In this document: positions 1-43,070 of the stretch, one piece after another
Position numbering within the stretch: position 1 is the stretch's first letter
Layout of the letters: every line of letters begins with the position of its first letter
DNA from: Gammaproteobacteria bacterium
GTDB lineage: Bacteria > Pseudomonadota > Gammaproteobacteria > Steroidobacterales > Steroidobacteraceae
Direction: 5' to 3'
DNA: 43,070 nt
NCBI GenBank assembly: GCA_025358295.1
Contig: JANYJY010000012.1
Span: 1 to 43,070, forward strand
Position numbers and translations under genes: made by a program
The notes under the pieces: generated by a model
What the model saw: only the letters and a program-made list of their open reading frames with translations
What the model was told of the DNA's origin: nothing
Database searches by the model: none

Positions 1-472
1 GGTCGAGATCCTGCAGCCGCAGGTTGAAAAAGAGCGGCGTTTCGTCTACGTACGTCGCGACCGGCTGCACGATGGGCGAGGACTGGACGAATTCCCCGGA
101 CGTCGAGTCGCTGTTCAATCCGCGGATGATCAAACTGGAACCGTTGACGCCGCCAAACGGACCTTTGTCGGTGACGTTGATGCCTGCCAGCGAATGCGCC
201 AGAGCGACCTTGTCGGTTATCCCTGCCCGCTCGAGCGTCGCGCCGGTTATCGCCGTGATGCTGGCGGGAATATTCTGCGCGGACTCCGACCGGCGAGTCG
301 CCGTGACGATCACTTCCTGCAGAGTGTCGCTATCCGCAAACGACGGTCCGCCGTACAGCGCCGCCAGGACGCCGATGGTAACCGAAGTCATCTTGTGCAT
401 TGGACGCATCGAGCGTCGCGTGTGCCGCGTGTACCACTGATCTCGGCGAATCCGGCGTGGAGTACCAGCCAT
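1..472 (-). CDS. TonB-dependent receptor, N-terminal part (cut by window edge)
   Basis: Partial gene: 157 residues are read before the left edge, with no stop. The protein has a basic N-terminus, a hydrophobic signal segment (about residues 29-47, ending SFAD), a TonB-box-like LQEVIVTATRR at 51-61, and then the plug domain (NIPASITAITG, a GLN near 118-120 and a YVDETPL strand). This is the standard start of an outer-membrane receptor that imports a ligand using TonB/ExbBD energy. The ATG at 472 is preceded by GGAG nine bases upstream, which favours it. ATG codons at 409 and 400 would give a more ordinary signal peptide. The substrate cannot be told from the plug alone. The gene lies downstream of the TetR gene on the same strand, but a dyad at 510-526 suggests its own controlled promoter, shared in design with the symporter gene. 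Confidence 0.9.
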   Translation of the reverse strand, partial: MAGTPRRIRRDQWYTRHTRRSMRPMHKMTSVTIGVLAALYGGPSFADSDTLQEVIVTATRRSESAQNIPASITAITGATLERAGITDKVALAHSLAGINVTDKGPFGGVNGSSLIIRGLNSDSTSGEFVQSSPIVQPVATYVDETPLFFNLRLQDLD

Positions 473-509
473 TGCGTAATGCTCCCTAAATTAGTGCATC
501 CAGCCTCGT

Positions 510-530
510 GGTTAATCGAGTTAACCTGGT
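510..530. promoter_or_regulatory. Candidate TetR operator A, before the TonB receptor
   Basis: A perfect 17-bp dyad GGTTAA-TCGAG-TTAACC lies at 510-526, flanked by TGGT. Read on the minus strand it is ACCAGGTTAACTCGATTAAC, which matches site B (1321-1340) at 18 of 20 positions. It sits 38 bp upstream of the receptor start and between the receptor and TetR genes. Its binding by the TetR protein is inferred from position and symmetry. Confidence 0.7.
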
Positions 531-569
531 ACGAAATCTAACAACGCACGATAGTGATGTCAAACGGCA

Positions 570-1214
570 TCAGCGCAATACAAGATGCCTGCTCGCAATA
601 TTCCAAAGCCATTTTTTGCCGGCGCGGATCTCCGCAGAACTGGGTTTGCGCAGCAGCAAGGTGTCATCCGGAAACACCAGCCGGATCAAGAGCGAGGCCT
701 TCAGCAGACGATACACATCGGTTGCATCGGTGGGGCGGAATTCCCCGGCGCGAACCGCCGCTCGCAGCAGCCTGCGCAGTCTGGAATGCATGGCGGCCAG
801 GGGACCGCGCAGCAGATTCGCCTTGAACGAACCGCCGGCCGCGAGCTTCACGTATTCCATGCCTCCGCCGGGCGTTGCGAAGTCGACCAGCGCGAGGCGG
901 ACGTACGCCGGTCGGGACATCATCAGCTCGACGAACGCATCCAATGCCGCGCGAAATGCCGCAACGGGGCTGAGTTCGGGGCGCAATTCAAACTGGCCCG
1001 CCAACAGATGGATGAATCGCCGCGATACCTCGATCAACACATCGTCGCGGCTCTTGTAATGCTTGTAAATGGCCGGAACCTGGACTCCCAAGGGCGCGGC
1101 AATATCCCGCAGCGTGAAGCCGTAGACGCCCTTGACGGCGATCAGGCGTTCCGCCTCGTCGAGAATCCGCTGGCGCGTCGGTGCAGGCGCCTTGCGTGCG
1201 TCGGCCGCTGGCAT
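570..1214 (-). CDS. TetR/AcrR-family transcriptional regulator
   Basis: 214 residues, normal length for the family. The N-terminal helix-turn-helix spans about residues 14-60 (RQRILDEAERLIAVKG, then FTLRDIAAPLGV and recognition helix VPAIYKHYKS). The rest is a divergent ligand-binding and dimer domain typical of TetR proteins. Such proteins usually repress nearby genes until a small ligand binds. It is transcribed away from the NCS1 symporter and lies directly upstream of the TonB receptor. Two near-identical dyads at 510-526 and 1325-1341 flank the gene and are the likely operators. The ligand is unknown; a purine, pyrimidine or hydantoin-like compound is an inference from the symporter next door. 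Confidence 0.92.
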   Translation of the reverse strand: MPAADARKAPAPTRQRILDEAERLIAVKGVYGFTLRDIAAPLGVQVPAIYKHYKSRDDVLIEVSRRFIHLLAGQFELRPELSPVAAFRAALDAFVELMMSRPAYVRLALVDFATPGGGMEYVKLAAGGSFKANLLRGPLAAMHSRLRRLLRAAVRAGEFRPTDATDVYRLLKASLLIRLVFPDDTLLLRKPSSAEIRAGKKWLWNIASRHLVLR

Positions 1215-1320
1215 TTGAATGCTCCCTCGAAGAACGATAGCAAGCGACTCTGGCAGAGTCGTGCCTCCGCCACAACTGGCCTGACGACTTGCCAGTAAGC
1301 CTGCGGTGGTTTAATTTTGC

Positions 1321-1341
1321 ACCAGGTTAACTGCATTAACT
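1321..1341. promoter_or_regulatory. Candidate TetR operator B, before the NCS1 symporter
   Basis: ACCAGGTTAACTGCATTAAC at 1321-1340 contains the dyad GGTTAA-CTGCA-TTAAC (1325-1340, one outer mismatch at 1341). It is the counterpart of site A at 510-530 read in the opposite direction, with 18 of 20 identical bases. It lies just upstream of the symporter coding region and about 107 bp from the TetR start, so it could control the symporter operon and possibly TetR itself. Confidence 0.7.
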
Positions 1342-1362
1342 TCCAGACCTGAGCATAAACGA

Positions 1363-2781
1363 CTGGCCATCGAGCACAAATCGATCGACTACATTGCCGA
1401 ACATGAAAGGCACGGTCGGGTCATCGATCAGGGGCCCTTCTGGTTCCTCGGCAATTTTCATTTCTTTACCATCGCAATCGGCTTTGTCGGACCGAGCATG
1501 GGCTTAAGCTTCGCCTACACCGCGCTTGCGGGTGCGTTTGGAATCCTGTTCGGCACGATTTTCGTGGCGTTCCATGCCTCGCAGGGCGCCGAACTCGGCC
1601 TTCCCCAGATGATCCAGTCGCGCGCACAATTTGGATATCGCGGCGTCGTGGTGGTACTCGTCGGCACGCTCTTTACCTTTGTAGGATTCAACGTCGCCGA
1701 TTCGGTCCTAGTGGCACGCGGCCTGCATGGCATCCTCGGCTGGAACGAAACCGCAGTGACTCTGGCCGCCGCCGCGATCGCCGCCGGAATCGCGGTCTAC
1801 GGCCACGATTGGCTGCATCGTATTTTCCGGGGCTGTTTTTGGATCTGCCTGCCCCTGTACACAATGTTGACGCTTGCCATCGTCACGGGACGGGTCCCGG
1901 CGACCCATCCGGCCATAGGCGGTTTCACTTGGGTGGCGTTCATCGCACAGTTTGCGGCCAGCGCGGCCTACAACATCACTTATGCTCCATCGGTGTCCGA
2001 CTATTCCCGTTACCTGCCGCGCCATACGCCTCCGCATCAGATTATCCTTGCGGTGTTCCTGGGCGCCACGACCGCAGCGATATGGCTGATCTCATTGGGT
2101 GCCTGGCTCGCCACACGGCTCGGCGCGTCCGACGGCCTTGTGGCGCTTCATGATGCGGGAAATCATCTCTTTGCCGGCTTCGGCGTGGTGATGGCGCTCG
2201 CCTCCGTGACGGCGCTCGTGGTGACCATGGGCCTGAATGCGTACAGCGGCATGCTGACGGTGCTCACGGCCCTTAACTCGTTGTTCGCCCTGCGGCCCAC
2301 TCCCCGGCTGCGTTTCGTGACCATCCTCGGTTTGGCGGCGGTCTGGGTTGCGGCGACATTTGCGATTACCGAGAATGCCATTGCACTCTTGTTCGCCACC
2401 CTGACCATCATGCTGTATTTGTTGGTGCCGTGGACATCGGTGAACCTTGCCGACTATTTCTTCGTGCGCCGCGGCCGATACGCAATTACCCATCTGTTCA
2501 TGCCTCATGGGATCTATGGTGCCTGGGGCAGCCGCGGACTGATCGCCTATGCACTCGGTTTCCTCGCCACCTTGCCGTTCTTCGTACTACCCGATGTCTA
2601 CACAGGTCCCGCGGCGCGCGCGCTCGGCGGCGTCGATGTGGGCTGGCTGGTCGGGCTTGTGGTTTCGGGCGCTGTGTATCTGTTCCTGTGCCGCTCGCTG
2701 GATGTGTCGCGGGAGGATGCTGCCATTGCCGCAAGCGAACATGCCTTGCGACGCCCCGTACCGGATCAGGGCGACGCGTAA
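1363..2781 (+). CDS. NCS1-family nucleobase/hydantoin:cation symporter
   Basis: An inner-membrane transporter of the nucleobase-cation-symport-1 family, which imports cytosine, purines, hydantoins or allantoin with H+ or Na+. Visible marks are the N-terminal SIDYIAEHERHG, the glycine-rich GFVGPSMG segment, QMIQSRAQFGYRG and YNITYAPSVSDYSRYLP, with about twelve hydrophobic segments. The first in-frame ATG is at 1498, but the conserved N-terminal region clearly starts before it, from about 1378. Between the in-frame stop at 1312 and 1498 there is no ATG, GTG or TTG. A CTG at 1363 is placed here as a provisional start, giving about 472 residues. A non-standard start, leaderless initiation or a start lesion are all possible. 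The gene is followed after 12 bp by the TPR-sulfotransferase and preceded by operator B. The substrate is not determined. Confidence 0.85.
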   Translation: MAIEHKSIDYIAEHERHGRVIDQGPFWFLGNFHFFTIAIGFVGPSMGLSFAYTALAGAFGILFGTIFVAFHASQGAELGLPQMIQSRAQFGYRGVVVVLVGTLFTFVGFNVADSVLVARGLHGILGWNETAVTLAAAAIAAGIAVYGHDWLHRIFRGCFWICLPLYTMLTLAIVTGRVPATHPAIGGFTWVAFIAQFAASAAYNITYAPSVSDYSRYLPRHTPPHQIILAVFLGATTAAIWLISLGAWLATRLGASDGLVALHDAGNHLFAGFGVVMALASVTALVVTMGLNAYSGMLTVLTALNSLFALRPTPRLRFVTILGLAAVWVAATFAITENAIALLFATLTIMLYLLVPWTSVNLADYFFVRRGRYAITHLFMPHGIYGAWGSRGLIAYALGFLATLPFFVLPDVYTGPAARALGGVDVGWLVGLVVSGAVYLFLCRSLDVSREDAAIAASEHALRRPVPDQGDA

Positions 2782-2793
2782 GGCTGAAGTATC

Positions 2794-4284
2794 ATGGCCA
2801 GTTCGTTGCAGCCCGCGGCCGCGACCTTGCACGAGCACGTTCTGCGTCTCCTGCAAGGCAAGGATTTACGGGCTGCGGAGGCAGCATGCCGCCGCCTGGT
2901 CGGCGCGCATCCCGAGTACGCCCGCGGTTGGCGCACCGCGAGCATCATCGCGCTGCGGCGCGGCGATCCGGCCGCCGCCTTGGCGTCGGTCGATAGAGCG
3001 CGGGCGCTTACGCCGGACGACAATGACGCACTCTTGCTCGACGCCATCGCCACCTTGTTCAGCCGGCTGGGAGATCAACTGACGGCCCGTGCGGTGTACG
3101 ATCACGCGCTCGCACTTGCGCCGGGGCATGCCGGTATTCTCTTTAATCGCGCCACCGCGCGGCGCTTTCTCGGCGAACTGTCCGACGCCGAAGATGACTT
3201 GAACCGCGTCATCGCCGCGCGACCTGCCGATTACGAGGCATACCAGATTCGATCGGACCTGCGCACGCAGACGGCGGCGCGAAATCACACCCAAGAACTC
3301 GAAGGACTTCTCGCACATGGCATCAAGAACTGGTCGAGCGAGGTCCAGATCCGCTACGCACTGGCCAAGGAATATGAAGACCTCGGTGAATACTCCTTGT
3401 CATGGGCTCAGCTTGCCAAGGGAGCGCAGTGTCGGCGCCGGCATTCGCGCTACGACGTCGGCAAGGACGTCGAAACAGTGCGCTGGATCATGGATGCCTT
3501 CCCGGCAGGGCCCACAGAGGACGCCGGCTACCCCAGTACCGAGCCGATATTCGTTCTAGGGTTACCGCGCAGCGGCTCGACCCTGGTCGAGCGCATATTA
3601 AGCAGCCATTCGACGGTGGTCGCCGCCGGCGAACTCAATCAATTCGCGCAGGCCATTGTGCGTGCGGTGCGCAGGCAGCGCGGCGAAGGTCACATCGAGC
3701 GCGCCGAACTCGTCGCGAGTTCGGCGGCCATCGACTTCGCGGCACTCGGTGACGACTATATTCAAAGCACCCGCCCCGTGACCGGGCATCGGCCGCGCTT
3801 CATCGACAAGATGCCGCTTAATTATCTTTATTGCGGACTGATTCACCGGGCGCTGCCGCACGCCAAGATCATCCACGTGTCGCGCCGGCCCATGGCTGCG
3901 TGTTATGCCATCTACAAGACCCTGTTCAAGGACGGCTACCCGTTCTCCTATGATCTTGAGGACCTCGGACGCTATTACGTGGGCTACCGGCAGCTGATGA
4001 ATCACTGGCGCACGACGTTGCCCGGCGCCGTACACGAGGTGAGCTACGAGCACTTGGTGTCCGACCTGGTTGGCGAAACGGGCCGGCTGCTCGAGTTCTG
4101 CGGTCTAGCTTGGGAAGACGCCTGCGTCGATTTTCACCGGAACCCGACGCCCACGACTACGGCGAGCGCCGTCCAGGTCAGACAACCGCTGTATCGCTCA
4201 TCCATCGATCAGTGGCGACATTACGCGGCACAGCTTGAGGGCCTGCGTCGGCAATTGATCGTAGCCGGCATACCGGACGTGTAG
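2794..4284 (+). CDS. Tetratricopeptide-repeat sulfotransferase
   Basis: 496 residues in two parts. Residues 1-175 form TPR-like helical repeats (HEHVLRLLQGKDLRAAEAAC, then units around 40-70, 80-110 and 115-145). From about 250 there is a sulfotransferase domain with the PAPS 5'-phosphosulfate loop PIFVLGLPRSGSTLVERIL (251-269) and the 3'-phosphate-binding segment IIHVSRRPMAACYAIYKTLF near 358-380. The family transfers sulfate from PAPS to an acceptor; TPR-fused members occur in many proteobacteria, often near TonB receptors, with largely unknown acceptors. There is no signal peptide, so it is probably cytosolic. It starts 12 bp after the NCS1 symporter and is probably cotranscribed from the operator-B promoter. 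A role in modifying the imported compound is only a guess. Confidence 0.9.
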   Translation: MASSLQPAAATLHEHVLRLLQGKDLRAAEAACRRLVGAHPEYARGWRTASIIALRRGDPAAALASVDRARALTPDDNDALLLDAIATLFSRLGDQLTARAVYDHALALAPGHAGILFNRATARRFLGELSDAEDDLNRVIAARPADYEAYQIRSDLRTQTAARNHTQELEGLLAHGIKNWSSEVQIRYALAKEYEDLGEYSLSWAQLAKGAQCRRRHSRYDVGKDVETVRWIMDAFPAGPTEDAGYPSTEPIFVLGLPRSGSTLVERILSSHSTVVAAGELNQFAQAIVRAVRRQRGEGHIERAELVASSAAIDFAALGDDYIQSTRPVTGHRPRFIDKMPLNYLYCGLIHRALPHAKIIHVSRRPMAACYAIYKTLFKDGYPFSYDLEDLGRYYVGYRQLMNHWRTTLPGAVHEVSYEHLVSDLVGETGRLLEFCGLAWEDACVDFHRNPTPTTTASAVQVRQPLYRSSIDQWRHYAAQLEGLRRQLIVAGIPDV

Positions 4285-4323
4285 CTGGCGTTCACGCGGC
4301 ACGACGTCGCCTCGAGCTTCAAA

Positions 4324-4731
4324 TCATGCAGACACGAACGCGTAGCTCAACACATGGTGAGTCAATAGTTCTCCATCGGCGGCTCGGCATTCGGCAGTGC
4401 CATAGGCATTGCGTTTTCCCAGCTTCAGGACTCGGGCGGTGCAATGCACATCGGTCCTGCGGGCTCCGCGCAGAAATGCGGTCTTCATATCGGTGGTGAG
4501 CCACTGCTCCGCAGTACCGCGCTCAGTCATGATGGCCAGCCACATTGCGACATCCGCGGCGCCCATCAGTGTGATCCCGCTCAAGACCCCACCCGGCCGC
4601 TCCAACTCCGCGGCGTATGGAACCACTACGGTACATTCGCCCGGCGCGCAGGAATGAACCATCATTCCGAAAGTCTTGAGAAAGGCCGCGTTCGCCAGCA
4701 GTTGCTGCAATTCCTCTAGCGTGGTTTTCAC
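4324..4731 (-). CDS. PaaI/DUF4442-type hotdog thioesterase
   Basis: 135 residues, the size of a single hotdog-fold thioesterase. The recognisable core is ERPGGVLSGITLMGAADVAMWLAIM, matching the helix region of PaaI-like enzymes in which a glycine-rich loop leads into the central helix, followed by strands TDMKTAFLRGARRTDVHCTARVLKLGKRNAYGTAEC. These enzymes hydrolyse acyl-CoA thioesters; the acyl group cannot be told from sequence. The gene begins 7 bp after the stop of the second pstB, on the same strand, so it is probably the last gene of the pst operon and may rise under phosphate limitation. No known link joins this family to phosphate uptake, so its placement may be incidental. Confidence 0.8.
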   Translation of the reverse strand: MKTTLEELQQLLANAAFLKTFGMMVHSCAPGECTVVVPYAAELERPGGVLSGITLMGAADVAMWLAIMTERGTAEQWLTTDMKTAFLRGARRTDVHCTARVLKLGKRNAYGTAECRAADGELLTHHVLSYAFVSA

Positions 4732-4738
4732 ATCGGTT

Positions 4739-5575
4739 TCAGCCGAATCGGCCGGTGATGTAGTCTTCCGTCAGCTTCTGCTGCGGATTGGTGAAAATCC
4801 GGTCCGTCGGCCCAACCTCGACCAGGTCGCCCATGTGAAAATACGCGGTACGCTGCGAGACTCGCGCCGCCTGCTGCATGTTGTGCGTGACGATGGCGAT
4901 GGCGTAATTGGCGCGCAACTCGTCGATCAAGTCCTCGATTTTCGCGCTGGCGATTGGGTCGAGTGCCGACGTGGGTTCGTCCATCAATATGACTTCGGGG
5001 TTCACGGCAATGGTACGCGCGATGCATAGCCGCTGCTGCTGTCCGCCCGACAGGCTGGTTCCCGATGTCGAGAGCCGATCCTTGACCTCGTCCCACAGCC
5101 CGGCGCGCTCAAGGCTGACCTGCACCAGCTCATCCATGTCGCCGCGCCTCTTCGCCATGCCGTGAATGCGCGGTCCGTAGGCCACATTGGCGTAGATGGA
5201 ATGCGGAAACGGCGTGGGCTTTTGGAACACTATGCCTACGCGTGCCCGAAGTTGCGCAACGTCCTGCCGGCGGTCGTAAATATTCATGCCGTCGAGAGTA
5301 ATGACTCCATCCACGCGCGCGGCGGCGATCGTGTCGTTCATTCGGTTCAGACAGCGCAGAAAAGTGGACTTGCCGCAGCCCGACGGACCGATCATGGCAA
5401 GCACTTGATTGCGGCCGATGTCCAGACTGACATTCTTGACGGCATGCTTGTCGCCGTAGTGAACATTGACGTTGCGCGCCGTCATTACGGCGTCGCGCAA
5501 CGCATCGGCGGGTGCGCCGGACCGATCGGCCTGCGCAGCGGCTGCGTTCGGCTCCAACGTGGAAGATTCGTCCAT
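4739..5575 (-). CDS. pstB: Phosphate ABC transporter ATP-binding protein PstB, copy 2 in operon order
   Basis: 278 residues from the ATG at 5575, chosen because it lies 10 bp after the previous pstB stop; a longer reading to 5668 would run into that gene. It has Walker [10 protein letters not shown] (63-71), the PstB-typical [18 protein letters not shown], signature [13 protein letters not shown], Walker [14 protein letters not shown] and the switch histidine VTHNMQQA. It ends [11 protein letters not shown] like all PstB. An N-terminal extension of about 30 Ala-rich residues precedes the domain. It energises PstCA for high-affinity phosphate import at the inner membrane. It follows a second complete pstB (5586-6422). 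Both copies keep all catalytic motifs, so the complex could be a heterodimer or two alternative homodimers. Confidence 0.95.
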
Positions 5576-5585
5576 GGCGGCAGGT

Positions 5586-6422
5586 TCAGCCGAAACGGCC
5601 AGTGATGTAATCATCCGTGCGGCGATCCTTCGGGGAGGTGAAAATTTCCTTGGAAAGTCCGATTTCAATCAGTTCCCCCATGTACATGAAACCGGTGACA
5701 TTGGAGACTCGCGCCGCCTGCTGCAGATTGTGGGTCACGACTACGATGCAATATTTCTCACGCAGACCTTGCAATGTCTCCTCGACGCGCAACGTGGATA
5801 TGGGATCGAGCGCCGCCGTCGGCTCGTCGAGCAGCAACACCTCCGGTTTGACCGCAATGGCGCGCGCAATGCATAAGCGCTGCTGCTGGCCGCCCGAGAG
5901 GCTGCGGCCATCCGCCTGCAGCTTGTCTTTCACCTCGTCCCAGATCGCCGCATCGCGCAGTGCCGACTCCACACGCAGTTTCAGATCTGCGCCGCGAATG
6001 CCTTCTCCGAGACGCAAACCGAACGCCACATTGTCGAAAACCGACATCGGAAACGGCGTCGGCTTCTGAAACACCATGCCGACGCGATAGCGCAATTCGG
6101 CAACATCGACCGTCGGCCCCAAAATATCTCGGCCTCCGATCAGCACCTCGCCTTCCGCACGCTGCTTGGGGTAGAGGGCATACATTCGGTTCAGCACGCG
6201 CAGCAGCGTCGATTTGCCGCAGCCCGAGGGCCCGATGAAGGCACTGATGGAGTGGTCTGCCAGCGTCATGTTGATGTTGTTGAGCGATTGCATGGCGCCG
6301 TAGAAGAAATTCAAGCCGCGGATCTCTATTTTAGGCGGCCCGAGGTCCACTTCTTGAGCGGCGGTCGTGACAATCGGCACGCGCATCTTCAAGTGCCTAG
6401 GCGGCTTCGTCGAGGACATCAT
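5586..6422 (-). CDS. pstB: Phosphate ABC transporter ATP-binding protein PstB, copy 1 in operon order
   Basis: 278 residues if begun at the ATG at 6422, which overlaps the pstA stop as ATGA; an ATG at 6419 is equally possible. Walker A is GPSGCGKST (64-72), with [18 protein letters not shown], signature [14 protein letters not shown], Walker [14 protein letters not shown] and VTHNLQQA, ending DDYITGRFG. It is a complete paralogue of the next gene, differing mostly in the N-terminus, the Q-loop-to-signature region and the second half ([16 protein letters not shown]). It is translationally coupled to pstA, so it is probably the main ATPase partner of PstCA. Confidence 0.95.
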
Positions 6423-7273
6423 CGGCCGGATCCCCGGCTGGTTTGCATCATGGCCAGTATGACCCGCGCGGAAATGCTCAGCACCAAGATAGTCACTGTA
6501 ATGATCAAGGCTCCCGCCCACGCGAGATTCTGCCAGTCTTTGTAGGGACTCAATGCGAATTGGAAGATGACGACGGGAAGGTTCGCCATCGGAGCGTTCA
6601 AGTTCTGGCTCCAGAATTGATTGTTGAGCGCCGTGAACAAAAGCGGCGCCGTCTCCCCGCTGATGCGCGCGATGGCCAACAGCAAGCCCGTCACGATGCC
6701 GCTGCGGGCCGCTGGATACAGCACACTGAGCATCGTGCGCCACGGATAGGCGCCGAGCGCAGCCGAAGAGTCCTTCATGCCCGTGGGCACCAGATTCAGC
6801 ATATCTTCCGTGGTGCGCAGGGTCACGGGTATCGCCAGAATAGCGAGCGCCAGGGCACCGGCAATCGCCGAAAAATGGCCCATGCGCACCACGACGATTT
6901 CATAAACGAACAGACCGATGATGATCGAGGGCGCGCTCAACAGCACATCGTTGATGAAACGAATGATGGTGCTGAGGTGCGACTTGCGGCCGTATTCCGC
7001 AAGATACGTGCCGGCAAGCACGCCGATGGGCGAGCCGATCAGTATGCCGAGCAATGTCATCACCGCGCTGCCGTAGATGGCATTGAGCAGTCCGCCCTGG
7101 CTGCCGGGGGGCGGAGTCATCTGTGTGAACATATGCCAGGACATGCCCGCCAGTCCGCGCGACAACAGTGTCCACAGAATGGCCGCCAAACAGACCAGGC
7201 CCGTCATGGTGGCGACGAGCGACAGCACCAGGAACAGAATATTCTTAAACTTACGCAGCCCGCGTCGCTTCAT
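6419..7273 (-). CDS. pstA: Phosphate ABC transporter permease PstA
   Basis: 284 residues with about six membrane segments, starting with a basic N-terminus and a first helix (residues 11-38). The binding-protein-dependent permease domain has the cytoplasmic coupling region [40 protein letters not shown], where the EAA-type loop meets PstB. Length and motifs match PstA. With PstC it forms the inner-membrane phosphate channel. Its start overlaps the pstC stop by 4 bp and its stop overlaps the pstB start, so the genes are translationally coupled. Confidence 0.96.
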
Positions 7274-8229
7274 GCGACGGATCCTCCGCGCCGTTCCAGG
7301 CGCCTCAGCATGGCCTGCGCAGCTGCGATCACCGTAAAGGTGATGAGAAACAAGAGCAAACCCAGAGCAATCAGCGACGAGGTATAAAGATCGCCCACGG
7401 CTTCGGTGAATTCATTGGCAATGGCCGAGGATATCGTCGTACCCGGGGCCAGCAGCGAGGAGCTGATGCGGTGCGCATTGCCGATCACGAAGGTGACCGC
7501 CATGGTCTCACCGAGTGCCCGGCCCAAGCCCAGCATGATCCCGCCGACGATGCCGACGCGCGAATGCGGCACGACCACATTCCACATCACCTCCCACGTG
7601 GTGGCGCCGAGTCCGTACCCGGACTCTTTCAACATGGGCGGGACCGTGTCGAAGACATCGCGCAAGGTCGCCGCGATGAAGGGCAGCACCATGATGGCAA
7701 GTACTGCGCCAGCGGTGAGAATGCCGATGCCGAAGGGCGGCCCCTTGAACAAACCCCCGACGAATGACAGCGAACCGACATGTTCGATCAACCAGGGCTG
7801 GGTGTGCCGTTGCAGCATGGGCGCCAACACGAACAAGCCCCAGATGCCGAATATGATGCTGGGAACCGCCGCCAACAACTCGACCGCGACTCCGATCGGC
7901 CGCTTCAACAGCGGCGGACAGAGCTCCGTCAGGAACAGAGCAATGCCGAACCCCGCGGGCACCGCCAGCAGCATCGCAATCACGGACGTGACCACGGTGC
8001 CGTAAATCGGCGCCAGCGCGCCGTATTCATCGGTCACGGGATTCCAAATCTCCCGTGTCACGAACGAGAAGCCGAAGTGGCTGACCGCGGGCCACGCACC
8101 ACGCAGCAGCGATACAGCCACCCCACCGAGAATCAGCAGCACGAGAAGCGCCGCGCAGAGCGTGGCGGCGCGAAAGACTCTTTCGTAGATCAGCTGCTTT
8201 GCGGCGTGCCTCGGATCAATGATCGCCAC
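7270..8229 (-). CDS. pstC: Phosphate ABC transporter permease PstC
   Basis: 319 residues with about six membrane segments, the first at about residues 22-46. The PstC pattern is clear: [21 protein letters not shown], the coupling loop [24 protein letters not shown] and [17 protein letters not shown]. It pairs with PstA in the phosphate channel. It begins 22 bp after pstS and overlaps pstA by 4 bp, so it belongs to the Pho-controlled operon starting at the pstS promoter. Confidence 0.96.
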
Positions 8230-8251
8230 GATGTCGGTTTCGCTCCCCGCG

Positions 8252-9298
8252 CTATTTGCCGCTCCACAGCGGATGGCCGCCCGACGTAATCTCCGAGACC
8301 CAGGTCTTCTTCACCTGCGCAATCAAGGGCGCCGGCAGCGGTACGTAATCAAGTTCGGCCGCCATACTAGCGCCATCCTTGTACGCCCAGGCAAAGAACT
8401 TCAATGCTTCGCCGACCGCGGCCGGATCGTCCGGCTGCTTGTACACCAAAATAAAGCTCGCGCCCGTGATCGGCCAGCTCTTGGCACCCGCTTGATCCGT
8501 CAGGATCAGATAGTAACTGTCGGCCTTTTCCCAATCGGCATTGCCCGCTGCGGCCTGAAAGCTCTCGGCACTGGGGGCCACCGAGGATCCCGCCTTGTTG
8601 GTGAGCATGCTGTACGCCATCTTATTCTGCTTGGCGTAAGCGTATTCGACATAGCCGATCGCCCCGTCGGTTTGGGTGGTCATGTTCGCGACCCCCTCAT
8701 TGCCCTTGGCGCCGATTCCGGTGGGCCATTGCACGGAAGAGTTCGCTCCGATGCTGCTCAAGAATTTCGGGCTGGACTTCGACAGGTAGTCAGAGAACAG
8801 GAAATTTGTGCCGGAACCGTCCGAGCGATACACCGGGGCGATCGCCGTGTTCGGCAACGCCAGCTTCGGATTCAAGCTCTTGATCTTCGGATCGTTCCAC
8901 AACGCGATCTCGCCCATATAGATGCTGGCGATGGTCGCACCATCGAGGTGCAACTGGCCGGGTTGGATTCCCTTGATGTTCACCACCGGCACGACGCCGC
9001 CGATGATCATCGGAAATTGGAGCAGGCCTGCGGCTTTCAAGTCATCCGGCTTCAACGGCATGTCCGAAGCACCGAAGGTGACCGTCTTGGCCTTGATCTG
9101 TTTGATGCCGCCGCCCGAACCGATGGACTGATAGTTGAGCCCGACATTCGTCAGCTTCTTATAAGAGTCCGCCCATTTGGCGTAGATCGGATACGGGAAA
9201 GTGGCCCCGGCACCCGAGATGTCCGCGGCAACTGCCGACAGACCGAATGATAAGGCGGCGGTGGCAACTAACAGCCGCGCTGAGTTCTTTAAATGCAT
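8252..9298 (-). CDS. pstS: Periplasmic phosphate-binding protein PstS
   Basis: 348 residues with a cleavable signal peptide of about 24 residues (ending SAVAA) and no lipobox cysteine, so it is a soluble periplasmic protein. Phosphate-binding motifs of PstS are visible: ADISGAGATFPYPIYAKW at the mature N-terminus, SGGGIKQI, the DMPL segment and RSDGSGTNFLFSDYL. It hands phosphate to PstCA. It is the first gene of the operon; GGAG lies seven bases before the ATG and a Pho box lies at 9380-9397. It is divergent from a porin that has its own Pho box. Confidence 0.97.
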   Translation of the reverse strand: MHLKNSARLLVATAALSFGLSAVAADISGAGATFPYPIYAKWADSYKKLTNVGLNYQSIGSGGGIKQIKAKTVTFGASDMPLKPDDLKAAGLLQFPMIIGGVVPVVNIKGIQPGQLHLDGATIASIYMGEIALWNDPKIKSLNPKLALPNTAIAPVYRSDGSGTNFLFSDYLSKSSPKFLSSIGANSSVQWPTGIGAKGNEGVANMTTQTDGAIGYVEYAYAKQNKMAYSMLTNKAGSSVAPSAESFQAAAGNADWEKADSYYLILTDQAGAKSWPITGASFILVYKQPDDPAAVGEALKFFAWAYKDGASMAAELDYVPLPAPLIAQVKKTWVSEITSGGHPLWSGK

Positions 9299-9363
9299 GC
9301 TCGCTCCACTGTGGTAACTGAAGGCTCCGGTTCGACTGCAGTCGAAGGCGTTCTCGTGCCGTC

Positions 9364-9397
9364 ATTGTCGGTAGAGAATGTGACATTTTTGTGACAG
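9364..9397 (-). promoter_or_regulatory. Pho box and -10 of the pst operon
   Basis: On the minus strand CTGTCAC-AAAA-ATGTCAC (9397-9380) fits the PhoB site of two 7-bp repeats separated by 4 bp. A -10-like GACAAT (9369-9364) lies exactly 10 bp downstream, the PhoB-activated arrangement in which the Pho box replaces the -35. A further single repeat TTGTCAC lies upstream at 9477-9471. Confidence 0.85.
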
Positions 9398-9603
9398 AGG
9401 ATGATATTTGCGACTGATACCGGCAGTTTTGTCGGAGTCCACTCCCGTGGCGATTGATTGTTGTTAAAATGTGACAATCGATATATTCACCAGGATATAG
9501 CGCGCGGTAACCAGTATACTCAATATGAGCTTATGCACATTCGTTAGTAAGCAGCCGGCGGCTGTTAAGGCACTATACGCCCGGCAATTGCGACGAATTG
9601 CAC

Positions 9604-9637
9604 GTGTCATACGATTGTCATATATCCCGTGTAAATT
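9604..9637 (+). promoter_or_regulatory. Pho box and -10 of the porin gene
   Basis: GTGTCAT-ACGA-TTGTCAT at 9604-9621 is a two-repeat PhoB site on the plus strand. A -10-like TAAATT lies at 9632-9637, again 10 bp downstream. The porin start codon is about 70 bp further on. This places the porin in the Pho regulon by the same geometry as pstS and phoB. Confidence 0.8.
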
Positions 9638-9706
9638 TCGCCACCTAGCGTAAGGCGCGTTCCACGTCGCGTTGCGTTAATAAGACGTTATTAAGGAGTT
9701 CGATCC

Positions 9707-10948
9707 ATGTCCAAGCCGATTTTGTCCGCCCTAGCCGTTGCCGGCTGCGGGTTGTCCCTGGCCGCTCATGCCGACGTGGAAGTCGCCCCGAGCACGACCG
9801 TAGGCAGCCGGGCATACTTCGATTTCAGCAACATCTCCAATCAACAGAACTCGAATCTGTCGAATTCTCTCGACGTTGTGCCCTCGGGCACCGGCTTCGA
9901 CATCAAACGGTTTTACCTGTTCGTCGACCACAAATTCAATGATGTTTGGTCAGCGAATATCACGACCGACGCGCAGTACGTGGCGGCCCCGGCGACGATC
10001 ACCTCGACGACCACCGTCAAGAACGGAGTCACCACCACCACCTCGACAACCAACACCAGCAACAGCGGCAGCGTCACCGAACTCTTCATCAAGAAGTTGT
10101 ACCTGCAGGCTAAGCTCAACGATGCGTTCATCGTTCGTGGCGGCGCGTATGACATGCCCTGGGCGCCGTTTGTCGAATCCCTGTACGGCTACCGTTGGGT
10201 GGAGAAGACCGCAACCGACCGCTTGGGATTTGCCAACACCGCAGATTGGGGCTTGAACGCCGGCGGTAAACTCGGCGGCACGGGCTTGAGCTATTCGGTT
10301 TCGGCGGTCAACGGCGGCGGATTCAAGAATCCCACTCGCACCAAGACAGTCGATGTGGAAGCGCGCCTATCGTACGTGCCGCTTCCCGGCCTCACCATCG
10401 GCGTGGGCGGGTACACCGGCCATCTGGGCCAGGTAAACGTCAACAACGAGAACTTCGATAAGAACACCGCGACGCGCTGGGATCTGGCCATCGGCTACAC
10501 CATCGCGGGCTTCAAAGTCGGCGGCGAATACTACGATGCGAAGAACTACAAGACAGTCAACAACATCAATGCGGCCGTTTACGGCAGCTCGGCGGTGGTC
10601 GCCTCTTCGATCACCGGCGTGGTTCCGCACGACGAAGCCAAGGGTGGATCCGTTTGGGCCTCCTACAACTTTACCGAGCAGTATTCAGTGTTTGCGCGCG
10701 CCGACAGCACCAAACTGAGCGAAAACGTTTCGCCCGACCTGAAGGACACCTATTTCAACATCGGCGTGGCGTACAAGCCCATCAAGAGCGTCGATCTCGG
10801 CTTGGTCTACAAGAACGAGAAAGTGCAACATGGCACGGCGACCATCAGCGGTGCCGATGCCAACGGAAACTTTATCATCGGCGGCAGCAACTCGGCCAAC
10901 GACGGCAAGTTCTCTGAAGTTGGTATTTACTGCCAGTGGGTATTCTAA
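9707..10948 (+). CDS. Outer-membrane porin, predicted Pho-regulated (phosphate-type)
   Basis: 413 residues with a signal peptide of about 22 residues (ending AAHA). The rest alternates short amphipathic strands with polar loops and ends QWVF, the C-terminal aromatic signature recognised by the Bam machinery. Strand-like stretches such as RFYLFVDHKFND, LSYSVSAVNGGGF, VGGEYYDAKNY and VDLGLVYKNEK support a general trimeric-type porin. A Thr/Ser-rich low-complexity loop (about residues 95-125) is unusual. A Pho box with -10 lies upstream and the gene diverges from pstS, so phosphate or polyphosphate uptake across the outer membrane is the likely role. Similarity to OprP/OprO is not demonstrated here. 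AAGGAG precedes the ATG and a strong hairpin follows the gene. Confidence 0.85.
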   Translation: MSKPILSALAVAGCGLSLAAHADVEVAPSTTVGSRAYFDFSNISNQQNSNLSNSLDVVPSGTGFDIKRFYLFVDHKFNDVWSANITTDAQYVAAPATITSTTTVKNGVTTTTSTTNTSNSGSVTELFIKKLYLQAKLNDAFIVRGGAYDMPWAPFVESLYGYRWVEKTATDRLGFANTADWGLNAGGKLGGTGLSYSVSAVNGGGFKNPTRTKTVDVEARLSYVPLPGLTIGVGGYTGHLGQVNVNNENFDKNTATRWDLAIGYTIAGFKVGGEYYDAKNYKTVNNINAAVYGSSAVVASSITGVVPHDEAKGGSVWASYNFTEQYSVFARADSTKLSENVSPDLKDTYFNIGVAYKPIKSVDLGLVYKNEKVQHGTATISGADANGNFIIGGSNSANDGKFSEVGIYCQWVF

Positions 10949-10989
10949 TCCCCGCAGACGCGTGAGCTTACGCGTGAGTTGATTGCGCT

Positions 10990-11024
10990 CCGGCGCCGCC
11001 AGACAGCATGGCGGCGCCGGTTTG
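10990..11024 (+). terminator. Hairpin terminator after the porin gene
   Basis: A perfect 12-bp inverted repeat ccggcgccgcca (10990-11001) and its complement (11009-11020) enclose a 7-base loop and are followed by TTTGCGTT. It lies between the convergent ends of the porin gene and dapE. The T-run is short, so it is a good but imperfect intrinsic terminator. Confidence 0.7.
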
Positions 11025-11026
11025 CG

Positions 11027-12175
11027 TTATGAAGCCAGCAACAGTTCCAGAGTCCGAAAGTACAATCGGTGCAGCCGATCGATGTCCGCCACTCGCACGC
11101 ATTCGTTGACTTTGTGAATGGTTTGATTGACGACGCCGAGCTCGATGACTTGCGCGCCCATCGGCGCAATGAAACGACCGTCCGAAGTGCCGCCGCCGGT
11201 CGATAATTTCGGGGTGAGCTGCAATTGCTCCTGCACGGCGCGGCTCGCAGCAGCCGACAGCTCCCCGGCGGACGTCAGAAAGGGGTAACCGGAAATGAAC
11301 CACTCCAGCGAGTAGTTGACGCGATGCCGCCGCAACAGCTCCTCGACCACGGCCTTCAGCCCGTCGACCGTCTGCTCCGTGCAAAAGCGCAGATTAAAGC
11401 GTGCCTTCAATTCTCCGGGAATGACATTGGGTGCGCCGGTGCCGGCGGATATATTCGATACCTGAAAGGTCGTCGGCTGAAAGTGCTCGTTGCCCTGATC
11501 CCAGGCTCGCGTCACGAGTTCAGTCAGCGCGGGCGCCACGGCGTGTACCGGGTTATCGGCAAATTGCGGGTAGGCGATGTGGCCCTGGATGCCGTGAACC
11601 GTGAGACGACCGCTCAAGCTGCCGCGGCGGCCGATCTTGATGGTGTCGCCCAGAACGGTCTCGCTCGATGGCTCCCCGACCAGACACCAATCGATGCGCT
11701 CGTCACGCTCGCGCAGCACCTCGACCACTCGACGCGTGCCGTCGACCGAGGGCCCTTCTTCGTCGCTGGTGATCAAGAAGGCGATCGTGCCGCGATGCGC
11801 CGGATGCGTTGCGACAAATTCCTCGCAGGCCGTCACCATGGCCGCGAGGCCGCTTTTCATGTCGGCCGCGCCGCGTCCATACAAGACGTCATCTTTGATG
11901 AAGGGCTGAAAGGGATCGCTGTGCCACTCGTCCACGGGTCCCGAGGGTACGACGTCGGTATGTCCGGCAAAACAAAATACCGGCCCGCCCTTGCCTCGCT
12001 TTGCCCAGAAATTGTCCACCGGCCCGAAGCGCAAATTGTCCACCGAGAAACCGATGGCTTCGAGCCGCTGGATCATCAGGGCCTGGCAGCCGCCGTCGAT
12101 TGGGCTCACCGATGCTCGTGCGATCAAATCCTCGGTCAGTCTTAGGGTGGCGGACTTCGCCCGGCCGTTCGCCAT
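11027..12175 (-). CDS. dapE: Succinyl-diaminopimelate desuccinylase DapE
   Basis: 382 residues from the ATG at 12175, close to the usual 375-380; a longer reading upstream overlaps dsbB and is unlikely. DapE hydrolyses N-succinyl-LL-diaminopimelate to LL-diaminopimelate for lysine and peptidoglycan synthesis in the cytosol. Di-zinc and catalytic residues are visible: [10 protein letters not shown] (H72, D74), [10 protein letters not shown] (D105), TSDEEGPS (E139/E140), GEPSSE, and the C-terminal GGTSDGRF and NQTIHKVNE. Its ATG overlaps the dsbB stop by one base (TGATG), so it is coupled to dsbB and lies last in the phoU-dsbB-dapE run. Confidence 0.96.
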
Positions 12176-12675
12176 CAGAAACGCAGTACCGGTGCCTGGT
12201 GCCGCAGGTTGATCCACAGCCCGTAGACGCCCAACCCGAGAGCCGCGATCAGCACCCAACCCGGCATCGCCAGCCCAAGAAAAGTCCAGGTCACTTTCGC
12301 GCACTCACCGGAGCCGGTGAGCACCTTGACCAGCACCTCACTCAAGGAAAACACCTTGAGCATGAAATCGAGCGAGGCTCCGCAGGCTGGGACGCTGCCC
12401 TCGGGCAGATGTTGTATGTAGAGGTGCCGAATGGCGACCCCGGCGGTGGCCAGCGAGGCGAGGGCAAGCAGCGACGCATATGCGCGTCGACCCAACCCCA
12501 CCGGATCGTGCGTGGCGGCGATTAGGAATACCGCGCCGATCGCAAACACCCCCACGCGCTGAAAAATGCACAGCGGACAAGGCTCAAGATGCAATATCAC
12601 TTGGGCATAGTATGCATAGGCCAGAAGGCCGAGCGTGACCGCGCATCCAAGCAAGTTTCCCCAACGCCTGCTCAT
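12175..12675 (-). CDS. dsbB: Disulfide bond formation protein DsbB
   Basis: 166 residues with four membrane segments. The two redox cysteine pairs are present: CPLC (C33, C36) in the first periplasmic loop, and C98 and C125 in the second (VPACGAS and GECAKV). DsbB reoxidises DsbA and passes electrons to quinone in the inner membrane. The ATG at 12675 overlaps the phoU stop by one base, as dapE does with dsbB; any longer reading runs inside phoU in another frame. No dsbA is in the window. Confidence 0.94.
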
Positions 12676-13409
12676 CAGCTGCGCGTCAGCGCCTGCGCCG
12701 CATCGATTTGCTTGGCGACATCCTCGAGCGAAGTATGGCGGATATCCTTGCCGTGAACCATGTAAATCACATACTCGCAAATGTTCTTCGCGTGATCCCC
12801 GATGCGTTCCAGGGCCCGCACGATCCACATGATCTCCAGGGCGCGCCGGATGGTTCGCGGGTCCTCCATCATGAAGGTCATGCATTGGCGTTGGATGGCT
12901 TCGTATTCTTCGTCCACCATCTTGTCCTCTCTGGCGGTGCGCAAGGCTGCCAGAGAGTCCATGCGCGCAAAGGCATCCAGGGCATCGTGCACCATTCCGG
13001 CGACTTGGCGTCCGAGATGTTTGACTTCGCGGTACTTATCCGCGGGCCGTTCCATGGTCGCGAGCCGCGAGGCGATGTAACCGATTTTCTCGCCCTCGTC
13101 GCCGATGCGCTCGAGGTCGGTGATGGTCTTGATGATGGCGACGATGACCCGCAGGTCCCCTGCCGCCGGTGCGCGGATCGCCAGAATGCGGCTGCACTCC
13201 TCGTCGATCGAGACTTCCATCCCGTTCACTTTATAGTCATCCGTTGCCACCGACTCGCCCAGGCGGCTGTCGCCCTCGACCAGGGCCGTGATCGCCTTAT
13301 GCAGCTGCTGCTCCACGAAACCGCCCATCTGCAGCACTTGGTTGCGGACTTTTTCCAGGTCCTCGTTGAAGCGACGTGAGATATGGTGGGTGAGGTCAGC
13401 CGTTTCCAT
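12675..13409 (-). CDS. phoU: Phosphate-signalling regulator PhoU
   Basis: 244 residues, normal length, composed of two three-helix bundles. The paired metal-site motifs are visible: IKTITDLERIGDEGEKIG in the first half and IVRALERIGDHAKNICEYVIY in the second. PhoU links PstSCAB to PhoR and turns off PhoB when phosphate is plentiful; it works at the inner face of the membrane. Unlike the E. coli arrangement it is not at the end of the pst operon but follows phoR by 117 bp and leads into dsbB and dapE. TAAGG precedes the ATG by about 8 bases. Confidence 0.96.
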   Translation of the reverse strand: METADLTHHISRRFNEDLEKVRNQVLQMGGFVEQQLHKAITALVEGDSRLGESVATDDYKVNGMEVSIDEECSRILAIRAPAAGDLRVIVAIIKTITDLERIGDEGEKIGYIASRLATMERPADKYREVKHLGRQVAGMVHDALDAFARMDSLAALRTAREDKMVDEEYEAIQRQCMTFMMEDPRTIRRALEIMWIVRALERIGDHAKNICEYVIYMVHGKDIRHTSLEDVAKQIDAAQALTRS

Positions 13410-13526
13410 AATAATTACCTTAGAGCTCGAAACCTAGGAACATTCAAATATCGTCCGCGACGCTCGCGCGCATTCATGTACATCCGATTACACCACACGT
13501 CAACTCCGCGCACGATAAATGTGACG
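13410..13526. other. phoR-phoU intergenic region
   Basis: 117 bp on the path from phoR to phoU. No two-repeat Pho box was found. It contains a TGACGTCA palindrome near the phoR end (about 13521-13528) and, on the minus strand, a TTGACG with a poor TACATG 17 bp later, a weak promoter candidate. phoU may be read through from phoB or have its own promoter. Confidence 0.35.
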
Positions 13527-14840
13527 TCAGGCACTCGCAGCCGCGGGCACGGTCTGTTGCCAGATCCGCGCCGAGGGGAAGTGGCAGGTAAACGTGCTGC
13601 CCTTGCCTTCGGTGCTTTGCACGTCAAGCCAGCCGCCGTGCCTCTGCAGGGCGTGCTTGACGATGGCAAGACCCAGGCCGGAGCCGCCCTGCCCGCGCGA
13701 GCGGCCCGCGTCCACACGATAAAATCGCTCGGTCAGCCGCGGAATATGCTCCGCGGGAATGCCGATGCCGCTGTCGATGACCGAAAAATACGCGCCATCG
13801 GCATCGGTCCACCAGCGCATCCGCACCGTGCCTTCAGCCAGGGTGTACTTCATACCGTTCACCAAGAGATTAGTGAACGCGGATTCGATTTCATGTCCCG
13901 CACCGAACAAGCCGTCCGCGGTATCCAGCTCGAGCAAGATCTGGCGCGGCCGCTCGGCCGCCGCCAGCGCATCGCGATGCAGGCGCTCCAGCATGCTCGG
14001 CACATCGATCGCATCGCGCGGCGCCTCGCCGTCCGTCGACTCCATGCGCGACAGAACCAACAGGTCGGCGATGATGGCGTTCATACGCTGGGCCTGTGCA
14101 CGCATGTCCCTTATCGGCCCCGACCACGCGGCGTCGATGGAGGGATCGTCCGCCAAGGTATCTAGGTACCCCGAAATCACCGTCAAGGGAGTGCGCAATT
14201 CATGCGATGCATTGGCGACGAAATCCTTGCGCATCGCCTCCAGGCGCATTTGCCGCGTCACATCGCGCACCAGCAGCAGCGACTGGCCGCCGCCGTACGG
14301 AACCACCTGCAGCGCCAGATACAAGTCGACATGCGCGGGCGGGCGTATCACCAGGGGCATGGCGAAATCGTCGCCGTGCAGGTACAGCACAAATTCCGGC
14401 GTACGGATCAGGTTGTCGATTCGCAGGCCGACATCGATCGGACGTTTGAGTCCCAGCAAATGTGCCGCCTGGCGATTGAACCAGACGATTTCGCGCTGGG
14501 TGCTCAGAATGATGACGCCGTCGGGCAGCGCCGCGGTCGAGCGGCGCAATTCGCGAAACAGCTGTATCAGGCGTTGCTTGTGGAACTGCTTGCGCCGGTG
14601 CAGACGAACGACTTGCGCCACAATGTCGCCCCAAATCCCACCCAGATCGGGCGGATCCATTTGCGAGCGTAGACGCAGCCATCGATCCAGACGATACAGG
14701 GTCAGCAGCTGCCAACCGAGGTACAAGCAGGCGGCGAACAGAATCCACAGCCAAATGGGCCCTATCAGCAGGCCGAGGCACAGACCCAACACCAGAATGC
14801 CCGCGAGCCGCGCGAGCGCGAAAGTCCACATCGCTGCCAT
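13527..14840 (-). CDS. phoR: Phosphate-regulon sensor histidine kinase PhoR
   Basis: 437 residues. Two N-terminal membrane helices (about 8-27 and 29-48) form a hairpin with almost no periplasmic part, as in PhoR. A PAS domain follows (about 96-195, LPDGVIILSTQREIVWFNRQ), then HisKA with the phospho-acceptor H213 in NASHELRTPL, and HATPase with the N box (FTNLLVNGMKYT) and G boxes (DSGIGIP, GGSGLGLAIVKHAL). It phosphorylates PhoB when phosphate is scarce. It starts 22 bp after the phoB stop. Confidence 0.96.
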   Translation of the reverse strand: MAAMWTFALARLAGILVLGLCLGLLIGPIWLWILFAACLYLGWQLLTLYRLDRWLRLRSQMDPPDLGGIWGDIVAQVVRLHRRKQFHKQRLIQLFRELRRSTAALPDGVIILSTQREIVWFNRQAAHLLGLKRPIDVGLRIDNLIRTPEFVLYLHGDDFAMPLVIRPPAHVDLYLALQVVPYGGGQSLLLVRDVTRQMRLEAMRKDFVANASHELRTPLTVISGYLDTLADDPSIDAAWSGPIRDMRAQAQRMNAIIADLLVLSRMESTDGEAPRDAIDVPSMLERLHRDALAAAERPRQILLELDTADGLFGAGHEIESAFTNLLVNGMKYTLAEGTVRMRWWTDADGAYFSVIDSGIGIPAEHIPRLTERFYRVDAGRSRGQGGSGLGLAIVKHALQRHGGWLDVQSTEGKGSTFTCHFPSARIWQQTVPAAASA

Positions 14841-14862
14841 TGACTAGTCGCGCCCGCCCTCC

Positions 14863-15558
14863 TTAAGCATCTCGGGTCGAAAACCGATAACCGGCGCCCC
14901 GCACCGTCTGCACCAAGCGCTCCAGCAGGAAGGGCTCGAGGGCCTTGCGCAGCCGGCGGATGTGCACATCCACTGTACGCTCTTCCACATAGGTGTTGCC
15001 GCCCCAGACACGATCGAGCAGCTGGCCGCGTGAAAACACCCGTTCGGGATGGGTCATAAAGAAATGCAGTAGGCGATATTCCGTGGGTCCCAGCGCAATT
15101 TCGCGCTCGCCCGCACTCACGCGATGGCTCGAGTCATCAAGCCGCAGACCGTCGGCCTCGACCACATCGGCCGCACCAGCGGGCGCCGCGCGCCTCAACA
15201 CCGCCTGGATGCGAGCCAGCAGCTCTCTGGGAGAAAACGGCTTGGTGATGTAATCATCCGCCCCCCCCTCGAGTCCGCCCACCTTGTCCTGCTCTTCGGC
15301 GCGCGCCGTGAGCATGATGACGGGAATCTCTTCGGTGTCCTTGGCGCGCTTCAGCGAGCGGGTCAGCTCTAGCCCGCTCATATCCGGCAACATCCAATCC
15401 ACCAGCATGAGATCGGGCCGCACATCGACGATTCGGGCCCTCGCCTCGCGGCAATCCTCCGCCTCCCGAACTTCATAGCCCGCGCGCCGCAAGCCGAATG
15501 CGACCATGTCACGAATCGCTTTTTCGTCTTCGACTATGAGGATGCGCTTAGCTGTCAT
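14863..15558 (-). CDS. phoB: Phosphate-regulon response regulator PhoB
   Basis: 231 residues. The receiver domain has E10/D11, phospho-acceptor D54 ([12 protein letters not shown]), T84 and K106 (TKPFSP). The C-terminal winged helix of the OmpR/PhoB type contains [14 protein letters not shown] and [13 protein letters not shown]. It binds Pho boxes and recruits sigma-70. A consensus Pho box at 15608-15625 with a -10 of TGTAAT indicates autoregulation. It is the first gene of phoB-phoR. Confidence 0.97.
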
Positions 15559-15591
15559 GTACTTCTAGTCCGTTGATTCCGTTAGCCCACT

Positions 15592-15625
15592 ATTACAACG
15601 TTCGCTTGTGACAGTTCCATGACAG
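15592..15625 (-). promoter_or_regulatory. Pho box and -10 of phoBR
   Basis: On the minus strand CTGTCAT-GGAA-CTGTCAC (15625-15608) matches the PhoB consensus in both 7-bp repeats. The -10 TGTAAT (15597-15592, 5 of 6 to TATAAT) is exactly 10 bp downstream. The Pho box falls in the gap after the tsaB stop, so phoB has its own promoter apart from the genes upstream. Confidence 0.88.
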
Positions 15626-15628
15626 GGC

Positions 15629-16324
15629 TCATTGCCGCTTGGATTGGCGCCGCTCCGCCTCGGTCAGGGCAACTTTATCGCGTATATAAAGAGGCCTTAA
15701 GTCGGCCGGATCGACTCCCTCCCCCCGACCTAGGCGCAGCGCCCCCAGCAACGCCATGTCGCGGGCATGGGGCAGAGCCTGGCTGTCACTGGGATCGATA
15801 TGCAAACCCGGGAGGCCTGACAAAGTCGGATACGCAGCAAAACCCCGGCCGATACCGCTGAACACCCCATTCGGCAGGACCACGCTCGCGGGCGGGCCGA
15901 CGCGGGGCGCACCCAAGGGCAGCAGACCGTGCGCGGGGTCGGCGGTGAAACATCCCCAATACACCTCCCCCATGCGCGCATCGAGACAGGCCAGAACCTG
16001 AGCAGAGCCGCGCCTCAAGGCCTGGTAAGCCAAGGCCTCCAGCGTACCGACCGGCACCACGCGAAGATTCGCGCCGAAGGCCAGCCCCTGAGCCACCGAC
16101 ACACTGATTCTCACGCCGGTGAAGGAGCCGGGACCAATGCTGGCGGCGATACCATCGAGCATGGACAACGACAACTGCGCCTCCGCCAAGACGGTATCGA
16201 CCATGCCGAGAATCTGCTGTGCGTGTGTCTTGCCGAGTTCCGCGAATCGGCCGATGGACTCCTCGCCGTCGAGCAACGCCACCGAGCAAGCCTCCGTCGC
16301 CGTGTCAAGAGCGAGTACGCGCAT
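15629..16324 (-). CDS. tsaB: tRNA threonylcarbamoyladenosine biosynthesis protein TsaB
   Basis: 231 residues. The N-terminus MRVLALDTATEACSVALLDG and the following HAQQILGMVD and SIGPGSFTGVRISVSVAQGL are the marks of TsaB, the non-catalytic partner of TsaD. With TsaE it makes t6A37 in tRNAs reading ANN codons. The HAQ segment lacks the metal-binding HxxxH of TsaD, as expected. It lies 3 bp after the helicase gene and probably belongs to the run that starts at 18796. Confidence 0.93.
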   Translation of the reverse strand: MRVLALDTATEACSVALLDGEESIGRFAELGKTHAQQILGMVDTVLAEAQLSLSMLDGIAASIGPGSFTGVRISVSVAQGLAFGANLRVVPVGTLEALAYQALRRGSAQVLACLDARMGEVYWGCFTADPAHGLLPLGAPRVGPPASVVLPNGVFSGIGRGFAAYPTLSGLPGLHIDPSDSQALPHARDMALLGALRLGRGEGVDPADLRPLYIRDKVALTEAERRQSKRQ

Positions 16325-16327
16325 GGC

Positions 16328-18292
16328 TTAGGGAGCCTGCGATGCGCGAGCGAGCGCAGGACGCAGCCTGGCCTGGTGTGCGGCGAGAAACGCAGCGGCG
16401 GCGCCTGCGTCGCTGATCACCGGACTTGGTGGCAAGGCCTCCAAAAAGACGCGCCCATAAACCTTGGTCTTGAGCCGCGGGTCGCCGATGACGATCACAC
16501 CGAAATCCTCGAAATCTCGAATCAATCGGCCCACCCCTTGCTTGAGGGCCAGCACGGCCTGCGGCAATTGATATTCGAAGAACGGGTTGCCACCGCGGCG
16601 CCGAATGCCCTCCAGGCGCGCCTTCAGCAGAGGGTCGTCGGGCGAGGCAAAGGGCAACTTATCGATGGCAACGATTGAAAGTGCCTCGCCCTTCACGTCC
16701 ACGCCCTCCCAGAAGCTGCCCGTGGCGAGCAGCACCGCATTTCCCAATTCGCGAAAGCGATTGAGCAGAGCCTCGCGGGGTGCCTCGCCTTGCACCAGCA
16801 CCGGAAATGGCGGATTCGGAAATCGTGCCTGCAGCGCGCGCACGCCCTCGCCCAAACCGCGATAGCTGGTGTAGAGCAGGAACGCGCGCCCGCCATTGGC
16901 TTCGAGCAGCGGCGCGCAGACTTCGATGAAGCGCGCGGCGAACGCCGGGTCCTGCGGCTGCGGCATGCGCGGCGGCAGAAAAATGCGCGCTTGCGTGGGA
17001 TAGTCGAAGGGACTGCCGATGCGCAGGGTGCGCGCCTCCGGCAAGCCGATTCTCGCAGAAAAATGTGAGAAATCCTCGCCGATGGCCAAGGTCGCGGAGG
17101 TGAACACCCAGGCGCAGGGACGCGATTCCACGTATTCCCTGAGCCGTTCGGCAATCTCGAACGGCGTGTACTGCAACACCAAGCCGGCGGTGCTGGCATC
17201 GACCCAACGCAAGCCCGTGTCGTCCGACATCTCGGCAAGAGCCGCGAGCGAATTGGCCAAGGCGCCGGCGCGACGGCCGCAGTTCGCGAGTCCGGCCCCC
17301 GCGCCGAGACCCTCGAGTTGAGTGGCGATTGCCCCCAACGCCGTCTCCAGTTCCGGCAGCACATCCAGAAAAGCGTCCGGCAGGCTGGCCCAGTCGTAGC
17401 GGCCCTGTCCCCGCTGCAAGCCATGCCTCAGTTCCTCGAGCTTCGACTCGACATCGATGACGGCCTGCGCGACAGCCGTCGAGCGAACGCCGGCGTTCGT
17501 CAACTCGGCCGGAATATCGCGCATCAGCAGTTGCACTTGGCGCACCGACCAGACTCGACCGAAGAACTGCGCGGCGATGTCCGGGACTTGATGCGCTTCG
17601 TCAAGAATCACCGCCTGGGCGCCCGGCAATAAATCCCCAAATCCCTCATCCTTGAGCGCCAGATCGGCGAGCAACAAATGATGATTGACGACCACGATGT
17701 CGGCCGCCTGCGCATTGCGTCGCGCCTCGAACACATGGCAGCGTGAAAACTGCGGACATTCCGAGCCCAGGCAGTTTTCCCTAGTGGAGGTGATTTGCGG
17801 CCACACCGAGGACTGTTCCGGCAAATCAGTGAGCTCGGATAAGTCGCCCGCCTGTGTCGTCGCAGCCCAGCGCACCACGCGCGCCAGCGTGCGGGTGACG
17901 CCGCGCTCGCCGCCCAAAAGGGACCCCTGGCTGGAGGCGAGTTCCATGCGATGTCGGCAAAGATAATTGGTGCGGCCTTTCAGCAAGGCTATTTTGACCG
18001 GTAAGCCCAGCGCGCCCGCCAGCAGCGGAACATCGCGGCGAAATAACTGGTCCTGCAGGGTGCGAGTGCCGGTGGAGATGATCACACTGCGCCCAGATAA
18101 CAGAGCCGGAACCAGGTAGGCAAAGGTCTTGCCGGTGCCGGTGCCGGCTTCGACGATCAGCGGTTCGAGCCGCGCCAGCGCGGCGCCCACGGCCTTGGCC
18201 ATGGCAGCCTGCTCAGGACGATACAAATATCCCGGCAGCACACGCGCCAGCGGCCCGTCGGCATTGAAGACATCGCGGTAATCGCCGTTCAT
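16328..18292 (-). CDS. DinG/YoaA-family Fe-S DNA helicase
   Basis: 654 residues. Walker A is EAGTGTGKT (48-56), with STGTRTLQDQL, a DEAH box (VILDEAHQVPDIA) and C-terminal helicase motifs ATGSFWEGVDVKG and QGVGRLIRD. Four cysteines between motifs I and II (NYLC near 113, then ENC, SEC and SRC) fit the XPD/DinG iron-sulfur cluster. The length and RTNYLC/LGSECP pattern point to YoaA rather than DinG proper. Such superfamily-2 helicases unwind DNA 5' to 3' and act in replication-fork repair. It lies in a tight row with a 3-bp gap to each neighbour, next to tsaB as in many gammaproteobacteria. Confidence 0.92.
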   Translation of the reverse strand: MNGDYRDVFNADGPLARVLPGYLYRPEQAAMAKAVGAALARLEPLIVEAGTGTGKTFAYLVPALLSGRSVIISTGTRTLQDQLFRRDVPLLAGALGLPVKIALLKGRTNYLCRHRMELASSQGSLLGGERGVTRTLARVVRWAATTQAGDLSELTDLPEQSSVWPQITSTRENCLGSECPQFSRCHVFEARRNAQAADIVVVNHHLLLADLALKDEGFGDLLPGAQAVILDEAHQVPDIAAQFFGRVWSVRQVQLLMRDIPAELTNAGVRSTAVAQAVIDVESKLEELRHGLQRGQGRYDWASLPDAFLDVLPELETALGAIATQLEGLGAGAGLANCGRRAGALANSLAALAEMSDDTGLRWVDASTAGLVLQYTPFEIAERLREYVESRPCAWVFTSATLAIGEDFSHFSARIGLPEARTLRIGSPFDYPTQARIFLPPRMPQPQDPAFAARFIEVCAPLLEANGGRAFLLYTSYRGLGEGVRALQARFPNPPFPVLVQGEAPREALLNRFRELGNAVLLATGSFWEGVDVKGEALSIVAIDKLPFASPDDPLLKARLEGIRRRGGNPFFEYQLPQAVLALKQGVGRLIRDFEDFGVIVIGDPRLKTKVYGRVFLEALPPSPVISDAGAAAAFLAAHQARLRPALARASQAP

Positions 18293-18295
18293 CGG

Positions 18296-18796
18296 CTAAT
18301 CGACCAGAGTACGAAAACGGACGAACGCCACCGAGTTGGGCTTCAAGTTGTTTTTCAATTGCCAGCGGATGTCGGTGTAGTCCGCGGCGACTGCAGCCCG
18401 CAGCGTCCCGCCGGGGCCCTTCACCTTCAGTTTCTCAGCGCGCTCGAAACTGTGGCCGCCGTCGACGGAATAACTCACCTCAGCGCCGGGACCCACCGCG
18501 GAGTCCGCGACATAGCGCATGTGCTCGGGGATGGGATGCGCAATGAGGGGAGCTTCCAGGGTAGTCGATCCGGTATTGCGCACTTCCAGCGTGTATATCA
18601 CCCGATCGCCTGGGACCACGCGGTCGGCAGGTACCAGTTTGACCATCTCCCGGCCGTTCACCACGGCCTTCGATTCCACTTCGGCAATTGACCTGACCAC
18701 AAGCGGATTCTCGGCCGCCTGTACAGCGGCGGTCGCAGCCAGCCAGAGGGACAAAATTGCCACGCAAGATAGTGTAATCGCAGGGTTTTTACTCAT
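18296..18796 (-). CDS. Secreted protein with a DUF11-like domain
   Basis: 166 residues from the ATG at 18796, chosen because a signal peptide (ending VQAAEN) then begins immediately; an ATG at 18829 would add 11 residues. The mature part reads as one beta-sandwich of the DUF11/conserved-repeat type: VPGDRVIYTLEVRNTGSTTLEAPLIAHPIPEHMRYV, followed by SVDGGHSFERAEKL. Such domains occur in bacterial surface and periplasmic proteins; the function of single-domain forms is not known. It lies 3 bp before the helicase gene and may lead the helicase-tsaB transcript. There is no lipobox. Confidence 0.75.
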   Translation of the reverse strand: MSKNPAITLSCVAILSLWLAATAAVQAAENPLVVRSIAEVESKAVVNGREMVKLVPADRVVPGDRVIYTLEVRNTGSTTLEAPLIAHPIPEHMRYVADSAVGPGAEVSYSVDGGHSFERAEKLKVKGPGGTLRAAVAADYTDIRWQLKNNLKPNSVAFVRFRTLVD

Positions 18797-18978
18797 AGTC
18801 TCGACACATTGTAAAGTATTCAGAATCAATTACTTACGGAAAAATACATAACGCCGCCGCATGATTGCGAAAAGAGACAGCGCTGTCGCAATTTCATTAC
18901 CTGTTCCCACTTGGCGACAGCGCCGAGCATCTGTCATTCTTCGCGGTCTGATCACACTTAGCTCGTAAGGACCGCCCT
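18797..18978. promoter_or_regulatory. Divergent control region before pckG
   Basis: 182 bp between the minus-strand secreted-protein gene and pckG. A 12-bp palindrome GACAGCGCTGTC lies at 18876-18887, nested in TTGCGA (18865-18870) and TCGCAA (18886-18891). The decamer GCGACAGCGC also occurs again at about 18915-18924 on the plus strand. These are candidate binding sites for an unidentified regulator. AAGGA lies before the pckG ATG. Confidence 0.4.
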
Positions 18979-20763
18979 ATGGCCACTGCGCCCCAGCATG
19001 TCAGTTCGCTTGCTTCCATGAATCGCGAAGTCTCTGCATGGGTCGATGAGGTGGCGCAACTAACGCAGCCGGATCATATCTACTGGTGCGATGGCAGCCA
19101 GTCAGAATTCCAAAGTTTGCAGCGCGATTTAGTCGCCTCGAAAGAATTGCTGGCATTGAACCCGCAAAGTTTCCCGGGCTGTGTGCTGTCGCGCTCGAAT
19201 CCATCCGACGTGGCGCGGGTGGAGCATCTGACTTTCGTTTGCACTCAAAACAAGGAAGATGCGGGCCCCAACAACAATTGGATCGCCCCGGCCCAGGCGC
19301 ATGCCCAGATGAACGCCTTGTTCGCCGGCTGCATGAAGGGCCGCACTCTATACGTCGTCCCTTACTGCATGGGACCGATCGACTCCCCCTTCTCTCGTTG
19401 CGGCGTGGAAATCACCGACAGTGCCTATGTGGTGCTCAACATGCAGCTCATGACGCGCATGGGGCACGCGGCGCTGGAACGCATCACGCGCGACGGCAGT
19501 TTCGTGCGCGGGCTGCACTCCACCGGCGAGCTCGATCCGAAGCGCCGCTTCATCATGCAGTTCCCCGAAGAGCTGTCGATACAGAGCTTCGGCTCAGGCT
19601 ACGGCGGCAACGCCCTGCTCGGAAAGAAATGCCATGCCCTGCGCATTGCTAGCTGGCAGGCGCGCACCGAAGGTTGGCTGGCCGAGCACATGCTCATTGT
19701 CGGCATCGAGAATCCCCAGGGCGAAATTCATTACTTGGCGTGCGCCTTTCCCTCCGCCTGCGGCAAAACTAACTTAGCCATGTTGATTCCGCCCGCCGGT
19801 TACAAGGGTTGGAAGGTCTGGACCGTGGGCGATGACATCGCCTGGCTGCACCCGGGCAAGGACGGACGGCTATACGCCATCAATCCGGAGTCGGGCTACT
19901 TTGGCGTGGTGCCCGGCACCAACGCGAAGACCAATCGCAATGCCTACGACATGATTCGCCGCGACACCATATTCACCAATGTCGCGCTGACCGCCGACAA
20001 TCAGCCCTGGTGGGAGGGACTGACCGAGGGTAAGCCGGTCACGGACTGGCAGGGCCGGCCCTACGATCCCCAGAACGGACCGGCCGCGCACCCGAACTCT
20101 CGGTTCACGGTAGCGGCGAAACAGAATACCTGTTATTCGAAGTTAGCCGACGCGCCGGGCGGGGTACCGATTTCCGCCATCATTTTCGGCGGGCGCCGCC
20201 GTAACTTGGCACCTCTGGTGTATCAAGCCCGCAATTGGCTGCATGGCGTACTGGTGGGCGCCGGAGTCGCCTCCGAGACCACGGCTGCGGCCACCGATGC
20301 CGTCGGCATCGTGCGTCGCGACCCCATGGCCATGAAGCCCTTCGCCGGCTACAACTTCGGCGACTACTGGGCGCATTGGATCAATGTCGGCGCCAAACTC
20401 AAGTCGCCGCCGCAAATTTTCCACGTCAATTGGTTCCGTCAAAATGACGCCGGGAAATTCCTATGGCCGGGATTCGGCGAGAATCTGCGGGTGCTGCGTT
20501 GGATCATCGATCGCTGCAAGGGAAAAGCCAAGGCACGCGATACCGCCATCGGCCATCTGCCTGACTCCGCCGACTTGGACCTTGAGGGGCTCGATATTGC
20601 GGCGGGCGCGCTCGACGAACTGCTGGCGGTGAGTCCGGCACTGTGGGCGGAGGAATTCAACGGTATCGAAAAGTACTTCGGGGAATTCGGCGACCGCGTG
20701 CCGCTGGCGCTCAAGGCGGAACTGAAGAACGCGCAGGAGCGGGTTCACTCCTCGCAGGCGTAG
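18979..20763 (+). CDS. pckG: Phosphoenolpyruvate carboxykinase (GTP)
   Basis: 594 residues, typical for the GTP-dependent class. It makes phosphoenolpyruvate from oxaloacetate with GTP, feeding gluconeogenesis in the cytosol. The P-loop FPSACGKTNLAML (about 257-269) with the reactive cysteine, the metal-binding VGDDIAWLHPG, the omega-loop area and the NTP contacts WFRQNDAGKFLWPGFGEN are clear. The start ATGGCC is preceded by AAGGA. Its last 19 bases overlap the convergent cyclase-FHA gene on the other strand. Confidence 0.97.
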   Translation: MATAPQHVSSLASMNREVSAWVDEVAQLTQPDHIYWCDGSQSEFQSLQRDLVASKELLALNPQSFPGCVLSRSNPSDVARVEHLTFVCTQNKEDAGPNNNWIAPAQAHAQMNALFAGCMKGRTLYVVPYCMGPIDSPFSRCGVEITDSAYVVLNMQLMTRMGHAALERITRDGSFVRGLHSTGELDPKRRFIMQFPEELSIQSFGSGYGGNALLGKKCHALRIASWQARTEGWLAEHMLIVGIENPQGEIHYLACAFPSACGKTNLAMLIPPAGYKGWKVWTVGDDIAWLHPGKDGRLYAINPESGYFGVVPGTNAKTNRNAYDMIRRDTIFTNVALTADNQPWWEGLTEGKPVTDWQGRPYDPQNGPAAHPNSRFTVAAKQNTCYSKLADAPGGVPISAIIFGGRRRNLAPLVYQARNWLHGVLVGAGVASETTAAATDAVGIVRRDPMAMKPFAGYNFGDYWAHWINVGAKLKSPPQIFHVNWFRQNDAGKFLWPGFGENLRVLRWIIDRCKGKAKARDTAIGHLPDSADLDLEGLDIAAGALDELLAVSPALWAEEFNGIEKYFGEFGDRVPLALKAELKNAQERVHSSQA

Positions 20764-21656
20764 CGAATCACCTGCGAGGAATTGCTGTCCGGCGCCTTGC
20801 CGAGACCGATCAATCCCTCGCCGCGAATGTGCATTGAGTCACGGCGCACGAAGGCCTCTTCGCCGTCCTTGCCGAGCACAAAGGTGCCGTTCGTGCTTTG
20901 GTCAACGAGCATGAATTTATTGCGGTTGATCTCCACGCGCGCATGCAGGCGCGAGATGAGATTGCCTTTCACAACCAGATCGTTTTCTTCGGCGCGGCCG
21001 ATGGTGATATTCGTTCGGCCGTCGGTCACCAGAACTTCCTGCCCCTGGTAGCGCAAACGCATCCGCGTCGTCTTGTGGCCCCGGTCCCGTTCGCGGGCGC
21101 TGATCGCAATCGCCGGCACCATGCTGGTGATATCCTCGGTCTGCCATAGCACCTCGAACAGGGCCACTTCACTACTGCGCCCTTTCAAGGTGGCCATGTC
21201 GATCTGCCGCACCGACGCGCGCCAGTCGCTCGACAGTCGCTCGACCATGGTGGCCGTGGTGATGATCTGGCTGGCCTTGGCCTGGCTGGTCATGCGGTTC
21301 GCCGTATGCACGGCGGATCCGAAGATATCCCGGTTCTCCAGCATCACCGGGCCGAAGTTGCAGCCGATGCGAATGGCCACGGTCTGTTCATCGACCTTGA
21401 GCTGGGGGTGCAGAGTGATCTGCTTTTGCATCTGCGCCGCGGCATTGAGGGCGTCGTCGGCCGTCGGGAAGGTCGCCATGACCTCATCTCCCATGGTCTT
21501 GATCACCGTGCCGTGATTTTGCTCGGTCGCCGCCCGCATCACATCGATGCAGATGCCAACCATGTCGCGCGCGCGCAGGTCGCCGAGGAGTTCATACAGC
21601 TTGGTGCTGCCGACCACGTCGGCGAATACGATGGCGACTTCTATTTCTTTGCCCAT
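20745..21656 (-). CDS. Class III nucleotidyl cyclase-like domain fused to an FHA domain
   Basis: 303 residues, no membrane segment. Residues 1-165 form a class III cyclase domain: the first metal Asp is in IVFADVVGSTKLYE, and KTMGDEVMATF carries the second Asp and the substrate-specifying Lys. The RDIFGSAVHTANRM segment keeps the substrate Asp and transition-state Arg but has His where the family has Asn (V-N-x-A-x-R). Residues about 205-295 form an FHA domain with IGRAEENDLVV, SRLHARV and NGTFVL, which binds phosphothreonine peptides. It may make a cyclic nucleotide, or be a degenerate cyclase acting as a sensor; the His substitution makes activity uncertain. The gene is convergent with pckG and overlaps it by 19 bp. 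Confidence 0.88.
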   Translation of the reverse strand: MGKEIEVAIVFADVVGSTKLYELLGDLRARDMVGICIDVMRAATEQNHGTVIKTMGDEVMATFPTADDALNAAAQMQKQITLHPQLKVDEQTVAIRIGCNFGPVMLENRDIFGSAVHTANRMTSQAKASQIITTATMVERLSSDWRASVRQIDMATLKGRSSEVALFEVLWQTEDITSMVPAIAISARERDRGHKTTRMRLRYQGQEVLVTDGRTNITIGRAEENDLVVKGNLISRLHARVEINRNKFMLVDQSTNGTFVLGKDGEEAFVRRDSMHIRGEGLIGLGKAPDSNSSQVIRYACEE

Positions 21657-21734
21657 TTTAGGCCATTATACTTAATCTGGCGTCCGCTTCGTCAGGCGTT
21701 TGATCTCGGGTTAGGTGCCCGGTAAGGTACCCCG

Positions 21735-22793
21735 TTAGGCGGCAATCCCCTGATTTAGGATGGGAAGCGCCGAATACAGCGTTTCGGGCACCGCATCGGG
21801 GCGTGCGGCAACCTCGGACAGGAACCGCCGCCAGGCCCGTGCACCCTCGCGGCCCGCCATTAATCCGTGCATATGCCGCGTGATCGAATGCAGCCGAATG
21901 CCACGCCGGGCGCAGACTTTGGCATAGGCAACGACCCGCTCGATTATCTCCCGCGGTTCAGGGACGGCCCGCCCGGGGTCGATCATGGCCTGGTGCAATT
22001 CCGCCAGCAGCGCCGGCCGATGGTAGATGGCCCGACCCAACATGACGCCATCGAGCCCCGACGCGACATGGTTGCGGGTCTCGGCCACCTGTGACAAGCC
22101 GCCGTTCAATATCACAGTCAGCTCCGGCCGCTCGCGCTTCAACCTGTGCACATACTCGTATTTAAGCGGCGGAATTTCGCGATTCTCCTTGGGCGAGAGG
22201 CCCCCGAGAATCGCCGCGCGCGCGTGGACGATGAGCGCATCGATGCCGGTGCCGGAAACCGCATCGACAAAGGCGCTGAAGAATTCGTAGTCATCGCGAT
22301 CATCGATGCCGATGCGGCATTTCACGGTCACGGGCAATGCCGTCGCGTCGCGCAGCGCCCGGACGCAATCCGCGACCAAGGCCGGCTTGAGCATGAGGCA
22401 GGCGCCGAAGGCGCCATTCTTGACCCGGTCGCTCGGGCAGCCCACATTCAAATTGATTTCGACAAAGCCCGCCGCCGTGCCGATCTTCGCAGCCGCCGCC
22501 AGTTCCTTCGGATCGCAGCCCCCCAATTGCAGCGCGACGGGATGTTCGGCGGGGCCGTGCTCGAGCAGGCGGCGCGCATCACCGCGCAGCAGCGCCGTCG
22601 ACACGATCATTTCCGTGTACAGCAAGGCAGCGGGCGAAAACAGGCGATGGACATAACGGCAGTGGGTATCCGTCCAATCCATCATCGGCGCAACTGCGAT
22701 CCGCCGATCGATAAAAGCACTGCTCTTCTCGACAGAATTACCTGCTTTTCTAGAGTTGTCCGCTCCGGGCGGTTGTGCGGTTTGCATGCGCAT
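21735..22793 (-). CDS. dusA: tRNA-dihydrouridine(20/20a) synthase DusA
   Basis: 352 residues. An FMN-dependent TIM-barrel enzyme reducing uridine in the tRNA D-loop. RRIAVAPMMDWTDTHCRYVHR is the DusA N-terminal signature, and catalytic C119 is in NLNVGCPSDRV with the family-typical FGACLM following. VHARAAILGGLSPKENREIPPL is specific to DusA over DusB/C. The start may be the ATG at 22793 or the next at 22787; either leaves a 25-30 residue tail before the barrel. It stands alone on the minus strand. Confidence 0.95.
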   Translation of the reverse strand: MRMQTAQPPGADNSRKAGNSVEKSSAFIDRRIAVAPMMDWTDTHCRYVHRLFSPAALLYTEMIVSTALLRGDARRLLEHGPAEHPVALQLGGCDPKELAAAAKIGTAAGFVEINLNVGCPSDRVKNGAFGACLMLKPALVADCVRALRDATALPVTVKCRIGIDDRDDYEFFSAFVDAVSGTGIDALIVHARAAILGGLSPKENREIPPLKYEYVHRLKRERPELTVILNGGLSQVAETRNHVASGLDGVMLGRAIYHRPALLAELHQAMIDPGRAVPEPREIIERVVAYAKVCARRGIRLHSITRHMHGLMAGREGARAWRRFLSEVAARPDAVPETLYSALPILNQGIAA

Positions 22794-23084
22794 GTGAAGC
22801 AGTCTACTGGTTGCCGAGGAGACAGAGAAGATACAGGCATAGCCGACCCCATTACATGACGTTTAGTCGACATATGTTGGGTCCGTAGCCGGACATGGCA
22901 ATCGGCGCCCGCTATAGCGCCCTGGGCAATTCCATTACCGACAACACGGACATCGTCGACTGTAGAATTTGTGCGTTTGCACGAAATTTCACGATTGACT
23001 TCGCCACCGACGCTCAGAAATAAAACTCCGCGGCCCCCGGTCTATTAGCCGACCACACACTTTTGGCTTCAATGGGAACCCGCC
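22794..23084. other. Divergent gap between dusA and the EF-hand gene
   Basis: 291 bp with no gene seen. It should hold the dusA promoter on the minus strand and the EF-hand gene promoter on the plus strand, but no strong -35/-10 pair, riboswitch or repeat stood out. Confidence 0.4.
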
Positions 23085-23585
23085 ATGAACAAATCACATT
23101 CGATTCGACCGGCGATATTGATAACTTGCGCGTTGGCGCTCGGCTACTCCGCTGTTTCCTTCGCGGAGGATATGGTGTCATTTGCCACCGGTGGCTATGC
23201 CAGCGGCCTGCGCAGCGAAGCACTGATGCACAAGATGGACACGAACGGCGACGGCATGGTGTCCAAGTCCGAATGGCTGGACTACCAGGACAAGATATTT
23301 GCCATGCTGGATAAGAATAAGACCGGCAAGCTGGATGCGAAAACATTCATCAGCGCCGACGGCGGTGATATTGCCTCGTTCGCCACCGGCGGCTACGCAC
23401 GCGGCCTGCGCACAGCGGAGATGATGCACAAGATCGACAGCGACGCGGACGGCACGATCTCACATGAGGAATACATCGCGTATCAGTCCAAAATATTCGA
23501 CATGATGGACACGAGCACGACCCACAAAGGCATGCTGAGCAAGAACGAAGTGATGTTTGCGACGGGTGGCAACAATCGCCAATAG
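23085..23585 (+). CDS. Secreted EF-hand protein with an internal duplication
   Basis: 166 residues with a signal peptide (about 1-27, ending SFA). The mature protein is two copies of one unit (31-90 and 97-157). Each starts with SFATGGYA-x-GLR (32-43 and 98-109), a short motif also echoed by FATGG at 158-162. Each unit has a canonical EF-hand loop (DTNGDGMVSKSE 52-63; DSDADGTISHEE 118-129) and a weaker one (76-87, ending in Thr; 142-155, with an insertion). Calcium binding in the periplasm or outside the cell is likely. The FATGGYA element is not one I can assign. There are no close neighbours on its strand. Confidence 0.85.
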   Translation: MNKSHSIRPAILITCALALGYSAVSFAEDMVSFATGGYASGLRSEALMHKMDTNGDGMVSKSEWLDYQDKIFAMLDKNKTGKLDAKTFISADGGDIASFATGGYARGLRTAEMMHKIDSDADGTISHEEYIAYQSKIFDMMDTSTTHKGMLSKNEVMFATGGNNRQ

Positions 23586-23631
23586 GCACTTTTTTTGTCC
23601 GGGCCGGCGGCGCCCAGCTGCCGGCTCGCGT

Positions 23632-24723
23632 CTAAAATCCCAGCGTCAATTGCGGTCCATCGGGAATGGGCGGTCGGAACAAATGAGTAGGCAGATCGTG
23701 GCGGCTTTCGCGCGCCTCATCGAAACCGCATCTGCGCCTAGCCAGTTCGAATCGGGTGCGCAGCAGCTCAGCATAGGCGCCCGTGCCCACCATGCGGCGG
23801 CCGAATTCGGCATCGTAATCCTTGCCGCCCCGCGCTTGATTGATGAGCGACATGACATGCTTGGCGCGATCCGGGTAGTGTTCGTCCAGCCAATCGCGGA
23901 ACAGAATTTTTACTTCGTGGGGAAGGCGCAGCAGAACATAGCCCGCGCTGTCGGCGCCGGCATCCTTGGCCGCAGCCAGGATGGCTTCCATTTCGTGGTC
24001 GGTTATCGCGGGGATCACGGGCGCCACCAGCACGCCCACGGGAATTCCGGCATCGGCCAATTGCCGCATCACCCGCAGGCGTGCCTGTGGCGATGCCGCC
24101 CTCGGCTCGAGCGTGCGCTTGATGTCGTCGGTCAACGAGGTGATGCTCAGCATCACCGACACCAGACCATCTTTCGCAAGATCCGCCAGCAGGTCCAGGT
24201 CGCGCAAGATGAGCGCGCCCTTGGTCACGATGGTGACGGGGTGCCGGCAGCGCGTCAGCACGCCGAGAATGCCGCGTGTCACCTCCAGTCGCTTTTCCAG
24301 AGGTTGGTAGCCATCGGTGTTGATACCTAGGGCAATGGGCTTGCAGACGTACTTGGGTTTGGCGAGTTCGGCCTCGAGAATCTTGACGGCGTCCGATTTG
24401 TAAAAGAGCTTGGTCTCGAAATCCAGCCCCGGGGAGTGGCCCAGATAGGCATGCGTCGGGCGGGCAAAACAATACACGCAGCCATGACTGCAACCGCGAT
24501 AGGGATTGATGGATTGATCGAACCCGACGTCGGGCGAATTATTGGTGGTGATCACGCTGCGCGCGCGATCAGGGAGAACCGTTTCGTTCAAGCGCTCGAC
24601 AATCTCGTCCTCGTACCAGCCGTCATGCGTTTGTTCGAGCGACAACGAGTCAAAACGCACGGCCGGATTGGAGACCGCGCCGCGGCCCTTGAATGCCTGA
24701 TGTCCGATGAACTTTCGCGCCAT
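23632..24723 (-). CDS. PA0069-family radical SAM protein
   Basis: 363 residues. The iron-sulfur motif is C78-x3-C82-x2-C85 (GCSHGCVYC), preceded by FDQSINPYRG, a pattern of the PA0069/Rv2578c group related to spore photoproduct lyase-like radical SAM proteins. It continues with VTIVTKGALILRDLDLL, SITSLTDDIKRTLEPRAASPQARL and GVLVAPVIPAITDHE. The family is widespread but the reaction is not established. It is transcribed convergently to the EF-hand gene and follows the response-regulator gene on the same strand after a dyad at 24758-24788. Confidence 0.9.
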   Translation of the reverse strand: MARKFIGHQAFKGRGAVSNPAVRFDSLSLEQTHDGWYEDEIVERLNETVLPDRARSVITTNNSPDVGFDQSINPYRGCSHGCVYCFARPTHAYLGHSPGLDFETKLFYKSDAVKILEAELAKPKYVCKPIALGINTDGYQPLEKRLEVTRGILGVLTRCRHPVTIVTKGALILRDLDLLADLAKDGLVSVMLSITSLTDDIKRTLEPRAASPQARLRVMRQLADAGIPVGVLVAPVIPAITDHEMEAILAAAKDAGADSAGYVLLRLPHEVKILFRDWLDEHYPDRAKHVMSLINQARGGKDYDAEFGRRMVGTGAYAELLRTRFELARRRCGFDEARESRHDLPTHLFRPPIPDGPQLTLGF

Positions 24724-24757
24724 GACGAAACTGTACGCGTCGGCCTAATTCCCGTAA

Positions 24758-24788
24758 ATACAGTAGTCAGGGTCGCCGACTACTGTAT
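24758..24788. repeat. 11-bp inverted repeat between response regulator and radical SAM genes
   Basis: atacagtagtc (24758-24768) and its exact complement (24778-24788) surround a 9-base spacer, just after the response-regulator stop and 35 bp before the radical SAM start. On the minus strand only a few T follow, so it is either a weak terminator or a protein-binding dyad for the radical SAM promoter. Confidence 0.5.
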
Positions 24789-24797
24789 ATCGTCCGA

Positions 24798-25454
24798 CTA
24801 GCCCGATGGGTCCAATCCCATTTGTGCCGCCTTCTTCAGCAGTTGGATCGCCGTGTCGGCGCCAAGCTTTTGCTTGATAGCCGATTGGTGATTGGCGACC
24901 GTCTTGGGATTCAGTCCCATCGAGTGCGCAATTTCTTTCACGGAGCGACCCTGCGCCAGCAAGCGCAGCACCTCGAGCTCGCGCGACGACAGGCCATCGG
25001 CCGCGGCGGAGTCGGCTGCAAAGTCGCTGAGCGCCAGCCTTCGCGCCATGTCCGCACTCAAGAATTTCTCCCCCGCGGCCACCGAGTGCACGGCCTCCAC
25101 CAGCACATTCGGCGCGCTGGCCTTGGTGACATAGCCGAACGCTCCGGCCTCGAGTGCACGCTTGGCGAAAATGGCATCCTCGTGCATGCTGAAAATCAAT
25201 ACCCGCGTGTCCGCTCTATATATCAACATACGCCGCATGGCTTCGATGCCGCTGGTGCCGGGCAAGGTGATATCCATCACGACGATCTGTGGATTCAGGC
25301 AGCAAAACAACGAATGCGCGGTGGCTGCATCCGCAGCTTCGCCGATGACCACGATGTCTCCGTGCCGTTCGAGCAGCCGCCGATAACCCTCGCGTACCAC
25401 CGCGTGATCGTCCACCAGCAACACGCTGACCATGCGGTTGTCGTTCAAAGTCAT
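24798..25454 (-). CDS. NarL/LuxR-type response regulator
   Basis: 218 residues from the ATG at 25454, which overlaps the kinase stop as ATGA; the 9 further residues upstream lie inside the kinase gene. The receiver has D15/D16 and phospho-acceptor D61 (VVMDITLPGTSG), plus K in VTKASAPN. The C-terminal LuxR helix-turn-helix is LSSRELEVLRLLAQGRSVKEIAHSMGLNPKTVANHQSAIKQKL. It is partnered with the kinase directly upstream. GGGAAT repeats at 26466-26494, before the divergent TonB receptor, are plausible targets. Confidence 0.94.
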   Translation of the reverse strand: MTLNDNRMVSVLLVDDHAVVREGYRRLLERHGDIVVIGEAADAATAHSLFCCLNPQIVVMDITLPGTSGIEAMRRMLIYRADTRVLIFSMHEDAIFAKRALEAGAFGYVTKASAPNVLVEAVHSVAAGEKFLSADMARRLALSDFAADSAAADGLSSRELEVLRLLAQGRSVKEIAHSMGLNPKTVANHQSAIKQKLGADTAIQLLKKAAQMGLDPSG

Positions 25455-26437
25455 TGCGCGCCTCCATTCAACGGCAAACACGCATCGAATTTCAGTCCTC
25501 GTCCGGGCGCGCTGCTGATCGCGAAAGTGCCTCCCGACATCTCCACGCGCTCCCGCATGCCACTGAGTCCGAACCGGGTCACCCTGGCATTCGACTCCAT
25601 TCCGCAGCCGTCATCCGCGACGGTCAGGTGCAACTCGTCTACGCCCGGGCGCACCGATACGACCCTCCGCAAGTAGATCTCGGCCTTCCCTGCATTGGCG
25701 TGTTTGTGGATATTGGTCAAGCCTTCCTGAATCAGCCGGTATACGGTCAGCGTCAGCGGTTCGGCCAGGCCGTCGATTTCGCCATCCACGGACAACTGGA
25801 ACCGGGTGTGCGGAATTCTCTGTCGCCAATGATCGACGCAGTGTTCGATCGCCGCAGCCAGTCCAAGTTCATCGAGGCCCACCGGCCTCAGCCGGCCGAT
25901 CATATCGCTTACGGTGCGGTGGACATGGTCGACGGCGCGGATGATTGCCCGCGAGGCATTCACCGACAGCCCCGCCTCACTGCCTGCGCTATCTGCGATT
26001 GATACGGCATCGAGCTTGATGGCATTTAAATACTGCCCCAATTCGTCGTGCAGCTCTCTTGCCAGGTGTTTTCGTTCTGTTTCTTGGATGCGCAGGTTTT
26101 CCTGCGCCAAGATGCGGTTCTCCGCCAGCGCTTCAGCCAACCGAGCTTCGACAATCCGGCGCGCATTCAATTCACGGCGCGCATGACCGTAGCGTCGCCA
26201 CGACATCCAGATCAAACCGCCGCAGAGCGCCAGCATACCGACGGGCAATTCGTCGATTTGAAAGTATTCCCAGTGCCGGGTCAGCGAATACAGCAGTTCG
26301 GTGATTTCAAAGTGCGCAGATAAAGCGAAACCGAGGACGGTAATGGCCGCCACGATGGCGGCGTCGCGCCACGGTCGCTCGTACGCCTGAGGTAAGGGCA
26401 GGTTTTCAACTCGCGGCATGCGCATGATCGCCCTCAT
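25451..26437 (-). CDS. Membrane sensor histidine kinase (HisKA_3 type)
   Basis: 328 residues. Two N-terminal membrane helices (about 25-45 and 62-80) border a short, roughly 18-residue loop. A coiled linker (88-120) leads to the HisKA_3 helix with phospho-acceptor H130 in ERKHLARELHDELGQ, then a HATPase domain with QEGLTNIHKHANA and ADDGCGM and FGLSGMRERVEMSGG. It is the UhpB/NarX/DesK-like type that works with LuxR-type regulators. The small loop means it probably senses something in the membrane or via another protein, possibly the TonB receptor. An ATG at 26425 with AGGG upstream is an alternative start. Confidence 0.92.
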   Translation of the reverse strand: MRAIMRMPRVENLPLPQAYERPWRDAAIVAAITVLGFALSAHFEITELLYSLTRHWEYFQIDELPVGMLALCGGLIWMSWRRYGHARRELNARRIVEARLAEALAENRILAQENLRIQETERKHLARELHDELGQYLNAIKLDAVSIADSAGSEAGLSVNASRAIIRAVDHVHRTVSDMIGRLRPVGLDELGLAAAIEHCVDHWRQRIPHTRFQLSVDGEIDGLAEPLTLTVYRLIQEGLTNIHKHANAGKAEIYLRRVVSVRPGVDELHLTVADDGCGMESNARVTRFGLSGMRERVEMSGGTFAISSAPGRGLKFDACLPLNGGAQ

Positions 26438-26465
26438 TGTTGACTAATGCCGACCGACTGGGTGT

Positions 26466-26494
26466 CGGGAATAATTCCCGGTTCGATCGGGAAT
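26466..26494. promoter_or_regulatory. GGGAAT repeats between two-component genes and TonB receptor
   Basis: A perfect dyad CGGGAAT-A-ATTCCCG lies at 26466-26480, and a third CGGGAAT at 26488-26494 is 22 bp (about two helical turns) from the first. The region is the 230-bp divergent gap between the kinase gene and the receptor gene. It is a candidate site for the NarL-type regulator encoded alongside. A further GGGAAT occurs at 26616-26621. Confidence 0.5.
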
Positions 26495-26667
26495 CGCTCT
26501 CTGGCTCACCGTGCTGCGATCATAGACACTCACCTGATATCCATAGATTAATCGATCCTGTTCACGGGGTTTGCTTCGCCGCAGTTGCGTCATGGTAGGC
26601 GCTTGAATTCTCAATGGGAATGTCGGTTGTACGGCCGGGCGGTTTGCAATCACAGGGAGTTTCTTAG

Positions 26668-29073
26668 ATGCCGCACTCGACGTCGGTTCTGGTGTTGTCC
26701 ATGGTTGGCAGCTTGGGACTGGCCGTAGCGGCAGACGATAACGACGCAACGGCGGTTCCTGCCAATCCTGCCACAGCCCATGAACTGCCGCAGATCGTCG
26801 TGATCGGCAACACGCCGCTGTCCGGGCTGGGTTTGCCGTTGAACCAAATCCCGTCCAACGTCCAGACTGGCGACTCGAAGGACTTGAAACGCCAGCAAAG
26901 CTTGGATCTGGCAGATTACCTCAACAATAACTTTAGCGGCGTCAATATCAGCGAGAGCCAGGACAATCCTTTTCAACCCGACGTCAACTATCACGGATTC
27001 ACCGCTTCTCCCTTGCTCGGTACTCCCGAAGGCTTATCGGTGTACGTCGACGGGGTACGCGTCAACGAAGCTTTCGGCGATACCGTCAACTGGGATTTGA
27101 TCCCCGAGTCGGCAATATCAACCATAACCCTGGTGTCGGGGTCCAACCCGGTGTTTGGTCTCAACACCTTGGGTGGCGCCCTGGCCATCCAGACCAAAAG
27201 CGGGCATGACAACCCCGGCACCGAAATCGAGGTCTACGGCGGCTCCTTCGGACGCCGCGCTTTGCAGGCAGAGACCGGCGGGGAGTTCGGCCAGTTCGAC
27301 TATTTTCTCACGGGCAATTACTTCGATGAGGATGGCTGGCGAGATTTTTCGACCACGCGCGTCTCTCAGGCCTTTGGCAAGATGGGTTGGCAGAACGACA
27401 AAACCGACATCGATTTAAGTTACTCGTACGCGGACACTCGCCTGATCGGCAACGGCACTACGCCTGAGAGCATGCTGGATTTTCGGCGCGAAGCAATTTA
27501 CAGCGCACCCGATTTTACTCATAACATTCTGAATTTCGTCAATCTCACCGGCACACAGTTTTTGAACAACACCCTGTTGCTGTCGGGTAATGTCTACTAC
27601 CGCCAATTGAGTACCGGCAGCAACAATGGCGATGTGAACGACGGCAGTTACTTATCGGTGGGCTATGGCGGACCGCCGATCGACTGTTCCGCGCCCGCGG
27701 CAAGCCTTGCCGACAATGCCTACTGCGCCAACGGCATCAACCGCGCCTCGCGCCTCGACCAAAGCACCACCGGCGCCGGGATTCAACTCACCGACTCGCA
27801 TGACCTGTTCGGCGGAAAGAACCAAGCCGTGCTGGGCGCGGAATTCAACTATTCGGCCGACAAATATTCCCAGGACTTTCAGTACGCGACTCTCACTGCG
27901 CAGCGTAGCGCCGCATCCAATGTCAATTTATTCAATCCCGCGCAAACGGTCAATTCGCTCCGCGGTAGCAATAAGATTTTCGGTATTTACGTGACCGACA
28001 CGTTCTCGCCGAACTCCCTGCTGCACGTCACGGCTTCCGCACGCTACAACAACAATACGGAAATGCTGAACGGCTACAGCGTCGATACCGATCTCGGCGA
28101 TTTCGGCGCCGGATTCGGTGTGCCCAATCCACTGTTGGAGAACCACACCTATACGCGCGTTAACCCTGCTTTCGGATTTACTGTGACGCCGAACGATGTG
28201 CTCACCGTTTACGTCGATTACAACGAGGCCAGCCGGGCACCCACAGTGATTGAGCTAGGTTGCTCCAACCCGGCAAAGCCCTGCGGCCTGCCCAATCACT
28301 TCGCCAGCGACCCGAATCTGAAGCAGGTCGTGGCGCGCACCATCGAAATAGGCGCACGCGGCAATTCGCACGAGCCGCTATTCAATTGGAGCGTGGATAT
28401 CTTTCACACCGTCAACAGCGACGACATTCAGTTCATTGCCACGAGCACCAGCCAGGGATATTTCGACAATGTCGGCAATACCCGCCGGCAGGGGTTGGAC
28501 CTATCGGTCGGCGGCAAGTTTGCTGCGTTGACATGGCGCACGGTCTACAGCTTCGTCGATGCCACCTATCAATCGGAGTTCGAGGTCAATGGAGAATCCA
28601 ATAGCAGCGCGGACGAAAACGGCAAGATTCAGGTGCATTCAGGCAATCGGATTCCCCTCATTTCCCGCCACACCGGCCGGCTGGTGCTCGACTACGACCT
28701 GACCGACCGCTGGGATATCGGAGCGAACGTCATCGCCTCTTCTGGAATGTACTTGCATGGCGACGAGAACAATGCCAATCGGGCCGGCGGCACCAACGGC
28801 GAAGGCACGACCATCCAGGGTTCCGGATGGATCAGCGGCTACTCCGTGGTCAATCTGCACAGTACCTACCGCCTAGGAAAGTCGGCGGACCTGTTCGTGC
28901 GCCTCGTCAACGTATTCGACAAACACTATGCGACCGCCGGATTCCTCACCCGTAATCCATTCAACCCCAACGGCTCGTTCCGCGACAATCCGGACGCTTG
29001 GACCCACGAGAACGCGGTTTCTCCGGCGCAGCCGCGCGCGGTGTGGCTGGGCATGAGATACCGCTGGAATTGA
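26668..29073 (+). CDS. TonB-dependent outer-membrane receptor
   Basis: 801 residues with a signal peptide (about 1-21), a TonB-box-like ELPQIVVIGN, and a plug domain (about 55-180) including VYVDGVRVNEAFGDTVNWDLIPESAISTITLVSGSNPVFGLNTLGGALAIQTK. The 22-strand barrel follows, ending RAVWLGMRYRWN, as in full-length receptors. Near the barrel C-terminus is the family motif LFVRLVNVFDKHYATAGF. The gene is complete. The ligand is not evident; downstream metal-handling genes make copper or another metal chelate one option. It diverges from a NarL-type two-component pair that probably controls it. Confidence 0.95.
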   Translation: MPHSTSVLVLSMVGSLGLAVAADDNDATAVPANPATAHELPQIVVIGNTPLSGLGLPLNQIPSNVQTGDSKDLKRQQSLDLADYLNNNFSGVNISESQDNPFQPDVNYHGFTASPLLGTPEGLSVYVDGVRVNEAFGDTVNWDLIPESAISTITLVSGSNPVFGLNTLGGALAIQTKSGHDNPGTEIEVYGGSFGRRALQAETGGEFGQFDYFLTGNYFDEDGWRDFSTTRVSQAFGKMGWQNDKTDIDLSYSYADTRLIGNGTTPESMLDFRREAIYSAPDFTHNILNFVNLTGTQFLNNTLLLSGNVYYRQLSTGSNNGDVNDGSYLSVGYGGPPIDCSAPAASLADNAYCANGINRASRLDQSTTGAGIQLTDSHDLFGGKNQAVLGAEFNYSADKYSQDFQYATLTAQRSAASNVNLFNPAQTVNSLRGSNKIFGIYVTDTFSPNSLLHVTASARYNNNTEMLNGYSVDTDLGDFGAGFGVPNPLLENHTYTRVNPAFGFTVTPNDVLTVYVDYNEASRAPTVIELGCSNPAKPCGLPNHFASDPNLKQVVARTIEIGARGNSHEPLFNWSVDIFHTVNSDDIQFIATSTSQGYFDNVGNTRRQGLDLSVGGKFAALTWRTVYSFVDATYQSEFEVNGESNSSADENGKIQVHSGNRIPLISRHTGRLVLDYDLTDRWDIGANVIASSGMYLHGDENNANRAGGTNGEGTTIQGSGWISGYSVVNLHSTYRLGKSADLFVRLVNVFDKHYATAGFLTRNPFNPNGSFRDNPDAWTHENAVSPAQPRAVWLGMRYRWN

Positions 29074-29222
29074 CCAAGCATTTGTCGCCAGGATAGCTTG
29101 ATGCGTCGCCGCACACGCTGTAGGACCCGTGCGGACAGCCCCATGCGGCGTCCCCCTCTGCCGAACATTATGCGCCGTACGGACAATACCTTCGTCCCAT
29201 AACGATTCCTACGGAGGCGATG

Positions 29223-29378
29223 ATGAAGATACTAGCCAGCTTACTGGTTGCTGCCTCGATGCTCTCAGCTTGCGTCAGCAGCAGCAATCCCTCACCACCA
29301 GCGAAAACGATGGTGGTCGTGCCGCCAAATCAGGGTACGACGGTGATTTGCCAAGACGGCACCAAGCCACCTTGCTGA
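29223..29378 (+). CDS. Small lipoprotein (51 residues)
   Basis: A short gene following GGAGG (29213-29217) by five bases; an ATG at 29220 is possible but too close to it. The product has a lipoprotein signal MKILASLLVAASMLSAC with lipobox LSAC (C17), then a Ser/Pro-rich linker and a C-terminal part with two further cysteines (ICQDGTKPPC). It resembles small envelope lipoproteins in layout only; I recognise no family. It lies 149 bp after the TonB receptor and its last 49 bases overlap the opposite-strand DUF2459 gene end. Confidence 0.7.
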   Translation: MKILASLLVAASMLSACVSSSNPSPPAKTMVVVPPNQGTTVICQDGTKPPC

Positions 29379-29882
29379 ACGAGATAGCGATTGCTCAAGA
29401 TGTGCACATCGGCCGTTGCGCCGGCGATTTGCAGCGCTTCCGCCGCCCAAGTGTTGCAGGTGTGAAACGCGGAATAATGGGGAGTTGCTGAATAATACAG
29501 GCTTCCCTGCACGGACCGACAACGCGATCACATTGTCGGCGCCGAATGCATCCGTTGGGGATGCCGCCAGGCCAGTGTCCAAAATCATCCCCTTGCCCGG
29601 CCACATAGCCGCGAGCAGAACCGGCGCATTGCGGTTCTTGGCCAGCAAATAGCGCCGATCGCCAAATCCATACAGCAGATATTTCACCTTCGGAAATTCC
29701 GCGGCCAGCGACTGCAGCGGTTCAGCCATCTCGCTCGCCGCAAAACCGATGTCGATGTGCCAGCCGCGCCGAACTACGAAAATCAACGCCGGGGTTGCTC
29801 CACCCGCAGCCGCTGAATCCACACCCGTCGATACGGTCAATAGCAAAAATAGAGCGCCCAGGCAGCGCAGATTTAGACTCAC
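29330..29882 (-). pseudogene. DUF2459-family secreted protein with a frameshift
   Basis: A GTG start at 29882 overlaps the GNAT stop as GTGA. The product has a signal peptide, then ALIFVVRRGWHIDIGF, PKVKYLLYGFGDRRYLL, MWPGKGMILDTGL and VIALSVRAG, which match the DUF2459 (TIGR02117) family of unknown function. At a CCC run (29505-29507, GGG on the coding strand) the frame shifts; the other frame carries SLYYSATPHYSAFHTCNTWAAEALQIAG, the family's conserved end, to a stop at 29330. Removing one G restores a 183-residue protein. So the gene is either disrupted or the base is an assembly error. If left uncorrected, the open frame runs on to a stop at 29292 with an unrelated tail. Confidence 0.75.
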
Positions 29883-30421
29883 GGCGGGCGCTGCTGCTCC
29901 CAATCGTCCCGATCAATTTTATAAATGACATTCGGGTGACTGGGCTCGCCGGAATAACTCATGGCCGTTTCGCCGATCAGAACGCCGCCCAATTTCTCCA
30001 TGGCACGGCGTGAACGTAGGTTAGCGGCACCGACATGGAATATGACTCGATCGACGAACCTGAAGGCATGCTCGAGCATGAGTCCCTTCAAGGCGCGATT
30101 GCATTGACCACCCCAATGGCTGCGGGCGATGAAGGTATAGCCGATGGCAACGGAGCGCGCAGCCTCATCCAAGGCATAGTAGCGAGAGCTGCCGATCAGA
30201 GCGTCGCTCGCCTTGTCATACACGCAAAACGCGCCTCGCGACTCGACGGCGCCGTTGAAATACGCGGCGAACACCTCACGCTGGTAGCGATCCTTGTTCG
30301 GATGGAGCGCCCAGATCAAGGGATCCGAGGCGACCGCGTACAGCGCCTCGAAGTCTCTTACGGCAAGTGGCTCAAGTCGAATCCAACGGTCACTGAGTCT
30401 GGGTTGTAAATCAAACGCCAT
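29879..30421 (-). CDS. GNAT N-acetyltransferase, RimJ/RimL type
   Basis: 180 residues of one acetyltransferase domain. RLSDRWIRLEPLAVRDFEALYAVASDP is the typical RimJ/RimL beginning, followed by IGSSRYYALDEAARSVAIGYTFIARSHWGGQCNRALKGLMLEHAFRF, which covers the acetyl-CoA-binding strand and helix, and HVGAANLRSRRAMEKLGGVLIGE. It transfers acetyl from acetyl-CoA to an amine, either a ribosomal protein N-terminus or a small molecule; the target is unknown. Its stop is overlapped by the DUF2459 gene start, so the two are translationally coupled. It diverges from the DUF2946-like gene. Confidence 0.88.
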   Translation of the reverse strand: MAFDLQPRLSDRWIRLEPLAVRDFEALYAVASDPLIWALHPNKDRYQREVFAAYFNGAVESRGAFCVYDKASDALIGSSRYYALDEAARSVAIGYTFIARSHWGGQCNRALKGLMLEHAFRFVDRVIFHVGAANLRSRRAMEKLGGVLIGETAMSYSGEPSHPNVIYKIDRDDWEQQRPP

Positions 30422-30441
30422 GCGCGTACCTTTTATTAGTC

Positions 30442-30810
30442 GTGAAGCGATTAATCCGTATGCTCCGCCATCGCCGCTTGCTCGCCGGCGTGCTGTTCGT
30501 GGCGATTCTATATCAGGCCTTGATCCCCGGAGGCTTCATGCCGGCCGGCGACGGCTCATTCTCCTTGCGAGTCTGTCATTCGGGCATGCCGATGCCTATG
30601 GACTCGGATAGACGCCGTTCGGAGGGTCATTCGCATGTCGATTTCTGCCCCTTTGGAGCGCTGCCGGGTGCCGGCCCCATTGCTCACATCGCCGCCCTCG
30701 TGCCCGCGTCGTCGCCGGCAGCGGCGATCAATTCAGAGTTCTCACTGCGGCGCGCCGCCGCCCGATTCGACCGCGCCAACCCCGCGCGCGGGCCGCCAGT
30801 CCTCGCTTGA
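30442..30810 (+). CDS. DUF2946-like small secreted or membrane protein
   Basis: 122 residues from a GTG at 30442; an ATG at 30460 is an alternative and no clear ribosome site was seen. One hydrophobic N-terminal segment (about 12-30, LLAGVLFVAILYQALIPGGFMPA) is followed by FSLRVCHSGMPMPM, HSHVDFCPFGALPGAG and an Ala-rich C-terminus. The CHSGM...HxHxDFCPFG pattern resembles DUF2946 proteins, often found with copper-related genes. His, Met and Cys placement suggests metal binding; this is inference. The next gene starts 69 bp downstream on the same strand. Confidence 0.65.
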   Translation: MKRLIRMLRHRRLLAGVLFVAILYQALIPGGFMPAGDGSFSLRVCHSGMPMPMDSDRRRSEGHSHVDFCPFGALPGAGPIAHIAALVPASSPAAAINSEFSLRRAAARFDRANPARGPPVLA

Positions 30811-30879
30811 GTTGAATCGCATTGCCTGATCGCGCCCGCGCTGGGCACGTCAGCGTATTGAAGCATTTGAGGGACTCCG

Positions 30880-31860
30880 ATGATACTTTGCACTCACCGC
30901 TGCGTTTTCGCGGGCGTGCTGCTCTTGAGCGCCGCACAGGGCGCCTGGGCTTGCGCGACCTGTGGCTGCACGTTGAGCGCCGACGCCGCCATGGGTTACT
31001 CCGCCAATCCCGGCTGGCGATTGAATGTCGAATACGACTATCTGCATCAGGACCAATTGCGTTACGGCACGCATGCAGTGTCGACGGTGCCCAATGGCTC
31101 CGAGCTCGAGCACGACACCTTGAACCGGTATTTCACGGTCGATTTGAATTACGGTCCCTCGGCAAATTGGAATTTCGATCTCAAAGTTCCCTATATCGTC
31201 CGGACTCACTCGACGTACGGTGAGTTCGATTCCAGCCGGCCGCTGCCCGATCTGAGTACATCGCACAGTTCCGGCCAGGGCGATATCAAGCTCATCGGCA
31301 GCTTTCAGGGATTTTTGCCGGGCCACAACCTGGGAGTGCAACTGGGCGTAAAGCTGCCTACGGGCCGATACGGTACAGACGTTAAATTCAACGATGGTCC
31401 GGCGGTGGGTGCCCCTCTCGACGCCAGTTTGCAGCCCGGCACCGGGAGCATCGACATCATTGTGGGTGCGTACTACTACCTCGCCGTCTTCGATAACGTC
31501 GATGCTGTAGTTAATGCTCAGTTCCAGAGCGCCGTAACCGAGAAAATGAACCAGTCCGGTAAAGACTATCGTCCCGGCGACTCTGCGGCGTTGAGCTTGG
31601 GCCTGCGCTACGCCAAGAACGCCAATTGGGTGCCTCAATTGCAGTTGAACCTGTTGCACAAGAGCGCCGACCGAGGCGCCTTGGCGGACGTGCCCGACAC
31701 CGTGGGGACCGTTCTCTACGTAAGCCCCGGTCTCACCGCCCGGGTTCAGCACCAATTACAGGCGTTTGGATTCGTGCAATTGCCGCTGTACAGCAATCTG
31801 GACGGCTACCAACTGTTTCCGCGATACACGGTCAGCTTAGGTCTCAGTTATGCCTTCTAA
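30880..31860 (+). CDS. Outer-membrane beta-barrel protein with CxxCxC motif
   Basis: 326 residues with a signal peptide (about 1-24), then WACATCGCTLSADAAMGYS just after the cleavage site. The remainder is a beta-barrel: strands such as WRLNVEYDYLHQDQLRY, WNFDLKVPYIVRTHSTYGE, LGVQLGVKLPTGRY, GSIDIIVGAYYYLAVF and a C-terminal YTVSLGLSYAF ending in Phe. It resembles the MetA-pathway/transporter-like barrel family (PF13557). The N-terminal cysteine motif is unusual for a barrel and suggests metal capture. It lies after the DUF2946-like gene and probably shares its transcript. Confidence 0.75.
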   Translation: MILCTHRCVFAGVLLLSAAQGAWACATCGCTLSADAAMGYSANPGWRLNVEYDYLHQDQLRYGTHAVSTVPNGSELEHDTLNRYFTVDLNYGPSANWNFDLKVPYIVRTHSTYGEFDSSRPLPDLSTSHSSGQGDIKLIGSFQGFLPGHNLGVQLGVKLPTGRYGTDVKFNDGPAVGAPLDASLQPGTGSIDIIVGAYYYLAVFDNVDAVVNAQFQSAVTEKMNQSGKDYRPGDSAALSLGLRYAKNANWVPQLQLNLLHKSADRGALADVPDTVGTVLYVSPGLTARVQHQLQAFGFVQLPLYSNLDGYQLFPRYTVSLGLSYAF

Positions 31861-31873
31861 TTCCCAAGATAGC

Positions 31874-31894
31874 AAATAAGAATTATTCTTATTT
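31874..31894. repeat. AT-rich 21-bp palindrome between convergent genes
   Basis: aaataagaat-t-attcttattt is a perfect palindrome covering the end of the minus-strand membrane-protein gene (stop at 31889-31891) and the gap after the barrel gene (stop at 31860). It may form a hairpin that ends both transcripts, though it has no GC pairs beyond one on each side. A Fur-like reading was considered and rejected for its position. Confidence 0.45.
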
Positions 31895-32359
31895 AGGACG
31901 AAACTTATTGGCCGCCGCTATGCCCAGCGCAATGAACGCAAGCAACACTACGCCCTGGGCGAGAGCGAAGGGAGGTTCCTTTTGCGTGGGCGCCAAGGCG
32001 TTGAAAAACGGCACTTTCTGAAAGGTCTGAACCACGCCGACGAAGCAGTTCAAGTACAGGGCAAACACCGCCGTGGCGACATAAATCCAGCGCCAGGAAC
32101 CCGCCAACTTGTAGACGTACAGCGCCGCTATCGCCGCGGCCAAAGCCGCCAGCGAAATGATGCCAACCACGCGCGCGGGGCCGAAGGGCGAGTCGAACAG
32201 GAACCCGGTGACGCTGGTGGCCACCGTGGTCGTCAGGAATATGACGGTCATGGCCGGCAGGCGGCTCGCGCTCAGCATCGCGAACAGCACCACGATTCCC
32301 GAGACGATGCCGATCAAACTCAACAGTACATGGAATTCTGTAAACGCAGCAGTCGACAT
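31889..32359 (-). CDS. Four-helix membrane protein, family not recognised
   Basis: 156 residues from the ATG at 32359 (an ATG at 32371 adds four). It has four hydrophobic segments (about 10-30, 35-55, 63-87 and 95-115, with a further one near the C-terminus 132-150), making four or five membrane passes. A conserved-looking loop is FDSPFGPARVVG. No catalytic motif is visible. It is convergent with the barrel gene and lies 100 bp after (upstream on the minus strand of) nothing else; the large GGDEF/EAL gene ends at 32460 on the same strand, so it may be cotranscribed from there. Confidence 0.75.
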   Translation of the reverse strand: MSTAAFTEFHVLLSLIGIVSGIVVLFAMLSASRLPAMTVIFLTTTVATSVTGFLFDSPFGPARVVGIISLAALAAAIAALYVYKLAGSWRWIYVATAVFALYLNCFVGVVQTFQKVPFFNALAPTQKEPPFALAQGVVLLAFIALGIAAANKFRPK

Positions 32360-32459
32360 CCGGAGAATCATGGCGAGTCCCCTCTGGTCCGGCGTGATTG
32401 AGGAACGAGTAGCGCTAGATTACTCGCGCGGCGCGACGGCGGGAAGCCTGCGCGCCGGA

Positions 32460-35400
32460 CTAGAGATTGCGCACAGACTCGCGCAAATACGGAAAGTCCT
32501 TGGTCGAGCGGGGCCGGGCGATATGGAACCCCTGCGCGTAGCCGACTCCAAGGCGGCCGAGCTCTGCCAGCACTTCCGCGGACTCCACCCGTTCGGCGAT
32601 GGTTTGAATTCCCATGGTCTTGCCGACCTGGCTTATCGCCTCGACCATGCTGCGATCGACTCGATCGCGCGTGACGTTCTCCACGAACTGCCCATCGATC
32701 TTCAGGTAGTCCACCGGCAGGGTCTTCAAGTACATGAATGACGACAGGCCGCTGCCGAAATCATCGAGGGCGAAGTGACAGCCGCGCGCCTTGAGTTCGC
32801 GCATGAAATACACCACGTTGCTGAGGTTCGCAATGGCGGCGGTTTCTGTGATCTCGAAACACATGGCGCCTGCGACCAGATCGTTGTTGCTGAGCTCCGC
32901 GATCATGTACTCGAGAAAGCGTTCATCGTTGAGTGAAGTGCCCGACAGGTTGACGGCAATCGTGAAGGGCTTGACTCCCGACCCGGTGCGGTGCACCAGC
33001 CGATCGAGCGCCTGGCGCACCACCCAGCGATCGATGGAGGGCATGACGTTGTAGCGCTCAGCCGCCGGAATGAATTCGGCCGGAGTCACCAGCAATCCCG
33101 ATTCGTCCCTCAGGCGCAACATGAGCTCGAAGTGTTCTCGTTCGGATTCCCGGCCCTGGGGACGCGAGGCGTCGCCGATGGGTACGATGGGCTGGTAGAA
33201 AAGCTCGAATCGGCTTTCATCACACGCCCTCGCCAGCTTCGAGACCCAGTGCATTTCCCGGTGCCTTTCGGGCACATCGTCCGGCCGGTAGAGCTGCACG
33301 CGATTGCGGCCCGAATCCTTGGCCGAATAGCACGCCACATCGGCTGCGCTCATGACATTGGCCACCGTCGGCGTTTCGCGCGTAATTTCAACGATGCCGA
33401 TGCTCACGCCCACTTCGAGCATGCCGTCCTGCCAAATGAAGCGGTAGTCGCGAATCGCCTGGCGCAGGTTCTCCGCGATGCGCTGAGCCTGATCCAGCGA
33501 GCAGCTTTGCAGCAAAATGCCGAACTCGTCGCCGCCTAAGCGGGCCAGCGTGTCGGCGCTGCGCACGCGTGATTGCAGCACGGCCGTGATTTGCTTCAGC
33601 AATTGATCGCCAGCCGGATGTCCGCAGGTGTCGTTCACCAGCTTGAATTGATCCAGGTCCAGATACAGCAAGGCGTGGCGGCCACCGGCCTCCTGGCGCG
33701 CGTTCTCGACGGCGGCAGTGAGGCGGTTTTCGAACTCGCGACGATTGATCAGCCCCGTCAGTGCGTCGTGGCTGGCCTGGTAATGCAGCGCGCGATGCAG
33801 ACGTCGCTCCTTGCTGACGTCGTGGAACACCATGACGGCGCCGATGAGATTGCCGGCACGATCGCGGATCGGCGCCGCCGAATCCTGGATCGCCAGCTCC
33901 TGGCCGCGGCGATTCACCAGCACTGTGTGCTCGGCAAGCCCCAGTACCTGGCCCTCGCGCAGGCAGCGCATGACCGGACTCTCGCTGGCCTCCCGCGTCG
34001 CCTCATCGACGGCAGTCAGCACCTCGCCGATGAGCTGCCCCTGAGCCTCACGGTTCTCCCATCCCGTCAGGCTTTCGGCGACCGGATTCATGTAATCGAT
34101 GCGCCCGTCCGAATCAGTGGTGATGACCGCATCGCCGATGGATTGCAGAGTGACCTGGGCGCGTTCTTTGGCCTGAAACATCGCGGTTTCGGCTTTCTTG
34201 CGCTCGGTGATATCGGTGAGCGTCCCTTCGTAGCCCGTTACGCGGCCCTGCTTGTCGCGCACCACGCGGCTCGATTCCATGACCACGAGCATGGAGCCGC
34301 CCTTGCGCCGCAGGATGTATTCTTCATTGCGCAGTTCGCCTTCGCTTTCGACTCGGCGCACGAAGGTGTCTCGATCGCCGGGATACCAGTAGAGCGTCGA
34401 TACCGGGACCTGATAAAGCTCTTCGGCGGACTCATAACCCATCAAATTCACGAAGGCGGGATTGGCGACCAGAACGCGGCCGTCGCGCGAGGTCTGGTAC
34501 ACGCCCTCCATCATGCTTTCAAACAGCCCGCGAAATTTCACTTCGCTGTTACGCAGTGCATCCTCGGCGCCGCGGCGCTCGATGGCGATGCCGGCAATCT
34601 GCGCCATCCGCGCCATCAGCTCATGATCCCGGCCCGACGGGATGCCCGACTGGCTGCGATACACGGCCAAGGTACCGACGACCTGCCCGTCCGAGGCGAC
34701 GATGGGAGTGGACCATGCGGATCGCAAGGAGGCCTGCTGTGCGGCTTCGCGCCGATGTTCCCACAGCGCATCCGTGTCGATATCGGCGACCGTAATATGC
34801 CGCGCCAAGTAGACGGCGGCTGCGCACGACCCATAGCGGATGCCGATGGGCGCACTGTCCATCGCCGCCACGAACTCGCGCGGCAGATTCGGAGCCACGC
34901 CGAAACTCAACGCCTGCCGCTCGTGATCCAGCAAATTGATGGCGCAGCGGCTTCCTGCCATGACGCGTTCAATCAGTTCGCAGATCGACTCCAAAGCCGA
35001 GGTCAGTGGGGTGTTGGCGGCGATCTTCTCGAACACCCGGCGCTCACCAGCGGCGATCGCGTCCGCGCGCTTGCGTTCGGTGATGTCGGTGATGCTGGCC
35101 CGAATCAGCCGCCGATTGGAACTCGGTAGGCGGACGAAACGCACCTCACAGGGCATGGTCTGACCGTCGGAATCGCAGTGGGCCCACTCGAACACCGGCG
35201 CATCGCCGGCCAGTGCGCCCTCGATGAAACCGCGTTGCGGACCGAAGGACTGGCTGCCGTCCGGTTGCTGCGCCGGACTGATTTTCTCCGGGCCGCTGGC
35301 GAGCAAAGCCTCGCGCGGCATCTTGAAAAATCGGCAGGCGTTGTCGTTCACATCGACGAACTTGCCGCGATCGACGTCGAAGACCACGATCACTTCAGGA

Positions 35401-36083
35401 GCATGTTCCACCAGGGTGCGGTAGCGCGCTTCGCTCTCGCGCATGGATTGTTCGGCAAGATGCCGCTCGGTGATGTCGCGAATGCTGACGATGTAGCCGT
35501 CGCGCCAATTCAATTTGGCCTTGCTGACCGCGATCTCCACGGCGACTCGATTTCCGCCCTTGGCGCGCCCCCAGGTCTGGTACGCCGCAAGGTCGACATG
35601 CGTGTCGTCGATCTTGGTGGCGAAACGCTCGAGAAAATCGCTGCTGCCGTCCGCGATGTCGGGGAGCAGAAATCCCAGTGAGCGGCCGAAGACCTCTGCC
35701 GGTGCATAGCCGAAGATGCGCTCGCCCGTGGGATTGAATGTTTCAATGTGGCCGCCGTCGTCGACGGTGACGATGGCGTCCTTCACATTGTCCAAAATGG
35801 CTTGCAGATGCGAGGCGGTCTGCTCGCGGATTTCGCGCGTGAGCGCCTGCGCTTCATCCGACATGAGCTGCATGGAGCGCACCACGCCGCGTCGTTCGCC
35901 GTCGATGCGATCGTAATGCGCACTGACCGACTTGAGCAGCGCATCGTAGTTGAGCGCGCCACCCCTGCTCTGCGCCTCCAAGATCTGGCGCTCGAGCAGG
36001 AGATTCAATCTGTCAGCAGGTTGCGTTGGCTCGCTAAGAATTGCGGCCGCGTTATCGCGTGACAAGTCCCTGATCTCCCGCAC
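32460..36083 (-). CDS. Multi-PAS/GAF sensor with GGDEF and EAL domains
   Basis: 1207 residues, no membrane segment seen. In order: an N-terminal helical part (1-85), PAS (about 90-210), PAS (about 215-340), GAF (about 345-510), PAS (about 515-640), PAS (about 645-765), GGDEF (about 770-930) and EAL (about 950-1195). The GGDEF site is intact (RLGGDEFGILL near 850), with an RSAD inhibitory site five residues before it. The EAL domain has ELMLR for EALLR but keeps the Glu and the other metal and catalytic residues (FEITET, DDFGSG, LKIDG, ERVES, QGFHIARP). It can probably both make and break cyclic di-GMP, with output set by the sensory domains. The signal is unknown. Confidence 0.92.
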   Translation of the reverse strand: MREIRDLSRDNAAAILSEPTQPADRLNLLLERQILEAQSRGGALNYDALLKSVSAHYDRIDGERRGVVRSMQLMSDEAQALTREIREQTASHLQAILDNVKDAIVTVDDGGHIETFNPTGERIFGYAPAEVFGRSLGFLLPDIADGSSDFLERFATKIDDTHVDLAAYQTWGRAKGGNRVAVEIAVSKAKLNWRDGYIVSIRDITERHLAEQSMRESEARYRTLVEHAPEVIVVFDVDRGKFVDVNDNACRFFKMPREALLASGPEKISPAQQPDGSQSFGPQRGFIEGALAGDAPVFEWAHCDSDGQTMPCEVRFVRLPSSNRRLIRASITDITERKRADAIAAGERRVFEKIAANTPLTSALESICELIERVMAGSRCAINLLDHERQALSFGVAPNLPREFVAAMDSAPIGIRYGSCAAAVYLARHITVADIDTDALWEHRREAAQQASLRSAWSTPIVASDGQVVGTLAVYRSQSGIPSGRDHELMARMAQIAGIAIERRGAEDALRNSEVKFRGLFESMMEGVYQTSRDGRVLVANPAFVNLMGYESAEELYQVPVSTLYWYPGDRDTFVRRVESEGELRNEEYILRRKGGSMLVVMESSRVVRDKQGRVTGYEGTLTDITERKKAETAMFQAKERAQVTLQSIGDAVITTDSDGRIDYMNPVAESLTGWENREAQGQLIGEVLTAVDEATREASESPVMRCLREGQVLGLAEHTVLVNRRGQELAIQDSAAPIRDRAGNLIGAVMVFHDVSKERRLHRALHYQASHDALTGLINRREFENRLTAAVENARQEAGGRHALLYLDLDQFKLVNDTCGHPAGDQLLKQITAVLQSRVRSADTLARLGGDEFGILLQSCSLDQAQRIAENLRQAIRDYRFIWQDGMLEVGVSIGIVEITRETPTVANVMSAADVACYSAKDSGRNRVQLYRPDDVPERHREMHWVSKLARACDESRFELFYQPIVPIGDASRPQGRESEREHFELMLRLRDESGLLVTPAEFIPAAERYNVMPSIDRWVVRQALDRLVHRTGSGVKPFTIAVNLSGTSLNDERFLEYMIAELSNNDLVAGAMCFEITETAAIANLSNVVYFMRELKARGCHFALDDFGSGLSSFMYLKTLPVDYLKIDGQFVENVTRDRVDRSMVEAISQVGKTMGIQTIAERVESAEVLAELGRLGVGYAQGFHIARPRSTKDFPYLRESVRNL

Positions 36084-36210
36084 TTAATCTACGGCGCGCC
36101 ACGGCGCCGTTAGTGAGGTAGATGTTAGGGCGATCCCTCAATGGCGGTGTGACCGGCTTCTCGGTTCGGCCAATAATCGGTTAAATAATCGCCTCCAGCG
36201 CTACCAGGCA

Positions 36211-38040
<1,830 letters not shown>

Positions 38041-38100
38041 AGTAGAGGCCTTCAGGGAAACCGCCCATTATAGAGCGAAATACCGATCGGCGTCGTAGTT

Positions 38101-38610
38101 TCAGCGATCTACGATGAGGGGAATGTAAAACGCCCGCGACTCGTTCGACTCATCCCGTTTCAGCGAAACGGTCAGACTCAGCAATAACACGCCTGCCGTG
38201 GTCGGGGTCACCTTCACATTCTGGCGATACACCTGCCCCGCTTCGACCGCGGGCAATTCAATATGAATAGTCTCCGGATCGACCGTCAGGCCGTCGCCGC
38301 CCGTTACCTCGATGTTTCCCGAGGCGGCGGCGATTTGCGGCATTACCGCAACGTTGATGTTGAGCGCCTGCCCCACCACCGGGCGTTGCGGCAAATCAAA
38401 TTTGAGCTCCACCGGCAACTGAGATTTGCCCGTGGTCGTGGCTTCGACCATGCCGACGGTCAATTCCGCCGCAGTGGGTCCTTTTTTGACCGGCGGGGGG
38501 ACGCGGATATGCGGAATGGGCGCGGTAGTAACGGGCGCATCCGAGTCACGGTGGCAGGCGCTTACCGCCGCCGCCGCCATGCAGATCACCAGTACTCGCG
38601 CGCCGATCAT
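38101..38610 (-). CDS. Predicted lipoprotein, unrecognised
   Basis: 169 residues from the ATG at 38610, picked because a lipoprotein signal (ICMAAAAVSAC, lipobox VSAC) follows at once; an ATG at 38643 would add 11 residues and overlap the kinase end. After a Pro-rich linker (HIRVPPPVKKGPTAAE) comes a beta-sandwich-like region (LPVELKFDLPQRPVVGQALNINVAVMP and VKVTPTTAGVLLLSLTVSLKRD). It looks like a periplasmic immunoglobulin-like domain anchored in a membrane. No function is suggested. It is 29 bp after the srkA stop. Confidence 0.8.
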   Translation of the reverse strand: MIGARVLVICMAAAAVSACHRDSDAPVTTAPIPHIRVPPPVKKGPTAAELTVGMVEATTTGKSQLPVELKFDLPQRPVVGQALNINVAVMPQIAAASGNIEVTGGDGLTVDPETIHIELPAVEAGQVYRQNVKVTPTTAGVLLLSLTVSLKRDESNESRAFYIPLIVDR

Positions 38611-38639
38611 CCCCCTATGATCACTAAATACGCCGCCGA

Positions 38640-39620
38640 TCACAACTCAAGCGCCGGGCCGGTAACCGCAGCAAGTTGCTCCTCGAGCGCTCGATAGTGC
38701 TGCTCCCAGTAGCGCGGTTCGGCAAACCAGGGGAAGGCCTGCGGAAATGCCGGATCGTGCCAGCGACGCGCCAACCACGCCGAATAGTGGATCATGCGCA
38801 GGGCGCGCAAGGGCTCGATGAGTGCTATTTCACCGCGATCGAAGGGCAGGAACTGCTCGTAGCCCTTGATCAAATCGTGCAATTCCGTGCGCATCTCCTG
38901 CTGCCCGCCCGACAGCAACATCCACAGATCTTGAATCGCAGGTCCGGTCAAACTGTCATCGAGATCGACGAAGTGCGGGCCTTTGTCGGTCCAAAGGATG
39001 TTGCCGCGATGGCAGTCGCCGAGTATCCGTCCCAATACGGCCCCGTTCCAACCGTCCGCTCGCGCCTCAATTTCGTGCAGCAATTCGTCGGTGACATCCG
39101 CGTACTTGGTGGCCAGGTAGTCGGGCATCCAGTCGCCGTCGAGAACAAAATCGCGTGATTTACGCCCCAGATCGTCCATGGACAGGCGAGTGCGCTCGTG
39201 AAATCTCGCGGCCCGGCCCACCGCATGGATGCGTCCCAGGAAGCGACCCACCCATTCCCGGTCGTCGGGCACGCCCAGTTCCGGCCAGCGCCCCCCACGG
39301 CGTGGAAAAACGGCGTAGCGAAACCCGCGGTGCACGTGCAGCGATACGCCGTCGCGCAGCAGCGGGGCCACCACGGGAATCTCTTGCGCGGCCAATTCAA
39401 GGGCGAACGCGTGTTCTTCGCGGATTGCGGCATCCGACCAGCGGGCCGGCCGATAGAATTTGGCGACGAGCGGCTCGCCGTCTTCTATCCCGATCTGATA
39501 CACCCTATTTTCATAGCTGTTCAGCGCCAGCACCCGGCCGTCGCTGCGATGCCCCACAGCCTCGACCGCGTCCAGCACGGTTTCGGGAGATAGCTCGGAA
39601 TAAGGCGCTTCGCTCAGCAT
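38640..39620 (-). CDS. srkA: Stress-response serine/threonine kinase SrkA (YihE)
   Basis: 326 residues, matching the family. It has a kinase-like fold: RVLALNSYENRVYQIGIEDGEPLVAKFYRP with the ATP-site Lys, HAFALELAAQEIPVVAPLL, the catalytic loop GDCHRGNILW, and HFVDLDDSLTGPAIQDLWMLL with the metal Asp. SrkA counters stress-induced killing and is Cpx-controlled in E. coli; this is family knowledge. It diverges from glrK with only 66 bp between starts. Confidence 0.94.
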   Translation of the reverse strand: MLSEAPYSELSPETVLDAVEAVGHRSDGRVLALNSYENRVYQIGIEDGEPLVAKFYRPARWSDAAIREEHAFALELAAQEIPVVAPLLRDGVSLHVHRGFRYAVFPRRGGRWPELGVPDDREWVGRFLGRIHAVGRAARFHERTRLSMDDLGRKSRDFVLDGDWMPDYLATKYADVTDELLHEIEARADGWNGAVLGRILGDCHRGNILWTDKGPHFVDLDDSLTGPAIQDLWMLLSGGQQEMRTELHDLIKGYEQFLPFDRGEIALIEPLRALRMIHYSAWLARRWHDPAFPQAFPWFAEPRYWEQHYRALEEQLAAVTGPALEL

Positions 39621-39686
39621 GTAACGAATTCTACAGGTACGATGCCGTCAGTCCTTTGAATGAATCACGCTGCTAGAATGCGGGCC

Positions 39687-41150
39687 ATGCGATTTCCTCG
39701 ACCAAAATCACTGAGCGGGCTGATGCTGATCGGTTTCACGATCGTCGCTGCGCCGCTGCTGTTCGCCATCGTGAATGCGGCCGTGCAGATGAATCACCTG
39801 TCGGCCCGCAGCGAACAATTGGTGGTTCACGGGGTGCGCGGCACCCGCAACAACCAGCGGATGTTCGAGGAAATCGGCGCGCTCGAGCGCACCGCGCGCC
39901 TGTACCAGATCATCGGCAGCACCGACCTTCTCGATGTCTATGCACGCAACCAGGAACGACTGGTGGCCACGCTCAATGAATTATTCGCGTTGCCGCTGGA
40001 TTCAGAGGCGCGCAACGACGCGCTTGCCCTGAAGACCGAAGCCGACCGGTTGCAGCAGGAATTGAAGCACTCCGCACCTTCATCGCCGCGCCTCGGGGAC
40101 ATGATCAACGCCTTCCCGCAGTTGGTCGAAATGGCCTCCAAGGTGTCGGGCAAGATCAGCGCGCAGATCGATCGAGAATTGAACGGCCTGCAGTCGGCGA
40201 CCCAGCAGGCTCAACAGAATCTGTTTTGGGAGACCCTGTTGCTCGTCCCCCTCACCCTCGCCGTGGTGGGCGTATTCACCTATTTATTTGGCCGGCCCAT
40301 TCGGGCCATTGATCGCGCCATCAGCGAGCTCGGCCGTGGGACGTTTTCGCGGCCCATCGCCATTCGTGGTCCGGCGGATCTGGAGCGCCTAGCCGCCCAA
40401 CTGGAGTGGCTCAGAGGCCGCCTGCTCGAACTTGCGCAGGAAAAGAACCGATTTCTGCGACACATGTCGCATGAACTGAAGACTCCCCTGGCAAATATAC
40501 GCGAAGGGACTGAACTGTTGATGGATGGCGCGGTCGGTGAACTGCAAAGCAGCCAACGCGAAGTAACGGCAATATTGCGCGAGAACGGGATGAAGCTGCA
40601 ACGGCTCATTGAGAATCTTTTGTCATTCAGCGCGTGGCAGGCCAAGAGCGTGGGACTGGAAATCAGCGAGTTCAAGCTGCGGCCGCTGGTCAAGAGCGTG
40701 CTGGAGAATCAGCAGCTCACGCTCGTCGGGCAGCGCGTGCGGCTCGACGTCCACGTCGAGGATCTGACGCCCATCGCCGACCGCGGCAAGGTGCGCTTGA
40801 TTTTGGACAATCTGCTGTCCAATGCCATTAAGTTCACACCGCGCGGCGGCACCATTTCTATTCACGCGCGCGCGGAGCGCGAACAACTGGTGTTGGATGT
40901 CATGGACAGCGGCCCGGGAATTCCGCCCGAGGAACGCAATCGGATATTCGAGGCCTTTTATCAAGGCAAGACCCCGCAGGGAGGACATGTCAAGGGAACG
41001 GGAATCGGACTGTCGGTGGTGACGGAATTCGTCAACGCGCATGGCGGGAGCATCGAAATTCTCGAGGCCAAGGCGGGCGGTGCGCACTTTCGAGTGCGTT
41101 TGCCGCTACGCCAATCGACGCCAACCCGTGAAAAAGCCCATGCCGCATAA
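39687..41150 (+). CDS. glrK: Sensor histidine kinase GlrK/QseE
   Basis: 487 residues from the ATG at 39687; ATGs at 39660 and 39678 are alternatives. A first membrane helix (about 9-32), a periplasmic helical domain (about 35-170), a second helix (about 178-200), HAMP (about 200-250), HisKA with H262 (FLRHMSHELKTPLANIREGTELL) and HATPase with the N box and GTGIGLSVVTEFVNAHGG. It heads the three-gene set glrK-yfhG-glrR, which senses envelope state (and epinephrine or sulfate in enteric bacteria). Its 3' end overlaps the lipoprotein gene start. Confidence 0.93.
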   Translation: MRFPRPKSLSGLMLIGFTIVAAPLLFAIVNAAVQMNHLSARSEQLVVHGVRGTRNNQRMFEEIGALERTARLYQIIGSTDLLDVYARNQERLVATLNELFALPLDSEARNDALALKTEADRLQQELKHSAPSSPRLGDMINAFPQLVEMASKVSGKISAQIDRELNGLQSATQQAQQNLFWETLLLVPLTLAVVGVFTYLFGRPIRAIDRAISELGRGTFSRPIAIRGPADLERLAAQLEWLRGRLLELAQEKNRFLRHMSHELKTPLANIREGTELLMDGAVGELQSSQREVTAILRENGMKLQRLIENLLSFSAWQAKSVGLEISEFKLRPLVKSVLENQQLTLVGQRVRLDVHVEDLTPIADRGKVRLILDNLLSNAIKFTPRGGTISIHARAEREQLVLDVMDSGPGIPPEERNRIFEAFYQGKTPQGGHVKGTGIGLSVVTEFVNAHGGSIEILEAKAGGAHFRVRLPLRQSTPTREKAHAA

Positions 41151-41772
41151 ATGGACTCGCCCTGCCGTGTGCGCCCTCGCCGTCTGCTGGATCAGCGCCT
41201 GCGGGGTCGAAAGCCCGTTCGCGCGCCAGAAAGAGATTGCCCCGGTTCAGCCGGATCGCACGGCTCAGGATTTAAGCGCCATCTCGCCCCTGCTCGAGCT
41301 GATGAGTTCGCTGCCGCGCAGCGACCCGGCCCGTCAGGCGGAACTGTTCCAATCCGCCAAGGATGGTGCCGAACTCTCCCCGACCACGGGCAACAAACTC
41401 AAATACGCCCTGGCCCTGGCTACCCCCGGATTTAGCGGGTCGGATCCCGTCGCAGCACAGCGACAGTTGGCGGAACTGCTGGCCAGGCCTGAAACTCTGT
41501 TGCCAAGTGAACGGCTTTTGGCGCTGGTCGAGCTCAAGGAAGTCGAGCAACGACTGATACTTCAGGCCGAGAACAAGCGCATGCGCGACGATTCGTCGCG
41601 CGATGAATCGCGCGACAAGCTGGCGTCGATCAGTCGCCGTCTTTCCGCGGAATCGGACGAGAACGCGAAACTGCGCAAGGCCTTGGACGAAGCCCGCGCC
41701 AAGCTTGAGGCGGTGACGCACATCGAGCGGTCGATAAACGACCGCGGCACGAGCGGGCCGCATACGCCGTGA
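41128..41772 (+). CDS. yfhG: YfhG/QseG-like outer-membrane lipoprotein
   Basis: 214 residues from the GTG at 41128 (ATG at 41140 gives 210). A lipoprotein signal ends in ISAC. The mature part is helical and ends in a coiled coil (LKEVEQRLILQAENKRMRDD and ESDENAKLRKALDEARAKLEAV). Position between glrK and glrR and the helical lipoprotein layout match YfhG/QseG. In enteric bacteria it is anchored in the outer membrane and stimulates the GlrK kinase. It overlaps the kinase gene end and, at its stop, the glrR GTG. Confidence 0.8.
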   Translation: MKKPMPHKWTRPAVCALAVCWISACGVESPFARQKEIAPVQPDRTAQDLSAISPLLELMSSLPRSDPARQAELFQSAKDGAELSPTTGNKLKYALALATPGFSGSDPVAAQRQLAELLARPETLLPSERLLALVELKEVEQRLILQAENKRMRDDSSRDESRDKLASISRRLSAESDENAKLRKALDEARAKLEAVTHIERSINDRGTSGPHTP

Positions 41773-43070
41773 AGAACGCCGGAGACAAAGATTTGAACGC
41801 CTATTCAATTGCCGCCACAACGCCCCTTTCCTTCGGACTCAATCCCGGGGCACGGGATACCCAAGCGCCGCAAAAGCGCAAGGCACGTATTTTAGTCGTG
41901 GATGACGATCCCGGCCTGCTGCGCCTGTTGACCATTCGGCTGCGCGCCGAGAACTACGAAGTGGAAGCCGTGGAAAGCGCGGCCGCGGCATTGGCCGCCT
42001 GCGTGCGCTTCCGGCCGGACCTCGTGATCACCGACTTGCGCATGGACCAAATGGACGGCATCGGCTTGCTGAAGGAGTTGCAGAGCCGCTGGCCGGGACT
42101 GCGGGTCATCATCCTGACCGCGCATGGCACCATTCCGGATGCCGTGCACGCGACCCAAAGCGGCGCTTTCGGATTTCTCACCAAGCCGGTCGATAAGCAG
42201 GACCTGCTCGATCACGTACAAAAAGCCCTTAAAGTGTCAGGCTTCGCGCATGTGGACGAAGATTGGCGCGCCAATATCATTACGCGCAACCAGCTTATGG
42301 AAGACAAGCTGGCGCAAGCCAATATGGTCGCCGGAACCGATGCGCGAGTGCTGTTGACCGGCGAGAGCGGGACCGGTAAGGAGCTATTGGCGCGCGCCAT
42401 TCACGAGGCGAGTCCGCGGCGCAACAAGCCCTTTATCGCCATCAATTGCAGCGCTATGGCGGAGAATCTGCTTGAGTCGGAACTCTTCGGCCACGAAATG
42501 GGCGCTTTCGCGGGCGCCACACGCATGCAGAAAGGCCTATTCGAGACAGCTGACGGCGGCACCTTGCTGCTCGACGAAGTCGGCGACATGCCTATGCGAC
42601 TGCAGGTCAAGTTGTTGCGCGTCCTGCAGGAGAATCAGATCCGCCCGGTGGGCGGCACCGATGCGGTGCCCACCAATGTGCGAATCATTTCCGCCACCCA
42701 TCGTGACTTGCACGAACTGATGGTCGGTGGCCAATTTCGCGAAGACCTGTATTACCGGCTGAATGTGGTCCACATCGAGGTTCCGTCGCTCGGACGCCGC
42801 CGTGAGGACATTCCGCTGTTGGTCGCGCATTTTCTCGAACAGATCGCCAAGGAAAGCGGGCAGAGAAAGATATACGCGCCCGAGGCGGTCGAGTTGCTGG
42901 CGACCGCCGAATGGCCGGGCAATGTGCGCCAGCTGTACAACGTGGTGCGCCAGAACGTTGCGCTTTCGCACGGCCCAATCATTACCGCCGAACTGGTGCA
43001 GCAATCGCTGGGCGGGAATCCCACGCGCCTGCCATCATTCGACGAAGCGCGCGATGAATTCACGCGCAAC
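41769..43070 (+). CDS. glrR: Sigma-54-type response regulator GlrR/QseF, cut by window edge
   Basis: 434 codons to the right edge with no stop. The GTG at 41769 overlaps the yfhG stop as GTGA; a TTG at 41793 with GGAG eight bases upstream is an alternative. The receiver has the acidic pair (VVDDDPGLL), phospho-acceptor Asp in LVITDLRMDQMDG, and LTKPVDKQD. The AAA+ domain has Walker A TGESGTGKEL, Walker B GGTLLLDEVGD, REDLYYRLNV and the GlrR-like end LPSFDEAR. The sigma-54 contact loop reads GAFAGA (42501-42518) instead of GAFTGA. The DNA-binding domain lies beyond the edge. It normally activates sigma-54 promoters of envelope genes. Confidence 0.95.
   Translation, partial: MKNAGDKDLNAYSIAATTPLSFGLNPGARDTQAPQKRKARILVVDDDPGLLRLLTIRLRAENYEVEAVESAAAALAACVRFRPDLVITDLRMDQMDGIGLLKELQSRWPGLRVIILTAHGTIPDAVHATQSGAFGFLTKPVDKQDLLDHVQKALKVSGFAHVDEDWRANIITRNQLMEDKLAQANMVAGTDARVLLTGESGTGKELLARAIHEASPRRNKPFIAINCSAMAENLLESELFGHEMGAFAGATRMQKGLFETADGGTLLLDEVGDMPMRLQVKLLRVLQENQIRPVGGTDAVPTNVRIISATHRDLHELMVGGQFREDLYYRLNVVHIEVPSLGRRREDIPLLVAHFLEQIAKESGQRKIYAPEAVELLATAEWPGNVRQLYNVVRQNVALSHGPIITAELVQQSLGGNPTRLPSFDEARDEFTRN

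Follow-up and report, generated by a model that had tools for sequence, protein, structure and literature searches.

The stretch of DNA analysed here, referred to as the window, is a contig of 43,070 nucleotides from a gammaproteobacterium of the family Steroidobacteraceae (assembly GCA_025358295.1, contig JANYJY010000012.1). One end of the window carries genes for a TonB-dependent receptor, a TetR-family regulator and an NCS1-family permease, together with two palindromic dyads and several promoter-like elements. The features are as follows (window positions):

2 to 472, minus strand: N-terminal part of a TonB-dependent receptor, cut by the contig edge (Pfam Plug, 1.5e-5)
510 to 526, no strand assigned: putative operator 1 ahead of the gene for the TonB receptor, a perfect GGTTAA-N5-TTAACC dyad (motif scan of the window)
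535 to 540, minus strand: TAGATT, putative -10 box for the TonB gene, separated from operator 1 by 8 bp (sigma70-like box scan)
558 to 563, minus strand: TTGACA, putative -35 box for the TonB gene, with a spacer of 17 bp (sigma70-like box scan)
570 to 1214, minus strand: TetR-family regulator of 214 amino acids, proposed repressor binding both dyads (Pfam TetR_N, 1.1e-11)
1247 to 1275, minus strand: TTGT-N12-ACTCTGCCAGAGT, a further conserved element preceding tetR and perhaps the promoter of this gene
1289 to 1294, plus strand: putative -35 box TTGCCA of the NCS1 promoter (sigma70-like box scan)
1310 to 1317, plus strand: putative -10 region for NCS1, either TTTAAT (spacer of 15 bp, the scan's choice) or TAATTT (spacer of 17 bp, by eye); kept in the relative G001
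1325 to 1341, no strand assigned: putative operator 2, GGTTAA-N5-TTAACT with one mismatch, in the region that separates the divergent genes tetR and NCS1; kept in G001
1363 to 2781, plus strand: NCS1-family permease, probably from CTG 1363 (Pfam PF02133, 3.1e-38 on 1375 to 2781; N-terminal comparison)
2794 to 4284, plus strand: TPR-repeat sulfotransferase, 12 bases after NCS1 (Pfam Sulfotransfer_3, 3.7e-48, and TPR)

An initial annotation, made from the sequence alone, had described a TetR gene between a TonB receptor and a symporter, and the Pfam matches to the TonB plug, TetR_N and the NCS1 permease agree with it. The longest frame of the TonB gene starts at 472, whereas the codon model favours 400. 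The gene is cut at window base 1, and its remainder was found on another contig (G000:C19:2-1990), where it is 79% identical to the receptor of G001. Thus, the plug domain lies in the window and the rest was assigned to C19 by homology to the G001 receptor; the orthologue of G010 has plug and barrel. The regulator matches the helix-turn-helix model PF00440 with 44.8 bits (cutoff 24), and its C-terminal part matches TetR_C_29 and TetR_C_11, both under their cutoffs. Comparison of a TetR profile with the PDB gave matches at the level of the helix-turn-helix alone (best stretches within profile positions 3 to 106) and hence no hint at a ligand; a tblastn search of plasmid records with the TetR protein gave no match. 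The permease covers positions 2 to 440 of the 440 of PF02133 (132 bits), but reaches 83.7 bits with TIGR00800, below the cutoff of 353, and is thus an outlying NCS1 member. Its frame (1315 to 1497, plus strand) contains no ATG, GTG or TTG between the upstream stop and 1498. CTG 1363-1365 aligns with the GTG start of several NCS1 orthologues and is preceded by operator 2 at a distance of 21 bases; it may be a true CTG start, a lost start or an assembly error. The sulfotransferase gene is likely co-transcribed with NCS1, judging from the gap of 12 bases.

Operator 1, GGTTAATCGAGTTAACC, is a perfect 6-5-6 dyad, and operator 2, GGTTAACTGCATTAACT, is one base short of it; the GGTTAA-N5-TTAAC(C) dyad reported for each of two sites in the initial annotation is therefore present in both. 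The 18 of 20 matching bases claimed for the sites in opposite directions were likewise recovered with ACCAGGTTAACTCGATTAAC (530 to 511, minus strand) and ACCAGGTTAACTGCATTAAC (1321-1340, plus strand). According to a motif profile across loci, the ACCA flank common to both sites is not conserved along with the motif. The exact pattern GGTTAAN5TTAAC has three matches in the window when strands are counted, which correspond to these two places, and a mean of 0.00 in 100 window shuffles. With up to two mismatches, the count is five against a shuffle mean of 2.41, a number that is not unusual since 16 of 100 shuffles reach it; the case hence rests on exactness, placement and conservation. In the entire genome of 4.02 Mb, the exact 16-base form is confined to the two window places, and three further places differ from it by one base (C12, C15 and C46). 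The place on C12 is located inside the end and that on C15 inside the start of a predicted gene. The third, G000:C46:57595-57611 (L123 5596-5612), lies before a gene of 521 amino acids, which is a possible further target. With one mismatch allowed, the dyad has four forward matches in this genome versus 48 for the backwards pattern, as if TTAA-type words were avoided.

Co-occurrence of the dyad with the TetR orthologue

A TetR orthologue is encoded in 15 of 23 genomes of the genus, the own genome included, with 56-77% identity in the other 14. In the family, 23 of 217 genomes have one (E <= 1e-30); this search scored 13 candidates per genome and could miss a copy, and the scoring of all candidates in the genus returned the same 15. 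The exact 17-bp dyad occurs in 16 of the 23 family genomes with tetR and in 2 of the 194 without it (G147 and G165; Fisher p 5e-17), and within the genus alone in 9/15 versus 0/8 (p 0.006), whereby both p values are too small because the genomes are related. All 18 exact dyads of the tetR-containing genomes adjoin tetR. The family totals of the dyad (20 exact sites in 18 genomes) and of the backwards pattern (18 sites in 16 genomes) are nearly equal, so the argument rests on where the sites are. A general regulator of the family was rejected, since just these 2 of 194 tetR-less genomes contain the exact dyad. Seven of the 23 genomes with tetR lack the exact form, and six of these have a dyad with one or two mismatches beside tetR; in the remaining one, G134 (L110), whose TetR protein has the longest branch, no dyad with up to two mismatches is found there.

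For a comparison of neighbourhoods, 27 non-redundant loci were assembled from the window, 14 genomes of the genus, 8 further family genomes and the loci L062, L063 (Osedax symbiont Rs1), L067 and L068; 21 of 25 named loci were dropped as repeats of genomes already counted. Gene maps were made with a codon model, and tetR was located by tblastn in L107 and L108. When every exact dyad of two 6-base halves with a spacer of 0 to 12 was counted up to 350 bp from tetR in 26 loci, the window being left out, GGTTAA-N5 came first with 18 loci. The three that follow (in 7, 3 and 3 loci) are these sites read with an offset, and unrelated dyads reach at most two loci each. With up to two mismatches, 34 sites are located in the 37.5 kb around tetR versus 10 in the other 383 kb of the 27 loci, and six of these ten are at or up to 200 bp before a TonB, an M20 or a second NCS1 gene of the same neighbourhoods. 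A dyad with up to two mismatches is located at most 400 bp from tetR in 25 of 27 loci; up to one mismatch is seen in 24 and the exact form in 19, while the control dyad CCAATT-N5-AATTGG is found seven times in all and never near tetR. L067 has a tetR relative (56%) with no dyad of up to two mismatches nearby. In 5/26 other loci (6/27 with the window), tetR is flanked by sites on both sides, as in the window. The TetR recognition-helix residues V46, P47 and I49-H52 are invariant in the 15 orthologues. A motif profile derived from 40 sites is biased, as the sites were picked by their likeness to the consensus; the exact count in 217 genomes and the unpreset dyad search are free of this bias.

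The initial annotation had read the two sites as parts of one regulon and proposed alignment of orthologous tetR regions as a check. This check was run: 25 of 27 loci keep a dyad with up to two mismatches near tetR, and across 217 genomes the exact form goes along with the orthologue, which supports the regulon reading with the TetR protein as the probable binder.

Paired dyads, 21-22 bp from start to start, were observed in L062 (7812-7850) and L068 (7841-7878) before TonB genes and in L041 (781-818) before a ureohydrolase gene, as if two dimers could sit two helical turns apart.

Promoter-like boxes and position of the putative operators

On the minus strand before the TonB gene, the order is TTGACA-N17-TAGATT-N8-operator 1. 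Before NCS1, TTGCCA is followed by TTTAAT or TAATTT, and operator 2 starts after a further 9 or 7 bases. G001 retains these NCS1 promoter boxes and the operator, but not the sequence after the operator. Sigma70-like boxes were scored across the loci with E. coli weights, a gap of 0-14 bp between box and dyad and shuffles of each site's own upstream sequence as the only control; the scan took 40 of 44 oriented sites, leaving out two in L110 and one each in L067 and L068. The boxes upstream of the dyad beat 95% of the shuffles at 26 of these sites and do not at 14. The score of the TonB promoter in the window is reached by a fraction of 0.005 of 200 shuffles. A promoter preceding the dyad matches the expectation for a repressor that covers the start of transcription. 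The -10 box itself seems to be overlapped by the operator in L062, L068 and, judged by eye, also L063 and L106; either position, after or over the box, fits with occlusion of RNA polymerase.

The dyad is upstream of tetR in 25/27 loci. Of these 25 loci, 12 have a best promoter in the direction of tetR that overlaps a dyad or ends no more than 10 bp ahead of one, and in the other 13 it is 30-100 bp away, as scored with no shuffle control. The window is among the 12, with TTGTGC-N16-TATGCT ending 10 bp before operator 2, and self-repression of tetR is quite possible as an additional effect of such a placement. A second element, TTGT-N12-ACTCTGCCA[CG]AGT, was noticed at 1247-1275 on the minus strand, the right part of which is a perfect 6-1-6 palindrome in the window. 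This right part is present with up to three mismatches at 13 of 27 tetR loci, and in the genus (up to one mismatch) six of eight matches of the element are at tetR, versus none for a backwards control. It could be the tetR promoter or another operator.

What the genomes show directly is the dyads, their conservation with the TetR orthologue, their near-complete lack where it is missing and their position behind promoter-like boxes; binding by TetR, repression and the existence of an inducer are what we infer from this. According to the proposed mechanism, a TetR dimer would occupy the DNA immediately after the -10 box at the TonB and NCS1 promoters and block transcription, and an inducer bound by the C-terminal domain of TetR would lift this block. 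That this TetR protein is the regulator acting at both dyads is very probable. Another regulator, encoded elsewhere, could bind the dyads with tetR as an incidental neighbour, and a CRP-like gene is indeed located next to tetR in two of the 27 loci (L037 and L038). Such a regulator would, however, be expected to leave sites where tetR is absent, and the exact dyad is missing from 192 of the 194 family genomes without the orthologue and always lies beside tetR in those with it, which makes this explanation very unlikely. It is also unlikely that TetR activates the structural genes or mainly controls its own gene. Control of its own gene would agree with the position of the dyad upstream of tetR and with the 12 loci in which a tetR-ward promoter is at the dyad, but the distance of this promoter in the 13 others argues against it, as does the element at 1247-1275, which is clear of the dyad. 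With regard to activation, the sites at the structural genes follow the -10 box or cover it, as is typical of repression. The chance that the dyads are accidental, or an unrelated palindrome such as a terminator, is negligible in our view: the lack of an excess at two mismatches in the window and the family total close to the backwards control would be in line with accident, but no exact match arose in 100 shuffles, 18 of the 20 exact family sites lie beside tetR, and dyads are kept beside orthologues of 53-77% identity, including that of the Osedax symbiont Rs1. Chance dyads were accordingly rejected by the distribution over 217 genomes, the unpreset dyad search and the shuffles. Taken together, we assign a probability of roughly 0.8 to the reading that the dyads are operators of the TetR protein encoded between them, with uptake and breakdown of guanidino compounds as a candidate role of the regulon.

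Proposed target genes and the candidate substrate

The genes next to the dyads are more varied than the initial annotation could see from the window. The neighbourhoods encode TonB receptors, NCS1 permeases, a beta-lactamase-fold hydrolase nearest to NylB, a TPR sulfotransferase, an arginase-family ureohydrolase, a DDAH/ADI-like enzyme, an M20 hydrolase and an amidase; the targets comprise TonB receptors, NCS1, the NylB-like hydrolase and either the ureohydrolase or the DDAH-like enzyme with M20 hydrolase or amidase. Behind the 40 sites are 18 TonB-type, 7 M20, 5 NCS1, 4 NylB-like, 3 ureohydrolase and 2 DDAH-like genes, and one other place. The NylB-like gene is located between operator and NCS1 in G010, G014, G030 and G059 and absent from that place in the window, and in some loci the gene content points to an MFS permease in place of NCS1 for the inner membrane. 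Within 8 kb of tetR, 8 of the 27 loci encode the ureohydrolase, 11 the DDAH-like enzyme (7 with M20, 4 with the amidase), none both and 8 neither, counted at a minimum of 35% identity over 80 residues to one representative and with several contigs ending sooner. On the TetR tree, at least two changes are needed between the ureohydrolase and DDAH states. A gene similar to the TPR-sulfotransferase is located up to 8 kb from tetR in eight of the 27 loci, the window included, often beside a TonB gene, and may have a role in the modification of the receptor or the substrate. In L035, L037 and L038, genes for a SIMPL (DUF541) protein and an NRAMP-like transporter were seen near the regulon, in L035 and L038 beside a dyad and a TonB gene.

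The ureohydrolase of G001 is nearest in the PDB to 3-guanidinopropionase (270 bits) and guanidinobutyrase (248), followed by agmatinase (186); the NCBIfam agmatinase model accepts it as well (196 bits, cutoff 174), which would mean a guanidino amine rather than an acid. Close copies (72-82% identical) are present in four further loci, while those of L062, L063 and L068 are 40-43% identical, the L063 copy being a fragment. Six positions, H153, D175, H177, D179, D264 and D266, which we take to be metal-binding, are invariant in 7/7 aligned proteins of the eight found (the partial L063 protein was left out), all of them from relatives and not from the window. In the DDAH-like proteins, E144, H195 and C290 (numbering of the first row), presumably the catalytic positions, are invariant in 12/12 and align with DDAH structures; these proteins, too, are not encoded beside the window tetR. 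A PDB search gave no match with one DDAH-like protein as query and five with the family alignment, and the protein is far under every NCBIfam cutoff displayed. The M20 protein is above the cutoff of the NCBIfam allantoate amidohydrolase subfamily; its nearest PDB entries are a deacylase and carbamoylase-family amidases, followed by N-carbamoyl-beta-alanine and N-carbamoyl-amino-acid hydrolases.

In the genome of the window itself, a DDAH-amidase pair is encoded on C39 after a GMC-type oxidoreductase gene, the DDAH part being 78% identical to that of G010; no dyad with up to two mismatches was found in the 16 kb examined. The nearest M20 protein is 50% identical. Two ureohydrolase-family genes, about 3 kb apart on C57 (L124), are 38% and 31% identical to that of G001 and its nearest in this genome; no dyad with up to two mismatches accompanies them. 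Since no guanidino enzyme is encoded beside the window regulator, the regulator visibly controls uptake alone in this genome.

A guanidino substrate is named because two unrelated enzyme routes converge under one regulator. The TonB receptor would carry the guanidino compound across the outer membrane, and NCS1, or the MFS permease in some loci, across the inner one. In some species, the ureohydrolase would then open the guanidino group with release of urea; in other species, a DDAH-like deiminase would act, followed by the M20 N-carbamoyl hydrolase, or perhaps the amidase, to hydrolyse the ureido product, the role of the amidase being a guess. We lean slightly towards a guanidino compound as the substrate of the regulon. 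As a competing explanation, the system might take up a nucleobase, a hydantoin or a metal complex, with the enzymes as side functions. NCS1 permeases classically carry nucleobases, allantoin and hydantoins, as stated in the available text of a recent account (PMC13390362), and the allantoate amidohydrolase subfamily of the M20 protein and the NRAMP-like and SIMPL genes of the three loci point in the same direction. Against this speak two unrelated types of guanidino-acting enzymes that replace each other near the regulator (8 and 11 loci, never both) and the sites straight before three ureohydrolase and two DDAH-like genes, so that we give a non-guanidino substrate an appreciable, less than even chance. 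Returning to the guanidino reading, it is a tentative and somewhat doubtful suggestion that the last substrate in the cytoplasm would be a small omega-guanidino acid, for example guanidinopropionate. Equally speculative is a fuller picture, in which the TonB receptor would import a guanidino compound too big or too scarce for porins, the NylB-like enzyme would cut an amide and one of three interchangeable enzyme sets would open the guanidino group under one unchanged operator, all within a so far undescribed TetR regulon that one family of uncultured Gammaproteobacteria would share with a few distant members of the class. If true, this would be a new nutrient route, in which guanidino compounds are scavenged in a TonB-driven manner.

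Comparison with known systems

RutR is also a TetR-family regulator and is involved in the use of a nitrogen compound (pyrimidine); the regulator described here gives a weak match to its NCBIfam model (27 bits, cutoff 368). The RutR operator is TTGACCANNTGGTCAA and differs from the dyad. The solved enzymes nearest to the G001 ureohydrolase, the Pseudomonas 3-guanidinopropionase and guanidinobutyrase (PDB 3nip and 3nio), come from Pseudomonas, where their regulators are of the LysR type. To our knowledge, neither a TonB receptor nor an NCS1 gene belongs to these systems. Among the literature matches listed, with most subscription journals outside the scope, no report of the dyad with this TetR or of a TonB-NCS1-guanidino regulon was recognised.

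A similar operator belongs to BkaR (Rv2506/MSMEG_4718), a mycobacterial TetR repressor of branched-chain keto-acid genes, which binds GTTA-N-T-N4-A-N-TAAC (PMC3920632). As described in the available text of that study, BkaR is a dimeric TetR-type repressor with the half-site GTTA...TAAC, some of its proven sites begin with GGTTAA, and it is located beside a divergent operon. The core of its site comprises 16 bp versus 15 bp here (N5 between GTTAA and TTAAC), i.e., one base more between the halves, and GGTTAA-N5 is the leading dyad around the present tetR genes with all spacings from 0 to 12 counted. Unlike here, the BkaR targets in that text are actinobacterial branched-chain keto-acid genes, and the likeness drawn here is one between operators. 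The new TetR operator motif announced in the initial annotation is thus new in its spacing, whereas the outer half-site was already present in the BkaR sites (PMC3920632).

On the side of transport, an NCS1 transporter carries metformin, a biguanide (PMC13390362). The Aminobacter metformin genes (MetT and MetCaCb) resemble the present set in that an NCS1 permease is combined with ureohydrolase-superfamily enzymes for a guanidine-type compound (PMC13390362, PMC11271267); in the available text of the former account, a TonB-dependent receptor appears in a cited title alone and "tetr" stands for a tetracycline cassette alone. By this precedent, transport of guanidino compounds by NCS1 permeases would be plausible here as well. 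The regulator and its operator form a testable pair with a target list, in bacteria so far known from assembled metagenomes, and point to a substrate class; moreover, additional regulon members can be found with the operator as a marker. Should the guanidino reading be correct, it would tie guanidino nitrogen to TonB receptors and NCS1 permeases, the substrates of which are often unknown. A TetR repressor with palindromic operators before catabolic or uptake genes is a well-known kind of system; the regulator, the operator spacing and the TonB-NCS1-guanidino set appear to be new.
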